Assembly: GCA_030644725.1 (NCBI GenBank)
Contig: CP130629.1
Coordinates: 558,001-622,000, forward strand
DNA: 64,000 bases
DNA from: Candidatus Electrothrix communis
Lineage (GTDB): Bacteria > Desulfobacterota > Desulfobulbia > Desulfobulbales > Desulfobulbaceae
Direction of reading: 5' to 3'
Numbering within the stretch: the stretch's first letter is position 1; the number at the start of each line of letters is the position of its first letter. The notes under the pieces are model-generated. The model ran no database searches. It was given only the letters and a program-made list of their open reading frames with translations, and was not told the DNA's origin. A program made the position numbers and the translations under genes. Positions 1-64,000 of the stretch are shown here, one piece after another.

Positions 1-422
1 TTATGCACATGCAGGGAACACCCGAAAATATGCAGCTTGCTCCCCAATACGAAGATGTTGTTACTGAGATCTGTGCTTTTTTTCGCGAGCGGACCAGCTG
101 GATGGAGAGCCAAGGGATTGCCAAACAACGTATTATTCTTGATCCCGGCATCGGTTTCGGCAAGACCCTTGCCCATAATCTTGCGATTTTGCGCAATGTT
201 GGAGCTTTTAAACGACTCGGTTTCCCGGTCCTGATCGGCCATTCCCGCAAGTCCTTTTTGGAAAAGCTGCTCGGTACCCCGGTTGCACAACGGGATTGCC
301 CCAGCGCGGTCATTTCCGCCCTCTGCGCCCAGCAGGGTGCGGATATCCTGCGGGTGCATGATGTGGCAAAAACTATTGCAGCGGTCCGGCTCGCCGAGGA
401 ACTCGGTCAAACTTTAGCATAA
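1..422 (+). CDS. folP: Dihydropteroate synthase, C-terminal part (5' end outside window)
   Basis: This is the last ~139 residues of dihydropteroate synthase, which condenses p-aminobenzoate with hydroxymethyl-dihydropterin pyrophosphate in cytoplasmic folate synthesis. The visible part opens in the conserved MHMQGTP substrate loop. It then shows DPGIGFGK and GHSRKSF, both hallmarks of the family's TIM barrel, and ends with the RVHDV strand that closes the barrel. The methionine at base 3 is internal and the real start lies upstream of the window. The gene ends with TAA 147 bases before the next gene. Confidence 0.95.
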   Translation, partial: MHMQGTPENMQLAPQYEDVVTEICAFFRERTSWMESQGIAKQRIILDPGIGFGKTLAHNLAILRNVGAFKRLGFPVLIGHSRKSFLEKLLGTPVAQRDCPSAVISALCAQQGADILRVHDVAKTIAAVRLAEELGQTLA

Positions 423-569
423 TCAAGCCACTCACAATCCATTGCAGCGATGAACCGGTTATGTAGCGAATGATCAAGTATCCGGCGCAGCTACCCAGAA
501 TCAAGGCGCATATAACGAGACGACTCCGTGCGCGTCTGGTGGATCAACAGAAAGTAATCAGGAGATTCT

Positions 570-1646
570 ATGAAATTCATCGTAAAAACAGCTCTTGCAG
601 TTGTTCTGCTCAGCGCTTTCTCAAGCCATCCGGCCTTAGCTGCCAAAACCGTGAAATGGAAACTGGCTGAGACCTGGCCCTCAACCCTAACCCCGCTGGC
701 CTCGCCGCCTGCCCTGGTGGCCAAGATGGTCAAGGAGATGAGCGGCGGAAAATTTATCATCCGGGTGGAAGGCAAGGAAAAACACAAGGCCCCGCTGGCA
801 GTCCTGGATATGGTCAAGGGTGGACAGTATCAGATGGGCCATAGCGCCTCCTATTACTGGAAAGGCAAGGATGTCAATACGATTTTCTTTACCACTCTTC
901 CATTTGGTATGACCGCAACGGAACAGTATGCGTGGTTTTATTACGGGGACGGCATGAAATACATGCAGCAGGTCTATGATCGTTTTAAGGTCGATAGCTA
1001 TCCGGGCGGTAATACAGGAGTGCAGATGGGGGGCTGGTTCAAAAAGGAGATCAACTCCTTGGCTGATCTGAAGGGCCTGAAGATGCGGATTCCCGGTCTT
1101 GCCGGTGAGGTTTTTGCCAAGCTGGGTGTCAATGTGACTAACATTCCTGCCGGTGAGCTGTACACCTCCCTGGATCGCGGCGCCATTGATGCCCTGGAAT
1201 GGGTGGGGCCAGGTGTGGATATTAAGATGGGTTTTCATAAGGTGGCTCCATATTATTACACAGGTTGGCATGAGCCTGCCTCGGAGATGCAGTTTCTCAT
1301 TAATAAGCGGGCCTATAAAAAGCTTACGCCGGAGTTTCAGGCCATGCTGCAAACAGCCATGAAGGCGGCTTCCGCTGATATGTATTATGAGAATTTTGCT
1401 GAGAGCGCTGAAGCCTGGGACAAGATGAAGACCGAGTACCCTGATATCAAGATCAAGACCTTTCCTCTGCCTGTCCTCAAGGCCATGAAAAAGGTTACAG
1501 ATGAGGTGCTGGGGAACTATGCAGCTGAGAATCCTCTGTTTAAGGAGATTTTGGCTTCGCAGCGGGCATTTATGAAAAAGGCCCGGAAATGGACGGTTAT
1601 TTCTGATTATAACTACATTAAAACTACTCTGGAGCTGGAGCAGTAG
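570..1646 (+). CDS. TRAP transporter solute-binding protein, DctP family
   Basis: A 358-residue periplasmic binding protein of the DctP (TRAP-T) family. A cleavable signal peptide occupies about residues 1-24, ending near HPALAA. The mature protein has the DctP-type opening KWKLAETWP, the motif LKGLKMRIPG around residues 165-175 and a GAIDALEWVGP segment, typical of TRAP binders for organic acids (known family). AGGAG lies just upstream of the ATG. No DctQ or DctM membrane subunit is nearby, so the gene is an orphan here; its partner may be encoded elsewhere. Paired terminators follow it. The substrate cannot be read from the sequence. Confidence 0.88.
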   Translation: MKFIVKTALAVVLLSAFSSHPALAAKTVKWKLAETWPSTLTPLASPPALVAKMVKEMSGGKFIIRVEGKEKHKAPLAVLDMVKGGQYQMGHSASYYWKGKDVNTIFFTTLPFGMTATEQYAWFYYGDGMKYMQQVYDRFKVDSYPGGNTGVQMGGWFKKEINSLADLKGLKMRIPGLAGEVFAKLGVNVTNIPAGELYTSLDRGAIDALEWVGPGVDIKMGFHKVAPYYYTGWHEPASEMQFLINKRAYKKLTPEFQAMLQTAMKAASADMYYENFAESAEAWDKMKTEYPDIKIKTFPLPVLKAMKKVTDEVLGNYAAENPLFKEILASQRAFMKKARKWTVISDYNYIKTTLELEQ

Positions 1647-1670
1647 GTTCACGGTTCTGCATTCTTCCTC

Positions 1671-1707
1671 AAAAAAAAGGCCGCACAGGAAAATTTCCTG
1701 TGCGGCC
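1671..1707 (-). terminator. Rho-independent terminator for the octaheme cytochrome gene
   Basis: A perfect 14-bp inverted repeat (1679-1692 and 1694-1707, one-base centre) is preceded on the + strand by eight A, which read as a U-run after the hairpin on the minus strand. It lies downstream of the cytochrome gene ending at 1775. Confidence 0.8.
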
Positions 1708-1710
1708 TAG

Positions 1711-1740
1711 CGGACAATCAAACGTCCGGTTTTTTGTTTT
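1711..1740 (+). terminator. Rho-independent terminator for the TRAP binding-protein gene
   Basis: Short hairpin CGGAC/GTCCG (1711-1728) followed by a T-rich tract. With the neighbouring minus-strand hairpin it separates two convergent genes. Confidence 0.7.
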
Positions 1741-1774
1741 ACGGTGTAGCTACATACTCACTCACTAGTTCTTC

Positions 1775-3244
1775 TTAGTTGGCGTAGCCAGCGTCGTATT
1801 CTTTTGCACGCTCAAGCCGTAATTTCTTGTCAGCATCGTTTTCCTGCCCGATGGACCATTTATGGTTCTCGCTATTCTTTACTTCTTCGAGCATTTTTGC
1901 AAGCTCACCAGCCAGTTTCTGGGCATCTTTGTTCTCACTATGCTTGCCCGCTTCAATGACTTCTTCCAGTTCCGGGATGTACTTGCCGTACCAGTGCTTG
2001 GCAACTTCATAGGTGCCGTGCCAATGGGTGTAGTCAGGTGCCATCATGGCTGCTGCATGACGTGCCCGACGACCTTCATGATGCCAGATCTCAAACCAGG
2101 TGTAATCAATGAGCTGAGAAAATTTGGCATACTCTTTGCCCTTGAGCACTTTGATCACTTCCGTTGCTTTATTGTACAGTTTTATACCGGGTTTGGCGAA
2201 TTTCTCGTGATAGAGATCCATCAGAGCTTCATACTGTACAAAAAAGTTATTTGTAAAGTTTGTATTATGACATGCGACACAGACTTTTTCCATGGTCTTG
2301 CGGCGTTGATCACCAGTGATTTTGGCAGATTCTAGTTTCCAGCGTTTGTCTGTGGTATGCGACAGTTTGGAGATCGGCGGTCGGTTGTTCCACTTGATGC
2401 GCAGGCCGACGTTATGGTTGATATCCAGATCTTTGGTCGCAGACATATGACAGGTGGCGCAGGTCGGCGCAGCCGAGTAATCCTCACCGGCTATCCATTT
2501 CGGAGAATCAATATTCATCTTGTCTCTATTGGCCCGGAAAGCAATACCGTGCTTGGACTCATTATAGATTTCAAGCTGGGGATGATCCGGTCCCATATGA
2601 CATTTACCGCAGTTCTCAGGATTTCTGGCCTGACCAGCGGAGAAGTCATGGCGGGAGTGACAGGCCGCACAAGAACCTGTGCTGCCGTCCGGGTTGATGC
2701 GACCGATACCGCTGTTCGGCCAGGTGGCCGGATCCAGCTTGCCATTCTCAGTCACCTTAACCTTGGATCCGTGACATTGCCAGCAACCGTTGACTGCCGC
2801 TGCTGAAATTCCGTCCGGGAAACTTTCGGTGACCATACCCCGGTTGCCTTCAACAACCTCGGCGAGCAGGTTATCCAGGGAACCCATAATCTGTCCGGCC
2901 TTGGAATGATGTGATCCCTCAAACTCCTTGACCTCTTTTTCATGACATCTGGCACAATCCTTGGGTGAGACGATGATAGAAACGGTAAAACCGTTATGCT
3001 GCATAGCATCTTTGTCCCCAGCGTCGGCCTGATGACATTCGAAACAGCCCACATTGGCACCGAAATGCTTGCTGGATCCCCATTGTTGATACATGCCCCG
3101 ATTAATGTCTTTATGACATTGTAAACATGTTTTGGTTTCATTCGACAATTTGCCCGGCAACCCACTTTCCTCTGCGGCCTGAACGTTTCCGCCTTGTATT
3201 CCGACTGCCAACATCAGGGCTGCCGACCACAATACCACTCTCAT
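1775..3244 (-). CDS. Octaheme c-type cytochrome, hydroxylamine oxidoreductase (HAO)-like
   Basis: A 489-residue exported multiheme cytochrome with eight CxxCH sites (CLQCH, CFECH, CARCH, CWQCH, CAACH, CGKCH, CATCH, CVACH), matching the octaheme HAO family in number and length. In bacteria without ammonia oxidation, HAO relatives are thought to reduce nitrite or hydroxylamine to ammonium (family knowledge). The neighbouring nap operon favours that role here (inference). An N-terminal signal peptide is present. A TTG lies 15 bases upstream, but GGAGGAAA sits directly before the ATG at 3244, so that ATG is chosen. Whether the tyrosine that cross-links heme P460 in true HAO is present needs an alignment. 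Nrf-type nitrite reductase is excluded by length and heme count. Confidence 0.88.
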   Translation of the reverse strand: MRVVLWSAALMLAVGIQGGNVQAAEESGLPGKLSNETKTCLQCHKDINRGMYQQWGSSKHFGANVGCFECHQADAGDKDAMQHNGFTVSIIVSPKDCARCHEKEVKEFEGSHHSKAGQIMGSLDNLLAEVVEGNRGMVTESFPDGISAAAVNGCWQCHGSKVKVTENGKLDPATWPNSGIGRINPDGSTGSCAACHSRHDFSAGQARNPENCGKCHMGPDHPQLEIYNESKHGIAFRANRDKMNIDSPKWIAGEDYSAAPTCATCHMSATKDLDINHNVGLRIKWNNRPPISKLSHTTDKRWKLESAKITGDQRRKTMEKVCVACHNTNFTNNFFVQYEALMDLYHEKFAKPGIKLYNKATEVIKVLKGKEYAKFSQLIDYTWFEIWHHEGRRARHAAAMMAPDYTHWHGTYEVAKHWYGKYIPELEEVIEAGKHSENKDAQKLAGELAKMLEEVKNSENHKWSIGQENDADKKLRLERAKEYDAGYAN

Positions 3245-3456
3245 AATTTCCTCCTTCAAAAAGGGTGAACACTGGCGACCAGTTAGTCCGGTCGCAAAGA
3301 TAATACAATTTCTATATATAAAAGTGATTATTTTCTTCAGGTATCCTAGGGTATCATTGATAATGAGCGGGACCGCGTTTTGTCCGCAGGCTAACTCTGA
3401 GCCACTCTATTTTAAAAGGTTTTTATTTAATTTAGTTGTAATATGGTTTTGTTTCC

Positions 3457-3470
3457 TTGATCTAAGTCAA
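3457..3470. promoter_or_regulatory. FNR/DNR-type palindrome upstream of the octaheme cytochrome
   Basis: TTGATCTAAGTCAA fits the FNR/DNR-family pattern TTGAY-N4-RTCAA. It lies 213 bases upstream of the cytochrome start and directly beyond the 3' end of the Crp/Fnr gene. It differs at one position from the site at 4177-4190. Confidence 0.6.
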
Positions 3471-3484
3471 TAATGAGAAATATT

Positions 3485-4162
3485 TTAATTGCGTTGCAGT
3501 AGTTCATTATAGCGGAGGAACTCAATCATGTTGCCTTGTACACGGATTTCCCCATTACGGCTCATAGTTGCAAAAATTCTGGAGAGATTTTCAGGGCTGG
3601 TGCCCAACAGGCAGGCCAGTTGAGACTTGGGCATATCAAGAGAGATCCGATCAGTTCGACCCTGTTTTTCAGAAAGATAGATGAGGTGAGTGACCAGACG
3701 TTGCGGCACTTCTTTGAGCGCGAGTTCTCCTAATTTTATTGAAATCTTGCACAGGCGTTGTGAGAGCCCGGCCAGCATGGACAGCGCTAAGGGAGGGTGG
3801 GTGGTTGTCAAATGGAGAAATTCCGTTTTGGGAAAGAAAAAAACTGTGGACGAAATCATGCTTGTCGCACAGGCGGGAAATTTTTTGTTGTGAAAAAGCG
3901 GGGTCAGTCCGAAGGGTTCTCCTTGGTCGAGAACATAAATTATTTGCTCTTTACCGTTCGGCGAGGTCTTGAATATTTTTATTTGGCCTTGGGCAACAAG
4001 GTAAAATCCCGAGACCGGCCAGCCTTCAAGAAAGATGACCTCTCCTTTTTGATAGTGTTTTTGTTGAGCAAGGACTGTGAGCAGGCCGAGTAACTCGTCG
4101 GAAAGTCCTTGAAAAAGAATGGAATCTGCCAGTATCATTTTTTTTTCTTCTCTAGTAATCAT
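3485..4162 (-). CDS. Crp/Fnr-family transcriptional regulator
   Basis: A 225-residue regulator with an N-terminal cupin-like sensor domain (about residues 15-130) and a C-terminal winged helix (about 150-220). The recognition region reads LLGTSPENLSRIF, with the E..SR pattern of FNR/DNR-type proteins that bind TTGA/TCAA half sites. No FNR-type N-terminal cysteine cluster is visible, so it is more like DNR/NnrR or CooA-type members, which sense NO or CO through heme; the ligand is not determinable. A second ATG at codon 9 is possible. It sits between the cytochrome and the divergent nap operon with palindromes on both sides, so control of both and of itself is likely (inference). Confidence 0.85.
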   Translation of the reverse strand: MITREEKKMILADSILFQGLSDELLGLLTVLAQQKHYQKGEVIFLEGWPVSGFYLVAQGQIKIFKTSPNGKEQIIYVLDQGEPFGLTPLFHNKKFPACATSMISSTVFFFPKTEFLHLTTTHPPLALSMLAGLSQRLCKISIKLGELALKEVPQRLVTHLIYLSEKQGRTDRISLDMPKSQLACLLGTSPENLSRIFATMSRNGEIRVQGNMIEFLRYNELLQRN

Positions 4163-4176
4163 AAAAAAAGTTGTTT

Positions 4177-4190
4177 TTGATCTATGTCAA
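4177..4190. promoter_or_regulatory. FNR/DNR-type palindrome between the Crp/Fnr gene and napF
   Basis: TTGATCTATGTCAA begins 15 bases upstream of the regulator start and lies 246 bases upstream of napF. It is a 13/14 match to the site at 3457-3470. Its position suits autoregulation and possibly divergent nap control. Confidence 0.65.
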
Positions 4191-4350
4191 GGAGTGTTCG
4201 CGTTGTTTTCTGTAGATTAATTATACAGTGTTATGAATGGATTCAGAAGAGTAATGGCGAATATCTTTTTGATTATTCGTTAATATAATAGGATGATGTG
4301 ACAATTTTGTAAATAAAAACTGTATGCAATTGTACAGAAAATAGATGATT

Positions 4351-4370
4351 CTACAGCGTTCTACAGCGTT
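4351..4370. repeat. Perfect 10-bp tandem repeat upstream of napF
   Basis: CTACAGCGTT occurs twice head to tail, ending 65 bases before napF. Two imperfect CTGTA...TACAG inverted repeats lie just upstream (about 4209-4230 and 4319-4337). These may be operator half-sites; this is inference. Confidence 0.5.
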
Positions 4371-4435
4371 GTCAGAGGTGGCTTTTCCTCACTGCTTTTT
4401 TTTATTCCTGCGGAGCTTTATCGGGTATTGATGAA

Positions 4436-4975
4436 ATGAATTTGACCTCTTTTTTTGCCAATAAATGTTTTGAATACCTCCTGAAAGAGGAAGAGGGTTC
4501 TTTCGGGGAATGTAAAGAAAAAAAAAAGCCTGACCTCTTTCCTCCTTGGGCTTTACATCCAAAAGCCTTTAAAAAATCCTGTACCGGCTGCGGAGAATGT
4601 GCAGCCGCCTGTGAAGATAACCTGATCATTTTTAAAGAAAACGAGCTACCTGTAATGGATTTCTCTCAGGGGTCTTGCAGCTTTTGCGGAAACTGTGCTC
4701 GGAGCTGTCCCTCTGGAGCCTTAGTTTTTTCTCCAGACCGTCCTCCTTGGCATCTGCATGTTTCCATTACTCAGGATTGCCTGATGGAGAAAAAAGTCCT
4801 CTGTCAGCTTTGCCAGGAACAATGTGATCACGGCGCGATTGTTTTTTCAAGGGACGGACAGAACAACAAGCCTCCTGAAATTCTTTTGGAGAACTGTACC
4901 GGTTGCGGTGCCTGCGCCGCACGGTGCCCAGTTGATGCCATTTCCTTTCAATATATTGAAGAGCTACAGCCATGA
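4436..4975 (+). CDS. napF: NapF-like ferredoxin-type protein
   Basis: A 179-residue cytoplasmic iron-sulfur protein with four cysteine groups. CTGCGECAAAC, CSFCGNCARSC and CTGCGACAARC are canonical; the third is CLMEKKVLC followed by CQLCQEQC. NapF family members interact with NapA and are thought to help its maturation. First gene of napFDAGHB, ending in a 4-base ATGA overlap with napD. The ATG at 4436 has no strong ribosome-binding site; an ATG five bases upstream is out of frame and stops at once. Confidence 0.85.
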   Translation: MNLTSFFANKCFEYLLKEEEGSFGECKEKKKPDLFPPWALHPKAFKKSCTGCGECAAACEDNLIIFKENELPVMDFSQGSCSFCGNCARSCPSGALVFSPDRPPWHLHVSITQDCLMEKKVLCQLCQEQCDHGAIVFSRDGQNNKPPEILLENCTGCGACAARCPVDAISFQYIEELQP

Positions 4976-5205
4976 ATATTTCCGGTATAGTTGTCCAGTC
5001 CTCCCCTGATAACTCAGCAGCAGTTCAGAAAAAATTGACAGAGTTTTCCGGGGTGGAAATCCATGCAGTGAACAAAGAAAAGGGGAGTATCGTTATTACC
5101 CTGGAAGACACACCGAATAATGTGCCTTCTGATATCATGATGGATGTGCAGAAAATTCAGGGCGTTCTTGCAGCGTCCCTTATTTATAACTATTGCGATA
5201 AGTAG
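4972..5205 (+). CDS. napD: NapD, chaperone for nitrate reductase maturation
   Basis: A 77-residue ferredoxin-fold protein starting MNISGIVVQS, typical of NapD. NapD binds the Tat signal peptide of NapA and holds back export until the molybdenum cofactor and iron-sulfur cluster are in place (known). It overlaps napF by four bases and precedes napA by 30, with a GGAG ahead of napA. Confidence 0.9.
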   Translation: MNISGIVVQSSPDNSAAVQKKLTEFSGVEIHAVNKEKGSIVITLEDTPNNVPSDIMMDVQKIQGVLAASLIYNYCDK

Positions 5206-5235
5206 TTATTTCAAGGAAGTAAAAAAGGAGAGCTT

Positions 5236-7728
5236 ATGAAACTGAACAGACGTGATTTTATCAAAGCTAATGCCGCAATGGCCGCTGCCGCAGTCGCGGG
5301 TGTGCAGCTTCCGGCAGCTGAAAAGGCCTTGGCTGCTGAGGGTGATAGCGGTATCAGATGGGACAAGGCACCTTGTCGTTTCTGTGGTACAGGCTGCAGC
5401 GTGCTGGTCGGTACCAAGAACGGGAAGATCGTGGCGACCCAAGGTGACCCTGATGCCCCGGTAAACAGGGGGCTGAACTGTATCAAGGGTTATTTTCTGA
5501 CCAAGATCATGTACGGCAAGGACCGTCTCACCAAGCCCTTGCTGCGCAAGAAGAACGGCAAGTACGATAAGAACGGCGAGTTCACCCCGGTCTCCTGGGA
5601 TGAGGCCTTTGGGATCATGGCTGAAAAATTTAAGGAAGCCATCAAGAAGAACGGGCCGACAACGGTGGGTATGTTCGGTTCCGGCCAATGGCAGGTCTGG
5701 GAGGGCTATGCAGCGGTAAAACTGTTCAAGGCCGGTTTTTTATCCAATAATCTTGACCCCAATGCTCGTCACTGTATGGCCTCGGCTGTTGCCGGTTTCA
5801 TGCGCACCTTCGGGATTGACGAACCCATGGGCTGTTATGACGACTTGGAAAAGGCGGACGCCTTTGTTCTCTGGGGTTCCAATATGGCCGAGATGCATCC
5901 CATTCTCTGGTCACGACTCACCAACCGCCGTTTGACAGCGCCTCATGTCAAAGTGGCTGTCTTGTCCACCTATGAGAATCGTTGCTTTGATTTGGCTGAT
6001 CTTCCGATGGTGTTTCATCCGCAGACCGACTTGGTTATCCTGAATTATATTGCCAACTATATTATTCAGAATGACAAGGTCAATAAAGACTTTGTGGGGA
6101 AACATGTCAACTTCCGTATCGGCAATACAGATATCGGTTATGGTTTGCGCCCGGAAGATCCCAGAGAGAAAAAAGCCGTTAATTCCAAGAAAGCGGGCGG
6201 ATCCAAGGAATATAGCTTTGAGGAGTATGCCAAATTTGTCTCCGAGTACACCCTAGATAAGGCCCATGAGGTCTCTGGAATAGCAAAAAAAGATCTGGAG
6301 GCCTTGGCCGAGCTGTATGCTGACCCCAAACGCAAGGTGGTTTCTTACTGGACGATGGGCTTTAATCAGCATACCCGAGGGAGCTGGGCTAATAATTTAG
6401 TTTATAATATTCATCTATTGACTGGAAAGATATCCGAGCCGGGTAACGGCCCCTTTTCATTGACCGGTCAGCCATCGGCCTGCGGTACGGCCCGAGAGGT
6501 CGGCACCTTTTCTCATCGCCTGCCTGCTGATATGGTGGTGAAGAATCCCAAGCATCGTGAGATAGCTGAAAAAACGTGGAAACTGCCTGCCGGGTCCATT
6601 CCAGCTAAGCCTGGTTATCATGCTGTTCTGCAGAACCGAATGCTGAAAGACGGTAAGCTCAATGCCTATTGGGTGATGTGTAATAATAACATGCAGGCGG
6701 GGGCCAATATAAACGAGGAGGGGTATCCCGGCTACCGCAACCCGAAAAATTTTATTGTCGTGTCTGATCCTTACCCGACGGTCACAGCTATGGCTGCTGA
6801 TTTGATTCTGCCCACTGCCATGTGGGTTGAAAAAGAAGGGGCTTACGGTAATGCGGAGCGGCGGACCCAGTTTTTCCGTCAGCAGGTCAAGGCTCCGGGG
6901 GAGGCAAAGAGTGATCTCTGGCAGTTGGTAGAGTTTTCCAAGTATTTCACAACAGATGAGGTTTGGCCCAAGGAGTTACTGGACAAAAATCCTTCCTATA
7001 AGGGAAAGACCCTGTACCAGGTCCTTTTTGCTAACGGTCAAGTGGATAAATTTCCATTGAGCGAACTCCAGAAAGGCCATGATAATGATGAATCACATCA
7101 CTTCGGCTATTATTTGCAAAAAGGGCTGTTTGAGGAGTATGCCAGCTTTGGCCGAGGGCATGGCCATGATTTGGCCCCCTTTGAGATGTACCACGAGGCC
7201 CGAGGCCTGCGCTGGCCAGTTGTGGATAAAAAAGAGACCCTCTGGAGGTTTCGTGAAGGGTATGATCCTTACGTCAAAAAAGGCGAAGGCGTTCGTTTCT
7301 ACGGTAAGCCGGACGGGAAAGCGATTATTTTTGCCTTGCCTTATGAGCCGCCTCCGGAAGTGCCGGATGAGGAATATGATCTCTGGCTCTGCACGGGTCG
7401 GGTTTTGGAACATTGGCATTCTGGTTCCATGACCAGGAGGGTACCGGAGCTGTACCGGGCTGTCCCTGATGCCTTGGTCTATATGCATCCCAAGGATGCG
7501 GAAAAGCGAGGGTTAAAGCGCGGTCAGCTGGTCAAGATTGCTTCTCCTCGTGGTGAAATTACCTGCCCAGTAGAAACAAGGGGGCGAAATAAGGTTCCTG
7601 AAGGATTGGTTTTTATCCCTTGGTTTGATGCGGGTCGGTTGGTGAATAAGCTGATCCTGGATGCCACTTGCCCGATCTCCAAGGAGACGGATTTTAAGAA
7701 ATGCCCTGTTAAGATAACCAAGGCTTGA
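5236..7728 (+). CDS. napA: Periplasmic nitrate reductase catalytic subunit
   Basis: An 830-residue bis-MGD molybdoenzyme that reduces nitrate to nitrite in the periplasm. The Tat signal has RRDFIK at residues 5-10. The [4Fe-4S] ligands are C47, C50, C54 and C82. The likely molybdenum ligand is C180 in [11 protein letters not shown], as in NapA rather than the Ser/Sec of other family members. The C-terminal molybdopterin-binding domain includes [18 protein letters not shown]. Length matches the family. Preceded by AAGGAGAGC; napG follows after 10 bases. Confidence 0.97.
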
Positions 7729-7738
7729 GGGGGCCTCA

Positions 7739-8623
7739 GTGGATATTGATAAAGATATTAATAAAAAAGACAAGAAGCGGCAAAAGGAGACAGCTCGGCG
7801 GCAGTTTTTGACTGAAACGCTTCCGGCTGCTGCCAGTGCCTTGGTGCTGGCAGCAGGCTTGGGTGCGTATCAACGCTCTGCTCAGGCTGTGCCTGCTCGG
7901 GCGATGAGACCGCCCGGTGCCTTGCCGGAGAAGAAGTTTCAGGCTGCCTGTCTGCGCTGTGGGCAATGTGTCAGGGCCTGTCACGCCAATCTCCTGCGGA
8001 ATAACAAGAAGGAGGAGGTTGATGTCGATGGGCCAGCCGAGATAAATCCCAATGCCTCTGTCAAGCTTGAACCGGTGTTGCGGTTGGCGGAATGCGGTGA
8101 TGATGTCCCTGTTGGTACTCCGTACTTCATTTCTCGGATCAGCCCGTGCAGATTATGCGAGGATATGCCCTGTGTACAGGCCTGTCCTTCTGGTGCCTTG
8201 AGTAAGCAAACCTTGTTGGATGAAGAAAAAAAACCTTCAATCTATAAAGCAGCTATGGGCCTTGCAGTGCTTATTGACCATGAAAACTGTATTGGTTTTC
8301 AGGGGTTGCGCTGCGATGTCTGCTACCGGAACTGTCCTGTGATTGATAAGGCTTTGACCTTAGATATGCAGATCAATCGGAGAACCGGAGTGCATACCCG
8401 CTTTATTCCCACTGTGCATTCCAAGCACTGTACTGGTTGCGGCAAGTGTGAGCGTTCCTGTATCCTGGAACATCCGGCAATTAAAGTTTTGCCTATTGAG
8501 CAGGCGCGGGGTGAGCTGGGTCATCATTATCGGCTGGGTTGGGAGGAGAAGGAAGAAGCTGGTAAATCTCTGATACCTGAAGCTTTGCAACTCCCTGCGA
8601 GAAGGCCGGAGGAACTGCCATGA
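7739..8623 (+). CDS. napG: NapG, periplasmic ferredoxin-type subunit of quinol dehydrogenase
   Basis: A 294-residue exported ferredoxin with a GTG start behind GAGGGGG. A twin-arginine signal (ARRQFL) follows a charged N-terminus of about 20 residues. Four iron-sulfur cysteine groups are visible: CLRCGQC, CRLCEDMPC, CDVCYRNC and CTGCGKC. With NapH it passes electrons from menaquinol to NapB/NapA (family knowledge). It overlaps napH by four bases. Confidence 0.93.
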   Translation: MDIDKDINKKDKKRQKETARRQFLTETLPAAASALVLAAGLGAYQRSAQAVPARAMRPPGALPEKKFQAACLRCGQCVRACHANLLRNNKKEEVDVDGPAEINPNASVKLEPVLRLAECGDDVPVGTPYFISRISPCRLCEDMPCVQACPSGALSKQTLLDEEKKPSIYKAAMGLAVLIDHENCIGFQGLRCDVCYRNCPVIDKALTLDMQINRRTGVHTRFIPTVHSKHCTGCGKCERSCILEHPAIKVLPIEQARGELGHHYRLGWEEKEEAGKSLIPEALQLPARRPEELP

Positions 8624-9465
8624 TCGACAAAAGAAGACCTGGTCAAGAGGCTGTTGCAAGAAAAGGATGGTTGCAGGCAAACAGATGGTTGCTCCTGCGT
8701 CGTATCTCGCAGCTCGGTACTCTGGGATTATTTCTGGCAGGCCCCCTGCTTGGGATATGGATTATCAGGGGCACCCTGTCCGCCAGTGAGGTCTTGGGTT
8801 TTCTCCCTCTAACTGATCCGCTGATTCTACTGCAATCTCTAGCGGCAGGCCATCCTGCAACATCAACAGCTGTTATCGGCGCTCTGATTGTGGTGGTCTT
8901 TTATGCCCTGATCGGCGGCGGTATTTTTTGCGCCTGGGTCTGTCCGGTCAATCTGTTGACTGATGCGGCGGCTTGGTTGAACAGGAGGCTGGGGCTGAAA
9001 AAGGGGATGACATTGAGCAAAAGCACTCGCTATTGGTTTATGGCAGCAATTCTGCTCTTGTCTGCTCTGAGCGGAACTATTGTCTGGGAGTGGCTCAACC
9101 CTGTGACTATGCTCCAGCGGGGTCTGCTTTTCGGTATGGGCATGGGCTGGTTCTTAATCTCTGCAATTTTTGTTTTTGATGCCTTTCTGCTGCGTCGTGG
9201 ATGGTGCGGGCATATCTGTCCGGTGGGCGCGATGTACAGTCTGTTGAGCCTAGCCTCTGTCCTTAGGGTACACGCGGCCGGTCGGGAGCAATGCACCGAC
9301 TGCGGAGATTGTTTTTCCGTCTGCCCCGAACCTCAGGTTATCCGACCTGCGCTCAAGGGTGATACGCAGAGTTCACCGGTCATTCTTTCTAAAAATTGTT
9401 TGAACTGTGGACGGTGCATTGACACCTGTCCGCATAATATTTTTCGTTTTTCCCGACGAACTTAA
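8620..9465 (+). CDS. napH: NapH, membrane quinol dehydrogenase subunit
   Basis: A 281-residue membrane protein with about four transmembrane segments. Two CxxxCP motifs (CAWVCP and CGHICP) sit at the membrane face, and two cytoplasmic [4Fe-4S] groups near the C-terminus read CTDCGDC and CLNCGRC. No napC is present, so NapGH is the expected route from quinol to nitrate reductase. Starts in an ATGA overlap with napG. Confidence 0.93.
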   Translation: MIDKRRPGQEAVARKGWLQANRWLLLRRISQLGTLGLFLAGPLLGIWIIRGTLSASEVLGFLPLTDPLILLQSLAAGHPATSTAVIGALIVVVFYALIGGGIFCAWVCPVNLLTDAAAWLNRRLGLKKGMTLSKSTRYWFMAAILLLSALSGTIVWEWLNPVTMLQRGLLFGMGMGWFLISAIFVFDAFLLRRGWCGHICPVGAMYSLLSLASVLRVHAAGREQCTDCGDCFSVCPEPQVIRPALKGDTQSSPVILSKNCLNCGRCIDTCPHNIFRFSRRT

Positions 9466-9476
9466 TGGAGTTTATT

Positions 9477-9890
9477 ATGAAAAGGATATTGCTTCCTCTT
9501 TCTCTTGTGATACTTATTTGTTCATTTTCCCTTGCTTACAGTGAGGACCTTCAATCGCTCCGTGGGGGCGCGGATATTCCTGCTGACTCAGTCCCTGCTG
9601 TGGATATTGACTGGAAGGCTCCGGGGAGTGCTGTTGCCAGAACCTTTATTCACCAACCGCCGCTGATCCCCCATGATATAACAGGAATGGGTATTTCAAC
9701 AGATATGAACATGTGTCTGGCCTGTCATGGAGTGGAAGGTACCGGGGCCCCGAAACCCTTTGCGACCCATTACACAGATCGGGATGGCGCAGCAGGGGAG
9801 AGCATTTCGCAACGTTGGTATTTTTGCACCCAATGTCATGTTGGACAGGTGGATGCTCCGCCCTTGGTGGAGAATACCTATAATAAATAA
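9477..9890 (+). CDS. napB: NapB, diheme cytochrome c subunit of nitrate reductase
   Basis: A 137-residue periplasmic cytochrome with a signal peptide, two heme sites (CLACH and CTQCH) and the NapB-typical QPPLIPHDI segment that supplies a distal heme ligand. It is the direct electron donor to NapA. An ATG 12 bases earlier overlaps the end of napH, but GGAG lies six bases before the ATG at 9477, so that start is preferred. Last gene of the operon. Confidence 0.92.
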   Translation: MKRILLPLSLVILICSFSLAYSEDLQSLRGGADIPADSVPAVDIDWKAPGSAVARTFIHQPPLIPHDITGMGISTDMNMCLACHGVEGTGAPKPFATHYTDRDGAAGESISQRWYFCTQCHVGQVDAPPLVENTYNK

Positions 9891-10007
9891 TCTATGAATA
9901 TGCGTGAACTCCGAGCCGAAGAATCTACGTCTTTCCATCCAAAGATATGATTCGAGGCCGAAAGGGTGCAATCGGAAACGGTTTCGCCTCCCGTGTTTGG
10001 AAAGGAG

Positions 10008-10577
10008 TTACGCTGTCCCTGTCGATTCTTGCCTGCCTGTGTCGAAGAGCGCAACTCCTACCATTCCTGCTGTGCCATTAAAGACGATATCTCGGATATC
10101 AAAGACCCGATTTGGCAACCACCATTGAATCATTTCATCCACACCACCAGCCAGCCAGACCATCAGGCAGGGGATGAGCCAGACGAGGAAGTGTTCTAGG
10201 ATTCGTCGTTTTTGTGATGTTTTTGAAAATGCTAATCTTGCTTCCATGCTCCAGCAGATCAACCAACCGGCAAGGCCGTAGGTGAGGAAATGGAGGCGTT
10301 CTTCTGGTAACGCTGATATGAGGAAGGCGCAGCAAAGCAGGGTGATGATCAGAAGGATTCGGAGAAGAAATTGTTTTCGACTGATCTTGCTGTATCTCCA
10401 GAACAGAGCAAGGGGCAGGCATCCGCCAAAGAGGGCAATGACTGTAGGGAGCAAGATGCCGGTCGAGCGGAGGTATTCGGCAAGAGGGCGGGCAATGCCG
10501 AGGGTGGTGTAAACACAGAGGAGGTAAGCGAGCGTTAAGGTTATACGGAGCTTGGTCGATATGTTTCTCTCACGCAT
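10008..10577 (-). CDS. VanZ-like family membrane protein
   Basis: About 189 residues with four to five hydrophobic segments. The C-terminal motif GGVDEMIQWWLPNR followed by DIRDIVFNGTAG is the signature of VanZ-like proteins (DE..Q and D...N.G). The function of most members is unknown. The frame stays open upstream to a GTG at 10661, but that part lies in a palindromic repeat and an unlikely N-terminus, so the ATG at 10577 is chosen. Convergent with napB. Confidence 0.75.
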   Translation of the reverse strand: MRERNISTKLRITLTLAYLLCVYTTLGIARPLAEYLRSTGILLPTVIALFGGCLPLALFWRYSKISRKQFLLRILLIITLLCCAFLISALPEERLHFLTYGLAGWLICWSMEARLAFSKTSQKRRILEHFLVWLIPCLMVWLAGGVDEMIQWWLPNRVFDIRDIVFNGTAGMVGVALFDTGRQESTGTA

Positions 10578-10646
10578 AACATACAAAGAAGGTTCAGGCG
10601 GAATTACAGGACAACCCTTTGTGTTTCTCGAATATTCTTTATTCAG

Positions 10647-10674
10647 GTAAGGGCACGGCACGCCGTGCCCTTAC
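10647..10674. repeat. Intergenic palindrome GTAAGGGCACGGC...
   Basis: Perfect 13-bp arms (10647-10659 and 10662-10674) around a two-base loop. There is no T-run, so it is not a classical terminator. A related hairpin with the core GGCACGCCGTGCC lies at 50094-50116, which suggests a dispersed extragenic repeat family. Confidence 0.6.
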
Positions 10675-10696
10675 AGCTTGTTGAATCCCGAATATC

Positions 10697-11866
10697 CTAC
10701 TTTTTCTTCCCCTTCATCTGGGCTTGGAGGAGATCCCCCAGCGTGCCCATGGATTTGGGAGCGCTGGCTTTGGATGGAGCATAGTCCTTTTTTGCGTTCT
10801 TTTCTTCTTCCGCTTTGGCAGTGTAATCCTCCGGTACCAGAGAAATACGTTTCTTTTCCAAATCAATGCTGTCAATTTTGACCGTGATCTCCTGTCCTGC
10901 CTCCAGCACCTCGCGAGGATGGTTGATGCGACGACCGGAGCCGAGTTTGGAGATATGGAGCAGGCCGTCAATGCCGGGTTCCAGGGTGATAAAGGCCCCG
11001 AATTGAGCGAGCCGGGAGACAATTCCGGTATGCACACTGGCCTGAGCATACTTTGTTTCCACTTGATCCCAAGGGTTTTCCAACGTATCTTTCAGGCTCA
11101 GTGAAATGCGGTTCTTGTCCCAGTCCATTTTTTTAATAATGACTTCGACTCGCTGCCCTTGGCTGAGCACGTCCGCGACTTGATCGGTCTGGCCCCAAGC
11201 CAGCTCGGAGATAGGAATCAGGCCGTCCACACCACCTAGGTCAACAAAGGCCCCAAACTTCTGCAGAGAGCTGACAGTTCCTTCAACCTTATCGCCTTCA
11301 CATAAGGTTTCTTTGAGTTGCTCTCGAAGCTCTTCCCTTTCTTCTTCCTGTACAGCCCGAGCCGAGAGGATGATATTGCGGCCTTTGCTCGTGAATTCGA
11401 TAATTTTAAAGGCCATACTCTGCTCAAGATACTCGTCAGGATTATCGACCCTGCGCAATCCCATCTGTGAGTAAGGGCAGAATCCGCGTTGGCCAGCAAC
11501 GGTAACTTGGAAGCCACCTTTGATTTCAGAAGTAACTTTGCCCTGCACGGGAATATGGTTATGAAAGGCCTGTTCAAGCTCTTCCAAGCCGACTTGTCCG
11601 GCACCTATCTTGGTTGTGAAGACCTGTTCGCCTCCTCGGTTTCTTAAGAGAAAGACAGAAACCGTATCCCCTATTTTTACCGTCAACTCATCGTGTTCAT
11701 CACGAAATTCAGAAACTCCGAGAATGCCTTCGCTTTTTCCGCCCAGATCCAGAAAGATATTTTCGCCGTTGATATCGGCAATCACGGCATCAATCTTATC
11801 TCCCGGCTGAATTTTTGTGCTGCCGGTTTTGTCCTGAAAGAGGTCTGCAAATTGTTCTTCACTCAT
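10697..11866 (-). CDS. S1 RNA-binding domain protein (ribosomal protein S1-like)
   Basis: A 389-residue protein with four S1 OB-fold repeats, beginning near residues 20, 105, 190 and 275. The third and fourth show the classical FGAFVDLGGVDGLIPISEL and FGAFITLEPGIDGLLHISKL patterns. The lysine-rich tail (DLLQAQMKGKKK) is basic. It is shorter than the six-domain S1 of E. coli; four-domain S1-like proteins are common beside or in place of RpsA. A role in mRNA binding or translation is expected, but whether this is the main S1 cannot be told. Confidence 0.85.
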   Translation of the reverse strand: MSEEQFADLFQDKTGSTKIQPGDKIDAVIADINGENIFLDLGGKSEGILGVSEFRDEHDELTVKIGDTVSVFLLRNRGGEQVFTTKIGAGQVGLEELEQAFHNHIPVQGKVTSEIKGGFQVTVAGQRGFCPYSQMGLRRVDNPDEYLEQSMAFKIIEFTSKGRNIILSARAVQEEEREELREQLKETLCEGDKVEGTVSSLQKFGAFVDLGGVDGLIPISELAWGQTDQVADVLSQGQRVEVIIKKMDWDKNRISLSLKDTLENPWDQVETKYAQASVHTGIVSRLAQFGAFITLEPGIDGLLHISKLGSGRRINHPREVLEAGQEITVKIDSIDLEKKRISLVPEDYTAKAEEEKNAKKDYAPSKASAPKSMGTLGDLLQAQMKGKKK

Positions 11867-11958
11867 GTCTTTTGATGATTCGGTTGGTTTATTAGGTGAT
11901 TGTTCCGAACTGTTCTTGAAATAAGAAGGTTAAGGAAAGTATACTGTTATTGATCGTA

Positions 11959-12669
11959 TTATTGTCTGATAATTTCCGTATCAGAAGGGAGGTTTAACCG
12001 GACCAGTTCAGCGGTTGTTTGCGATGAATCTGCTGGCAATGCATTGAATTTGATATTATTAAAGATGAGGTCTGTTGTTGTTTCAAAATGGTCTTCCATG
12101 AGAAGTCGCCTGATTTTTGAATTTTTATCAAACCAGAAATGGAGAGATTTGATTTGACCGTGGGGTTGTTTGGGAATCAGCTGGACTGCAATGTCTGATT
12201 GAGCGTTTGTTTTGCCGGTAAAACGAGAGTCTGCCGGTAGAAGGGTGAAATCTTCTTTGAGATCACGTTTCCCGACAAAAAAGGAATAGGTTATATCAGA
12301 TTGCATTTTTTGGGCGGACATAATGAGCAGCTGTTTATCTTTCTCGGTGTAGATAGAAAGTTCTTTTCCGTCGTTCAGGATAATTTGTTTACCGGGTTTG
12401 TTGTAATCCCAACGCATAATACCGGGACTCGTGGAGGACGGACGATAAAATATGCTGTTGCCAGCGCCTTCTCTGGTTCTACCGTTGCTGTTGGTGATTT
12501 GCTTGAAATCAAAACTGAGGCTGGTCAGGTTACGATAGAATTGCTGTATTTTTTCGAGCTGTTCAAGCGGGACTTCTGCGGCTTCTGCAGCTTGGTTTTG
12601 CGGTGAAAGAGCAAAGAGTAAGAAGCAGATGAGCAGGACGAGAGCCGGGGGTGTATTTCGCTTAAGCAT
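11959..12669 (-). CDS. lolA: Outer-membrane lipoprotein carrier protein LolA
   Basis: A 236-residue periplasmic protein with a signal peptide (about residues 1-30). LolA-type features are FDFKQ near residue 55 and RPSSTSPGIMRWDYNKPGKQ. LolA ferries lipoproteins from the LolCDE transporter to the outer membrane. Its start overlaps the end of murI by eight bases, so the two are co-transcribed. Confidence 0.88.
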   Translation of the reverse strand: MLKRNTPPALVLLICFLLFALSPQNQAAEAAEVPLEQLEKIQQFYRNLTSLSFDFKQITNSNGRTREGAGNSIFYRPSSTSPGIMRWDYNKPGKQIILNDGKELSIYTEKDKQLLIMSAQKMQSDITYSFFVGKRDLKEDFTLLPADSRFTGKTNAQSDIAVQLIPKQPHGQIKSLHFWFDKNSKIRRLLMEDHFETTTDLIFNNIKFNALPADSSQTTAELVRLNLPSDTEIIRQ

Positions 12670-13474
12670 TTGTTTTAATCAGGTTGATTTTTCGACCAAA
12701 GATGCCGTCGGCCAGCTTTTGTAAGGGCGGGGTGGAGTCGGACACAAAAAAACGGTTCTTTTCAAGACGGTGAGGTTGGCTGCTCTCAAAATTTTCCATA
12801 ATATTTGAAGTTATTTCAGGGGAATTGTCAAGGAAAGATTTTAAGTGCCAAGCTGTTTCAATTGATGAATCAATAAGCTGTACTTTTTTACCGATTTTTT
12901 TCTGAATCAAGTGAGTCAGAAGGGGGTAATGGGTACACCCTAAAATTAAGGTGTCAATTTGATGTTGCCGAAGAGGGTGGAGATAACGCCTTAAGACCAT
13001 CTTTGTTTCGCGTTTATTGAGCCATCCCTCCTCAATCAGGGGGACAAGCAACGGGCAGGCCTGACTGTATATTCGGCAGTCAGGATTAACCCGTTTGATT
13101 TGTTTTTCGTAGATACCTGACTGGACAGTGGCGCTGGTACCTATTATTCCGATTTTCCTGTTTACTGTTCCCGAAGCGGCCTTGCCAGTTGTTGCCGTGA
13201 TGACGTCTATGATGGGAACAGAGTATTCCGCACGCAGGACATCAACCGAGGTCGCGGCAGCTGAGTTGCAGGCGACGACGATAACTTTCGCACCTTGATC
13301 CAGCAGGAAATCCGTGTTGCGACGGGAATAACTGATTATTGTTTCAGAACTCTTGGAGCCGTAGGGGGTATGGGCAACATCGCCGAAGTACAGGAGGGGA
13401 TATTGCGGACATACCTGCTCAATGGTTCTGGCAACGGTCATCCCGCCGACACCGGAGTCAAAAATACCTATCAT
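12662..13474 (-). CDS. murI: Glutamate racemase
   Basis: A 270-residue cytoplasmic enzyme making D-glutamate for peptidoglycan. It opens with IGIFDSGVGGMTV. Both catalytic cysteines are visible, in VACNSAAA (about residue 70) and LGCTHYPLL (about residue 180). Upstream is the mucR-like gene, 11 bases away; downstream it overlaps lolA. Confidence 0.95.
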   Translation of the reverse strand: MIGIFDSGVGGMTVARTIEQVCPQYPLLYFGDVAHTPYGSKSSETIISYSRRNTDFLLDQGAKVIVVACNSAAATSVDVLRAEYSVPIIDVITATTGKAASGTVNRKIGIIGTSATVQSGIYEKQIKRVNPDCRIYSQACPLLVPLIEEGWLNKRETKMVLRRYLHPLRQHQIDTLILGCTHYPLLTHLIQKKIGKKVQLIDSSIETAWHLKSFLDNSPEITSNIMENFESSQPHRLEKNRFFVSDSTPPLQKLADGIFGRKINLIKTNA

Positions 13475-13485
13475 GAAAAACGAGG

Positions 13486-13920
13486 CTATTTCTTATTTTT
13501 TTTAGATCTGTTACCGAAAGTTTTGCGTAGGTTCGGGTGAATGCCACGTTCTTTGCTGGCCTGGGAGCGTTCTTCTGAAAGGGCTTTTGCGCACAGGGAT
13601 TGCGTACTGCTGAAACCGTATTTTTTACGGTATTCTTTTGATGTCATGTCGTGTGACTTCAAATGCTTGGTCAGCATCTTGAAAGATTGACCGCATTCCA
13701 GGCAGACGATTTTGTTTTTCTGAATAGATCGTTTGGGATCCATTGCTGGCTTTTCTTCTTTTTCTTCAAGGTCGGTGCCAGCGTGTTCGGCTTCCTGTAA
13801 ATCTTTGAGGGCCTGATAGGTGTCGTTGAGCGCTGCTTTGATTTCTTCAGTGCTCATACTCGATCCGCTTATTTGTGACTGGATGATGTCTGCGGTCATT
13901 TCAACGAGTGTTTTGCTCAT
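13486..13920 (-). CDS. MucR/Ros-family zinc-finger transcriptional regulator
   Basis: A 144-residue DNA-binding protein. The Ros/MucR zinc finger reads CLECGQSFKMLTKHLKSH (about residues 74-91), followed by the family motif YRKKYGF and a basic tail. MucR/Ros proteins are H-NS-like regulators that bind AT-rich DNA. The region upstream of the gene is strongly AT-rich with a palindrome, so autoregulation is possible (inference). Confidence 0.88.
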   Translation of the reverse strand: MSKTLVEMTADIIQSQISGSSMSTEEIKAALNDTYQALKDLQEAEHAGTDLEEKEEKPAMDPKRSIQKNKIVCLECGQSFKMLTKHLKSHDMTSKEYRKKYGFSSTQSLCAKALSEERSQASKERGIHPNLRKTFGNRSKKNKK

Positions 13921-14303
13921 ATTGTACTCCTGTGGATAAAATAAATATGGTTAATAAACCATATATTTTGTATTTTTTAAAAAATTCATTATAAAAAAAT
14001 ATAAATATATATGATAGACCCTGAGGATGCAATATAATATTTTTTAGATATGGAGGACTGCTTTCCGTATTTTGGTGGTTTTTCTTTGAAATGATGCGTT
14101 GACAAGTGTGAGAATAAGATAATCTTATGCAGTTTTTGTTCTTTGAGGTTTCGATGGTTGACAGCCTGAGAGAGGAAGGTTATTTTATTTCGTCATAGAA
14201 AGCCACCCCCCTCTGGGGCTGGTATTTTATTTAACCTGTAAAGAGAGATTGCTTTACTACTTGTATTGTACTAAAATTACTTATATAAAGATAGAGGTCG
14301 AAG
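13921..14303. other. AT-rich intergenic region with an 8-bp-arm palindrome
   Basis: About 380 bases between the divergent mucR-like and fmdB-like genes. It contains ATATGGTT-aata-AACCATAT at 13945-13964 and long A/T tracts (13960-14045). No convincing gene is seen. It may be a MucR-type operator region. Confidence 0.5.
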
Positions 14304-14612
14304 ATGCCGATTTACGAGTACGAGTGTCCTGCTTGTGAGAAAGTGTTTGAAGTACACCAGGGGATAAATGATAATCCACTGACATCCTGCTCTGTTTGCG
14401 GTGGGGATGTGAAAAAAATTGTGTCCATGAGTTCCTTTCATCTGAAAGGTGGAGGGTGGTATTCGGACGGATATGCATCAGGCGCGTCAGCTCAGGGGAG
14501 TGCGGCTAATAAAGCAGTGGAGAAAAGCACTGCGAGTACTGATTCGGCAAAAAAAACGCCTGCATGCGGCACCGACAGCGCTTGCAAGGGATGTTCAGCT
14601 TCTTCTTCCTGA
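14304..14612 (+). CDS. FmdB/CxxC zinc-ribbon family protein
   Basis: A 102-residue protein with the FmdB-type putative regulatory zinc ribbon MPIYEYECPACEKVFE...CSVCGG (C8, C11 and a C..C pair near residues 29-32). The C-terminal half is low-complexity, rich in Ala, Ser and Lys, and ends with extra cysteines (ACGTDSACKGCSASSS). The family is widespread and its role poorly known. Confidence 0.8.
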   Translation: MPIYEYECPACEKVFEVHQGINDNPLTSCSVCGGDVKKIVSMSSFHLKGGGWYSDGYASGASAQGSAANKAVEKSTASTDSAKKTPACGTDSACKGCSASSS

Positions 14613-14789
14613 TCTCGAAGCAGATATACTTCTTCCTTTTTTTCGGGGAGGTCGTGATTTTAAAAGCATGTCTTTTCGGTACGAACGAAAGATACGGTTT
14701 TTTAATTGACAGGTTTTTGTTTTCGTTGGTAGTCTGAAAAGAAAGATTCAGTGTGAAGTCGTATTATTTTTTCAAAAAGGAGCAGTGTC

Positions 14790-15152
14790 ATGGCGGGTGC
14801 GGAAGCAGTTGGAAGCAGTACATCAGAAGGTTTTTTCGCCAAAATAGGCGCTTGGTTGCAAGGTACCCATGTTCCTGAGCAGGTGAAAGATGTCGACGTC
14901 GTTGCTCTTTTTACAAACCCTTGGTTTATTATCCCTTTTATCGCTCTTATCGGCTATCTGATCTGGAAGCAATCGTTTAATGAATTGATTATAATAGTTA
15001 TATTTATTGTGATCTGGTGGCTTACCGGGACAGAGTATATGCAGAGCCTTGTTGTTGATGGAGAGATCCAGATCAAAAAGATCTTGCCGGTGTTGGCTGG
15101 TGCATCAGCTGTTCTCGGCTTTGTAATTTATTTATTTTTCGGTAGATCCTGA
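14790..15152 (+). CDS. Small membrane protein of unknown function
   Basis: A 120-residue protein preceded by AAGGAG. Residues about 45-62, 65-85 and 97-117 form three hydrophobic segments, after a soluble N-terminus. I do not recognise the family. It sits upstream of two cNMP/PATAN proteins, about 120 bases away, on the same strand. Confidence 0.65.
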   Translation: MAGAEAVGSSTSEGFFAKIGAWLQGTHVPEQVKDVDVVALFTNPWFIIPFIALIGYLIWKQSFNELIIIVIFIVIWWLTGTEYMQSLVVDGEIQIKKILPVLAGASAVLGFVIYLFFGRS

Positions 15153-15272
15153 GCTTGTCGCCCAGTAAGTAAAGCTCGGTAAGCCTATAAGGATGAAAGA
15201 AGGGAAGAGCAAGGTCCAGTAATCGGCGCATTTGTCTTGTTACCTATGTATTTTTAAATCAGGTTAATCAGC

Positions 15273-16346
15273 ATGGAATATCGTAACGCAGTTTTTGTTG
15301 TTACCTCAGAGGATTCATGCCCTATCTATAATGTAGGTGAAGAAATCCAGATTCAGGACTCGGCAGTCAGTGTGGACTACGAGAAGCCGGTTTGCCTGAT
15401 CTTAGTGCGTGAACTTCATAAGGCGCTTGCTAAAAAACCGGGGGAACAGCGATTTACGCAGATGGCTATGCAGCGGGCATCGTTTCGCTGTCCCGGCTGC
15501 ACAGGTTCCATGCGCTTTGAGTACAAAAAGGAACGGGGTTTTTCCACCCTGCAGATGAACCTTCTGCGAATCGCTGATAAAAAGGCGAGAAAACGGCATG
15601 TGGAAGCTCTGTTCAAGCATCTCCGCACCATGCAGGTGTTTGAGCTTCTGGAGGATCATGACTTGTTGGATTTGATTTCAATGTTGAAATTGAAACAATT
15701 CGATCCGAATAAGGTTATTATCTCAGAAGGTACCAGAGGTACTCATCTGTACATTATTTTATCTGGTAAGGTTGCCATTATAAAAGGAGATAATGAGGTC
15801 ATCGCCGAAATAGGACGGGGGGAAATTTTCGGTGAGATGAGCCTGCTTTCAGGAGAACCGGCCAGCAGCTCAGTCCATTCGCGAACCGTTGTCAAATTCG
15901 GTACAATTAACGGAAAGGACCTGAAGTTTATTTTAAATAGATACCCCGTCCTACAGATTTTTTTCTATCGCCTGTTGGTCAACCGAGCTCAAATGAATAT
16001 GGCCCGGTCTGGTAAAATTAGTTCTGGCATGAGTGGGGAGCTGATTTATATCAACCCGGTTGAGCTTTTCCAGTTGATCAATAGCGGTGGAAAATCTGGA
16101 AAAGTCGACTTGATTTTTCACGATGGACATGCCACTATCCTTTTTAAGGAGGGGGAAATTATTCATGCCTCCTTCGCAGACCTTAAGGGGAAGGAAGCAT
16201 TATTTGCTCTTTTATCCAAAAGGAAGGGGTCTTTTACTTATAACACCGAACTTGCAAAGAAATACGAGGATCTTCCGGTGCTCGGCGGCTTTATGGGGCT
16301 CTTGATGGAAGGCCTGCAACGGCTGGATGAGGAACAGGGGAAGTGA
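15273..16346 (+). CDS. Cyclic-nucleotide-binding-like and PATAN (DUF4388) signalling protein, copy 1
   Basis: A 357-residue cytoplasmic protein in three parts. The N-terminal domain has a CPGC motif near residue 74 and resembles the TIGR04076 group. A cNMP/Crp-type sensor domain (about residues 115-235) includes GEIFGEMSLLSGEPASS, the phosphate-binding cassette region. A PATAN/DUF4388 domain follows (about 252-350: GELIYINPVELFQLINSG). No DNA-binding helix is present, so it is probably a protein-protein signalling adaptor. A paralogue follows after 85 bases. Two chemotaxis proteins in this window carry the same PATAN domain. Confidence 0.8.
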   Translation: MEYRNAVFVVTSEDSCPIYNVGEEIQIQDSAVSVDYEKPVCLILVRELHKALAKKPGEQRFTQMAMQRASFRCPGCTGSMRFEYKKERGFSTLQMNLLRIADKKARKRHVEALFKHLRTMQVFELLEDHDLLDLISMLKLKQFDPNKVIISEGTRGTHLYIILSGKVAIIKGDNEVIAEIGRGEIFGEMSLLSGEPASSSVHSRTVVKFGTINGKDLKFILNRYPVLQIFFYRLLVNRAQMNMARSGKISSGMSGELIYINPVELFQLINSGGKSGKVDLIFHDGHATILFKEGEIIHASFADLKGKEALFALLSKRKGSFTYNTELAKKYEDLPVLGGFMGLLMEGLQRLDEEQGK

Positions 16347-16431
16347 TCCTTGTGCAGGAGAAACTTGTTGAGTAAAGGGCGGGGAAGCGCTCCGTAGCAG
16401 GCGATATTTAGATCAACCAGGGTGAGAAAGT

Positions 16432-17517
16432 ATGGAATATCGCAATGCTGTATTCGTTATTACCGAAGAGCACGCATGTCCCATATATAATGTCGGCGAT
16501 GAATTTATTATCCATGATTCCACCCTAACCATTGAACGAAATAAAGAAGTTTGTCTGATGCTGGTTCAGGAAGTGCTCAAGGCGCTGACCGGTACGAGGC
16601 CTTTACACCCCACTTTTACCCGGACCGGGGTGCGTCGCACCAAATTTGAGTGTGGTGGATGTACCGGATTGATTCGTTTTGAGTATAAAAAGGAGAATGC
16701 CTACTCCACCTTACAGATGAATCTTCTTGAGGTCGCGAAAAAAAGGGCAAAGAAGCAACTTATTGAAGAATTTTTCGGCCTGCTCCGAGAAATGGAGCTG
16801 TTTGAGCCGCTGGATGATTTTGACCTTCAGGATCTCGCTCTTCTGATGAAGCTGCAGAAGTATCCTGCCAATAGAGTCATTATTGAGGCCGGAGAACTTG
16901 GAACCCATTTTTATGTTGTTTTAGCCGGAACAGTGGCTGTTGTTCGGGAGGACAATGAGGTCGTTGCAGAGATCGGCCCTGGTGATATCTTCGGGGAGAT
17001 GAGCCTGCTTTCGGGAGAATTAACCTACCCTTCGGTGTATTCCAAGACAGCTGTTCAGCTGGCTGCTCTCAAGGCAAAGGACTTTAAGCATGTCCTGTCC
17101 AGATATCCTATCCTGCAGATTTTCTTCTATAGAGTTTTGGTGAACCGCGCTCAGGAAAATACGATGCGGTCCGGTAATATCAGTTCTGGTATGAGTGGTG
17201 AGCTGACAGATATCAATTCAGTGGAGCTGTTTCAGCTGATCAATTCCGGTGGTAAGACAGGGCAGGTACAGCTTGTCTTTGATGAGTGCCAAGCGCTTAC
17301 GCAGTTTAATGAAGGAGAGATAGTTTTTTGTAAATACGGTGAATTGGAGGGGAAAGAGGCTATTTTTTCTTTGCTGGCAAAGCAGAAAGGTCAGTTTACC
17401 TACACCAAGGGACTCTCTGCGGAGGAAAAGGAACTCCCTGTTTTGGGAGGATTCATGGGGCTGATTATGGAGGGACTGCGCCGTATTGACGAGGAGCAGG
17501 AGGAGGAGGACGAATGA
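16432..17517 (+). CDS. Cyclic-nucleotide-binding-like and PATAN (DUF4388) signalling protein, copy 2
   Basis: A 361-residue tandem paralogue of the preceding gene with the same start (MEYRNAVFV) and the same three-part layout: CGGC motif near residue 77, GDIFGEMSLLSGELTYPS in the cNMP domain and PATAN at about 255-350. The cassette lacks the usual arginine that holds the cyclic phosphate (TYPSVYS here, ASSSVHS in copy 1), so binding of cAMP or cGMP is doubtful. It ends in an acidic tail (DEEQEEEDE). It is a tandem duplication. Confidence 0.8.
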   Translation: MEYRNAVFVITEEHACPIYNVGDEFIIHDSTLTIERNKEVCLMLVQEVLKALTGTRPLHPTFTRTGVRRTKFECGGCTGLIRFEYKKENAYSTLQMNLLEVAKKRAKKQLIEEFFGLLREMELFEPLDDFDLQDLALLMKLQKYPANRVIIEAGELGTHFYVVLAGTVAVVREDNEVVAEIGPGDIFGEMSLLSGELTYPSVYSKTAVQLAALKAKDFKHVLSRYPILQIFFYRVLVNRAQENTMRSGNISSGMSGELTDINSVELFQLINSGGKTGQVQLVFDECQALTQFNEGEIVFCKYGELEGKEAIFSLLAKQKGQFTYTKGLSAEEKELPVLGGFMGLIMEGLRRIDEEQEEEDE

Positions 17518-17542
17518 GAGGGGAAGACTCCCCCGCTACTGC

Positions 17543-18763
17543 CTACTCATCCCGATATTTTTGGAAAATAAGACAGGCATTGGTGCCGCCAAACCCATAG
17601 CTGTTCGACATGACCGTCTTCAGTTCTGCCTGCTGCGTTTCCCTGACAATGTTCATGCCTTCTGCACCTGCTTCGATTGTATGAATATTGGCACTTGCTG
17701 CGATGAAATTATTATTGAGCATGAGGAGACAGTAAATGGCCTCATGCACCCCAGCAGCACCTAAAGAATGCCCTGAAAGTGACTTGGTCGAGCTGATTCG
17801 AGGTATGCTGTTACCGAAGACATGACGGATGGCCTGTAATTCAATCATGTCACCGATGGGGGTGGATGTCCCGTGAGCATTGATATAATCGATAGAGTGG
17901 GGGGCTAATGACGCAAGAGCAATTTCTATACAGCGAGAGGCTCCCTCGCCTGACGGAGACACCATTTCATGGCCGTCCGCCGTTGCCCCGTAACCGATGA
18001 GTTCCCCATAAATTTTCGCCCCGCGTTGGCGGGCATGCTCAAGTTCTTCTACAACAATCAGTCCAGCACCGTTAGCTACAACAAATCCGTCCCGATCCAC
18101 ATCGTATGGCCTTGAGGCTTGTTCCGGTATGCTATTGAATTTTGTAGACAGGGCACCCATCGCGTCGAACATTGAGGTCTGGGTCCAGTGCTCCTCGTCA
18201 CTCCCGCCAGCAAAGACAATATCTTGTTTCCCCAGCTGGATCTGTTCCATTGCCGCACCAATACAATGGGCACCTGTGGCACAGGCCGAAGAGATGGAGT
18301 AGCAGGTTCCTCTGATTTTAAAGGGGGCTGTCAAGCCTGCTGAAACAGTGCTGGACATGGTTCTTGGCACCATAAATGGACTGAGACGCCGTAATCCTCT
18401 GCTGCGCATGGTATCGGCGGTGGCCACGACATTTTCTGCCGAGGTTCCTCCTGAACCTATTATCAGGCCGGTGCGGGGCGAGGAGACTTGGTTGGGGCTA
18501 AGTCCGCTATCATTTATCGCCTGTTGCATGGCTATATAGGCAAAGGCCGCCGCATTACCCATGAAACGGAGTATTTTTTTATCGATATACTCTTTGCAGT
18601 TTATTTGGGTAAATGCACCAATCTGAGAGCGAAGTCCGAGTTTTTTGTAGGGGGCCCAATATCGAATGCCGGATTTGCCTGTTTGCAAGGAGGTAAGAAC
18701 ATCCTCCACTGTATCACCAAGGGAGGAAACAATTCCCATCCCTGTTATTACCACTCTACGCAT
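17543..18763 (-). CDS. fabB: 3-oxoacyl-ACP synthase I
   Basis: A 406-residue condensing enzyme of fatty-acid synthesis, the same length as E. coli FabB and with FabB-type rather than FabF-type signatures ([35 protein letters not shown]). The catalytic triad is visible: Cys in [10 protein letters not shown] (about 163), His in [11 protein letters not shown] (about 298) and His in SGHSLGAAG (about 333). FabB supports the anaerobic unsaturated fatty acid route with FabA, which is not in this window. Convergent with the preceding PATAN gene. Confidence 0.92.
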
Positions 18764-19165
18764 TGTTGTTTTTTACTTTTTTTCTAAAAAGTTGTTGTGC
18801 TGCAGCGCCAGGTAGTCATATCTTTGGTGGATCTGGAAAAGGCTCTTGTTGGCGTTGAAGCTCTTTGTTGGAGATCGCCTCGTTGAGGCTCTACAGAGAT
18901 GTCCTCCAAAAGGGGAGGGGGCTCACGCTCCTGTAAGAAAACAGATTCACGGTAAAAGAACAATAGTTTTTCAGATAATTATAGACTTACTTGGAGTGAA
19001 TCAATTCTCGTGTGTTACCGTTACTGTCTTGTTTGACTAGCTATTATACTTGACATCTCTTTGCTTATACATAGGGACGTTTCTTCCTGGTGCGTTAAAG
19101 ATGTTCAAGAGCTTTTTGGTGGAATACGAGGGTGATATTTGGGTGAGAAGAGAGGAGGAAAAGAA

Positions 19166-19279
19166 ATGTTGAAAAAGAAAATGCTGAAAGCCCTAACTCT
19201 TCAAATTAACGAAGATATGTATTCCGGCTATCTTTGTTCATCGGGTCCTTGTTCTTCCTGCCAAGGGCTAAAACTATGA
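19166..19279 (+). pseudogene. Possible ferritin relic (N-terminal fragment)
   Basis: A 37-codon frame behind an excellent AGGAGG site starts MLKKKMLKALTLQINEDMYS, which closely resembles the first helix of bacterial non-heme ferritins (LS-KKMLKALN-QIN-EMYSAYLY). After GYL the frame becomes cysteine-rich and stops. A shifted frame reads AKTMSF..., reminiscent of the next ferritin stretch. The best reading is a decayed ferritin gene within the 545-base gap upstream of 19309. A real small peptide cannot be excluded. Confidence 0.45.
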
Positions 19280-19308
19280 GCTTCGATTTTGAGTAAAGAG
19301 GGTCAGTT

Positions 19309-20022
19309 ATGGGAACACGAGCAATTAAGCAACAGGTGCTGGGGTTGTTGCAGCAGGATGATCTTGCCGGTATTGAAACAGAGCTTGCCCGGCTTCAGGA
19401 AAAGGAACTGGTCAATGCTCTTTTTTCCGGGATATGTCATTCAGCTGAACAGATTCGTTGGCATGCGGTTTCAGTCATGGGCAGTGCAGTGGCCAGGCTG
19501 GCTGAGCAGGATATGGAGGAAGCACGGGTGATTCTCCGTCGTATGCTGTGGAGTTTGAATGATGAATCCGGTGGTATCGGTTGGGGAGCGCCGGAGTCCA
19601 TGGCTGAGATAATGTGTCGTCATGAGGGGCTGGCTGATGAGTATATCCATATGCTGATCTCATATATGCGACCGGACGGCGAGGAGGAATGCCAGGACGG
19701 TAATTTTCTTGAGCATGAGATGTTGCAGCAGGGACTCATGTGGGCTATAGGGCGATTAGCTCAGTACCGGAAAAAACACTTATTGGTCCGAGGGGTAGAG
19801 CATGATTTGCCCCCGTATTTGGAATCTTCTGATGCGACGGTATGTGGATTAGCAGCACGGGCAATCGGTTTACTGGGGCGTACAGAGGGGATAGGTCGGC
19901 TGAGGGAGCTGGCAAAAAAAGATCAAAGGGCAGTACGTCTCTATAATCAAGGGAACTTCAGCACGGTGTCGGTTGCTGAGCTTGCTGCGCTGGCTCTACA
20001 AAAATTGCAGGAGGTTGGATGA
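19309..20022 (+). CDS. HEAT-repeat-like protein (DVU0298-type)
   Basis: A 237-residue, helix-rich cytoplasmic protein with HEAT-like features, including IRWHAVSVMGSAVARLAEQD near residue 50 and AARAIGLLGRTEGIGRLREL near residue 185. It has the GGIGWGAPESMAEI core seen in the sulfate-reducer DVU0298 family, whose function is unknown. Its stop overlaps the next start (ATGATGG), so it is co-transcribed with the nitrilase/RfaE2 fusion. Confidence 0.7.
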   Translation: MGTRAIKQQVLGLLQQDDLAGIETELARLQEKELVNALFSGICHSAEQIRWHAVSVMGSAVARLAEQDMEEARVILRRMLWSLNDESGGIGWGAPESMAEIMCRHEGLADEYIHMLISYMRPDGEEECQDGNFLEHEMLQQGLMWAIGRLAQYRKKHLLVRGVEHDLPPYLESSDATVCGLAARAIGLLGRTEGIGRLRELAKKDQRAVRLYNQGNFSTVSVAELAALALQKLQEVG

Positions 20023-21287
20023 TGGAACGAATTTTCCCGCAAGTTGCCTGCTTGCAGATGGCTCTTCAGCAGGGTGATGTGGAAGCTAACCTCAAAGAAT
20101 TTCGGCAGCAGCTGGCAGCGGCCAGTTTTTCTGAGGATACCTTGGTAGTCTTGCCCGAACTTTGGGCCACGGGCTTTGATTATACAAATATCGATAGTCT
20201 TGCAGAGCAGACGGCGCAACTCCTTGCTGAACTCCAAGAAAAAGCAGCTCAAGCCGAAATATGGTTTGCCGGATCATTATTGGACAAGCAGGAGGACGGG
20301 GGAATATATAATACGCTGTTTATCGTAGGGCCTGAGGGGGAGGTGGGGAGTTATCAGAAACAGCATCGTTTTCGGCTCTGGCAGGAGGATCAATATCTCG
20401 CTGCCGGAAAAAAATCGCAAACGGTGTTGACTCCTTTCGGACCTATCGGTGCCTTGGTCTGTTATGATCTTCGATTTCCAGAGATCAGTCGAAGGCAGGT
20501 TTTCTCTGGCTGCACGTTGCTTATTGTTTCTGCACAATGGCCCGCAGCCCGTTCTGATCATTGGAGGATTTTGCTTCAGGCGCGGGCGGTGGAGAATCAA
20601 GCCTTTGTTGTTGCATGTAACGGAAGCGGCAATATCCCCGTTGGTGATTTAGCTGGTCATTCTCTCATTATTGCTCCTTCAGGCAAGGTTTTGGCTGAAG
20701 CTGGTGAGGAATCCGCTGTCATCAGCGCAGAACTTCAAGCGGTAGACGTGGAAGATGCCCGATCCCGTTTCTGCTCAGTTGCTGAACGTCCGTGGTATGG
20801 CCAAGATTGCGATAAAGTGGTTACGGAGGAGATTCTCCAGGAGCGGCTGGTGCCTATGCGGGCCCAAGGGAGCAGGGTTGTTTTTACCAATGGTTGTTTT
20901 GATATTCTGCACGCTGGCCATGTCAGCTATTTAGAGGAGGCTCGTCGCTGTGGAGATTGCCTTGTGATCGGGTTGAATTCCGACCGGTCCGTACAGGCTT
21001 TAAAAGGTCCTTCACGGCCTGTGAACACTGAGCTTGAGCGGGCTCGGGTCCTGGCTGCACTTGGCTGCGTGGATTTTGTCGTGCTTTTTGATGAAGACAC
21101 TCCGCTCAGGTTGATTACCACGCTGCTGCCGGATATCCTGGTCAAGGGGGCAGACTGGTCTGAAGATCAGATAGCTGGTGCTGCTGAGGTGAAAGCTGCC
21201 GGGGGAAAAATAGTGCGGATTGCTTTTACTTGCCAGGCCTCTACCACCGGCATTATTGATAAAATTACTGTTTCAACCCGTGAATGA
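20019..21287 (+). CDS. Fusion of carbon-nitrogen hydrolase and heptose-phosphate adenylyltransferase (RfaE2-like)
   Basis: A 422-residue two-domain protein. The first domain (about 1-265) is a nitrilase-superfamily amidase with the E-K-C triad in VLPELWATG, YQKQHRF and ALVCYDLRFPE. The second (about 285-420) is a nucleotidyltransferase with FTNGCFDILHAGH, where HxGH is the signature, plus VIGLNSDRSV, matching the ADP-heptose synthase C-terminal domain (RfaE2/HldE) of LPS inner-core synthesis. Both sets of catalytic residues look intact. The combination is unusual; I know the two domains as separate proteins. A sequencing-induced fusion is unlikely because the frame is continuous with a sensible linker. 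Confidence 0.82.
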   Translation: MMERIFPQVACLQMALQQGDVEANLKEFRQQLAAASFSEDTLVVLPELWATGFDYTNIDSLAEQTAQLLAELQEKAAQAEIWFAGSLLDKQEDGGIYNTLFIVGPEGEVGSYQKQHRFRLWQEDQYLAAGKKSQTVLTPFGPIGALVCYDLRFPEISRRQVFSGCTLLIVSAQWPAARSDHWRILLQARAVENQAFVVACNGSGNIPVGDLAGHSLIIAPSGKVLAEAGEESAVISAELQAVDVEDARSRFCSVAERPWYGQDCDKVVTEEILQERLVPMRAQGSRVVFTNGCFDILHAGHVSYLEEARRCGDCLVIGLNSDRSVQALKGPSRPVNTELERARVLAALGCVDFVVLFDEDTPLRLITTLLPDILVKGADWSEDQIAGAAEVKAAGGKIVRIAFTCQASTTGIIDKITVSTRE

Positions 21288-21501
21288 GCCTGAGTTCTTT
21301 TTTTCTTTGAAGAGGTGATGAACTCGTGAAAAGTCAAGAAAGACAAGTTTCTAGCGGTTATTCGGTGGGTTGCGAGGCGAGTTTTTGGGGTCGACACATA
21401 ATTTCAAAAAAATTAGTTGACATACCTCTCTAATTACTCTTAAGTGGTTAAATGTAATCTGACTTTCCAGGTAGAACGGAACAAAGCTTTATTGTTCTGG
21501 A

Positions 21502-21584
21502 AAGTTGTAAAAAGCCACAGCTGTCGTGAGGCAGTGTCGGAAAGCTGCGGGTCTCCGAAGAGGAGATAGCCGGGTCGCCAACTT
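21502..21584 (+). ncRNA. GEMM-I-like cyclic-dinucleotide riboswitch candidate, copy 1
   Basis: The 69-nt core (21511-21579) has the layout of GEMM-I riboswitches: a CTGTCGTGAGGCAG hairpin with a GNRA loop, GGAAAGC, a second stem beginning GGGTCTCC, and the ending GATAGCCGGGTCGCC. An outer P1 pairs AAGTTG (21502-21507) with CAACTT (21579-21584). It matches the core at 57194-57262 with covarying stem pairs. AGGAGG and an ATG follow within 22 bases, but the frame is only 29 codons long. Confidence 0.62.
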
Positions 21585-21605
21585 GAGTTTTTCCAGGAGG
21601 ACAGT

Positions 21606-21695
21606 ATGCGCTCTGTAATTTCTGTTTACCATGGAACTCTAATCGTAAGAGTTTTACCACGCCCCGCCCTTCTTGTAGTTTCGACAATGCCTTGA
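21606..21695 (+). CDS. 29-codon ORF directly after the riboswitch
   Basis: It starts with ATG six bases after CAGGAGGA, in the same arrangement as the NlpC-like gene behind riboswitch copy 2. The peptide MRSVISVYHGTLIVRV... has no recognisable domain. It may be a leader peptide or the remnant of a lost regulated gene. The rest of the region to 22184 holds no convincing gene. Confidence 0.35.
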   Translation: MRSVISVYHGTLIVRVLPRPALLVVSTMP

Positions 21696-22184
21696 GGTGA
21701 TAATCATATAAAGTCAGTGAATTGGCAATGGTGAGCTTTGCAGCAACCCGGAAGTTTTATATGAATCACCATGAGTTGTCTGAGAGCTGATCCGCTCGGA
21801 AAAATTGTCAAATCCGTATGAAACGTCGAGGAATTAATATGCTTTGAAAGGGGTTTTGATAGTATTTCCTTTCCTATGTTACTGTTATTGTGTTTTGGTG
21901 CTGTTTTTTGGCCGAATACGTTAATAATAATTCTTTTCATAATCGCAATCAGGATGTATTTTTTATAGGAGAGAGCGTCCTCTTTTCTCAGGAACTCATA
22001 AGATAGTTAACGAATCCTTTCAATACAGTTAAAAAAAATTGATTTCAGTTTTAGATATGCTATCTTAGAAAGGTGATGGAGTTCGAGTGCTGATACGGCG
22101 GTCGTTTTTGTCTCGGGATTGTTTGGAGAGCATACCCGGCGTACGTAATGAATTTTTTTACCAATTGAATTTGTTTTATGATTC

Positions 22185-23966
22185 ATGTCTGATATATCAA
22201 AAATTCTCATTGTTGATGATGATCTGACTTTTGTCAATGATCTCTGTGACGTCCTGTCCGCATACAGTCAGTACGAGGTGCTGACTGCCACGAACAGGGG
22301 CGATGAAATATTTGCGCTGAAAAAAGAGAAGATAGCTGTTCTCGTTGTTAATCTCAATGCTGAAAATATTGACGCGCTGGCCCTGCTCTCCCTTGTTTCC
22401 TCTTCTTATCGACATATCCAATGCATCGTGATGATTGCGGCAAAGCATCGTTCCGTGGAATCGGTACGGGAATGTCATTTTAAAGATTCCATCTACCGTT
22501 ATCTTGTCAAGCCGACAAACCTGGAGACCATTGGCTGCGCAGTTCTTGAGGGGTTACAGCGTCTGGACGAGAATGATTATACCCCTGGTATATTTGTAGG
22601 AAAAATAGTTTGTTTTCTTGAAGTGCTGAAGAAAACTTGTCGTATTCGCGTCCATTTCGGGAGCAAGAAACAGGGCGTGTTGTACTTTGAAGACGGTATG
22701 CTCGTGAATGCTTCCTGCGATAACAAGCAGGGGGTCGATGCGGCATTGGAAATATTTGACTGGCCTCCATTGGGATTTACTGAAGAGCCGCCAGATAGTG
22801 GGACAGAAAAGCTTATTACCCCCAAGGGATTGGAAACTATCCTGATCACAGCTCGGCTAAAAAAAGAAGCAGCAGGTAGCCCTGTTGGCAGAGGAATAGG
22901 AGAAAGTTGCTCTATAGAGGCTGCCCAGAAAATCAACTTATTTATTGTTGATGATTCAAGGATGATGCGTAAGGTTATCGCCAATATATTTAAAGATCAT
23001 CCCGTGGTGGAGGTCGTTGGAGAAGCAGAGAACGGAGAAGAGGCGCTGCAAATTATTCCCCAGCTTAAGCCGGACGTGGTGACCCTTGATGTGGAAATGC
23101 CGGTTATGGATGGTCTGACCACGATCAAACATCTGATGATCCAAGCGCCTACGCCCACTGTTATGCTCAGTTCTATGACCGTTGAGGGATCTGACGTGAC
23201 CTTTGATGCCCTCAAATACGGGGCTGTGGATTTTGTTTCCAAACCCTCTAATACCGGGGAAGCTAATTTGGAAGAGCAGACCAGCGAAATTGAACGTAAG
23301 GTCCGCTTGGCAGCAGAAGTTGAGCTTGAGGCTGTGAAATACGTCAGGGCGGTCAGTCAGGAGAAGAAAGACGCGCTGGCCCTTGCTGGCAGCAAATGCG
23401 AACGGCTTGTCGCGTTGGGGGTTGCAGAAGGCGGTTACGGTTCTTTGCTGAAGATTCTTCCCCATCTGTCAGCAAAATTTCCAGCATCATATCTGGTTGT
23501 TTTCTATGCACCATCCCGTCATCTTGATTCTTTTGTTAATTATATCAATAAACTCTCTCCACTCATTATTCGGCGGGCTGAGAATAATGCCAAGATTGAA
23601 GCTGGGGTTTGTTATTTTGCCTCAGGTGATGAATACCTGACGGTTCATGAGCAGGAGGGGGGGCTGGTGCTCCATCTCTCTGCTGCCCCCTTTGCCACCC
23701 GGAGAGGTTCAATAGATATGCTCTTCTTCTCTATGGCAGAACGGTTAAAGGAGAAAAGCGTGGCCGTTGTCCTGTCCGGGATGGGTGAGGATGGCGGGGA
23801 AGGCATGGAGGAAATATTACGGGTGGGCGGTACCGGGATTGTTCAGGATCCCGCAGGCAGCTTGTACAGAGAGATGCCTGCGGCAGTGGCAACCCGTTGT
23901 CCAGGAGCAAAATTATTGCCAGATACGGGAATTCCCAAGTGTATTGAGGGCGTGCTTGTGACGTAG
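22185..23966 (+). CDS. Chemotaxis hybrid: pseudo-receiver, PATAN, receiver, CheB-like domain without catalytic residues
   Basis: 593 residues in four modules. The N-terminal receiver-like domain (about 5-125) keeps the acidic DDD but has Asn where the phosphorylated Asp should be (VLVVNLN). A PATAN/DUF4388-like domain follows (about 133-235). An intact receiver (about 250-375; VDDSRMM, VTLDVEMPVMDG) precedes a CheB methylesterase-fold domain (about 405-590). In CheB the Ser of GxSxGG is Ala414 (GVAEGG) and the catalytic His is Tyr441 (VVFYAP); only Asp536 (SGMGEDG) remains. It is therefore predicted to be inactive as methylesterase, perhaps a receptor-binding switch. It opens the chemosensory cluster, with no clear ribosome-binding site. 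Confidence 0.82.
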   Translation: MSDISKILIVDDDLTFVNDLCDVLSAYSQYEVLTATNRGDEIFALKKEKIAVLVVNLNAENIDALALLSLVSSSYRHIQCIVMIAAKHRSVESVRECHFKDSIYRYLVKPTNLETIGCAVLEGLQRLDENDYTPGIFVGKIVCFLEVLKKTCRIRVHFGSKKQGVLYFEDGMLVNASCDNKQGVDAALEIFDWPPLGFTEEPPDSGTEKLITPKGLETILITARLKKEAAGSPVGRGIGESCSIEAAQKINLFIVDDSRMMRKVIANIFKDHPVVEVVGEAENGEEALQIIPQLKPDVVTLDVEMPVMDGLTTIKHLMIQAPTPTVMLSSMTVEGSDVTFDALKYGAVDFVSKPSNTGEANLEEQTSEIERKVRLAAEVELEAVKYVRAVSQEKKDALALAGSKCERLVALGVAEGGYGSLLKILPHLSAKFPASYLVVFYAPSRHLDSFVNYINKLSPLIIRRAENNAKIEAGVCYFASGDEYLTVHEQEGGLVLHLSAAPFATRRGSIDMLFFSMAERLKEKSVAVVLSGMGEDGGEGMEEILRVGGTGIVQDPAGSLYREMPAAVATRCPGAKLLPDTGIPKCIEGVLVT

Positions 23967-24173
23967 GGTATGGGGTGTATTCTCACCTGAGAAGAAAAAA
24001 TATGGATCTCATTGCAATATTTAAGATATACCGATATATTTTGAAAGAAATAAGATAAATCCCATAAGGAGGTATAGAGGCATGTTCTTTGGAGTGCGGC
24101 AGAACGAGGCCCGGTACCGGACAGTATCATCCGGTCGATCGGTACTATCGGAAAACAGACAGGAGGGGAAACT

Positions 24174-27100
24174 ATGAAACAGAGAGGTACAGGAACCTTT
24201 AAAAAGGGACTCGGACTGACGCAGAAGTTGATTCTTCTGTTGCTGGCAGTTGGTCTGCTTCCCTTTGCCATCAATGCTGTGGCCTCGTATTATCAGACCT
24301 CGGCAGCTCTTGAGATTACGGCTCAAGCCCAGCTTGAGGGTATTCGCGAGATGAAAAAAAATCAGATTGCGGGCTATCTTGATGAGCGTCTCGGTGATGT
24401 TCAGATGATGGGCCAGTTGGTTCAGTCGCTTCGCCATGAGGCTGAATTGAAATTGAAAGCGGTTGAAGGAACCAAGGTACAGGCCTTGCTACGTTATTTT
24501 GCTAAGCGACAAGCGGATACGTTGATGCTGGCTTCTAGCCCCAGTACAATTAACGCTATTCAGGAGTTTAGCGAGGCGTATCGCGAGGAGGGTCAGAGAG
24601 TTGGCGGTAGCCTGTGGAACGGCTATAAAGAAAAATACGGCACTTGGTATAGATCTTTCAGCACAGGCCATGGTTATTATGATCTCTTCCTGATTTCAGC
24701 CAACGGGGATGTTGTCTACACCAATGCCGAAGAGGCTGATCTGGGAAAGAATCTGGTCAGCGGTGCATTAAAGGATTCCGGCTTGGGCCGCCTGTTTGCC
24801 AAGGCTCAGAAAGGGGTGGCTCTTGAAGATTATTCAGCCTATGCCCCATCCAATAATCAGCAGGCGATCTTTGTTGGTGCCCCGATTCTTGAAGAGGGTC
24901 GGTTCCTCGGTGTTGCTGCTCTGCAGATCTCCACCAAGGATGTTGACGGAATTGTTCAAGCCCGTGAGGGACTGGAAGACACCTTTGAGTCCTATATGGT
25001 CGGTAATGCAAGTTCACCTAGCTATCGTTCCAATCGTGTGGTTAAGGAAGGTCGGATCGGTGAACCTCACTCTGGGCCTGATACCGATTTGGCTTTGGCT
25101 GGCAAGTCGGGTACACTCCATAAAATTGGTACCACAGGGGTTTATGAGCTGTCCTCATATACTCCTGTGCCTGTTAAAGGTTTGAATTGGGGTCTGATTA
25201 CCAATGGTGCTCTGAAACAGGTTGTTGTGCCAAAGGGTGAGGGAGAAGCAGAGGATCTGATGCAGAAGTATCAGAAAGCCTACGGGTATTATGATATCTT
25301 TCTAGTTTCTCCAGATGGCTATGCCTTTTATACGGCAGCGAAAGAGGCTGATTATCAGACCAATCTGGTCAGCGGTAAGTACAGTAATACCAATCTGGGA
25401 CGCTTGCTCAAAAAAGTGACAAGCAGCAAGAGGCGTGAGTTGGCCGATTATGCATTTTATGCACCGTCTGGCGATGCACCAGCTGCCTTTGCTGCTGCGC
25501 CGGTTATGGAAAAAGGCGAACTGGTTATGATGGTAGCGGTTCAGCTCTCTGATAAGGATATTCAGGAGGTTATGGCTGAACGTACCGGCCTGGGTGAGAC
25601 CGGTGAAACCTATCTGGTCGGAATGGATAAGCTGATGCGGTCCGCCTCTAGGTTTTCAACCGAATCCACCCTGTTGAAAAAAGAGATTGATACAGTAGCC
25701 GTACGTGAAGGTCTGCAGGATAAGGCAGGGGTTGGTATTATTAAAGATTATCGTGGAACGAATGTTCTCTCTGCCTATACCCATCTTGGCCTGAATGAGA
25801 AGATTGATACCAACTTTGACTGGGTATTGGTGGCGGAGATTGATGAGGACGAGGCCTTTGCTGCTACCAATCGGATGTTGTGGTTTGCTCTGATCGGTGG
25901 ACTTGTTATTGCCGTTATCGTGCTCGGTGTGGCCGTTTTGGTTGGTGGTCTGTTTGCCCGTCCTATTATTGCCATTGCTGGCGTTGTACGACAGGTTGCT
26001 GCGGAACGTGATCTTACCCTTCAGGTGTCGACGACATCCACTGATGAGATTGGTGAGATGGCTGAAGAGTTCAACAACATGCTGCTTGAGTTGAATACGG
26101 CGTTTACCGAGGTTCAGACCGTATCTCAGGCTGTTGCCGCGAACGCCGTGGACGTGTCTGGTCGTGCATCTGCTAACAGGGACCGTGCCCAGGTCGAGGC
26201 TCAGCAGTCCGAGAAAACAAGAGAGCTGCTGCAGACAATGGGTAAGACAGCTGGTGATGTTGCTGATGGTGCCAAGGCGCAGCAGGAAAGTGCGCAGCGT
26301 TCTCAGCAAACAATTGCCGAGCTGCTCCAATCTATGGATACAGTGAGTGACGCTGTTATCAAACAGTCTGAAGAAGCTGAAACAGCTACCGATCGTGTGG
26401 GTGCGATGGGTGAAACCGGTGCCCTTGTTGTGGCCACATCCAATGACCAGGGTAAAATGGTTATGCAGGTGACCGCATCCATGAACGAGATCACCGCAGC
26501 TGTACGAAACATGGGTCAGGCGGTAGACTCCGCTACAGCTCAGGGTCAGGAATCCCTTCAGGCTGCCGAGGACGGTAGATCGGCTGTGGAAAACACGGTT
26601 GCCGGTATGCGCGCTATTGCGGATTCATCTGGACAGATCTCTGAAATCATCGGCGTTATTACAGAAATCGCCGAGCAAACAAACTTGCTCGCTTTGAACG
26701 CCGCCATTGAGGCTGCCCGTGCTGGTGCACATGGTAAGGGTTTTGCGGTTGTTGCTGATGAGGTAGGTAAACTGGCTCAGCGTTCCTCTGAAGCTGCGAA
26801 AGAAATTACCCAGCTGATTAAAGATTCTACTGCCAGCGTTGAGGCAGGAACGAAGTACTCTGAAGAACTGCAGAGCGCTCTTTCCAAGATTGATGCCAGT
26901 GGTCGTAACAACATGCGTTCCATTGAGGAAATTGCATCGGTTGCTCAGGTAGTTGAAGGTGATATCCAGAACGTTCAGACCCTTGTTCAGGAGCTGAACA
27001 GGATGGCGGAAGAGATCTCTAAAATGGCTGGTGAGCAGGGTTCTCGTCGTCAGGCAGCTGAGGTAGCGCTGTCCTCTATGGTTCAGCAGTCTCAGATCAT

Positions 27101-27362
27101 TAGTGCGCTGGTATCTGAAGCAAGTGCCGGTTCTAGTGCCATTGACTCTGAGATGCGCGAGATTGTGACACGTACTGATCAGCTGAACCACATGGTTGCT
27201 GCTCAGGGTGAGCGTTCTCAGGATGCGGTCAGGATTGCCCAGCAGTCCTATGAAGGTGCGCAGAAAACAGTTGAGGGTGCTGGTGTGGTTGTGTCCATTA
27301 CCGATGAGTTGCAGGCTGCATCTGATAGACTGCGCGATCAGGTTGAGCAGTTTAAGTTGTAA
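24174..27362 (+). CDS. Methyl-accepting chemotaxis protein with duplicated periplasmic sensor unit
   Basis: A 1062-residue receptor. TM1 is at about 18-40 and TM2 at about 568-593. The ~525-residue periplasmic region contains two copies of a Cache-like unit starting GYYDLFLIS (about 167) and GYYDIFLVS (about 372), each with the EADxxxNLVSG and YAPS motifs. HAMP (about 594-650) is followed by a long cytoplasmic coiled coil whose tip reads [21 protein letters not shown] (about residues 830-850). No C-terminal NWETF-type tether for CheR/CheB is present, in keeping with the degenerate CheB proteins nearby. Good GGAGG upstream; terminator at 27405. Confidence 0.92.
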
Positions 27363-27404
27363 GCTCATCTTTTGTCTGTTTTTCCGTATTCTCTGTCGCT
27401 GTAT

Positions 27405-27445
27405 CGCTCTGCGTCCCCTTGATTGGGGGCGCAGAGCGGTATATT
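27405..27445 (+). terminator. Rho-independent terminator after the chemoreceptor
   Basis: A hairpin with CGCTCTGCG (27405-27413) pairing CGCAGAGCG (27430-27438), extended by TCCCC/GGGGG, and followed after a few bases by TTTTT. It separates the receptor from cheW. Confidence 0.75.
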
Positions 27446-27550
27446 TTTCTTTGCCGGACAGTGAGAACGGAACTGGAAACCATAAAATATACAACGGATC
27501 GTAAGGACGAACGGCTGTTGGGCTGTTAATCGTAAGAAAGGAGAAAATTC

Positions 27551-28063
27551 ATGGCTGATACTTTTACAGCCGATAAAAGGACCGACCAGGAAGAAAAAGA
27601 ACAGCTAATGCAGCTGGTCGGTTTTACCATCGGTAATGAGCAATTCGGAGTAAATATTCTCATGGTACAGGAGATTATCCGTTCAGCTCCTATTACATCA
27701 GTACCGAATTCACCGGACTTTATAGAAGGTGTTATTAATCTGCGCGGTAATATTATTCCTGTTATTGAGTTGAGGAAGCGACTCAATCTGTTTCGCCAGG
27801 ATACCTCTTCCGATGAATCTTGGATATTGATTCTCGATATTAACGGTAGGGTCACTGGATTTATCGTGGATTCTGTAACAAGGGTTTTAAAAATTTTGGA
27901 AAGTACTATCGAACCTCCGCCGGAAGTTGTTGTGGCGGGGCTTGCTAATCAATATATACGAGGTGTCTGCGATATCGGTGAAGGCCTGCTGATCATGCTT
28001 GATTTTAACCGTATCCTTCTTGCAGATGAATTACAGTTGCTTAAGGCAATAGAGGGAGAGTAA
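27551..28063 (+). CDS. cheW: Chemotaxis coupling protein CheW
   Basis: A 170-residue CheW-like SH3-fold protein (about residues 20-165) with the motifs GNEQFGVNILMVQEI and SPDFIEGVINLRGNIIPVIELRKR, typical of CheW. It links receptors to CheA. AGAAAGGAG precedes the start. A cheY gene follows after four bases. Confidence 0.93.
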   Translation: MADTFTADKRTDQEEKEQLMQLVGFTIGNEQFGVNILMVQEIIRSAPITSVPNSPDFIEGVINLRGNIIPVIELRKRLNLFRQDTSSDESWILILDINGRVTGFIVDSVTRVLKILESTIEPPPEVVVAGLANQYIRGVCDIGEGLLIMLDFNRILLADELQLLKAIEGE

Positions 28064-28067
28064 CCAG

Positions 28068-28433
28068 ATGAGTAAGCGAGTGTTAATAGTCGATGATTCA
28101 TCTATGATGCGTAAGATGATCGCGAAATTATTGCAGCCACCGGGCCATATCGTGGTGGGGCAAGCAAAAAATGGACTGGAAGCTATTGAGCTCTATAAGT
28201 CCTTGAAGCCCGATATCGTCACTATGGATATCACCATGCGTGAAATGGATGGCCTTGCAGCAGCAGAGGAGATTTTACGTTTTGACAGCGCAGCACATAT
28301 CATTTTCCTCTCAAATCTTGATGAAGAGATATATAGAACCGAGGTTGAGCGTCTCGGAGCGCGCGGTTTTGCCAGTAAGCATAAGGCTAGGGAAATTCTT
28401 GATATGATAGAGAAATCAGAGGCTGATGACTAG
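28068..28433 (+). CDS. cheY: CheY-like single-domain response regulator
   Basis: A 121-residue receiver domain. The acidic pair is in VDDSSMMRKM, the phosphoacceptor Asp in VTMDITMREMDG, the switch Ser in IIFLSN, and a Lys in GFASKHKA. All functional residues for phosphorylation by CheA are present. It is the probable output of the CheA at 29447 (inference). Same operon as cheW. Confidence 0.9.
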   Translation: MSKRVLIVDDSSMMRKMIAKLLQPPGHIVVGQAKNGLEAIELYKSLKPDIVTMDITMREMDGLAAAEEILRFDSAAHIIFLSNLDEEIYRTEVERLGARGFASKHKAREILDMIEKSEADD

Positions 28434-28669
28434 GTCGGCGTCGCCAGGACAGAGATTATACCGACATCTGTCTTTAGTGTATTCATCAATCTTCAGTTCA
28501 TGGCTATAAAGAAGAATACTTTTGCTTAGAGATCACGTTGAACATGGGGAGACTTGGAAATTATTCTACATGTAACGTTTCATGATCTTGGAGAGAATTG
28601 CGGGCAGTTTGGTGGGAGGCGGTTTTGGCTGTTCGTCACAAAGTTCATCTTAAAACGGATTTGTCGCCC

Positions 28670-29299
28670 ATGTCTACTTTGTTACAGGCAGCAAACGATG
28701 TGAGTTTGAAGAAAAAGGCACAGCTTTTTTTTGTACTCAATTTTTTGCTGACCATGATTGCAGCAGCAGGCTTTCTCTATGTATTTGTCAAGCACAGTGG
28801 CGAGACTTCAAGAATTATTCATGCCTCACTATGCGTTACTCTGTTTTTCTTGTTGAGTGTTCAGATTGCCGCCATGATCTATTTCAAAAGAAATATTATA
28901 ACCCCCTTGGCTGAAATGCAGGCGGCAAGCAGACTCATGGCAGACGGCCATCTTGAAACATTGAATTATATGAAAAGGGCGGATGAAATCGGCTCACTCG
29001 GCGAAAATATTAATGACTTGGCGGTAAACATGCAGGAGGTTTTACTTTTTGTGTGGAATCATAGTCGGTTAAGTCGTGAATTGCTGGAAAATATTGCCAA
29101 TGATTTGAATTTTTCACTAGACACGGAGAAACCCGGTTTCAAGATAGAGAATGGTATACAAAAAGATATCAGTAAAATGCATCGAAATAATGAGGATCTT
29201 AAAGCTATTGTCATGTCGTTTAGTTATTTTGAAATTAAGCTGGAAGATGAGAAAATGGTTTCTGATTACCAGCAGGAGTCCGGAGTAACAGCCTCCTGA
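28670..29299 (+). CDS. Membrane HAMP-domain protein without output domain
   Basis: About 209 residues: TM segments at about 18-40 and 51-72, then a HAMP domain (ITPLAEMQAASRLMADGHLET...DEIGSLGENINDLAVNM), then a short helical tail with no kinase or signalling domain. The frame continues upstream to TTG 28598, but with poor spacing from a GGAGAG. The ATG at 28670 is preferred for its N-terminus, although its own ribosome site is weak. It resembles the second HAMP-only protein at 38610. Probably a small modulator of receptor or kinase assemblies (inference). Confidence 0.6.
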   Translation: MSTLLQAANDVSLKKKAQLFFVLNFLLTMIAAAGFLYVFVKHSGETSRIIHASLCVTLFFLLSVQIAAMIYFKRNIITPLAEMQAASRLMADGHLETLNYMKRADEIGSLGENINDLAVNMQEVLLFVWNHSRLSRELLENIANDLNFSLDTEKPGFKIENGIQKDISKMHRNNEDLKAIVMSFSYFEIKLEDEKMVSDYQQESGVTAS

Positions 29300-29446
29300 A
29301 CGGAAAGAAAGTATTTGAAGCTGGCCGGCTGCAAACGAGATAGAGATGTAAGGAAAACTGAGCTGAGCAGGCAGGGGAAGGCGCCGGACAGTTGAATATA
29401 TGTGTCCTGAGTATAAGAATAATCAGATAGTTACAAGGTGGAGAAT

Positions 29447-32400
29447 ATGATAGACTCATCAATGTTACCGGATTTTATTGTTGAGGCGGCTGAACATCTT
29501 GAAGAGATGGAAAGCAGTCTTCTCCGGCTTGAACAGAATTATGAAGACAAAGAGGTCTTGGATGAAATCTTTCGTTCCATTCACACGATAAAAGGGGCTG
29601 CTCAGTTTGTCGGTATCGAACGGGTCTCGGAACTGTCTCATAAACTGGAGAATCTGCTTGATCTTATTCGCAGGCACGAAATTACGCTGAACACTGCGAT
29701 TACGGATTTGCTGATAGCTGGTAAAGATCGGATGGCGCTTTTGGTTGATGAGCTTGAGCGTAATCAGGCTGAGGAAACCGAGGTCTCCGATTTGGTGGAG
29801 CAGGTACGGAGAGTTGTTGAGGGTGAAGATGAGGCTGGTGAAAATGCGGTAACAGCATCAGACGCTGCTTCTGCTGAAGATGAGTTGGTTCAAGAAGAGC
29901 TTAATGAAGAGCAATCTGGTCTTCTTGCAGAAGAGAATATGTCAGATGAATATGATGAGGAACTCTACAATATTTTTCTTCAGCAGCTGAAAGAAAATAT
30001 CCCCTTTCTTTACGCCCAGACAGTTGAGTTGTCAATTTCCGTGGACAAGCAGGATGTCTTGTATCGCTGCAGTGACTCCATCAAGAGTCTTAAGTCCTCT
30101 GCTAATTATATGGGGTATGAAAAGCTTACGCAGCATTATTCCAATTGGCAGCATGCTATTGAGAATGCGGTTGAGCAGCTTTCAAGCGGTAAAATGCCCA
30201 ATCTGGCCTTTATGCAGGATTATTTGGACGAGATTATACGATCTTTTCCCCAGGCTATGGAGGGATATTCGCAGGATGATCAGGACATCCTTGGTGATAG
30301 CGCAGGAGAAGAAAAGCATGATTCTGCATCCATTGATTCAGCCCTGAATTCTATTTTTGCCGATGAGGACCCAGCAGCCGCTTCAGATGATCCTGTTGAT
30401 GTTTCTGAGGGCTTAAGTGGAGATACATCTGTTCAGGGAAAAGGAGAAAAGCAGGGTATTGATCTCGACCGGGCTTTAGATTCGATATTTTCCGACGAAC
30501 ACCCAAGTATTGCTGAGAAAGGCGGAGATAGTGTGGGTACTCTCAGCTTGGATAGTAGTTCTTCAAGCGAGGATGCCTCGTTAGCTTCTGCAATGAATGA
30601 AGGTGGGTCGTTCTTTGATGAGGCAGGCGGGGCTGATACGGTTCCCCTTGAGTATGAGTTTTCCGACGATGAATATGATGAAGAGCTTATATCTATTTTT
30701 CTGAAGAAACTCAGGTCAGATATTCAATATATTCAAGCGCGGATTTCCGAATATTCGGGAGGCGGAGATAAAAGAACAATACTTGTTAATTGTCAGGATG
30801 CTATTGGGCGTCTCGCATCCTCGGCGAATTATATGGAGTATGTCAGTCTAACTGGATTTTGCGAGACATGGCAAAGTGTAGTAGAAGGCTACCTTGCTGA
30901 TGTATCAGCAGGTGTAACATCTGATATTACCGCAGGTCTACAGGAATTTGTTGACAAGATTATCCGAGTATATCCCCAGATTATAGAGGGTGATCAACAA
31001 GAAGATTTTGAAGTGTTTTCCGCTGCCCTTGATGGCAGCGATGAAAACGATACTATGTTTTCAGTTGCAGACGGGATCTTGACTGGTCCTGAGAGCGCTT
31101 CAAGAGAAAATGAGGTCTCTGATACCATATCAGCAGATTCAGCAGAGGAAAAAAGAACAGCTGATGAAGCGAAATCTGGAAAAAACATTGCTGGAGAATC
31201 GACAGCCCATACTGTGCTTGAGGAAGAAGGAACTGATGATAAAGCACTTTTTGATAAGCTGAGTAGCGCCTTAGATGTTTCTGAATATGCAGCTGGTGTA
31301 TCTAAGGATTCCATAGACAGTGTTATAGAAAAAATTATAGAAGCTCCAGGTGAAGCGGATGAGCATGCAGAAGAGGAGCAAGCGGATCTAAGGATGGCCT
31401 CACCAGAGATACCTGATGAAACGACAACTGACAGTGATGACGGTGAGCTTGCTCTGAGCGTTGGCGCTCATTTATTGGACAAGGTTGTGGCTTCAAATGG
31501 GGAAGATGATATTGAAGCATCAGCTTCCACGGATGCATTGGATGAAGCTAATGCCCTTGATGTTCAGGATGAATCGGTACCCGAGGACGCAACAGCAGAA
31601 GAGCATGATGAAAGCTTTTTTGTTGAGCCCAAAGCGGATTTTGGAGAATCTGATATTTTTGAACAGAAAGCCCCGCAGGAGAAAAAGGAGCAGGAACCAG
31701 TCAAGCAAGCAGCTGTCCGAAGCAGTATCAGGGTAGATGCTGAGAAAATTGATTATCTGATGAATCAGGTCGGAGAACTCGTTGTTAGCAGGGCTTATTT
31801 TGCTCAGCTTGTTAACGAGATGAGAGGCTTGGAACAGCTTCTTTTCGAATCTTCTGGAATTTCTAAGAGTCAACTGAAGCCGCTTCATGAGTTTGCTTTC
31901 CGTTTGAGTGAGGCCGGTGTTCATCTCGGCCGCGTGTCCAACGAACTTCAGGAAGGCGTGATGAAGGTCAGGATGCTGCCGATTGACCAGCTTTTTAAAC
32001 GTTACCCTCGTTTGGTGCGAGATTTAATTCATAACAAGGATAAGGATGTCAAGCTGACCACCAAAGGTGAGGAAACCGAGCTTGACAAGATGGTCATTGA
32101 ATCCATCTCAGATCCCTTGATTCATATCATCAGAAACTCAGTTGATCACGGCATCGAAACTGAAGAAGAACGCCTGCGGGCAGGAAAACCGGCTCAGGGG
32201 TCTCTGGTTCTGGAGGCCTTTCATGAGAGTGATCATATTGTGTTGGAGATCACTGATGACGGCAGGGGTATTGATACAAAACGGATCAGGGCAAAGGCCT
32301 TGGAAAAAGGCCTTGTCAGACAGGAAGAGCTGGAGCGGATGTCTGATCAGGAATTGACACGCCTGATTATGTTGCCTGGTTTCAGTACCGCAGAAAAAGC

Positions 32401-33025
32401 GACCAAAACCTCTGGACGAGGTGTTGGAATGGACGTGGTCAAGAAAAATATCGAGAAGCTGAACGGTACTGTTGAAATCGTTTCAAAGAAGGGAAAGGGA
32501 ACAAGGCTTCGTATCAAGATTCCTCTGACTATGGCTATTATTCAGGCTTTGATGGTACGCGTTGGCCTGGAAAAATTCACTATTCCTCTGACCACTGTCG
32601 AGGAAACCCTGAGGGTCTTCCGGCATGAGATTTCAGAGATAGAAGGCGTCGATGTTATTCATCTTCGTGAAAGCACTATGCCTATTTTTCAGCTTTCCAA
32701 AATTTATGATATTGACCGTCAAGGGCAGGATGAGGACAAGATGTTTGTCGTTGTGGTGAGCACCGGATCTCAGGAACTGGGATTGGTTGTTGATGAACTT
32801 CTTGGCCAGGAAGAGGTCGTTATTAAACCGCTTGCTGACTATTTAAGAGTTGAAAGCGGTTTCGGTGGTGCGACTATTTTGGGTGATGGTGGTATTTCTC
32901 TTATTTTGGATATTCCTGAACTTGTAAAAATAGCAAAAGAAAATCAGGTCGACAGGCAGGAGCAACGCTCGATGAGTTTTAAACGAAAAAAAGGCAGTGC
33001 TGCGGAGACGCAGCCGGTTCATTAA
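29447..33025 (+). CDS. cheA: CheA histidine kinase with one active and two degenerate HPt-like domains
   Basis: About 1192 residues. The N-terminal HPt has the phosphorylatable H46 (SIHTIKGAA). Two further HPt-like segments at about 165-275 and 405-515 both open EYDEEL, but lack the His (DSIKSLKSSA, DAIGRLASSA). A long acidic linker follows to about 755. Dimerisation (DYLMNQVGELVVSR), ATPase (IRNSVDHGIE, TDDGRGID, TSGRGVGMDVV) and CheW-like regulatory domains complete it. No receiver is attached. A GTG nine bases earlier is possible, but AAGG is placed for the ATG at 29447. Confidence 0.92.
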   Translation: MIDSSMLPDFIVEAAEHLEEMESSLLRLEQNYEDKEVLDEIFRSIHTIKGAAQFVGIERVSELSHKLENLLDLIRRHEITLNTAITDLLIAGKDRMALLVDELERNQAEETEVSDLVEQVRRVVEGEDEAGENAVTASDAASAEDELVQEELNEEQSGLLAEENMSDEYDEELYNIFLQQLKENIPFLYAQTVELSISVDKQDVLYRCSDSIKSLKSSANYMGYEKLTQHYSNWQHAIENAVEQLSSGKMPNLAFMQDYLDEIIRSFPQAMEGYSQDDQDILGDSAGEEKHDSASIDSALNSIFADEDPAAASDDPVDVSEGLSGDTSVQGKGEKQGIDLDRALDSIFSDEHPSIAEKGGDSVGTLSLDSSSSSEDASLASAMNEGGSFFDEAGGADTVPLEYEFSDDEYDEELISIFLKKLRSDIQYIQARISEYSGGGDKRTILVNCQDAIGRLASSANYMEYVSLTGFCETWQSVVEGYLADVSAGVTSDITAGLQEFVDKIIRVYPQIIEGDQQEDFEVFSAALDGSDENDTMFSVADGILTGPESASRENEVSDTISADSAEEKRTADEAKSGKNIAGESTAHTVLEEEGTDDKALFDKLSSALDVSEYAAGVSKDSIDSVIEKIIEAPGEADEHAEEEQADLRMASPEIPDETTTDSDDGELALSVGAHLLDKVVASNGEDDIEASASTDALDEANALDVQDESVPEDATAEEHDESFFVEPKADFGESDIFEQKAPQEKKEQEPVKQAAVRSSIRVDAEKIDYLMNQVGELVVSRAYFAQLVNEMRGLEQLLFESSGISKSQLKPLHEFAFRLSEAGVHLGRVSNELQEGVMKVRMLPIDQLFKRYPRLVRDLIHNKDKDVKLTTKGEETELDKMVIESISDPLIHIIRNSVDHGIETEEERLRAGKPAQGSLVLEAFHESDHIVLEITDDGRGIDTKRIRAKALEKGLVRQEELERMSDQELTRLIMLPGFSTAEKATKTSGRGVGMDVVKKNIEKLNGTVEIVSKKGKGTRLRIKIPLTMAIIQALMVRVGLEKFTIPLTTVEETLRVFRHEISEIEGVDVIHLRESTMPIFQLSKIYDIDRQGQDEDKMFVVVVSTGSQELGLVVDELLGQEEVVIKPLADYLRVESGFGGATILGDGGISLILDIPELVKIAKENQVDRQEQRSMSFKRKKGSAAETQPVH

Positions 33026-33289
33026 GCGTCCTTGCAGGCTGATTAGGAAAAGATTAGGGAGATGGAAAATAATAATCGTTCAAAATTGCGCAGGGCTTTT
33101 GTTTGTTTTCAAGACGCGTCAATGGGCGCATAGCAGAGTTATGTAACCATTGATGCAACGTAGAAAACGGACAAAAGAGCAAGCAAGATGGATGATTATC
33201 TTTTGAAAGCTCCCTTAGAACCAGATAAGAACGACAGCGGAATAACATAGTTAAGTATCGGATTCCTGAATGAGGGGGGAAGCTGCGGA

Positions 33290-34327
33290 ATGGATAAAAA
33301 ACTTAAGGTTCTTGTCGTTGATGATGCAACCTTTATGACCAAGGCGATCAGTGATCTGCTGGAATCGGATCCTGATATAGAAGTGGTTGGTGTTGCGAAC
33401 AACGGCTTGGAAGGACTTGAAAAGATAAAGGAGCTTCAGCCGGATGTTGTTACTCTAGATATAGATATGCCGGTTATGGATGGGCTACAGGCTGTTCGCC
33501 ACATCATGATAGAGTCTCCGGTTCCTATCGTGGTCCTGAGTTCGTTATTCAGTGACGGTTCTATCACGTTTGAGGCTTTACGGCTCGGGGTTGTCGATTT
33601 TGTGGCCAAGCCCTCAGGAGCGATATCAAGTGATATTCATACAGCTAAGCAGCATATTGTCGATCGTATCAAGCTTGCTTCAGCGGTTAATTTCCAGAAT
33701 ATACGAAGAGTTCGGATCAATAAACAAACAAAAGAGGAAGGTCTTGCCGACCTGTATGGGTTCCACCCCCTTGATTATATTATTGCCATAGGAACTTCGC
33801 TCACCGGACCCAATACCTTTATACGTTTGATGACCAGGCTTAATGCCGGTCTTCCAGCAGCAGCTGTTATTCTTTTGGAGATTTCTCCCAAAATACTCGC
33901 TGCCTTTGCTGAAAAATTTAATGAATTTGTCCTTTGGAAAATAGAAGTGGCTCGTCAGGGAACAGTCCTGGAGCAAGGGGTTTGCTATATTCAATCAAAT
34001 ATGACTTCATTGACCGTTGGGCTGAATGAAAACGGAGACCCTTGTTTTCAGCTTGGCGATCGAGTTGAAAATCCGTTGAATACTTTCTTTCGATCGGCAG
34101 CAGAGGTATTCAGAGAAAACACTGTTGGGGTGCTGCTTACAGGGTATGGAGATGATGGATCAGATGGATTTTCTGCGATTCAGGAAAAATCCGGTAAGAC
34201 CATAGCGCAGAGTGTAGAGAGTTGCGTTTATCCCAATCTGACTGATATTGCAATTAAACGAAATAAAGTGGATTTTATTGTTCAAGAAGCGAAGCTTGCT
34301 GAGGCGATTGAGTCTGTTATTCGATAG
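33290..34327 (+). CDS. CheB-like protein lacking the catalytic histidine
   Basis: 345 residues. The N-terminal receiver (about 5-125) is complete (VDDATFM, VTLDIDMPVMDG). The C-terminal CheB methylesterase-fold domain (about 160-345) keeps Ser170 in IGTSLTG and Asp289 in TGYGDDG, but the catalytic His position of QHMP is Ile198 (LLEISP). Glutamate methylesterase and glutaminase activity are therefore unlikely. Preceded by a 264-base gap after cheA, in which I see no gene; it starts about 200 bases before the ParA gene. Confidence 0.82.
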   Translation: MDKKLKVLVVDDATFMTKAISDLLESDPDIEVVGVANNGLEGLEKIKELQPDVVTLDIDMPVMDGLQAVRHIMIESPVPIVVLSSLFSDGSITFEALRLGVVDFVAKPSGAISSDIHTAKQHIVDRIKLASAVNFQNIRRVRINKQTKEEGLADLYGFHPLDYIIAIGTSLTGPNTFIRLMTRLNAGLPAAAVILLEISPKILAAFAEKFNEFVLWKIEVARQGTVLEQGVCYIQSNMTSLTVGLNENGDPCFQLGDRVENPLNTFFRSAAEVFRENTVGVLLTGYGDDGSDGFSAIQEKSGKTIAQSVESCVYPNLTDIAIKRNKVDFIVQEAKLAEAIESVIR

Positions 34328-34526
34328 CGAAATGTAATAGACAAGAGTGAAGAAGTATCCATACAGTTTATAAGAAGAATTTTTAAGATAGAGGCAGCGG
34401 CGAGCAGATACCTGATGACGATCGTGAAGGGAAAAGAGGAGGAGGCTTTGCTGTCCTGTATAAAAAGAAGAAGCACAAAGATTGATTGAATAGATATAAT
34501 TATTATATATATTAGGGAAGTACACT

Positions 34527-35438
34527 ATGATTATTACATGCGACAATTGCAAGACTAGGTATAAGGTTGCTGACGACATAATTAATAAACCGGCATTGAA
34601 AGTGCGATGTCACAAGTGTAATAATAGATTCATGGTGTACAAGAATGACTCGTCAGATGATTCCTTTCTCCTGCAGGACGAGGTATTTCCTGATGACCAT
34701 CGCATCATCACCATGAGTAACCAAAAGGGCGGTGTTGCCAAAACAACTTCCTGTCTTAATTTAGCAGTAGCGTTGGCGCGTATGGGCAAGAAGGTCTTGT
34801 TGATTGATTTTGATGTGCAAGCCAACCTTACCATGCTGTTGGGTTTTAGAAAAACACGATCTTTTTATGAGTTACTGAACAAAGAAGTCAAGGGGATAAA
34901 TGATGTTATTCTCCATACGAAATATCCCAATTTATCTTTACTGCCCTCAAACAGCAAGATGGCCCTGCTGAAAAAGAGGTATCTTGCCCAGCATAATTTT
35001 GAATATCTCCTGCGCAACAGATTGCAGGAGATAGAAAAAAAATACGATCATATCTTAATAGATACTCCCCCGTCTATCGAGTTTTTTACCCTGAATGCTC
35101 TGATAGCAGCGCAACTTGTTATTGTGCCGACTACATGCGAATACCTTTCAATGCACGGTGTATCACAGATAAGCGAAATAATTAAGGTGCTGAGAGGGAT
35201 TGATCATGATGTCGAATATAAAGTTCTTATCACCATGTACGATGCAAAAAAGACATCGGAGAGAGTGATCAATGAAAAGATTCGGCGAAAATACGGAGCG
35301 ATGCTTTGTGAAACAGTTATAGAGCTCGACGATAAGATGCAGGAATCACATATTGTTAATTTGCCTATTCAATACTATGATGAAAAGAGCAGGTCTGCTG
35401 AACAATATCAGGCTTTAGCGCGTGAAATTACTGGATAA
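34527..35438 (+). CDS. ParA/MinD-type ATPase with N-terminal zinc ribbon
   Basis: 303 residues. An N-terminal MJ0042-type zinc ribbon (CDNCKTRYKV...CHKCNNRF, about residues 5-36) is joined to a ParA ATPase with the deviant Walker A KGGVAKTT (about 69-76), VLLIDFDVQAN and ILIDTPPS. ParA relatives next to chemotaxis genes (ParC, PpfA) position chemosensory arrays in the cell (family knowledge); that role is likely here. It starts the co-directional run 34527-41317. No ParB partner is seen. Confidence 0.85.
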   Translation: MIITCDNCKTRYKVADDIINKPALKVRCHKCNNRFMVYKNDSSDDSFLLQDEVFPDDHRIITMSNQKGGVAKTTSCLNLAVALARMGKKVLLIDFDVQANLTMLLGFRKTRSFYELLNKEVKGINDVILHTKYPNLSLLPSNSKMALLKKRYLAQHNFEYLLRNRLQEIEKKYDHILIDTPPSIEFFTLNALIAAQLVIVPTTCEYLSMHGVSQISEIIKVLRGIDHDVEYKVLITMYDAKKTSERVINEKIRRKYGAMLCETVIELDDKMQESHIVNLPIQYYDEKSRSAEQYQALAREITG

Positions 35439-35458
35439 AAAAGAGCGGAGTCGTGCTG

Positions 35459-36238
35459 ATGATGACAGAAACACATTCAACAATGATGAAAAGTATCGCT
35501 CCGGTTCTGTCGTTCACAGTTCTGGTTTTGATCTGGGAGCTTACAGTACGTTTCAGTGGGTGGGATACCAATGTGCTGCCCGGCCCGTACAAAGTGCTGG
35601 TGAGTATGATTGAATTGATAAGCACTGGATCTTTGTTTAAGCATACTGTGGCCAGCTTATTCAGAGTAACGTGGGGATTCTGTATTGCTGCAATGCTTGG
35701 TATTCCTTTGGGAATTATTTTGGGAAGGAGCCAGATCGCCTCCATATTGCTGAATCCGATTATCAATTTTCTTCGTCCCATATCCCCCTTGGCTTGGATA
35801 CCGTTGGCGATGCTTTGGTTCGGGATTGGCGATCAACCTGCTGTTTTTCTAATATTTCTCTCAAGCTTTTTTCCTATTGTTGTTGCGACAACAGTTGCTG
35901 TTAATTCGATCAATCCTAATTATTTTTACGTTGCGGCAAATTTTGATTTCAGCAGAAAAGAGGTGATTCAGAAGATAGTTATTCCTGCCATCATTCCCGA
36001 TATTATTACAGCGTTGCGCCTGACGGTCACCATTGCCTGGATTGTTGTGGTTGCCGCTGAGATGATCGCTGTTCAATCCGGGCTTGGATATCTGATCCTT
36101 GATTCCAGGAATGGATTGCGTTTGGATTACGTTATGGATGGAATGATAATTATTGGCCTGATCGGCCTGTACTTGGATTATATTATGCGCCGTCTCGGCA
36201 GGATTGAGTCTGCATCCTGGGGCATCGGGCAGGCATAG
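35459..36238 (+). CDS. ABC transporter permease, nitrate/sulfonate/taurine type
   Basis: About 259 residues with five to six transmembrane segments and the BPD_transp_1 EAA-type loop (VIPAIIPDIITALRLTVTIAW), as in SsuC/TauC. Upstream in-frame GTG (35453) and ATG (35462) codons also exist; GGAG eight bases before 35459 decides the start. First of three ABC genes, with the ATPase nine bases downstream. The substrate is unknown; the TauE-like exporter downstream hints at a sulfonate or related anion (inference). Confidence 0.88.
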   Translation: MMTETHSTMMKSIAPVLSFTVLVLIWELTVRFSGWDTNVLPGPYKVLVSMIELISTGSLFKHTVASLFRVTWGFCIAAMLGIPLGIILGRSQIASILLNPIINFLRPISPLAWIPLAMLWFGIGDQPAVFLIFLSSFFPIVVATTVAVNSINPNYFYVAANFDFSRKEVIQKIVIPAIIPDIITALRLTVTIAWIVVVAAEMIAVQSGLGYLILDSRNGLRLDYVMDGMIIIGLIGLYLDYIMRRLGRIESASWGIGQA

Positions 36239-36246
36239 GGGAAAAA

Positions 36247-37041
36247 ATGGGACATATTCAGACAAATAATTTATGCAGAGAGTTTGTCAATCGGAGAAAA
36301 AAGAAACGCGAGGATGGCAAATATCTCCCCGACGAAAAGGTGTCTGTGCTTGAGGATATCAATATTGAAGTGGAAGACGGTGAGATGGTTTGTCTGCTCG
36401 GTCCTTCGGGTTGCGGTAAATCGACTCTGCTCCGTATCATCGCCGGTTTTGACAAGCAGACATCAGGATCAATTCTTATTGACGGTAAAGAGATTACCGG
36501 CCCGAGTTCGGATAATATTTTTGTTTTCCAGCATAGCGGGCTGCTGCCGTGGATGACTGTCTGGCAGAATGTGGAACTGGGGTTACGGCACATGGAAGAT
36601 GCCGAAGAAAAGAGGACGGAAATTCAAGAGTATATCGAGATGGTTGAACTCGACGGTTTTGAAAGGCATTATCCACATCAGCTGTCGGGAGGGATGCAGC
36701 GTCGAGCGGAATTGGCTCGGGCCTTGGTGGTCAACCCCGATATCTTGATCATGGACGAGCCTTTCAGCGGACTCGACTTTCTCACCCACATGAAAATGCG
36801 GGAAGAGGTAGTCAATATGCACCAGTTTCTGGGGAAAACGATTTTAATCGTGACCCATGATATTGATGATGCCCTTATTATGGGGGATCGGGTGGTGGTT
36901 TTCAGTAAGAGGCCCTCACAGGTGAAAATGAACCGTAAGTTAGACTTTCCTCATCCGAGGATTGTGTTTAACAAGCAAACAGAGTTGAGCCAACTCCGAG
37001 ACGAATTGTTCTTGATGCTTGGAGTAAGCTATGCAGTCTAA
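36247..37041 (+). CDS. ABC transporter ATP-binding protein, SsuB/TauB type
   Basis: A 264-residue ATPase: Walker A GPSGCGKST (about 50-58), Q-loop FVFQHSGLLPWMT, signature LSGGMQRR, Walker B ILIMDEP and H-loop THD. The LLPWMTVWQNVELGL segment is typical of nitrate/sulfonate/bicarbonate transporters. It overlaps the substrate-binding gene by 11 bases. Confidence 0.92.
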   Translation: MGHIQTNNLCREFVNRRKKKREDGKYLPDEKVSVLEDINIEVEDGEMVCLLGPSGCGKSTLLRIIAGFDKQTSGSILIDGKEITGPSSDNIFVFQHSGLLPWMTVWQNVELGLRHMEDAEEKRTEIQEYIEMVELDGFERHYPHQLSGGMQRRAELARALVVNPDILIMDEPFSGLDFLTHMKMREEVVNMHQFLGKTILIVTHDIDDALIMGDRVVVFSKRPSQVKMNRKLDFPHPRIVFNKQTELSQLRDELFLMLGVSYAV

Positions 37042-38080
37042 GCATGCTAAAGATGGAAAAAGGAAATTTATCTTAACGAGAACCTGGCGTTTTGTTGTAG
37101 GGAGTATTCTTTGGGTTGTGCTCATATCTGGGCTTCATTGGTGGCTGAATTTTGACCACGGCCATCGAAAGGTTGTTAAGATGGGTTATATGCCCGTTAT
37201 TACCAATATGGCGGCACCCTTGCTGGATTATGCCAGCGCTGAGGGTGAAGATGTCCGCTTCAAGGCTTTGAAGTTCAGTTCATTTGCCGAGATGGGTGAA
37301 GCGCTTCGGAATGACGAGATTCAGGTGGCATTCATCATTGCTCCCCTCTCCATTGTTCTTCGCCAGCAAGGGGTGGATGTGAAGGTTGTCTATATAGGTA
37401 ATCGGCATGAGAGTACCCTTGTTACCCGAAAGGATTTGAATATCCAGAATATTCAAGAGCTGGCTGGTAGGACAGTTGCAGTCCCCATGCGTTTCTCTGG
37501 ACATAATCTCAGTCTGTTGCGATTGATGGAAGAAAATAATATGCGTGGGGAGATCAATATTGTGGAACTCAATCCCCCTGATATGGCTGCTGGCTTGGTG
37601 ACGGGTTCTCTTGATGCCTACTATGTTGGTGAACCCTTTGCTGCCCAGACCTTAAAAAATGAAAACGCGAATCTTCTTTTTAATGTTGAGGAGGTATGGC
37701 CGTCATTCATTTGTAACCTTGTCATTGTGAAGCAAAGCCTGATAGAAGAGGAGCCGGAGATCGTTGAGAAGTTTGTTAACGGGGCGGTTCGATCAGGTAT
37801 CTGGGCAGAAAAGCATCCTGATGAAGCAGGCGAGATCGCGGCAAAATATTGGTCTCAGCCAGCAGATTTGGTGCAATATGCTTTGCACGCATCAGGAGGG
37901 CGAACGTTGTATGATCAGTACCTTCCTAAAATTGAAGAGATGCAGGAGATTGCAGATCTGATGGTACGCTATAAGTTGATTGATAAGAATAAGATCGACG
38001 GCCTTGTGGATCAGCAGTTTGCAAAAAATGTTGATACTGGTCATGTTGAAACAATAGAAGATATTCTCCACGGAAATTAG
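37031..38080 (+). CDS. ABC transporter substrate-binding protein, NMT1/SsuA-like, membrane-anchored
   Basis: A 349-residue NMT1/SsuA-like periplasmic binding protein. The N-terminus has 16 mostly charged residues followed by one hydrophobic segment (about 20-40) without a clear signal-peptidase or lipobox site, so it is probably an uncleaved anchor. The mature part begins KMGYMPVITNMAAPLL and contains LDAYYVGEPFAAQT, typical of this family. A tethered binder placed in a chemotaxis operon could also present ligand to the receptor (inference). Confidence 0.87.
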   Translation: MQSKHAKDGKRKFILTRTWRFVVGSILWVVLISGLHWWLNFDHGHRKVVKMGYMPVITNMAAPLLDYASAEGEDVRFKALKFSSFAEMGEALRNDEIQVAFIIAPLSIVLRQQGVDVKVVYIGNRHESTLVTRKDLNIQNIQELAGRTVAVPMRFSGHNLSLLRLMEENNMRGEINIVELNPPDMAAGLVTGSLDAYYVGEPFAAQTLKNENANLLFNVEEVWPSFICNLVIVKQSLIEEEPEIVEKFVNGAVRSGIWAEKHPDEAGEIAAKYWSQPADLVQYALHASGGRTLYDQYLPKIEEMQEIADLMVRYKLIDKNKIDGLVDQQFAKNVDTGHVETIEDILHGN

Positions 38081-38167
38081 GGAGCGATATCGGGATGCTT
38101 TTTTTGGGCGTAAGTAGGTTGACGGATTTGCGATAATGCTCATGCTTCAGCAAGGCGGATTGTTCTG

Positions 38168-38605
38168 ATGATTCAAAATGAAATGGTGCATAACACAACA
38201 GGAAGATGCAGAAGGGAGTCTCCACGGGTTGATAAGCAGGTAAAACTGAGTGTCGGTAAATTGCAGTACCCGATGACCAACGTGGATATGAAAATCGGGC
38301 ATACCAGCAATGTTTCTGAGACAGGCCTTTGCTTTACCACTGATGAGCTGTTTAAGAACGGAACCATTTTGCAGCTCGTTGTTGAGTTGGTCGGCTGGCA
38401 GCATTATTTGCGTTCTACTGCTGCAATCATTGATGCGCAGACTGTATCAAAGCCGCTGACTGCTGTTGCTGAGGTGGTTTGGTCCAAAAAATTGACCGAC
38501 AACGAGGAAAAATATGCTGTCGGCGTTCAATTTAAGGATATTTATGAAGATGATCTTCAAGCTTTTAAAAAGTATCTAGGGAAGATGCTTGATAAAAAAA
38601 GTTAA
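38168..38605 (+). CDS. PilZ-domain protein (c-di-GMP effector)
   Basis: A 145-residue single-domain PilZ protein. Both binding motifs are visible: RxxxR (R16-ESP-R20) and NVSETG, followed by VGVQFKDI near the C-terminus. It is expected to bind c-di-GMP and pass that signal to a partner. It is followed closely by a HAMP membrane protein. Confidence 0.83.
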   Translation: MIQNEMVHNTTGRCRRESPRVDKQVKLSVGKLQYPMTNVDMKIGHTSNVSETGLCFTTDELFKNGTILQLVVELVGWQHYLRSTAAIIDAQTVSKPLTAVAEVVWSKKLTDNEEKYAVGVQFKDIYEDDLQAFKKYLGKMLDKKS

Positions 38606-38609
38606 CAAG

Positions 38610-39167
38610 ATGTTTCTTAAAAGATTTTTGCCGAAAAGCGGGCTACAGCGCCAGTTGACTTTTTATATCGTCTTTATCGGCGTTGTTTTTTTGACGATGG
38701 CTGTGGAAATGAATAGCTTCCTTCGCGGCGAGAAAATTCTCGGCACTCTGAATGATCTTGTTTCGCCGGAATTGTCAGTTAATCTCGTCGAACATATCCT
38801 TCTGAAAGTTCGTGTTATGCTGGGAAACCTTCTCCTTGCCATCGGTTTGGTTATGATGCTCTTCACAAAGAGAATTATGTTTCCTCTGGAGCGCATTATC
38901 GAGGGAACCAGGGCTATGAGCGCCGGTGATTTTTCTACGACCTTACCGGAGCAGAGTAGAGATGAACTCGGTGAACTCGCTCGTCATATTAATGAGTTAA
39001 ATGCTAATGAGCAGGAGCTTATTCTCCTAACCAAGGGAATGGCTGATCAGCTTCGGCAGACCTTGGCGGAAGGAGAAGATGAAACAAAGGTAGCTGAAGC
39101 TGTCGAGATGATTGATGAGCTGGAAGAGGCTCTGTCTGAATTCGGCAGGAGCTTTTACCAGTGCTAG
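38610..39167 (+). CDS. Second HAMP-only membrane protein
   Basis: About 185 residues: TM at about 15-35, a short periplasmic loop, TM at about 72-92, then HAMP (FPLERIIEGTRAMSAGDFSTTLPEQSRDELGELARHINEL) and a coiled-coil tail, with no output domain. A TTG start at 38589 would overlap the PilZ gene; the ATG at 38610, four bases after the PilZ stop, is preferred. Overlaps the next gene by seven bases. Confidence 0.65.
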   Translation: MFLKRFLPKSGLQRQLTFYIVFIGVVFLTMAVEMNSFLRGEKILGTLNDLVSPELSVNLVEHILLKVRVMLGNLLLAIGLVMMLFTKRIMFPLERIIEGTRAMSAGDFSTTLPEQSRDELGELARHINELNANEQELILLTKGMADQLRQTLAEGEDETKVAEAVEMIDELEEALSEFGRSFYQC

Positions 39168-39925
39168 GCCCACTTGAATTTTGGCAGATGTTGCCTATGG
39201 GCGTGGTGATTGCATCTGTCGCCATGTTTTTTGGACTGGGTGGAGGCGTTCTGTGGATGCCCGTGTTGCTGATAAGCACGCCCCTGGATCCCAAAGATGC
39301 GGTGATCTGTACCATTGTGATCCAGTTCTTCGGTCAGCTCAGTGCATCGTACAGTAATAATCGAGCCGGTCTGATTGATTGGCGGCTTGTTCAGATGATG
39401 AGCACTTTCGGAATCCCTGCCGTAATCGGCGGAGTGCTGTTATCTTTTCTTCTGCGTCCGGTGTGGATAGAGCTTTTTCTCGGCCTGACGATTTTTTTTA
39501 TTGCCTATGTTTTTCTGCGCGGAGATGATTTCTTTGTTGCGGGCTCGGACAAGGCAGATCTTGAAGCTGCGCAACAAGGCCGGGTTATAACCTTGCTTGG
39601 AAGCATATTAACCGGGTTTCTTGGAATAGGCGTGGGTGATTGGTTGGTGCCCTTTTTCAATATGCGTTGCAAACTTGCCATGGTTCGATCCGTTTCGACC
39701 AGTATTGCGCTGATGATGATCCTTTCATTCACGGCGTTGGGCGTCCATGTACTGTTCGGTCGGACTGTAGAATGGCGGGTTGCAGTACCCGGAGCTGTTG
39801 GTGTTTTGATTGGAGCGCAGGTGGGATCAAGACTGCTGCGAAGAGTTCCGGAAACTCATTTTAAAGAATTCTTTGTTCTTATGTTGGTTTTTATCGCAAC
39901 ACATGTCACTTTTAATGCGTTGTAA
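39161..39925 (+). CDS. TauE/SafE-family (sulfite/anion exporter-like) membrane protein
   Basis: 254 residues with about eight hydrophobic segments and two half-repeats, each opening with a glycine-rich motif (FFGLGGGVLWMPVL, about residue 23, and GFLGIGVGDWLVPFF, about 150), typical of TauE/SafE. Some members export sulfite or sulfoacetate; others are uncharacterised. GTG start at 39161, overlapping the HAMP gene. The setting with an SsuABC-like importer suggests a sulfur-compound connection (inference). Confidence 0.85.
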   Translation: MLGPLEFWQMLPMGVVIASVAMFFGLGGGVLWMPVLLISTPLDPKDAVICTIVIQFFGQLSASYSNNRAGLIDWRLVQMMSTFGIPAVIGGVLLSFLLRPVWIELFLGLTIFFIAYVFLRGDDFFVAGSDKADLEAAQQGRVITLLGSILTGFLGIGVGDWLVPFFNMRCKLAMVRSVSTSIALMMILSFTALGVHVLFGRTVEWRVAVPGAVGVLIGAQVGSRLLRRVPETHFKEFFVLMLVFIATHVTFNAL

Positions 39926-39934
39926 GAGAATTAT

Positions 39935-41317
39935 ATGAAACATCCTGTTGGAAGCGGTTTCGTCGGTGAGATTGAAGGACTCGGGCTGGTGGATCTTGTC
40001 CAGTTTGCCTGTCTTGCCGGAGACGACAGAAAATTAAGTGTACTTAGCGAAGATAATCGAGGAGTTCTTTATTTTGCTGATAATGAAATTATTCACGCTG
40101 AGTTTGGTGAGTTAACCGGAGAAGAGGCCTTTTATCGCATTATGAGCTGGCCCTCGGGCACCTTTAGCATGTTGTTTGCCTCCACCAATGTTCGGACCAT
40201 TGATTCCTCTTGGAATTTTCTTTTACTGGAGGCTGCTCGACGTATTGATGAACAGTACAAGAGTAAAATGCCCGTTGATGACGAATCAGCCCTGCCTAAG
40301 GTTTTGGTGGTGGATGACTCCCGTTTTTTCACCAAAGCATTTATCAAGCTCTTTGAAGAACAGATCAACGCACAGGTAGTCGGAACGGCAACAAACGGAA
40401 GGGAGGCTCTGAAGTTTTTGGAGATGCAGGTTCCGGATCTTGTTACTCTGGATATGACCATGCCGGTTATGAGCGGTGATGTCGCGCTGAAGCATATCAT
40501 GATACGTTCCCCTGCGCCGGTGGTGCTGGTCAGCAATTTTAACGATCAGCATTATTCAAGAATGATGGATTTTATGCGGTACGGCTGTGTGGACATGGTT
40601 GCTAAGCCGACCAGTCCAGAATCCTGGAATCTGATCGGTGAGCGGCTGCAATATATCCTGCTTAATGTCAAAGAATTCTGCGTTGATAATGTTAGCAGAG
40701 CAAAAAAATTAAAAGCGATTGATCCTAAGACAAAAGAACAGCCGGGAAAAAAAGCGGATAAGTTGCTGCTGATACTGGGCGGACTTGGCGGAATGCTGGA
40801 GTTGCAGAAAATTATCCCGGCACTGCATTATGACAGCGATATGGCTGTGCTGGTACTCCAGAATATGTATCCGGGTATTGTTCAGTATTTGGCTTCATAT
40901 CTTGATGGTTTTACCCCGTACACGGCCACGACCTTACTTCAGACAAATAAATTACTGGGAGGGCAATGTCTGGTAGGTAATTGTCAGCAGCAAAGAGAAA
41001 TAATCCTTTCTGAAGGAGTTCCCACGCTGAACAGCCCGGAAAGTGTCGATGGAATACAGCGGATGAATGCTGACGGGCTGCTTTGTTCTGCTGCCGATGC
41101 ATTCGGCTCCGCATTAACTGTGGTTTTTCTCAGCGGTGTAGAGCAGGATATGAGGGAGGGAATGGAAGCGGTTGTCACCCACGGGGGAAAGATAATTCTG
41201 CAGGATTCCGACTCCTGCCTGCTGCCCCGTTCAATTGAGGTAATTCGTGCCTTAGGTATGGAAGAATGCAGTCTGAAACCTGAAGAAATAGCGCCATATA
41301 TCAGAGGCATTACCTGA
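39935..41317 (+). CDS. PATAN, receiver and CheB-like domain without catalytic residues
   Basis: 460 residues. PATAN/DUF4388 domain at about 8-105 (GEIEGLGLVDLVQFA), receiver at about 124-245 (VDDSRFF, VTLDMTMPVMSG), and a highly diverged CheB-like domain at about 275-455. At the catalytic positions the Ser of GxSxGG is Gly283 (LGGLGG) and the His of QHMP is Asn310 (LQNMYP); only Asp405 (SGVEQD) remains. It cannot be an ordinary methylesterase. It closes the run that begins at 34527, nine bases after the TauE-like gene. Confidence 0.8.
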   Translation: MKHPVGSGFVGEIEGLGLVDLVQFACLAGDDRKLSVLSEDNRGVLYFADNEIIHAEFGELTGEEAFYRIMSWPSGTFSMLFASTNVRTIDSSWNFLLLEAARRIDEQYKSKMPVDDESALPKVLVVDDSRFFTKAFIKLFEEQINAQVVGTATNGREALKFLEMQVPDLVTLDMTMPVMSGDVALKHIMIRSPAPVVLVSNFNDQHYSRMMDFMRYGCVDMVAKPTSPESWNLIGERLQYILLNVKEFCVDNVSRAKKLKAIDPKTKEQPGKKADKLLLILGGLGGMLELQKIIPALHYDSDMAVLVLQNMYPGIVQYLASYLDGFTPYTATTLLQTNKLLGGQCLVGNCQQQREIILSEGVPTLNSPESVDGIQRMNADGLLCSAADAFGSALTVVFLSGVEQDMREGMEAVVTHGGKIILQDSDSCLLPRSIEVIRALGMEECSLKPEEIAPYIRGIT

Positions 41318-41401
41318 TCTGTACCCAGGCCGGTTAGACCGGTTGCTTACGTTGCATAATCAGGGAGCAATCTCCTGCATTTTCTGTATGCCGGGTGCCC
41401 C

Positions 41402-41473
41402 GTAGGGGCGAACCCCTGTGTTCGCCCTGAACGTTTCGGTATATAAACGGGCAGGCACAGGGGCCTACCCCAC
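41402..41473. repeat. Intergenic imperfect inverted-repeat element
   Basis: An element of about 72 bp. The left arm GTAGGGGCGAACCCCTGTG and the right arm, reading CACAGGGGCCTACCCC, form a long imperfect palindrome. Such GC-rich GTAGGGGC...GCCTACCCC units are common multi-copy intergenic repeats in many bacteria (known type). It fills most of the 260-base gap before the M48 gene. Confidence 0.6.
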
Positions 41474-41579
41474 GAAATTTTCCTTAGTAAGAGACACCTT
41501 GCTTTGATGCCCTGCTCTTTTGAGTGGGGCAATTTGTTTTCAAGGATTAACTCTTTTCATGATACTGAGTTGTTAGATT

Positions 41580-43034
41580 ATGATTTACCAATATTTTTTT
41601 TGTAGATCGTTTTTTTTAAAAGCGTATAACATTGCTGCTGCTGCTGTTGTTGTCTTCTTTTTGCTGGCCGGACAATGTCTCATGCCGACTTCCTCCTTAG
41701 GGTTCAGTATCGGAGAAGAGAGGGACATCGGTGAACAATTATTGCTGGCTGTACGTAGTGAATTTGAACTTCTTGATGATCCTGATATTGTCCAATATAT
41801 CAATAGGATCGGTCAGCAGGTTCTTGCTATAGCTGGCCCGCAGTACTTTGATTATCATTTTTTCGTGATCAAAAACGATCAGTTCAATGCCTTTGCCGCT
41901 CCTTCCGGGTTGATTTTTTTTAATTCCGGGCTCATTAAAACCATGCAGTCCGAGGATCAGCTGCTCAGTGTTCTCGCTCATGAAGTGGGCCATGTTGTGA
42001 GCAGGCATCTTTCCCGACGTATTGCCAAGCAGGAAAAAATCACCGCAGCAAGCATGATTTTTGGTCTTGCTAGTCTGGCTGTGGGGAATCCAGCCTTGAC
42101 CCAGGGACTTTTTAGTGGTGCCCTTGCAGCTAATCAGACCGCAGGCCTCAATTTTTCCCGGCAGGACGAGGAACAGGCTGATCGGCTGGCCTTTGGCTGG
42201 CTCAGAATCATGGGACGCAATCCCACAGCAATGGAAAGCATGCTGAAATCCATGCGCAGGATTACCCGCTATCGTTCCGAGCAGTTGCCTCCTTATCTTT
42301 TGACGCATCCGAACCCTGAGGACCGCTTGGACTATGTGCAGTCCTTGTTGGAGCTTGAGCGAAGAAAGATGGATAAGTCTTTTCCTGAGGATGTGGGGGA
42401 TTTCCCTTTTTTGCGTTTTAAATATCGGGTGCTGAGTCAGTCTGTGGAGCCGGAAGATTTGCGGGTTCACTGTGCCAATACCCTAGCATCAACTCAGGGC
42501 GGGGTGCAGGCGACAATGGCCCATTATGGTCTGGCATTGCTCAGCGCCAAGGAAAATAATTTTCAAGAGGCGCATAAGCATCTAGAAATCGTGCGGAATG
42601 AGTTTCCGGGCAGAGATATTCTGGATATCGATCTTGCCGCATTGTATATCGATTCAGGTGAGCTGGAAAAGGCTGTGCGTTTACTTCGTCGTTCGTATCA
42701 GCGAGATCCTACTGATATGTATTGCGCCTTTGAGTATGCCGGAGCAATGGCCATGAAGGGCCGGTTTGAGGCGGCAGAAAAATTTTATTTGGAGGTAGCA
42801 AAGAATATACCGGAATATTCTCAGGTCTATTATGAATTGGCACGGGTTAAATCCGGGCAAGGAGAACGAGGGGCAAGTACATTTTATCTGGCAAAGTACT
42901 ATCTGTATGAAGGACGGATAAAGTATGCAAAGCAGTATCTGCGCAGAGCCGAAAAAGATCCACAGGTTCCTGCGGCCCAGCAGGAAGAGGCAAAGGCAAT
43001 TTTGAAACGGCTGAAGGAGCTTGAGGACGCATAA
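41580..43034 (+). CDS. BepA-like M48 metalloprotease with TPR repeats
   Basis: A 484-residue secreted protease with an N-terminal hydrophobic signal (about 15-36). The zinc motif is H134-E-V-G-H138, with the third ligand Glu in the SRQDEEQADRLA region. A TPR array spans about 300-480. The architecture matches BepA/YfgC, a periplasmic protease and chaperone for outer-membrane protein and LPS-transporter assembly. It stands alone, followed by nikR after 73 bases. Confidence 0.88.
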   Translation: MIYQYFFCRSFFLKAYNIAAAAVVVFFLLAGQCLMPTSSLGFSIGEERDIGEQLLLAVRSEFELLDDPDIVQYINRIGQQVLAIAGPQYFDYHFFVIKNDQFNAFAAPSGLIFFNSGLIKTMQSEDQLLSVLAHEVGHVVSRHLSRRIAKQEKITAASMIFGLASLAVGNPALTQGLFSGALAANQTAGLNFSRQDEEQADRLAFGWLRIMGRNPTAMESMLKSMRRITRYRSEQLPPYLLTHPNPEDRLDYVQSLLELERRKMDKSFPEDVGDFPFLRFKYRVLSQSVEPEDLRVHCANTLASTQGGVQATMAHYGLALLSAKENNFQEAHKHLEIVRNEFPGRDILDIDLAALYIDSGELEKAVRLLRRSYQRDPTDMYCAFEYAGAMAMKGRFEAAEKFYLEVAKNIPEYSQVYYELARVKSGQGERGASTFYLAKYYLYEGRIKYAKQYLRRAEKDPQVPAAQQEEAKAILKRLKELEDA

Positions 43035-43107
43035 TGATGACAGAGCGTCATAAAGAGAGTTTCTTGAGTAACGCTATGTATTCGCAATTGGATCGAATGG
43101 ACAGGGT

Positions 43108-43518
43108 ATGTTAAAAAGATTTTCAGTTTCATTGGAAGAGCATCTCCTCGATCAATTTGATGATTATATCACCGTTCACGGTTATTCCAATCGTTCCGAG
43201 GCTATTCGTGATCTGATCCGTAAGAAGCTGGTGAATGAGCAATGGCAGCAGGACAGCGAGGTCGTGGGTGTTGTTACCTTGGTGTATGATCATCATCAGG
43301 CCCAATTGCAGGAACGCATTACAGATCTCCAGCATAGCTATTATCGCCTGATTACTTCGACGACGCATGTGCATATGGATCACCATAACTGTCTTGAAGT
43401 GACCATTGTCAAGGGGAATGCCTTTGCTGTGCAGGAACTTGCCGAAAAGATGATTGCCTTACGTGGTGTAAAAAGCGGCAACCTGACTATGTCAAGCACT
43501 GGCGACGATCTGCATTGA
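43108..43518 (+). CDS. nikR: Nickel-responsive regulator NikR
   Basis: A 136-residue ribbon-helix-helix repressor. The N-terminal RHH domain (MLKRFSVSLEEHLLDQFD...YSNRSEAIRDLIR) is followed by an ACT-like metal domain with the high-affinity nickel ligands in HVHMDHHNCLEV. NikR controls nickel uptake. A nickel/cobalt-type ATPase gene lies 3 kb away (46649), a possible target. Confidence 0.95.
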   Translation: MLKRFSVSLEEHLLDQFDDYITVHGYSNRSEAIRDLIRKKLVNEQWQQDSEVVGVVTLVYDHHQAQLQERITDLQHSYYRLITSTTHVHMDHHNCLEVTIVKGNAFAVQELAEKMIALRGVKSGNLTMSSTGDDLH

Positions 43519-43546
43519 TTGCGAGGTAGGAGAAGAATGGAGAATC

Positions 43547-43984
43547 ATGGAGTATAGAACAGGATCAATCGGTCGGGTTGTGACCATTCGTTTTGATCAC
43601 GGAGATGATTTTCTTGAAGGGTTACAGGAGATTCTCCTGAAGGAAAAGATTCGCAGCGGCTGGTTTCAGGTTATCGGTGCCCTGGATAAAGCCGGGGTGG
43701 TGATCGGGCCAAAAGAGCCTGTTGTTCCGCCGGACCCCATTTGGCAGGATGTGGACGGGGTATGCGAGCTTATTGGTTGCGGGTCTGTGCATATGGATGG
43801 AGACGAGCCAAAGATTCATTTACACGGGGCCTTGGGAGAGCATGGAGAAACTCTCACCGGCTGCATTCGCAGAGACAGCCGGGTTTATCTCTTGCTTGAG
43901 GTGGTTGTCTTTGAGTTGCTGGGGATGAATATTGCTCGCCCGTGGGATGAGGCAGCCGGGATCAGCCGGTTGATTTTTCAATAA
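43547..43984 (+). CDS. PPC-domain (DUF296) DNA-binding-type protein
   Basis: A 145-residue single PPC/DUF296 domain with LQEILLKEKIRSGWFQVIGAL and HLHGALGE, the family histidine motif. Bacterial members are small trimeric proteins, some proposed to bind DNA; function is largely unknown. It probably shares a transcript with nikR (28-base gap). A terminator hairpin at 44303 follows. Confidence 0.8.
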   Translation: MEYRTGSIGRVVTIRFDHGDDFLEGLQEILLKEKIRSGWFQVIGALDKAGVVIGPKEPVVPPDPIWQDVDGVCELIGCGSVHMDGDEPKIHLHGALGEHGETLTGCIRRDSRVYLLLEVVVFELLGMNIARPWDEAAGISRLIFQ

Positions 43985-44252
43985 GACGGGGCTAGGCAGA
44001 AGGAGGGGGGAAGGTCGGAATATGGCGGGAGCGACTCCTTTTATATTGACCGAATCCCCCAAAAAAAATCATGTCCCCCTGTTTTATTGGTTCAAATATA
44101 ACTTTCTTGATGCGTTTCCGAAATTTGAACTCTGGATGAACGCGAAGGAAACGGAAGAAAAACAGCATGGCAGGCAACCTCAAACAGTACGTGAGGTTGT
44201 TGATTGAGATTATTTATAGCTTGGATTTGATTTGAGCAGACCGTAAAGAAAA

Positions 44253-44282
44253 ACCGGGTCACGCGTTGCGCACGTACCCGGT
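44253..44282. repeat. Hairpin repeat R1 left of the AT-rich gene
   Basis: ACCGGGT (44253-44259) pairs with ACCCGGT (44276-44282). The inner sequence CACGCGTTGCGCACGT is closely related to the hairpin at 45336-45362 on the other side of the AT-rich gene, in the same orientation. Confidence 0.55.
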
Positions 44283-44302
44283 AAGATGACCATAAAAGAA
44301 AA

Positions 44303-44336
44303 GGGTCGCTGGCATAAGCTGGCGGCCCTTTTTTTT
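44303..44336 (+). terminator. Rho-independent terminator
   Basis: An 11-bp stem with some G-U pairs (44303-44313 and 44318-44328), loop ATAA, followed by eight T. It probably ends the nikR/PPC transcript. It shows that coding in this frame does not start before 44355. Its loop and stem resemble the hairpin at 45403-45430 in inverted orientation. Confidence 0.75.
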
Positions 44337-44354
44337 AAATTTTCGAAAAAAAAT

Positions 44355-45221
44355 ATGAGTTTGTTACCAGATGCCTTTAGAAGGCAACGAAAAAATGTAA
44401 TGCTTTCATCCATTCTTGTAGCAATATACTTTGCAAGTGGTGCTCAAATTGAAAAAATAAATATATTAGGAAATATTATTACAATAAGCAATCAACATAT
44501 TACAAACATTATAATATTATTATTCCACTCTTATTTCATATTAAGATATTGGCAATATTACCAACTGGAAGAAAACAACAGAAGAAACGCAATAAATTCA
44601 TTTTATTTTTATCAATATACACATGAAAACAAGTATTTCAAAGAAAAAATAATAAAAAACAATCCATTAAAAATATCTTCATCTTCCATAGAATATGAAG
44701 ATAGATATTCTAGAGTATATGCACAAAACGATTACACTCATTTTTTTAAAGAAAAAAAGAAGATTTACAAAAAAGATAAAAAGACTTCATGGTTCTATAA
44801 TAAAAGGTATTTATATCTAATAGTAAGATTGTACTCTTGGAGAAGGCCGGGAACATCAGGAGGAATTTTAAAACAAATTGATTCCATTTTGGAGGATATC
44901 ACAACCCCAGAGGGGGGGCTGTCAGCTTTAAAATCTATCTCTCTAGATGATAAGAAAATAATATTGAAAATTAATGAAGAAATTTTTACTTTTCTAAAAA
45001 CTAACAATAGTTTTAAATTTGTTGGAAAAAGTATCCATTATGGAGATGCATTCGTATACGAAACATATATAACTTACAATATAATTCATATGTTAATTAT
45101 GCGAGTAAAGGGAGCTTTGATTTACTTTTTAAACAACTCAAGTTTTACAGACTATTATTTACCTTTCTTACTCATCATTTTATCAGGTTGCGTTGCATTG
45201 GCTGGCTTCATGACAAATTAA
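44355..45221 (+). CDS. AT-rich orphan membrane protein, unknown function
   Basis: About 288 residues. I do not recognise the family. Hydrophobic segments lie near residues 16-31, 46-64 and 266-286; the middle is rich in Lys, Tyr and Asn (KEKKKIYKKDKK). Base and codon use is much richer in A/T than all neighbours (ATA, AAA, AAT, TTA dominate), suggesting recent horizontal gain. The frame is open from 44286, but that stretch contains a terminator hairpin; ATG 44355 is the first sensible start. Flanked by related hairpins and a tRNA T-arm fragment. A defence or toxin-type role is possible but unsupported. Confidence 0.6.
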   Translation: MSLLPDAFRRQRKNVMLSSILVAIYFASGAQIEKINILGNIITISNQHITNIIILLFHSYFILRYWQYYQLEENNRRNAINSFYFYQYTHENKYFKEKIIKNNPLKISSSSIEYEDRYSRVYAQNDYTHFFKEKKKIYKKDKKTSWFYNKRYLYLIVRLYSWRRPGTSGGILKQIDSILEDITTPEGGLSALKSISLDDKKIILKINEEIFTFLKTNNSFKFVGKSIHYGDAFVYETYITYNIIHMLIMRVKGALIYFLNNSSFTDYYLPFLLIILSGCVALAGFMTN

Positions 45222-45295
45222 CGATAAACAAAAAGTACCCATTGTGGTATCACAGAGCAAAATCAGACCACGCAATGACGCGGGTTACAGGCCGG

Positions 45296-45314
45296 GGTCG
45301 CGGGTTCGAATCCC
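45296..45314 (+). other. tRNA T-arm-like fragment, possible attachment-site scar
   Basis: GGTCGCGGGTTCGAATCCC is a typical tRNA T-stem and T-loop sequence, but the 3' half of the stem and the acceptor are missing (CCC is followed by AAAATAAAAA) and no cloverleaf can be drawn upstream. It lies 75 bases after the AT-rich gene and may mark an integration event. Confidence 0.45.
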
Positions 45315-45335
45315 AAAATAAAAACCCTTAAGACA

Positions 45336-45362
45336 CCGGATACGCGTTTTACACGTACCCGG
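45336..45362. repeat. Hairpin repeat R2 right of the AT-rich gene
   Basis: CCGGATACG pairs with CGTACCCGG apart from one A/C mismatch. It is a near copy of R1 (44254-44281), sharing ACGCGTT and CACGTACCCGG, in direct orientation. Confidence 0.55.
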
Positions 45363-45395
45363 CGAACAAAAGCGTCCTGGAAGAGGGACAGCACG

Positions 45396-45430
45396 AAAAA
45401 AACGCCCTGCCAGCTTATGCTGGCGGGGCG
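45396..45430 (-). terminator. Rho-independent terminator of the 45455 gene
   Basis: A 12-bp stem (45403-45414 and 45419-45430, loop TTAT) preceded on the + strand by seven A, giving a U-run after the hairpin on the minus strand. It lies 25 bases past the stop of the minus-strand gene. Confidence 0.8.
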
Positions 45431-45454
45431 CGGTATCAAAGTTTCTGAATGTCC

Positions 45455-46360
45455 CTAACAGACTTCTTCCGGTTCCGGGTTTGGGTGATTCATATGGTGA
45501 TGGAGAACCTCTGCCGGAAGATGAATATCGAATAAGGCGTTGACGATTTTTATCAGGAAAAAGAAGGCCAGCAGGGGAAGGAGAATCACCTGAATCACCA
45601 AAATGCCGACATAGAGGAAGGTGAGCTGAAGAAGGCTTTCAATCATTCCCCCCATATTATTTCCGATAACAGCAAATGCCTTTTTAAATTCCCCTGATTT
45701 TTCTCTCAGAAAAGAGGCTGTTCCAAAAATCCCATTGTCTGGAAGCGAGAAGTCTTTCAGCTGATCAAATCCTTTCGAATCAAGAGCCAATTTTTCACTC
45801 ACCGTATCAATCTGAGGCGTAAAAAAGTTCGTATTGATGAAGTCGTTGGCTATTGAGGACAGCGGGAGGAAAAAGCGGGCAATGATTATGAGCAAGGCAA
45901 AGCGCGTCATGGTTTTGTGGAGAAAAATAAGCTTGGTGCTGTTGAACCATACCAGGACGGCGAGCAAAAGCAGGAAAACAGCAAGCACAGGCGGGGCCAG
46001 GGATATCCCTATCTCATAGGCCAGTTTTTGTACGCCCAACGAGATAATCGCTGTCACCAGTATATCAGACAGGCGCTCGGTCATGTCGTCAATGGGGTCC
46101 AAGGCTTGGCCTACTGCTAAGGATAAGCCCACCCCAGCCGGTTGCATATGCAGGTTTGATTCCTTGATAATGGAAACAGACGCATTAATCACTCGGCAGG
46201 CAGCATAGGAGATCCCGCCTTTGCTGATTGCTTCGCGGAAATAGTTGTCCGTTGCCCCGTCCAAAACCGGAATTTTTAGGCCCGGAGACAGAAAGAGTAG
46301 CGCCGCTACGATGATTCCCAAGGCTGAAAGGATTATTTTTTGCAGCATTGTTTTCTCCAT
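45455..46360 (-). CDS. Multi-pass membrane protein of unknown function
   Basis: 301 residues with a probable N-terminal hydrophobic signal/anchor (about 8-28) and hydrophobic segments near 98-115, 120-140, 150-170 and 243-275. It ends in a His- and Glu-rich tail (HHHMNHPNPEPEEVC). A strong GAGGAGAG site precedes the ATG. I do not recognise the family. Confidence 0.75.
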   Translation of the reverse strand: MEKTMLQKIILSALGIIVAALLFLSPGLKIPVLDGATDNYFREAISKGGISYAACRVINASVSIIKESNLHMQPAGVGLSLAVGQALDPIDDMTERLSDILVTAIISLGVQKLAYEIGISLAPPVLAVFLLLLAVLVWFNSTKLIFLHKTMTRFALLIIIARFFLPLSSIANDFINTNFFTPQIDTVSEKLALDSKGFDQLKDFSLPDNGIFGTASFLREKSGEFKKAFAVIGNNMGGMIESLLQLTFLYVGILVIQVILLPLLAFFFLIKIVNALFDIHLPAEVLHHHMNHPNPEPEEVC

Positions 46361-46412
46361 GTTCTCTCCTCTGATTTGAACCCTTTACGGAAGCTTTTAC
46401 ATTACCCTCGGA

Positions 46413-46643
46413 TCATTCCATCATATGGATGCGTTCACAGTCCGGGCAAATCCAGGTGGGGCCGTTGCTGATGCCCCATTTATTCTCATTAAAACAGTCG
46501 GGGCAGATGGCAAAACCGCAACCGCAGCTCCAGCAGAAGGGAAAGTCTTTTTTGCAGCAATGACAGGTGTTATTCTTTTTTCGTCTGCGACGACGTGTTG
46601 TTTCTGCGTTTTTGACCATTGATTTCGTTGCTCTGTTATTCAC
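46413..46643 (-). CDS. Small cysteine-rich zinc-ribbon-like protein
   Basis: 76 residues with CHCC, CWSCGCG, CPDC and CPDC motifs in the C-terminal 50 residues, a likely double zinc-binding knuckle, and a very basic RRRRRKK stretch near residue 18. The start is GTG 46643, five bases after the upstream ATPase gene, or the in-frame ATG 46619. Role unknown; co-transcription with the ATPase is likely. Confidence 0.6.
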   Translation of the reverse strand: MNNRATKSMVKNAETTRRRRRKKNNTCHCCKKDFPFCWSCGCGFAICPDCFNENKWGISNGPTWICPDCERIHMME

Positions 46644-46648
46644 GGAAC

Positions 46649-47443
46649 CTACATATGATGATTATGGGGTTGGCTGCCACAGGTATGGGCGTGCCGATGG
46701 AGATGGAGACGGGCTGTATCGCTTTGTTTTACCCGCCCCTGATCCATAATATAGAGGCTTGTGCAGGTTTCGCTGAGAAAATCCCAATCATGGGAGATGA
46801 TCATATAGGCGATGTTAAGCTTATTAAGGATCTCAATCAGTCTCTCCCGGATTGCTTTATCTAGATTATTGGTCGGTTCATCCAGGAGCATGGCTTCCGG
46901 TTGCATGGAGAGCACCGTGGCCAGGGAGACCAGTTTTTTTTCACCCCCTGAAAGGCGATGGGTCACCCGATCCGCCAGATCAGTCAGCCCCAGATCCTGT
47001 AATGTCCTATTAGAAATCTCCAGGGCCTCTTCCGGGCTTTTACCGAGATTTAACGGGCCAAAGGCAACATCCTCAATCACCGTCGGTGAGAAGAGTTGGT
47101 CATCTGCATCCTGAAAGACCAAGCCGATGCTTCTGCGCAGTTTTTTTATGTCCTCTTTTTTATGGACGTCATTCCCTTTAAAGAGATGTCTCCCTTCTGT
47201 CGGTCGGTGTAGGCCCATAAGAAGATGAAGCAAGGTCGTTTTGCCGCTACCATTGGGACCGATCAGGCCCAGTCGCTGATTGGACTCTATGGACAGGTCA
47301 ATCTGATCGAGAATAGGCCTTCCGCCAGGATATGAGAAGGAAACCTGATCCAGCTGAATAAGCGGTGGTGTGAAGGGCATGGGCATTCTCTGCGTTATCT
47401 GACATGAGGGTTCTTTGCAACGGACTCCATTTAGAATTACCAT
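46649..47443 (-). CDS. Nickel/cobalt-type ECF ABC transporter ATPase (CbiO/NikO-like) with His-rich tail
   Basis: About 245-264 residues. Walker A GPNGSGKTT, Q-loop FQDADDQLFSPTVIEDVAFGPLN (the DADDQLF pattern is characteristic of ECF ATPases), signature RLSGGEKK, Walker B AMLLDEPTNNLD and H-loop SHD. The C-terminal HLHRHAHTCGSQPHNHH tail could bind nickel or cobalt. A start inside the first 22 codons (ATG 47386 or 47380) would give a more usual N-terminus. CbiM/CbiQ partners are not adjacent in this window. NikR at 43108 supports nickel. Confidence 0.83.
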   Translation of the reverse strand: MVILNGVRCKEPSCQITQRMPMPFTPPLIQLDQVSFSYPGGRPILDQIDLSIESNQRLGLIGPNGSGKTTLLHLLMGLHRPTEGRHLFKGNDVHKKEDIKKLRRSIGLVFQDADDQLFSPTVIEDVAFGPLNLGKSPEEALEISNRTLQDLGLTDLADRVTHRLSGGEKKLVSLATVLSMQPEAMLLDEPTNNLDKAIRERLIEILNKLNIAYMIISHDWDFLSETCTSLYIMDQGRVKQSDTARLHLHRHAHTCGSQPHNHHM

Positions 47444-47546
47444 TTTCCAGAGCGATTTTCAAATGTTCTTCTGCAGGAGAAGAAATCGTATCATTCGTAT
47501 CCGTGGCGCTCTCAGGAGGGTTTTTACTCGGGGTTGCAAAGAAATG

Positions 47547-47579
47547 AAAAAAAATCGCCGACCTGGATGAAGTCGGCGA
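47547..47579 (-). terminator. Rho-independent terminator downstream of lpxC
   Basis: TCGCCGAC (47555-47562) pairs with GTCGGCGA (47572-47579). The run of eight A at 47547-47554 reads as a U-tract on the minus strand. It lies 56 bases past the lpxC stop. Confidence 0.8.
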
Positions 47580-47635
47580 GAGGGAAGATACAAAGGGTAC
47601 GGAAGATACGGCTGAGATACAAGATGTTCTGAAAA

Positions 47636-48640
47636 TCAGGCCATACAAACCGATTGCGGCAGAGGAGGCAGCAGTATTCCCGGAAGATAAGAAGGTTTCT
47701 TTCTGGTGTTCTTGGGTGTTGCGGTGTCCAGTACCACAGGTTGTATGGTATTTCCTCGTTTGTGGAACTTGACGTATTCCCAGCAATCAGGATTGTCGAC
47801 AATGGTTTGCATCAGGTTGTGGTGCAGGCTGTGTCCGGAGCGATTGGCAATAACATGTCCCAGGACCGGGTTGCCGAGCAGAGCAAGGTCACCTATCAGG
47901 TCCAGCATCTTGTGGCGAATAAATTCGTCGTCAAAACGAAGGCCTTCTTCATTGAGAACAGACTGGCGGTTCCAATGGATGGCAATGACATTTTTCAGGG
48001 AGCCGCCAAGGGCGAGACCGTTTTTCCAGAGTTCTTCTACCTGTTCAATAAAACCAAAGGTTCTGGCATCGGCTATTTCATTGATAAAGCGTTCCTGGGT
48101 GAGTTCGGCGCTGTATTTTTGTTCGTTCAGGAGGTCGTTATCACCGAATTTTATGGTGCCGCTGATTTTAAATCCGGCATAGGGCTCAATTCTGATGGAT
48201 TTATCACCCTGGGTGAGAGAGATAGGCTTGGTAATGCGGAGAACTTTACGGAGGGCACGTTGTTTTTTCAGACCACCCTTTTGGAGCAGATGGAGGAATG
48301 GACCAGCGCTGCCGTCCATGATGGGTACTTCGTGCGAGTCAATATCAATAGTTGCATTGTCAATACCAGCCCCGTGCAGGGCGGCCATCAGATGTTCGGT
48401 TGTGGAAATTTTCTCCTGCCCGTTACTGATAGTGGTTGCTAGTGTGGTATCAACAATTTGTTCCATTCTGGCGGGAATGGCTGGTTTGTTTGCTATATCA
48501 GATCGATAAAAACAGATTCCCTTGTTTTCCCCAGCAGGTTTGATAGTTATTCGGACGCGCCTGCCCGTATGGAGTCCGATGCCGTGACAACTGACGGATC
48601 GTCTTAGGGTGTGTTGATGGAGTTTTATATTGATAGACAT
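47636..48640 (-). CDS. lpxC: UDP-3-O-acyl-N-acetylglucosamine deacetylase
   Basis: A 334-residue zinc amidase catalysing the committed step of lipid A synthesis. Zinc ligands are visible in STTEHLMAAL (about residue 81) and HKMLDLIGD (two further ligands, about 243-247); the catalytic His region is NRSGHSLHHNL. The N-terminus SVSCHGIGLHTG is typical. It ends with a poly-Pro/Leu tail longer than in E. coli. An odd long hairpin lies in the 296-base gap to lpxK. Confidence 0.95.
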   Translation of the reverse strand: MSINIKLHQHTLRRSVSCHGIGLHTGRRVRITIKPAGENKGICFYRSDIANKPAIPARMEQIVDTTLATTISNGQEKISTTEHLMAALHGAGIDNATIDIDSHEVPIMDGSAGPFLHLLQKGGLKKQRALRKVLRITKPISLTQGDKSIRIEPYAGFKISGTIKFGDNDLLNEQKYSAELTQERFINEIADARTFGFIEQVEELWKNGLALGGSLKNVIAIHWNRQSVLNEEGLRFDDEFIRHKMLDLIGDLALLGNPVLGHVIANRSGHSLHHNLMQTIVDNPDCWEYVKFHKRGNTIQPVVLDTATPKNTRKKPSYLPGILLPPLPQSVCMA

Positions 48641-48849
48641 TTTTTTACCTCTTCCTCACCTTTGTTCAACCATGTTCTTCTCTGCTATACTCTGCTAGAG
48701 CAGCTTCCTTTTTCCTTCTTAAATGCAAAAAAGCAGCCAGAAGTTCATTTGTTGTATTTTTTATCTGCGCCAATAAGTATTGCTGCCGATATTCAGAACG
48801 ATAGCCTTTCTCTCTGAGAAAAATAAAAGGATTTTATCGTGAAAGAGCA

Positions 48850-48906
48850 TGTGTCAAAAAAAACACAAATAGGGTTCAAAAAATTGAATGTTGTTTTTTT
48901 GACACA
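48850..48906. repeat. Nested inverted repeat between lpxC and lpxK
   Basis: TGTGTC plus an A-run (48850-48863) is the complement of a T-run plus GACACA (48894-48906). Inside lies a second palindrome, TTCAA-aaaa-TTGAA (48875-48888). No gene is seen in 48641-48936. The hairpin could terminate the lpxK transcript or be an operator. Confidence 0.5.
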
Positions 48907-48936
48907 GTGGGTGGCCCGTATATATTTGATCAGTAT

Positions 48937-50025
48937 TTAGGTCGATTGAGTAATCTTGTGCTGTAAAATCAGCTGGTTTAACGCTGTGTCCGGCTGGGCC
49001 TCCATAATAACGCCATAGAGGGGGAGTTGGAGTTCGATATTGCGGAGTTTGACTAGATCCTTTTCCGTACAGAGGAAACAGGTTGCCCCGGCCTGTTGAG
49101 CTTCCGTGATGAGCTGGCGAACAGTCTTGGCAGCATAGGCAAAATGATCTGGAAGGGCACGAAGGGCTATGGGGTTGATGTTGAGTTTATTGAGGGTCTG
49201 GCTGAATCCTTCTGGGCGGGCAATGCCGCAGAAGGCAAAACATCGTTGAGCTGCGAGTTCTTCCGGCTGCACCGGTATTTTTTCCCCGTCTGTTTTTTGC
49301 AGGATAAGGCCAGTAGGGTGATTGCGGCTGAAGAAGACAGGTTTGTCAGGGAATTTTTTATTGAGAATGGTTTTGAAGTTTTCGGCCCGCTCTTGATTTT
49401 GTTCATCTGTGCCGGTCAGGACAAAGGCATGGCATCGCTTGAGGGCATTGATTGGTTCGCGCAGATCTCCTCCAGGAAAGACTCTGGAATTACCGGCAAG
49501 TTTATCCGTATTAAAGAGGATGATATCAAGATCGCGGCGGATGGCCATGTGCTGGAAACCATCATCCAGGAGCAAGATATTTGCGCCCATTTTTACGGCC
49601 TCAGCAGCGGGCAATTTGCGCACGATCCCGGTGAGGACGGGAATGCCGGGCAGGGTCTCTGCAAGCATTCTCGGCTCGTCACCGACATAATCGGCACCGA
49701 GAAAGATCTCTTTGCCGTCGGAGACAATATTGATCCGTTCCTTGGTGGCACCGCCGTATCCTCGGCTAATAATCGCCGGTTTGTACCCGTTTTCCTGAAG
49801 CAGGCGAGCTAGGTACTGCACCATAGGTGTCTTGCCGGTTCCTCCTAGGGTGAGATTGCCGACACTGATCACCGGCACAGCAAAGGGGGTGCTTTTGAAG
49901 AACTTTCTCTGGTAGAGATACTCCCGTAACCGCATGGCGGTGCTGTAGAACGGGGAAAATGGGCGGCCTAGGGCGTAATAGAATGTGGTCATGTTGTTTT
50001 CGTGGTTGCTCAGGGTGTTATACAA
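48937..50025 (-). CDS. lpxK: Tetraacyldisaccharide 4'-kinase
   Basis: A 362-residue (or 351 from ATG 49992) inner-membrane kinase that phosphorylates the lipid A disaccharide. P-loop VGNLTLGGTGKTP (about 54-66) and LLLDDGFQH (about 155) are hallmarks of LpxK. The second ATG gives the usual short N-terminus (MTTFYYALGRPFSPFY); neither start has a clear ribosome site. Confidence 0.92.
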   Translation of the reverse strand: MYNTLSNHENNMTTFYYALGRPFSPFYSTAMRLREYLYQRKFFKSTPFAVPVISVGNLTLGGTGKTPMVQYLARLLQENGYKPAIISRGYGGATKERINIVSDGKEIFLGADYVGDEPRMLAETLPGIPVLTGIVRKLPAAEAVKMGANILLLDDGFQHMAIRRDLDIILFNTDKLAGNSRVFPGGDLREPINALKRCHAFVLTGTDEQNQERAENFKTILNKKFPDKPVFFSRNHPTGLILQKTDGEKIPVQPEELAAQRCFAFCGIARPEGFSQTLNKLNINPIALRALPDHFAYAAKTVRQLITEAQQAGATCFLCTEKDLVKLRNIELQLPLYGVIMEAQPDTALNQLILQHKITQST

Positions 50026-50093
50026 GGAGTAATTTATGAATTGCCCGTACAGGGTGATGGATATGATGATGGGATGTGTTGCGTGATTCCGCA

Positions 50094-50116
50094 GGGGCGC
50101 GGCACGCCGTGCCCCT
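50094..50116. repeat. Palindrome related to the 10647 element
   Basis: GGGGCGCGGC (50094-50103) and GCCGTGCCCC (50106-50115) pair with one G-U, around a two-base loop. It shares the GGCACGCCGTGCC core with 10647-10674, at the 3' end of the FAD oxidoreductase gene. Confidence 0.55.
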
Positions 50117-51228
50117 TATTCAAAGGCCTGAAAGGTGCGCATGAACCTGCGGTCAATCCAATCCTTGATCAGAAAGGAGACTCGCCCGTTAAGAACGATG
50201 GACCATTTCTTGAGGATTCCTGTGCCGTTGCCGAGGTTGAAGATAAGTAGGTATTCTCCCCCCGGTTTAAAGGGGAGTAACCGTTCTCCGGTCAAGGAGG
50301 CCATCAGGTTATGCTTGAGGATGGGGTTCTGGCGGACAGCGTAGACGCCTACCTTATCCAGCGGCGTGTCTTGGAAATCAATACAATCACCGCCGCCAAA
50401 GATATGTTCATGTTTCGTGCTGTTCAGGTAGCGAGTAACCAGCATGCCGCCTTGCGGCCCGGTGGGAATGCCGGAGTCCCCGATCACTCTGTTCGGTTTG
50501 ACGCCCACCGCAATAAAGATGAGGTCAAACTCGTGCGTCGCTCCCTCGGTATCGGTTATTTTCCCGGTTTGTATTTGCTGCACCCGGCTGTTATTGATGA
50601 CCTTGGTGGATCGGGCTGCAAGTGAGGATGAAGCACGACGACGTACGCCCGCCGGATGATGAGGCAAAAGGGAACGCCCGGCAAAGACCGTAATTGCCGG
50701 TGGTTGGATGCCGGGCTCCTGACCGAGTCGCCAAATATTACCGGCGACCTCAACAGCTGACGGGCCGCCACCTACCACCGCGATCTTGATTTTTGTCTTT
50801 GCCCCCAGTTCGAGGATTCGCTGCTTTGCCCGGTAGAGTCCTTCAATGGGTTTGACCGGAAAGATATCGTCAAGTGATCCCTGCACTAACTCTTCCGGCA
50901 CCTGACTCCCGAGATTACAGGAAAGAACATCGTAGGGAACGACCTCACCTGAGCTGAGTCCGACAGTTCGCTCAATAGGGTGGATGCCGATCACCTTGGC
51001 CTGTTTAAACAGACCGCCTTTTTTTTCCACCAGATCACGGGTGGCAAAGCGGATATCCTCGGGACGGTAGGTGCCGCCCAACATTCCCGGTCCCATGCCG
51101 GAATAATAATGATGGGTGTCCGGGCTAATTACCGTGACCTCGAACCCTTTTTCGATAAATTCGTTCAAGTGGGCCAGGGTCAGCATATGAGCATGGCCGC
51201 CGCCAGCAATGACTAATTTTTTGCTCAT
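50116..51228 (-). CDS. FAD-dependent pyridine-nucleotide oxidoreductase (NDH-2/SelD-partner-like)
   Basis: 370 residues. FAD-binding GGGHAHM at residues 9-15, second nucleotide-binding AVVGGGPSAVEVAGN (about 150-165), and FAD-pyrophosphate GGGDCI (about 300). The GGGHAHxxxL opening is seen in NDH-2-type reductases and in oxidoreductase domains found fused to selenide-water dikinase (family knowledge). The gene lies 38 bases after the Sec-containing rhodanese fusion on the same strand, so a sulfur- or selenium-related redox role is plausible (inference). Confidence 0.83.
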   Translation of the reverse strand: MSKKLVIAGGGHAHMLTLAHLNEFIEKGFEVTVISPDTHHYYSGMGPGMLGGTYRPEDIRFATRDLVEKKGGLFKQAKVIGIHPIERTVGLSSGEVVPYDVLSCNLGSQVPEELVQGSLDDIFPVKPIEGLYRAKQRILELGAKTKIKIAVVGGGPSAVEVAGNIWRLGQEPGIQPPAITVFAGRSLLPHHPAGVRRRASSSLAARSTKVINNSRVQQIQTGKITDTEGATHEFDLIFIAVGVKPNRVIGDSGIPTGPQGGMLVTRYLNSTKHEHIFGGGDCIDFQDTPLDKVGVYAVRQNPILKHNLMASLTGERLLPFKPGGEYLLIFNLGNGTGILKKWSIVLNGRVSFLIKDWIDRRFMRTFQAFE

Positions 51229-51266
51229 GACATGTCCTCGTTCAACGCTTTATTTTTTGCTGATGC

Positions 51267-52100
51267 TCATGCAGTTTCGTCCAACAGGTTGCCCAGTAAT
51301 TTTAAATGCGCTCGCTCCTCTTCGGCAATACGCTGAAGTGTTTGTTGTGTGTTTTTTTGAGAGCAGTTGTCCGCAGCCCGCAGGTAGAGGTCAAGGGCCT
51401 GGGCTTCGATGCCCATAGCCAGGGAAATGACCTCGCCTGCAACCTCGAAATCTGTCGGGTAGAGAGCAAGGTATTCCTCAGTGGTCAGGCCGCCTTCCAT
51501 AGACTGAATTGCTGCGCTCCTCTCAAACGCTTCACGGCTCAGGGCGTCCGCACTGATAGTCTGATATTCGGCAAAGAGCCTGTCCTGGTGTTTCACCTCG
51601 ATCATGCTGAGCTTGCCAAACAAGGCCTTCACTTCTACCTGGGTGACCCGTTCCCGCATTGAGGTGTAGAAATCCTGGAGCCCGGCCTCTAAGGCATAGG
51701 CGATCAGGAGAACTTCCTCGATCCCCTCTTTGCCGGAGAACAGGGTCATGCCGGTGTCTTCGGAACCGACAGCGGTGTTGCTGTCCCAGGCTTTGATGCC
51801 GCCAGACATATTGATAACCTGCGAAAAACCTTTCCCTGCGAGCATTTGCGCAGCAACCCGGCTGCGTCCTCCAATAGCTCAGTAAACGACTGTGGGCTTT
51901 TTCGGGTCAAGCTCTTTGCAGCGTTCGGCCAGTTCCGCTACAGGTATGAGCTGAGCTCCAGGTATATGCCCGCTTTTATATTCACCGGGCTGGCGTACAT
52001 CAATGATATTGTAGTCTTCAACGGAAAGGTCGTTCAGGTATTCTTTGGTTTCCGGCGCAGTTAATGATTTTACCGGAGTGAGAAACTGTTTCCAGCGCAT
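51267..52100 (-). CDS. Selenocysteine-containing rhodanese fused to ferritin-like domain
   Basis: Read through one in-frame TGA (51879-51881, codon 74), this is a single 277-residue protein. The rhodanese domain (about 1-105) reads YNIIDVRQPGEYKSGHIPGA, then VVY-U-AIGGRSRVAAQML and INMSGGIKAW. The TGA falls exactly on the catalytic cysteine of the C-x-x-G-x-R-S loop, and the frame, domain fold and spacing continue unbroken. The second half (about 110-277) is a rubrerythrin/ferritin-like four-helix domain with the di-iron pattern E...EVKH...E...EERAH. A SECIS-like hairpin follows the TGA. Start ATG 52100 behind GGTGGGA. The alternative is a nonsense mutation giving two broken genes, unlikely given position and hairpin. 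Confidence 0.8.
51849..51866 (-). promoter_or_regulatory. Bacterial SECIS-like hairpin
   Basis: Read on the minus strand, 12 bases after the TGA codon comes CGCAGC-CGGGTT-GCTGCG: a perfect 6-bp stem with a six-base loop containing GGGU. Distance and GU-bearing loop fit SelB-binding bacterial SECIS elements. Confidence 0.7.
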
Positions 52101-52618
52101 ATTCCCACCACTTTGTTTTGAAGATTAACGAATGCACAGTGACGTGCCGAGCAGTTGGCGTGAGTCTTCCTACCGAAGATTGCCGAAAGAAAAGAAGAAG
52201 GCAAAGGAGGTAGTTTGGTGTTGCCTTGGTTTTATGGATCACGAAGGTTGTATGTCGTATATATCAGGCAGGAGGTCAAGAATTAATCTTAAGGTGTGGC
52301 GCGATCTCTGTCAAGGAATTATTTATCGCTTTCGTTGGGAGAGGGAAACGAAGGGCAAACCCTGCTTATGTAACGAAAGATTTTATATAAAAATAACAGG
52401 TGCTCCAACTTGGGGTACTCGCTCAATTTTTATGCTTTGTTGTGACCGCAGGTCATGGCCGCACTAGAGGGTGGGTGTTTTTTAAACAATATATCTTGTG
52501 AGTTCGATGAAATAGATTGACGTTTTAGATGAAGTTACTGTTAATTTACCTAGGTAAATTAACTGGCGGCAGTACTACATTTTCTTTTCTGCCGCCGCAA
52601 AACTGCTGGGAGGACAGG
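52101..52618. other. Intergenic region without recognisable gene
   Basis: About 520 bases between the divergent selenoprotein gene and the first CSLREA gene. An open frame at 52132-52467 is Arg/Cys-rich, without ribosome site or recognisable domain, and is not accepted. The last 30 bases carry the GCCGCCGCAAAACTGCTGGG block shared with the paralogous genes downstream. Confidence 0.5.
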
Positions 52619-53824
52619 ATGAAAAAACAACAGAAGTACTTTTTTACTTTGGTCGGATTGCTTGCATTGGTACCAAGTCAAGGGCAGGCGGCTGAAATTA
52701 TTGTAGGTGCGGACGGTGTTTGCACCTTGGCTGAGGCTATTACCTCGGCCAATAATGACGACGCTGCCGGAAACGGTTGTGTTGATGGTTTTGGGCACGA
52801 TATCATCACTCTGGAGACAGATATCCTGCTTGAAGAAGGCGAGGATGCACGACCGCCGATTACCACCTCGGTTACCATTGAAGGCCAGGGACACACCATT
52901 GACGGCAACGGTAAGATTGGGTATGTCCTTAAAATAAGCAGAGCGATATATGACGATGTTGATCCCTGCATCGGCGGCGACTTAACCCTGAATAATGCCA
53001 CGATTACCGGCGGGAATCATGCGCACACAGGAGATGTGACCACAGGAATGCTCAACAACGGCGGAGGGATCACCAATGCCTGTTTGGGTACAGTGACGTT
53101 GAACAATGTCACGGTTAGCGAAAACACTGCATTAGGCAACGGCGGTGGAATATTCAATGCTCCAGGGGCTGATCTCACATTGAACAACTCGACGATCAGT
53201 GGAAATCTTGCAGAAGGTAACGGTGGTGGTGGAGTTTACAATAATGATGGTTACGTCACGCTGAGCAACTCCACAATTAGCGACAACATTGCGGCGGGCG
53301 AGGGCGGGGGGATTTGCTCGGTTTGGCTCTACGGCCCCCTCCCCGCTCTCATCGGTTCATCAGTCGTGCTGAACAATTCGATTATCAGCGGCAATACAGC
53401 CTCTACCGGTAATGAAATTTATCAGTCTAAAGTTCCTGTCTACGCAGATAACTATAATCTTTTCGGTCACAGCAACGAGAGCGATGCTGCGGCATTCTCA
53501 AGCTTCGCGCCTGGAGAGAACGATGTTAATGCAACAGATGGTGGCATTAATGGTATTCTCATTTCTACAGCTCTGTCCGCTATCATTGATTCCTTGGCCG
53601 ATAACGGTGGGTCCACTCTGACTCATGCCCTAGTTCCGGGCAGCCCGGCCATTGACTTAGATCCAAATAATGTAGAATGCAGCACCGGTCTGGCTACGGA
53701 TCAGCGTGGCGAACCTCGTCCTGTTGGTGCAGGGTGTGATGCGGGTTCCTATGAAGTGAACATGGTTTCCAGTAACGGCAATGCTTTTCTGCCAACTCTC
53801 TATTTTCTTCTGCTTCGGAATTGA
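52619..53824 (+). CDS. Secreted CSLREA / choice-of-anchor Q beta-helix protein, paralogue 1
   Basis: About 401 residues. The signal peptide reads MKKQQKYFFTLVGLLALVPS...AAE. A CSLREA-type segment (CTLAEAITSANNDD) and repeats of LNNSTISGNxAxGxGGG follow, predicted to form a right-handed parallel beta-helix. A choice-of-anchor Q domain near the C-terminus (GSPAIDLDP...CSTG...DQRGEPRP...CDAGSYE) precedes the short hydrophobic end FLPTLYFLLLRN. It starts at 52619 after GGGAGGACAGG, not at the upstream in-frame ATG 52529. Function unknown; cell-surface or adhesin-like. Confidence 0.82.
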   Translation: MKKQQKYFFTLVGLLALVPSQGQAAEIIVGADGVCTLAEAITSANNDDAAGNGCVDGFGHDIITLETDILLEEGEDARPPITTSVTIEGQGHTIDGNGKIGYVLKISRAIYDDVDPCIGGDLTLNNATITGGNHAHTGDVTTGMLNNGGGITNACLGTVTLNNVTVSENTALGNGGGIFNAPGADLTLNNSTISGNLAEGNGGGGVYNNDGYVTLSNSTISDNIAAGEGGGICSVWLYGPLPALIGSSVVLNNSIISGNTASTGNEIYQSKVPVYADNYNLFGHSNESDAAAFSSFAPGENDVNATDGGINGILISTALSAIIDSLADNGGSTLTHALVPGSPAIDLDPNNVECSTGLATDQRGEPRPVGAGCDAGSYEVNMVSSNGNAFLPTLYFLLLRN

Positions 53825-53939
53825 TAGGTATTATCGGGATTTTTTGTGGATTTCCAGGAAAGCTCGGTGAGCTTGTAATCGCAATAACTTGGCGGTATCT
53901 CTATAGCTCATGCCGCTGCAAAACTCCTAGGAGGAGAGG

Positions 53940-55427
53940 ATGAAAAAACAACGGAAGTACTTATTTACTTTGGTCGGATTGCTTGCATTGGCACCAGGCC
54001 AAGGGCAGGCGGCTGAGATCTTCGTGGATGCAGGCGGCACCTGCACCTTGGCTGATGCTATCAGATCAGCCAACGAAAATGTAAATTGGGGTAGGTGTGT
54101 TGGCGTTGGAGAATACGGGGATGACACCATCTATCTTGAAACCGATGTTCTTCTTGGTTCGGGAGAGGACGAACGACCACCGATTTTGTCTTATGAAAAT
54201 TCAAGTGAAAAAGAATATACAGGAACTGTCACCATTGAAGGGCAGGGGCATGTCATTGATGGCAACGGTGAAGATGGGTACGTGTTGAAAATAAGCACAG
54301 GATGGCTTGATGAGAATCGTTGCATCGGTGGAGAGTTAACTTTAAACAATACTACGATTACCGGTGGAAACCATGCCCATCCGGGGGATGTGACCACAGG
54401 AAAACTCAACAACGGTGGAGGGATCACCAATGCCTGTTTTGGCAGGGTGACGTTGAACAATTCCACGGTCAGTGGAAACATTGCCTTAGGTAATGGTGGG
54501 GGGATTTTTAACGCACCGTGGGCCTCTCTCACCCTGAATAACTCGACAGTGAGCGGAAACCTTGCTGAAGGTATTGGAGGGGGAGGAGTCTATAATAACG
54601 ATGGTGCAGTTGTTCTGAATAACTCGACAGTGAGCGATAATATTGCAGTGGGTAAAGGTGGGGGGATCTGTAGTGAATGGCGTTACGGCCCCAATCCTGC
54701 TTGGATTGCCTTTGTTCTTGGTATTGATGTTTCAGTTAGCATAAATAGCTCTCTTGTTAGCGGCAATACAGCCTCTACTGGGAATGAAGTCTATGAGTCA
54801 GCTGTTCCCGTTTATGCAGACAGCTTCAACCTCTTTGGTCACAGTGGTGAGATTGAGACGGAAGCATTTTTTGGCTTCTTACCTGGAGATAGCGATATTG
54901 ATGCCACCAGCGACGGCACATCTCCAACTTTTTTGTCTGCCATTCTCAGCCCCTTGGCCAACAACGGCGGTAAGACCATGACTCATGCCTTGGTTGAAGA
55001 GAGTCCGGCTGTTGATCTGGATGAGAACTGTAGCACCGGACTTCCTGAAGACCAACGTGGCGAAATCCGCCCTGGAATTGGTTGCGATGCGGGATCTTTT
55101 GAATTTATCTTAGGGTCCGACACTGCGATCCTAGATGAAATAGCATTGGTTGTTAGTTCGCTTGATTCTGAGGAGGCTTTCGATAATAAAAAAAAGCAAA
55201 AGGCTCTGGTTAATCAGATCGATGCTACTATTGTGCTGGTTGATGAGGGGCTCTATGCAGAGGCTCTTGGTAAACTTCAGAATAGCATTCTCGGTAAGAC
55301 AGATGGCTGTGTTGAGTCAGAATTAGGAGAACCGGATAAGAATGATTGGATTAGAGAATGCTCAAGCCAGGTGGAGGTGTACGATCTTGTCCAGGAGGCC
55401 ATAGGCATTTTGGAGGAGCAGATGTAG
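53940..55427 (+). CDS. Secreted CSLREA / choice-of-anchor Q beta-helix protein, paralogue 2, with helical C-terminal domain
   Basis: 495 residues. Signal peptide and N-terminus nearly match paralogue 1 (MKKQRKYLFTLVGLLALAP). CSLREA-like CTLADAIRSANENV, beta-helix repeats and an anchor-Q domain (DQRGEIRP..CDAGSFEF) follow. Unlike the others it lacks the FLxxxYxLLL end and instead carries about 100 helical residues (QIDATIVLVDEGLYAEALGKLQNSILGK...) resembling the FIMAH domain of surface proteins. A terminator follows at 55464. Confidence 0.82.
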   Translation: MKKQRKYLFTLVGLLALAPGQGQAAEIFVDAGGTCTLADAIRSANENVNWGRCVGVGEYGDDTIYLETDVLLGSGEDERPPILSYENSSEKEYTGTVTIEGQGHVIDGNGEDGYVLKISTGWLDENRCIGGELTLNNTTITGGNHAHPGDVTTGKLNNGGGITNACFGRVTLNNSTVSGNIALGNGGGIFNAPWASLTLNNSTVSGNLAEGIGGGGVYNNDGAVVLNNSTVSDNIAVGKGGGICSEWRYGPNPAWIAFVLGIDVSVSINSSLVSGNTASTGNEVYESAVPVYADSFNLFGHSGEIETEAFFGFLPGDSDIDATSDGTSPTFLSAILSPLANNGGKTMTHALVEESPAVDLDENCSTGLPEDQRGEIRPGIGCDAGSFEFILGSDTAILDEIALVVSSLDSEEAFDNKKKQKALVNQIDATIVLVDEGLYAEALGKLQNSILGKTDGCVESELGEPDKNDWIRECSSQVEVYDLVQEAIGILEEQM

Positions 55428-55463
55428 AAGAGTTTTTTCTCTGAATGGACATTGGCGAAAAAC

Positions 55464-55495
55464 AAAAGGCGGGGCCGCAAGGCTCCGCCTTTTTT
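55464..55495. terminator. Bidirectional rho-independent terminator
   Basis: AAAAGGCGGGGCC-gcaa-GGCTCCGCCTTTTTT has A-run and T-run on the two sides, so it works for the CSLREA gene on + and the YcbK-like gene on minus, which converge here. Confidence 0.8.
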
Positions 55496-55513
55496 GAAAT
55501 CCCTGTTGCAAAA

Positions 55514-56062
55514 TCACCAGGTTCGCACCTTGCCTGTGTCGATATGGACAAAATCCGAGTCAGCATAATAGCCCACACCCCCGGACCTGAGTGACACCGC
55601 ACAGTCCCGAACAAGGCAAGTTTTTTGCCCGCTCAGACGGATGTCCACAGCCATGCCCTTCATGTGCAGGCTGCGTTTCGCGACCCCTTTGCTCCTGCTA
55701 CGCAGTGTGTTGTTCGTTGCAGGGGATCGATAGCCGGAAATAATCTCATAGGTACTGTTGCAGTGCATTTTTTGTTGCATTGCCCAGAGAATATCCAGCA
55801 GGGCTGGGTCAATGGGGTGGATCTCCGCCGTACGAAAGTCCCTGAGATAGGTATTTATTTTTTTCAAGGCGACCGGGTCATATATCCCGGCGTTTGCGTA
55901 GGTGATGGTAAGATGTTCGTGTGTATGGGTATGATAGAATGATAGTGCTCTGGAGTTGCTTTGCCCAGAGATCCGGGAAAGAGCCCAGGCCGGTGCGGCC
56001 TGAGCCACAGCAAGCCCGACAGCGGTCTTGATTCCTAAGAGCAGAAATAAGCGACGTTTCAT
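55514..56062 (-). CDS. DUF882/YcbK-like M15 peptidase (murein endopeptidase type)
   Basis: A 182-residue exported protein with an RR-containing signal (MKRRLFLLLG...), possibly Tat-dependent. The YcbK/DUF882 pattern is complete: ISGYRSPATN, HMKGMAVDI (zinc ligands His and Asp), GVGYY and FVHIDTG (third His). Relatives (MepK) cleave peptidoglycan cross-links. Upstream on the same strand, 164 bases away, is another cell-wall type gene. Confidence 0.87.
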   Translation of the reverse strand: MKRRLFLLLGIKTAVGLAVAQAAPAWALSRISGQSNSRALSFYHTHTHEHLTITYANAGIYDPVALKKINTYLRDFRTAEIHPIDPALLDILWAMQQKMHCNSTYEIISGYRSPATNNTLRSRSKGVAKRSLHMKGMAVDIRLSGQKTCLVRDCAVSLRSGGVGYYADSDFVHIDTGKVRTW

Positions 56063-56226
56063 GATTCCTTTTCCATAATGTAGTTGTTGCGGAGATTACT
56101 CAGGTTGCAGGGTCGGAGTTCGGCGTCAATCTCCTGGAACACACCCGCCCTCGGTCTGCTGACCTTTTTTCAGCAGTACGCAGCGATCGACCGAGGGCGT
56201 TTCCTCTCCTGTTGTCCTGACAGGAA

Positions 56227-57165
56227 TCAAAGACGGGCAATGGCCACCCATTGCTGTCGCCCATTACCAAGAGGAGGATAACCTGCTCTGCTCGGTGTGC
56301 GTTTATGCCAGTCGGTTATAGAAGCCGGTGTTTTGCCCTTGCTGCCGTGTCCGTGGAACAACTCATAATGGAGCACTTGGCCTGATTCATTTCTATGTAC
56401 CTTGACAACCACCCCGAGATGATCAATGCCTTTTTGCGGCACCAGCAGATCGTCAATGGAAAAATCCTCGTAGGTAAAACCGTTTTTCCCGAAAAACAGC
56501 ACAACTCCCGGCTTGAGCAGGTCAGTGCTTTTCACGGCATTCTTGATAAGCTGCAATTTTCCGCGTTCATGGTACCAACGGGCAAGCGCTCGCGAATCCC
56601 GATGTTTTTCAGCTGATGGAAAGTCTTTTGCCGGACATCGATGCTTCAGGCCCAGTAAAACACGATGAAAGATGCCGGAGCAGTCTGACAGCGGTCCGTT
56701 CCCATACAGCAGCGACTCCTTTTCTAATGCCGTGACAACTTCACGCAGGGGCGTTGCGATATCGCCCATCCAGCACTGTGCTGAATGAGGCGCGGAAACG
56801 GTTTCGATAGGAAACCCTATAGTATTCTCTATAGGAAGAGCCATAGGGAATACTATAGGTGTCTCTGGAGAAAGCGGTAGTTCCGACGGGATAATGAGTT
56901 TGTTCAAGAGGGCAGGCTGAAGAGAATCTGTTGTATCAGTATTCATCGCCTGCCGCAGTGCCAGAGCAACAGAAGGTTCTCCGGCGGTAAGTGGTTTTTC
57001 TTTCTGAAGTGCGATCTCCGTTTGATTGACAGGCAGATTTTGGTACTTTGTCTGCGGGTCGTTCATTTTTTCATTGCCGCATGCCGAAAGGGCGAGAGCA
57101 GCAAGGAAAGCACCGGTAAACGCGATCAGTCCTCTGTGTTCATACAATTCTCCTGTTGTTTTCAT
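56227..57165 (-). CDS. Lipoprotein with NlpC/P60-like cysteine peptidase domain
   Basis: 312 residues. The lipobox LALSAC (Cys about 29) predicts a membrane lipoprotein. After a variable linker with internal repeats (FPMALPIENTIGFPIET), the C-terminal half has DCSGIFHRVL (catalytic Cys) and GIDHLGVVVKV (catalytic His), consistent with an NlpC/P60-type amidase acting on peptidoglycan. The start behind GGGGAGGAA is clear. A GEMM-I-like riboswitch ends only about 16 bases before that ribosome site, so translation is probably controlled by a cyclic dinucleotide. Confidence 0.7.
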   Translation of the reverse strand: MKTTGELYEHRGLIAFTGAFLAALALSACGNEKMNDPQTKYQNLPVNQTEIALQKEKPLTAGEPSVALALRQAMNTDTTDSLQPALLNKLIIPSELPLSPETPIVFPMALPIENTIGFPIETVSAPHSAQCWMGDIATPLREVVTALEKESLLYGNGPLSDCSGIFHRVLLGLKHRCPAKDFPSAEKHRDSRALARWYHERGKLQLIKNAVKSTDLLKPGVVLFFGKNGFTYEDFSIDDLLVPQKGIDHLGVVVKVHRNESGQVLHYELFHGHGSKGKTPASITDWHKRTPSRAGYPPLGNGRQQWVAIARL

Positions 57166-57193
57166 GAGATTCCTCCCCGGTATTGCAGAAGCA

Positions 57194-57262
57194 GGCGGCC
57201 CGGCTATCTCTCCCTTAGAGACCCGTGGCTTTCCGACACCGCCTCACGACGGCTGTGGCTTT
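57194..57262 (-). ncRNA. GEMM-I-like cyclic-dinucleotide riboswitch candidate, copy 2
   Basis: On the minus strand: AAAGCCACAG, hairpin CCGTCGTGAGGCGG, GGAAAGCC, stem GGGTCTCT...GAGAGATAGCC and the ending GGGCCGCC. It is the same 69-nt length as copy 1 at 21511-21579. Pairs change together (U-A to C-G in the first hairpin, C-G to U-A in the second), supporting a conserved RNA fold. It sits just upstream of the NlpC-like lipoprotein. Confidence 0.65.
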
Positions 57263-57655
57263 GTTCAAGTTTCCTGAACCGAACATCTCTGTCCGGCTCT
57301 GACCAGAAAGCTTTGTACCCGCTTGTTAAAAAGCAGTTTCACTCAATTGTTGAAGTGCATAAAACGTGCCAAATAACAAGGGGTAAATCTTGACCTTGAA
57401 GTTTTTGTTGCATTTATATTAATGTTTTCAGGTGACCAGTAGTTAATAATCGTTCTTTGTTATGAACCTTTACTGTGGACCTCTTGTGGGGAGAATGTTT
57501 TGTTGCTTCAACACGTCATTGTGAAGTGACGAAAAAGGGCAGGAAGGGACAATAGGCGGCATCGATCATGCCGGATGAGGATTGCGGTTGAAGAGTCCTG
57601 GCAAGGTTGTGCGAAAGAAGCTTTGTAATTGGTTAGGATTGGTGCATGGTAAAAG

Positions 57656-57756
57656 GCTTGACTTTGTGCATAAATGTAATATCTACTGTCCCCGAACAAA
57701 TAACTTGTCGGCAGCTCACTATTTTTTTGCTGCTGTAAACCTGCTGGGAGGACAGG
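57656..57756 (+). repeat. 101-bp upstream block shared by CSLREA paralogues 3 and 4 (copy 1)
   Basis: It begins GCTTGACTTTGTGCATAAATG and runs to the start codon with GCTGCTGTAAACCTGCTGGG and GGACAGG. A clearly homologous block of the same length is at 59481-59581. It probably holds a shared promoter (TTGACT) and ribosome site. The rest of 57263-57655 shows no gene. Confidence 0.6.
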
Positions 57757-59322
57757 ATGAAAAAACAATTGAAGTATTTTTTTATGCTACTCGGACTGCT
57801 TGTGTTGGTACCGGGTTGGACACAGGCAGCTGAGATTGCGGTGGATGCGGATGGAATGTGTACCTTGGCCGGTGCCATTACTGCGGCTAATACCGATACT
57901 GCCACCGGTGGTTGTCCTGCCGGTTCAGGGAATGACACTATTACCTTAGAAACGGATGTTATCCTTGATGCCGAGCTGCCACAAATTGCTAGCCCAATCA
58001 CCATAGAAGGACAAGAACATTCCATTGATGGCAATGATGATCCTATTGTTGGCAACATCCTCAGGGTTGATACTAATGGTAGTTTAATACTGAATAACAG
58101 CACAATAATAAGAGGGCGTAGCTCAGCCTGTGGGGGAGGGATTTATAACGAAGGAACGCTTATTTTGACAAACTCTACAGTAAGTAACAATGTTGCTTCC
58201 TATGATGATGGTACATCAGTTGTCGCTGGAGGGGGAGTCTGTAATAGAGGGCACCTTGAGTTGACTGGCTCCATAATCAAAAATAATTCAGTGTCATGTA
58301 CAGGAAGTGCGTTGAGTGCCGCTGGAGGGGGGCTTCATAGCACAGGGAGTCTTGAGATAGATCACTCCATAATCAATGACAATGCTGTGGCATGCAATAA
58401 TGGCGAGTTTGTCTATGGCGGAGGAATTGCGAATATCACTAATAGCGCCCTCGCCACCATAACAAGATCGACTATCAGCGACAACCATTTATCCTGTAAC
58501 AATTGCATGGTAAATGAGGACATCGGAGGTATTTTGTTTGGCGGGGGAATTGTAAACTCTGGGAGCATGCTTGTCTTGGATCAGATTACAGTAAGTGATA
58601 ATTTGGTACAGGGAGACGACTTCTACTCAATGCCCTCTGGAGGAGGGGTCATGAACATTGGAAATGGTTCAACAAGTATTACTCTCACTAACTCAACGAT
58701 CAGCGGAAATTCCGTGCTCTGCAATAGTTGTTTTCTTGCAGATTCAATGAGTTTTGGAGGAGGAATAGCAAGTTGGGCGTCCACCGACGCTACGACTGCT
58801 GTTGAAATTTTCCTGATCAACTCTACAATCACTGGAAATTCAACAGTAGGGCCTGGTGGGGGAATTGGGCTCCAGGATGCAACAGCTCATTTGATAGGTT
58901 CAATTGTTAGTGGTAACACTGCCTCCGGCAGTAATGAAATTAAAGGTTTTGTTACAGCAGATAGCTCTAATATTTTTGGGCACAGTGGCGAGAGCAATGC
59001 CCAAGCGTTCGGTGGTTTTACACCTGGCAGCAACGATCTCACTGCCACCAGCGACGGTACGCAGTCCACCGCACTTACTGCTATCCTATCTCCTTTAGCC
59101 GACAACGGTGGCCCGACCAAGACCCATGCCCTAGTTCCAGGGAGCCCGGCTATTGATTTGGATGTAAATTGTAGTGCCGGTCTGGTCACAGACCAGCGCG
59201 GCGAACCTCGCCCGATCGGGGATGGTTGTGATGCAGGTTCTTATGAAGCCAGCGTTAGTCCTCGGCCTAGCAACAGGACGACCTTTCTTTCAGCCATCTA
59301 TCTTCTCCTGCTTCAGGATTAA
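57757..59322 (+). CDS. Secreted CSLREA / choice-of-anchor Q beta-helix protein, paralogue 3
   Basis: 521 residues. Signal peptide MKKQLKYFFMLLGLLVLVPG...AAE, CSLREA-like CTLAGAITAANTDT, and many imperfect NSTISxNxVxCxxxxxxxGGGI repeats predicted to form a beta-helix. The anchor-Q end is GSPAIDLDVNCSAG...DQRGEPRP...CDAGSYE, followed by FLSAIYLLLLQD. Cysteines recur in the repeats (SVSCTG, LSCNNC), unlike paralogues 1 and 2. Function unknown; likely cell-surface. Confidence 0.82.
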   Translation: MKKQLKYFFMLLGLLVLVPGWTQAAEIAVDADGMCTLAGAITAANTDTATGGCPAGSGNDTITLETDVILDAELPQIASPITIEGQEHSIDGNDDPIVGNILRVDTNGSLILNNSTIIRGRSSACGGGIYNEGTLILTNSTVSNNVASYDDGTSVVAGGGVCNRGHLELTGSIIKNNSVSCTGSALSAAGGGLHSTGSLEIDHSIINDNAVACNNGEFVYGGGIANITNSALATITRSTISDNHLSCNNCMVNEDIGGILFGGGIVNSGSMLVLDQITVSDNLVQGDDFYSMPSGGGVMNIGNGSTSITLTNSTISGNSVLCNSCFLADSMSFGGGIASWASTDATTAVEIFLINSTITGNSTVGPGGGIGLQDATAHLIGSIVSGNTASGSNEIKGFVTADSSNIFGHSGESNAQAFGGFTPGSNDLTATSDGTQSTALTAILSPLADNGGPTKTHALVPGSPAIDLDVNCSAGLVTDQRGEPRPIGDGCDAGSYEASVSPRPSNRTTFLSAIYLLLLQD

Positions 59323-59480
59323 CGATCTTTGCCGCCATGCGGCATGAAATTGTTCAGAAGGAGTGTCATTAAGTCGGGTTGCTGATCAAGCAATGGCCCG
59401 ACCGCTCGCACGAGAATACGTTATCGGTTAAGGCTGGCAAAGTATAGGAGCCAGCCCGTATGCGATAGAGTGACAAAATA

Positions 59481-59581
59481 GCTTGACTTTTTGTATAAAT
59501 GTAATGTTTGCTACCACGAGAACAGATAACTTGTCGGCCGCTCATTATTTTTTGCTGCTGTAAACCTGCTGGGAGGGCTGG
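59481..59581 (+). repeat. 101-bp upstream block shared by CSLREA paralogues 3 and 4 (copy 2)
   Basis: The counterpart of 57656-57756, beginning GCTTGACTTTTTGTATAAATG and ending GCTGGGAGGGCTGG before the ATG. Equal length and high identity indicate a recent duplication of promoter and gene together. Confidence 0.6.
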
Positions 59582-61390
59582 ATGAAAAGACAACTGGAAT
59601 ATTTTTCGATCTTGATCGGACTGCTTGTGTTGGTACCGGGTTGGACACAGGCAGCTGAGATTGCGGTGGATGCGGATGGAATGTGTACCTTGGCCGATGC
59701 CATAACTGCGGCCAATACCGATACTGCCACCGGTGGTTGTTCTGCCGGTTCAGGGAATGACACTATTACCTTAGAAACGGATGTTATCCTTGATGCCGAG
59801 CTGCCGGAGATTACCAGCATTATCACCATCGAAGGTCAAGGGTACCCCATTGACGGTAATAAAGATTCAACTGTTGGCAGTGTACTCAGGATTGATGTCA
59901 ATGGTAGTTTGACTATGAATAAGATTCTGGTGACAGGAGGAAATAGTTCTATTGGTGGCGGAGGAATTTATAACGAAGGGGCTCTTGCTTTGATTGACTC
60001 CATGGTTAATGGTAATTCTGTGTCATGCAAAGATGGTACGTTGAGTGTCTTTGGTGGGGGGATCTATAGCGCAGGGAGCCTTAGGATGACCGATTCTATG
60101 GTAAATAGCAATTCCGTGTCATGCAATGATGGCGAGAGTGTCGTTGGCGGAGGAATTGTGAATTCGAGTAACATCGCTGCTGCTCTCATATCAAACTCGA
60201 CAATAAGTGGTAATTCTTTATCCTGCAATAATTGCAGTATAGATGATCTGGTCGGGGGGGTATTATTGGGCGGGGGGATTGTAAATGGAGGTGCGGGTAG
60301 TACACTTATCTTGAATAATAGCACAGTGAGTAATAATTCAGTACTGAGCGAGAGCGAACAAACCTCAGGATCTCTCCCAGTAGTCTATGGTGGTGGGGTC
60401 ATAAACCTTGGAGATAGTACAACAAGTATTAATATAACTAATTCAACGATCAGTGGCAATTCTTTGGCATGTAATAAGTACAGTGTTTGTGTATTTGTCA
60501 ATGGAGGGGGGATTGCGAATTGGAAAGCTAGCAGCGTCACACCTGATGCTACAACTAGCCTGATCAACTCTACTATAACTGAAAACTCGGCAATAGGGTT
60601 TAGTAGGGGAGTTGAGAACAACAGCGGAGGGACAATTACTTTGATGGGCTCAATCGTCAGCGATAATACAGCGTCTACAGGTAATGAAATTTATAATGAT
60701 GCCAATAGCTCCATCATTGTAGACAGTTTTAACCTTTTCGGTCATAGCGGTGAGAGTAATTCCGAGGCATTCTACGGCGTTGAGCCCGGAAACAGTGATG
60801 TTGCCGCCACCAGCGACGGCACGAATCCAACGGTCCTGTCCGATATCCTCCATCCTCTAGCCGACAACGGTGGCCCGACCATGACCCATGCCTTGGTACC
60901 AGGCAGCCCAGCCATAGATCTGGATCCCACATGCAGCACCGGCCTGACCACTGACCAGCGTGGTGAGCCCCGACCAGAAACAGCGGGTACAGGGTGTGAT
61001 GCGGGATCGTTTGAAGGCAGCGTCAGCAAGAGCATAGCCTTTCTTTCGGCAATTAATATGTTATTATTAAAATCTTCCCCCGCCTGTGAAGATAGATTCA
61101 CAATTTCGGTTAGCTTGCCAGGTGTCCAGTTTGGCGTATCACCCTCGGATTCATCCCCCCCATCATCTTGGGATGATGAGATAACAGTTACACGCAGTAA
61201 TCATCTAGACTATTGGATATGGTTGAAAGTCACAGAAGCCCCTAGCGATTTTCGTGTACGTAACATTTACTGCGACGGAACATCTAACGAGTACAGCGGA
61301 ATTTTTGGTGGTATCGTGGAGGCTAAATATTTACAAATGACCGAACAAATTTTCTCTGTATGTGGTACAAGAACATACATTCCTCGCTGA
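59582..61390 (+). CDS. Secreted CSLREA / choice-of-anchor Q beta-helix protein, paralogue 4, with extra C-terminal domain
   Basis: 602 residues. The first ~80 residues are almost identical to paralogue 3 (VPGWTQAAEIAVDADGMCTL), then the beta-helix repeats diverge. The anchor-Q domain (GSPAIDLDPTCSTG...GCDAGSFE) is followed by FLSAINMLLLKSS, equivalent to the end of paralogues 1 and 3. About 95 extra residues with a possible beta-sandwich (TISVSLPGVQFGV... to CGTRTYIPR) follow. The extension may be a late addition to an ancestral C-terminal signal. Confidence 0.8.
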   Translation: MKRQLEYFSILIGLLVLVPGWTQAAEIAVDADGMCTLADAITAANTDTATGGCSAGSGNDTITLETDVILDAELPEITSIITIEGQGYPIDGNKDSTVGSVLRIDVNGSLTMNKILVTGGNSSIGGGGIYNEGALALIDSMVNGNSVSCKDGTLSVFGGGIYSAGSLRMTDSMVNSNSVSCNDGESVVGGGIVNSSNIAAALISNSTISGNSLSCNNCSIDDLVGGVLLGGGIVNGGAGSTLILNNSTVSNNSVLSESEQTSGSLPVVYGGGVINLGDSTTSINITNSTISGNSLACNKYSVCVFVNGGGIANWKASSVTPDATTSLINSTITENSAIGFSRGVENNSGGTITLMGSIVSDNTASTGNEIYNDANSSIIVDSFNLFGHSGESNSEAFYGVEPGNSDVAATSDGTNPTVLSDILHPLADNGGPTMTHALVPGSPAIDLDPTCSTGLTTDQRGEPRPETAGTGCDAGSFEGSVSKSIAFLSAINMLLLKSSPACEDRFTISVSLPGVQFGVSPSDSSPPSSWDDEITVTRSNHLDYWIWLKVTEAPSDFRVRNIYCDGTSNEYSGIFGGIVEAKYLQMTEQIFSVCGTRTYIPR

Positions 61391-61617
61391 CTTATACGGC
61401 GAAAAAGGGGGACAATTTTTTTTAATTGGCATTTGGCGGGGAGCTGAGTTCTTTAATAAATCTGTCCCTTTTTTGATACCCGATTAAGCTTGCAAATTTA
61501 CAGAGACGTTTTTACAATATCCTTCCTCTGTGCGAGTTGCCTGCTGCTCTTTCAGGCGGTCTGAGAGGGCGGGATGAAAAAGGCGACAAGATTGAATTCA
61601 AAGGGATCGGAACTATT

Positions 61618-62859
61618 ATGGCACTCATAGTGCAGAAATTCGGTGGTACCTCGGTGGGGTCCACTGATAAAATAAAAAATGTGGCCGAGCGGGTGCTCAG
61701 GCAGCAGAAGCAGGGGCATCAGATGGTGGTGGTGCTTTCCGCCATGTCGGGCCAGACGGATAAGCTGCTGGGGCTGGCAGCGGATATGCAGGACATGCCT
61801 GATCCGCGCGAAATGGACATGCTGCTGTCCACGGGCGAGCAGGTGACCATCGCCCTTTTTGCCATGGCCGTTAAAGCGGCGGGCAGCGATGCGATTTCCC
61901 TGCTGGGCGATCAGGTGCATATCCATACAGATGCCATGCACACCAAGGCCCGGATCAAGGAAATCGACACCGAGTTGGTTCACAAGCATCTTGATGCGGG
62001 CAAGGTTGTGGTGATTGCCGGCTTTCAGGGCGTGGATGATGATGGCGATATCACCACCCTGGGCCGGGGCGGCTCAGATACCACCGCCGTAGCCCTGGCT
62101 GCCGCGCTCAAGGCGGATGCCTGCGAGATTTTCACTGATGTTGAGGGTGTGTATACCACAGATCCTAATATCTGTGCGCAGGCACGTAAGATTAACATGA
62201 TAACCTATGACGAAATGTTGGAGCTTGCCAGTCTCGGTGCGAAAGTGCTGGAGATCCGCTCGGTGGGTTTGGCCAAGCGCTATAAAGTTCCTTTACATGT
62301 TCGTTCCACATTTTCAGAAAACGAGGGCACCTGGGTCGTTGAGGAGGAGAGAATTATGGAATCCATGCTGGTTTCCGGTATTACCTATAATAAGAATGAA
62401 GCGCGTATCACCATCACCAAGGTGCCGGATCAGCCGGGTATTGCTTCTAAGATTTTTCAGCCCATCTCGGATGCGGGCATTCTGGTGGATATGATCATTC
62501 AGAACACCCGTGAAGGGCAGATGACCGATATGACCTTTACGGTGATACGGACCGATTATTCCCGGACTATGGAGATCCTGCAAAAGGTCGCTGAGGAGAT
62601 CGGGGCAGAGTCCGTGACCGGCGATGAGTCCATTGTCAAGGTCTCTATCGTGGGGGTGGGAATGCGTAATCACTCCGGTATCGCCTCCACCATGTTTCGG
62701 ATCATGTCCGGCGAGGGCATCAATATCATGATGATCTCCACCTCGGAGATCAAGGTTTCCTGCGTGATCGCGGAGAAGTACACCGAGCTGGCCGTGCGGG
62801 CCTTGCATTCGGCCTTTGAGTTGGATAATGAAAATCCGCCGCGTGCAGAGCAGCAGTAA
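61618..62859 (+). CDS. lysC: Aspartate kinase
   Basis: A 413-residue monofunctional aspartokinase, the first enzyme for Lys, Thr and Met synthesis. The kinase domain starts ALIVQKFGGTSVG and has LGRGGSDTTAVALA (about residues 152-165). Two C-terminal ACT domains (ITITKVPDQPGIASKIF and VSIVGVGMRNHSGIAS) mediate feedback inhibition. The frame is open from 61537, but the ATG at 61618 gives the family's normal N-terminus. No lysine or threonine leader is obvious upstream. Confidence 0.96.
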   Translation: MALIVQKFGGTSVGSTDKIKNVAERVLRQQKQGHQMVVVLSAMSGQTDKLLGLAADMQDMPDPREMDMLLSTGEQVTIALFAMAVKAAGSDAISLLGDQVHIHTDAMHTKARIKEIDTELVHKHLDAGKVVVIAGFQGVDDDGDITTLGRGGSDTTAVALAAALKADACEIFTDVEGVYTTDPNICAQARKINMITYDEMLELASLGAKVLEIRSVGLAKRYKVPLHVRSTFSENEGTWVVEEERIMESMLVSGITYNKNEARITITKVPDQPGIASKIFQPISDAGILVDMIIQNTREGQMTDMTFTVIRTDYSRTMEILQKVAEEIGAESVTGDESIVKVSIVGVGMRNHSGIASTMFRIMSGEGINIMMISTSEIKVSCVIAEKYTELAVRALHSAFELDNENPPRAEQQ

Positions 62860-63386
62860 ACTTGACCGTTCTCTAAATGTTAACCCGGCTGGGTTGGGGA
62901 TCTCCGACTCAGCCGCGTAATGCCCATAGATTCAGTGTGTTGGGCACTGGGCTCACATTGCTTGGTCTCCTTTCATATTATTCTGTGTCGATACTTATCT
63001 TGTGTCGACATGAATCCAACAGCAAGTCGCTGTTTCCGAAGCAAATATCATTCTCGCTGAAATATTTCTTGGGTCTTCCTGGACAGTGCCGCATCAAGCA
63101 TCGTTAAGAGCTCTTGGCAAGAGAAAGGAGCTGACATATTTGTGCTTAAGAATGCATTTTTGTCAAAAAAATCAATTTTGTAAGCACCACATTGTCGCAC
63201 TTTTCCGCTCAACTCTTTGAAGTTCAGAAGAAAAATAGCCCTACTGTCTGTTTTTATTAGAGGTTTATTTTTTTTTCTTCATCTGTTACGATATGCCCGT
63301 TTATTCATTTAACGAGCAACGATCGCCCTCCCCATAAAGAGTAACATTTCAAATGTACGGATCCGAAATGCCGGAAAGGAGATACT
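62860..63386. other. Intergenic region, nothing recognised
   Basis: About 530 bases between lysC and the HdrC/QmoC-like gene. I see no RNA gene, clear promoter, strong terminator or repeat. Open frames here have no domain or ribosome site. Confidence 0.5.
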
Positions 63387-64000
63387 TTGAAAAAATACGA
63401 CATTCAACAGGACCTGCACAGTGAGGTCGAAAAGTTAGGTGCCAAGGATATGGAGCTGTGCATGCAATGCGGTATCTGTGCCGCTTCCTGCCCTTTGTCC
63501 GACGGTACCAATACCTTTCCCCGAAAAATTTATCGCTATCTCCAGCTCGGTCTGAAAGATAAGTTGCTCGCTTCTCCAGAGCCGTGGCTCTGCTATTATT
63601 GCGGCGAGTGTAATATAGACTGTCCGCGCGGTGCAGAACCGGCCGAGACCATGATGGCGGTCCGCCGCTGGATGATCACTCAGTTTGACTGGACCGGCCT
63701 TGCCGCAAAATTTTACACATCAAATAAATGGCAGATAGGCGGCTTCCTTGCGGTGATGTTCAGTGTTATTCTTCTTTTTCTCTTTGCCCACGGCCCGGTT
63801 GTCACCGACCACGTGGCTCTGAACACCTTTGCGCCTGTGCATTGGGTGCATATCGGTGACCTGATTCTGCTCGCGACGCTTGCTGTGCTGCTCTTTTCAA
63901 ATGGGTTTCGCATGTATTCAAGCATCATGCAAGGCAGTAAATTTACCTTTTGGCAGCATCTGCAACAGGTCCCGGTCTTCTTGGTCCATTATTTCACCCA
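63387..64000 (+). CDS. QmoC/HdrC-like iron-sulfur membrane protein (3' end outside window)
   Basis: The first ~205 residues of a two-part redox protein. The N-terminal HdrC-type ferredoxin has CMQCGICAASCP (about residues 25-36) and CYYCGECNIDCPRG (about 72-85), two [4Fe-4S] sites. A NarI/HdrE-like membrane part follows, with hydrophobic segments near residues 115-135 and 155-172. Such proteins link quinone to cytoplasmic or periplasmic partners in sulfate reducers (family knowledge). The start is TTG 63387, six bases after AAAGGA; no in-frame ATG lies nearby. The exact subfamily cannot be fixed without the C-terminus. Confidence 0.8.
   Translation, partial: MKKYDIQQDLHSEVEKLGAKDMELCMQCGICAASCPLSDGTNTFPRKIYRYLQLGLKDKLLASPEPWLCYYCGECNIDCPRGAEPAETMMAVRRWMITQFDWTGLAAKFYTSNKWQIGGFLAVMFSVILLFLFAHGPVVTDHVALNTFAPVHWVHIGDLILLATLAVLLFSNGFRMYSSIMQGSKFTFWQHLQQVPVFLVHYFT

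Follow-up and report, generated by a model that had tools for sequence, protein, structure and literature searches.

A predicted selenoprotein of Candidatus Electrothrix communis that joins a rhodanese domain to a rubrerythrin-type di-iron domain

Results

A fusion gene with a single internal TGA codon

The window, that is, the whole stretch of 64,000 nucleotides analysed here, belongs to a host genome that consists of a single contig of 4.85 Mb. A gene encoding a rhodanese/di-iron fusion protein was identified on its minus strand, together with a hairpin inside the gene and a flavoprotein gene behind it (Table 1). The fusion gene starts with ATG, holds one internal TGA at codon 74 and has TGA as its terminal codon as well. 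The initial annotation had placed this single TGA at the position of the catalytic cysteine in the rhodanese loop and had followed the frame past it into a di-iron domain; both points are borne out by the codon position and by Pfam, which assigns a Rhodanese and then a Rubrerythrin domain. The split into two that it had expected of ORF finders is seen with the standard code, under which the frame falls into ORFs of 73 and 192 aa. The residues M1 and W3 are each conserved in 84 of the 85 closer homologues, and the nearest named homologues come from Candidatus Electrothrix aarhusensis (84%) and Ca. E. gigas (81%). A second selenocysteine (Sec) was suspected from a second TGA in the matched stretch and was rejected, this TGA being the last codon, a terminal stop, in 21/21 such loci.

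Table 1 Features of the fusion gene and its partner in the window
Feature	Position	Strand	Details
Rhodanese/di-iron fusion selenoprotein gene (predicted)	51267..52100	-	277 aa and stop TGA (51267-51269)
In-frame TGA, codon 74, predicted selenocysteine	51879..51881	-	context VVY-U-AIGGRSR
Rhodanese domain (PF00581)	51780..52046	-	residues 19-107; E 7.7e-22; active-site loop U-A-I-G-G-R-S
SECIS-like hairpin	51849..51866	-	stem CGCAGC/GCTGCG (51861-51866 with 51849-51854), loop CGGGTT, 12 nt past the TGA
Rubrerythrin-type di-iron four-helix domain (PF02915)	51285..51716	-	residues 129-272; E 1.2e-9
NDH-2/FSP1-like flavoprotein gene, probable operon partner	50116..51228	-	370 aa, 38 bases past the fusion-gene stop

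Domain architecture of the fusion protein

The rhodanese assignment scores 78 bits (cut-off 22.2), and the active-site loop begins at the catalytic residue, where codon 74 lies. The loop residues G77, R79, and S80 are invariant in all 115 full-length homologues. The second domain scores 39 bits (cut-off 22.8), and its E138, E168, H171, E232, E262, and H265 are likewise invariant in 115/115. This order of ligands (E, ExxH, E, ExxH) is what we take to be the di-iron set of rubrerythrins. The rubredoxin domain of classical two-domain rubrerythrin is absent by sequence and Pfam, the fusion protein stopping after the helical domain. Position 74 is the sole conserved Cys/Sec column among the 115 full-length homologues; with no second conserved Cys in the selenoprotein, a resolving thiol, if one is needed, would have to come from elsewhere.

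The structure predicted from 66 sequences (mean pLDDT 83.7, pTM 0.74) consists of a domain of alternating strands and helices and a four-helix bundle, connected by a low-confidence joint at about residues 107-114. The best 50 rows of the Foldseek search are all rhodanese or related sulfur-transfer entries. A second structural comparison matched the first part of the protein to rhodanese domains (Z up to 17.5) and the second part to ferritin-like chains (Z up to 13.8), with no entry titled rubrerythrin among its best 50 rows. For the best 60 of the 64 solved chains, the top stretch of each falls within one domain only.

Sec and Cys alternate at residue 74

We compared 134 loci, 133 of which gave a homologue match. 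The search for homologues with Cys or Sec at position 74, which the initial annotation had proposed, returned U or C in 133/133 homologous loci and nothing else; this includes six rhodanese matches (L090-L095), each with C, that are either weak or fragmentary. The ratio of Sec to Cys in this set gives no prevalence, because part of the loci were picked with a preference for TGA matches. Two more genomes of the genus, and dozens of others, likewise have TGA at this residue. Rather than carrying Cys throughout and no conserved hairpin, the outcome that had been named as speaking against a selenoprotein, relatives carry TGA at this position together with a conserved hairpin.

Across the phylum, a match at E 1e-45 was found in 80 of the 395 sampled genomes, some with the TGA and some without, and plasmid records gave no match at E 1e-20. 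Within the genus, Sec is encoded in the window genome and two further genomes and Cys in four, and the incomplete genome G079 gave no match. All four Cys genomes of the genus have selB and tRNA-Sec, the latter being present in 6/6 genomes of the genus tested. On the tree, 13 changes between Sec and Cys are needed, 8 of them on well-supported branches and some inside the genus Electrothrix. Desulfospira joergensenii DSM 10085 (L069), a named strain in culture, also carries the Sec form, whose chemistry is therefore testable; Desulfofustis glycolicus (L068) carries the Cys form. A Cys-form operon in bins of the planctomycete Ca. Scalindua (L057, L059, and L060) clusters with desulfobacterial sequences on the tree, which suggests that these copies were acquired by horizontal transfer.

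A SECIS-like hairpin tracks the Sec form

The perfect hairpin that the initial annotation had noted 12 bases past the TGA was recovered, its stem starting exactly 12 nt after the codon. A bSECIS element is expected to hold a G in its apical loop, and the hairpin just past the UGA of the fusion gene has such a loop. For the comparison among genes, loci with matches of at least 150 bits and enough downstream DNA were collected (126 loci) and 10 duplicates were removed, leaving 116 genes, 75 with TGA and 41 with Cys. The stem was scored in a fixed register that pairs positions +13 to +18 with +25 to +30 after codon 74. With related sequences treated as separate, here and in the GCT and covariation counts below, at least five of the six pairs are formed in 69/75 Sec genes versus 7/41 Cys genes, and all six in 43/75 versus 3/41. 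Several Sec genes without the stem in the fixed register have one in a shifted position, and a free register (stem of at least 6 bp, loop at +14 to +28) finds 67/75 Sec and 4/41 Cys genes.

Codon choice and covariation were then considered on the same genes. Where the encoded peptide RSRVAA is identical, the stem-pairing Ala codon is GCT in 41 of 46 Sec genes versus 3 of 12 Cys genes (Fisher p 3e-5); elsewhere in these genes GCT accounts for 271/1752 Ala codons in the Sec form and 143/1024 in the Cys form. The stem is paired in 91% of the cells of the Sec alignment, and 11 cells are changed on both sides of a pair, a value reached by 0/500 shuffles. Two other measures are not above chance, namely the pairs changed on both sides (2, matched by 158/500 shuffles) and the further pair types (6, matched by 40/500). 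When the stem is slid by -3 in the Sec alignment, the covariation score is 0.101 versus 0.112 and the paired cells are 71% versus 91%. The Cys alignment, in which 61% of cells are paired, shows no covariation excess.

Relatedness was taken into account by independent pairs drawn on a tree of 115 proteins built by a quick method, with 8 supported independent Sec/Cys pairs. On average, the stem follows Sec in 5.1 of them, goes the opposite way in 0.0 (once at most per pairing) and shows no difference in 2.9; the median p is only 0.06 because just 8 supported independent pairs are available. The GCT codon goes with Sec in 5.7, the opposite way in 0.0 and shows no difference in 2.3 (median p 0.03). 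We consider the hairpin to be more than chance, because the TGA recurs at the same residue across genomes and the stem tracks Sec versus Cys.

Folding energy separates the two forms weakly. The minimum free energy (MFE) of the 48 nt after the window's own TGA is not below that of 300 synonymous shuffles (z = +0.9), and the mean z over the 48 nt after the codon is -1.0 for Sec and -0.3 for Cys genes (Mann-Whitney p 2e-4). Direct stem counting separates Sec from Cys more sharply than free energy does, and the hairpin signal comes from the comparison among genes, not from the stability of the window sequence. The Rfam SECIS model found no match in the host genome and none in 14 control genomes either, which makes that search uninformative; an Rfam scan of 50000-53000 returned only a chance lncRNA match.

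Remnants of the stem are seen in Cys genes of the genus. The Cys gene of Ca. Electrothrix gigas (L026 = L086) keeps 6/6 stem pairs 12 nt past its Cys codon with an altered loop, and two other Cys genes of the genus keep 5 and 3 pairs. These remnants look like the decay of a SECIS element that was once used, and the E. gigas stem looks like the fossil of a recent switch from Sec to Cys, a direction that we infer. The hairpin seems to decay after such a switch.

Selenocysteine machinery

The initial annotation would have been undermined by a genome devoid of selB and selC. The host genome holds selB (374 bits, cut-off 242) and a tRNA-Sec with anticodon tca (74.8 bits), as well as selA (628 bits) and selD (342 bits), the last with one internal TGA of its own near the start (TCGUAAKIG). 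A second selD-like gene without TGA lies at G000:C1:1480453-1481394 (L018, L019) and reaches 255.9 bits in all, above the selD cut-off.

At least 57 genomes carry the TGA form, and 56 of the 57, examined at the locus, show U at position 74. Of these 57 listed genomes, 46 have full-length selB (E 1e-65). C-terminal selB fragments occur in four of the 11 listed genomes without full-length selB (G105, G006, G153, and G154), and tRNA-Sec was found in nine of these 11, with no match in G153 and G156. In the class as a whole, selB is present in 215/257 genomes.

The partner flavoprotein

The closest solved structures to the product of the downstream gene are the NADH dehydrogenase-like YjlD, followed by FSP1-type chains. 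Against TIGR03169 (Nterm_to_SelD) it scores 253 bits, below the cut-off of 310. Its Cys282, in the motif GGGDC, is invariant in the 83 sequences above 300 bits (duplicates included), and the other Cys column, 104, is occupied in 53/83.

Taking as closer family the loci that score 220 bits or more and extend for 900 nt or more downstream, the flavoprotein gene lies directly downstream in 67 of 81 (45/56 with Sec, 22/25 with Cys), as it does in one of the 28 distant homologues. As it is not directly downstream in 14/81 closer and 27/28 distant loci, the flavoprotein cannot be a strict requirement throughout the family. In seven distant homologues (L135, L136, L137, L139, L140, L141, and L145) a flavoprotein homologue lies upstream, about 2 kb from end to start. 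A wider conserved cluster was sought in 38 loci (L053-L089 and the window), where only the flavoprotein recurs in most (29/38); frames antisense to the fusion and flavoprotein genes also recur in these loci.

Discussion

Decoding of codon 74

Codon 74 is almost certainly read as selenocysteine, as far as genomic comparison can tell, and Sec would actually be inserted at residue 74. If the TGA were instead a true stop, through a pseudogene or a sequencing error, two separate polypeptides would result, as the split of the frame under the standard code would have it. This is scarcely credible when a TGA stands at that codon in 75 non-identical loci, aligned with Cys elsewhere, and the hairpin is mostly kept. 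Equally hard to believe is a recoding of the TGA to another residue, Trp or Cys, for which no supporting point was found: the fusion gene uses TGA as its own terminator, the genome has a tRNA-Sec with anticodon tca along with selA, selB, and selD, and a hairpin accompanies the TGA-bearing genes. The sequences themselves show TGA alternating with Cys, a hairpin associated with Sec, the genes of the Sec machinery, two domains with all their ligands and a conserved gene pair. Taken jointly, the reading as a selenoprotein and as a two-domain redox enzyme is very probably correct.

Possible function of the two-gene system

In the mechanism that we propose, UGA74 would be decoded by SelB and tRNA-Sec under the direction of the hairpin 12 nt downstream. 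The resulting selenolate would replace the rhodanese Cys and accept sulfane sulfur, as a Se-S persulfide, from persulfide, polysulfide or thiosulfate, while peroxide reduction or O2 handling would fall to the rubrerythrin-type di-iron site and the downstream flavoprotein would supply electrons from NAD(P)H. Together, the fusion protein and the flavoprotein would provide persulfide- and peroxide-reducing protection for sulfide-loaded cells meeting oxygen. A sulfane-sulfur acceptor, a peroxide-type di-iron site and a flavoprotein donor fit persulfide/peroxide reduction in sulfide-rich cells that live at the oxic boundary, and our best guess would be a persulfide reductase or sulfurtransferase that is fed by the flavoprotein and has peroxide removal coupled to it. 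What we infer from these parts is the substrate, how the electrons travel and how the two domains are coupled, and the detailed mechanism is a tentative proposal that may well prove wrong. Replacing the catalytic thiol by selenium looks like an upgrade. It is possible, if doubtful, that a new selenoenzyme system is at hand, in which an NAD(P)H-fed flavoprotein serves one chain joining Sec-persulfide chemistry to di-iron peroxide reduction, persulfide (or peroxide) would be reduced across two catalytic centres, and the choice between selenium and sulfur would have changed repeatedly in sulfate reducers and cable bacteria, leaving relic hairpins behind.

Two other roles have to be weighed. The fusion protein could be a selenium-delivery factor, its rhodanese domain binding selenium and, together with the flavoprotein, supplying selenide to SelD; the nearest family of the flavoprotein is indeed TIGR03169, whose members are by name N-terminal to SelD, and selB is common in the class and in the listed TGA-form genomes (215/257 and 46/57). 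The flavoprotein stays below the cut-off of that family, however, and the di-iron ligands would be left without a role. In the three Scalindua bins with the Cys-form operon, neither selD over the cut-off (0/3, with one sub-cut-off match of 102 bits) nor tRNA-Sec (0/3) was found. As these are metagenome bins the absences are no proof; the other nine Cys-form genomes checked have selD over the cut-off in 9/9 and tRNA-Sec in 8/9. The system can thus probably operate without a selenium pathway, and the three bins make sulfur/redox chemistry more likely than selenium supply. Selenium delivery was set aside on these bins as the role of the system, and we regard it as very unlikely. The initial annotation had suggested sulfur or selenium transfer joined to iron or peroxide chemistry; to this the full di-iron ligand set can now be added, the coupling stands as a conjecture, and the selenium-supply part is disfavoured by Scalindua. 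A plain sulfurtransferase, in which Sec just speeds the transfer and the di-iron domain serves iron handling (ferroxidase or storage) or stability rather than peroxide chemistry, agrees with the ferritins among the structural matches and with weak matches of 31/66 members to the encapsulin ferritin-like cargo EncB. With the second domain assigned to Rubrerythrin by Pfam and the partner flavoprotein pointing to electron transfer, this role is unlikely too, if less so than selenium delivery.

Relation to known systems

Several known proteins share part of this architecture. NADH-dependent persulfide reductase (Npsr, 3nt6; CoADR-RHD) likewise couples a flavoprotein to a rhodanese (fold match Z 16). 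In Npsr a flavoprotein of the CoA-disulfide reductase type shares its chain with the rhodanese, a di-iron domain is lacking, and Cys is used, not Sec. Compared with this one-chain CoA-disulfide reductase and rhodanese, the flavoprotein of the window is encoded by a separate gene and has Cys columns only at 104 and 282. PRF, the persulfide dioxygenase-rhodanese fusion (5ve3), joins a rhodanese to a second sulfur enzyme (fold match Z 14.8). Its dioxygenase is of the mono-iron metallo-beta-lactamase type, not a di-iron helical bundle. Rubrerythrin/erythrin (PF02915) has the four-helix di-iron domain and the ligand set in common with the window protein, which differs by its N-terminal Sec rhodanese and by the lack of a rubredoxin domain. 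TsoB, a rhodanese/DsbD fusion-like protein (NF045694), is also a rhodanese-containing fusion selenoprotein, but its partner is DsbD-like and it has two Sec; the window protein scores 17.7 against the NF045694 cut-off of 805. Against NF041203 (rhodanese-related (seleno)protein) it scores 34.8 (cut-off 115), and no NCBIfam model matches it at its own cut-off. Among the 22 families to which the 66 members have matches, not one carries a rhodanese/rubrerythrin fusion in its name.

That Sec-containing rhodanese-related proteins are known, as the initial annotation had said, is supported by a prokaryotic selenoprotein inventory (2026), in the available part of which five Sec rhodanese forms appear, UxxG being the motif of two (PMC13188914). 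The rhodanese-like forms 2 and 4 in its Table 1 combine PF00581 with a Sec UxxG motif, like U-A-I-G here; the words 'ferritin' and 'rubrerythrin' have 0 occurrences in the available review text, so that these forms are set apart from the window protein by description only (PMC13188914). Form 2 (accession MBM9537886.1), compared by motif only, agrees with the window protein in UxxG and could be this very protein, entered there under its rhodanese domain alone. A Sec rhodanese/rubrerythrin fusion was not found described in the literature searched; an earlier mention is possible in the Olavius selenoproteome, which lay outside the search. The fusion was likewise not found in the available parts of PMC13188914, PMC9312934, PMC5029168, PMC2398784, PMC1794560, PMC8318568, and PMC1088965, nor in that of PMC2702500, whose supplementary list of 31 selenoproteins was outside the search, and PMC8346489, retrieved with the terms rhodanese, rubrerythrin, and fusion, is in its available part unrelated to a fusion selenoprotein.

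The fusion adds to the Sec rhodaneses a widespread two-domain architecture that recurs in many sulfate-reducing relatives. It also adds a probable selenoprotein for (probable) cable bacteria, a group for which a literature search with selenocysteine gave only plant-symbiont work. The series of Sec and Cys forms in one genus is a natural system for studying what makes a lineage retain selenium or give it up.

Other genes around the locus

In the window and in L024, the flavoprotein gene is followed by lpxK (lipid A 4'-kinase; 48937-50025, minus strand in the window); it was not found at the other loci compared, many of them cut off before the position where it would lie. On the other side of the fusion gene, the ORFs at 52529-53824 and 53940-55427, both on the plus strand, are nearly identical in their N-terminal region (KKQ-KYxFTLVGLLAL) and alike over much of the remainder. 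The former matches a pectate-lyase-like adhesive domain, and the two appear to have arisen by tandem duplication of a gene for a surface beta-helix protein.
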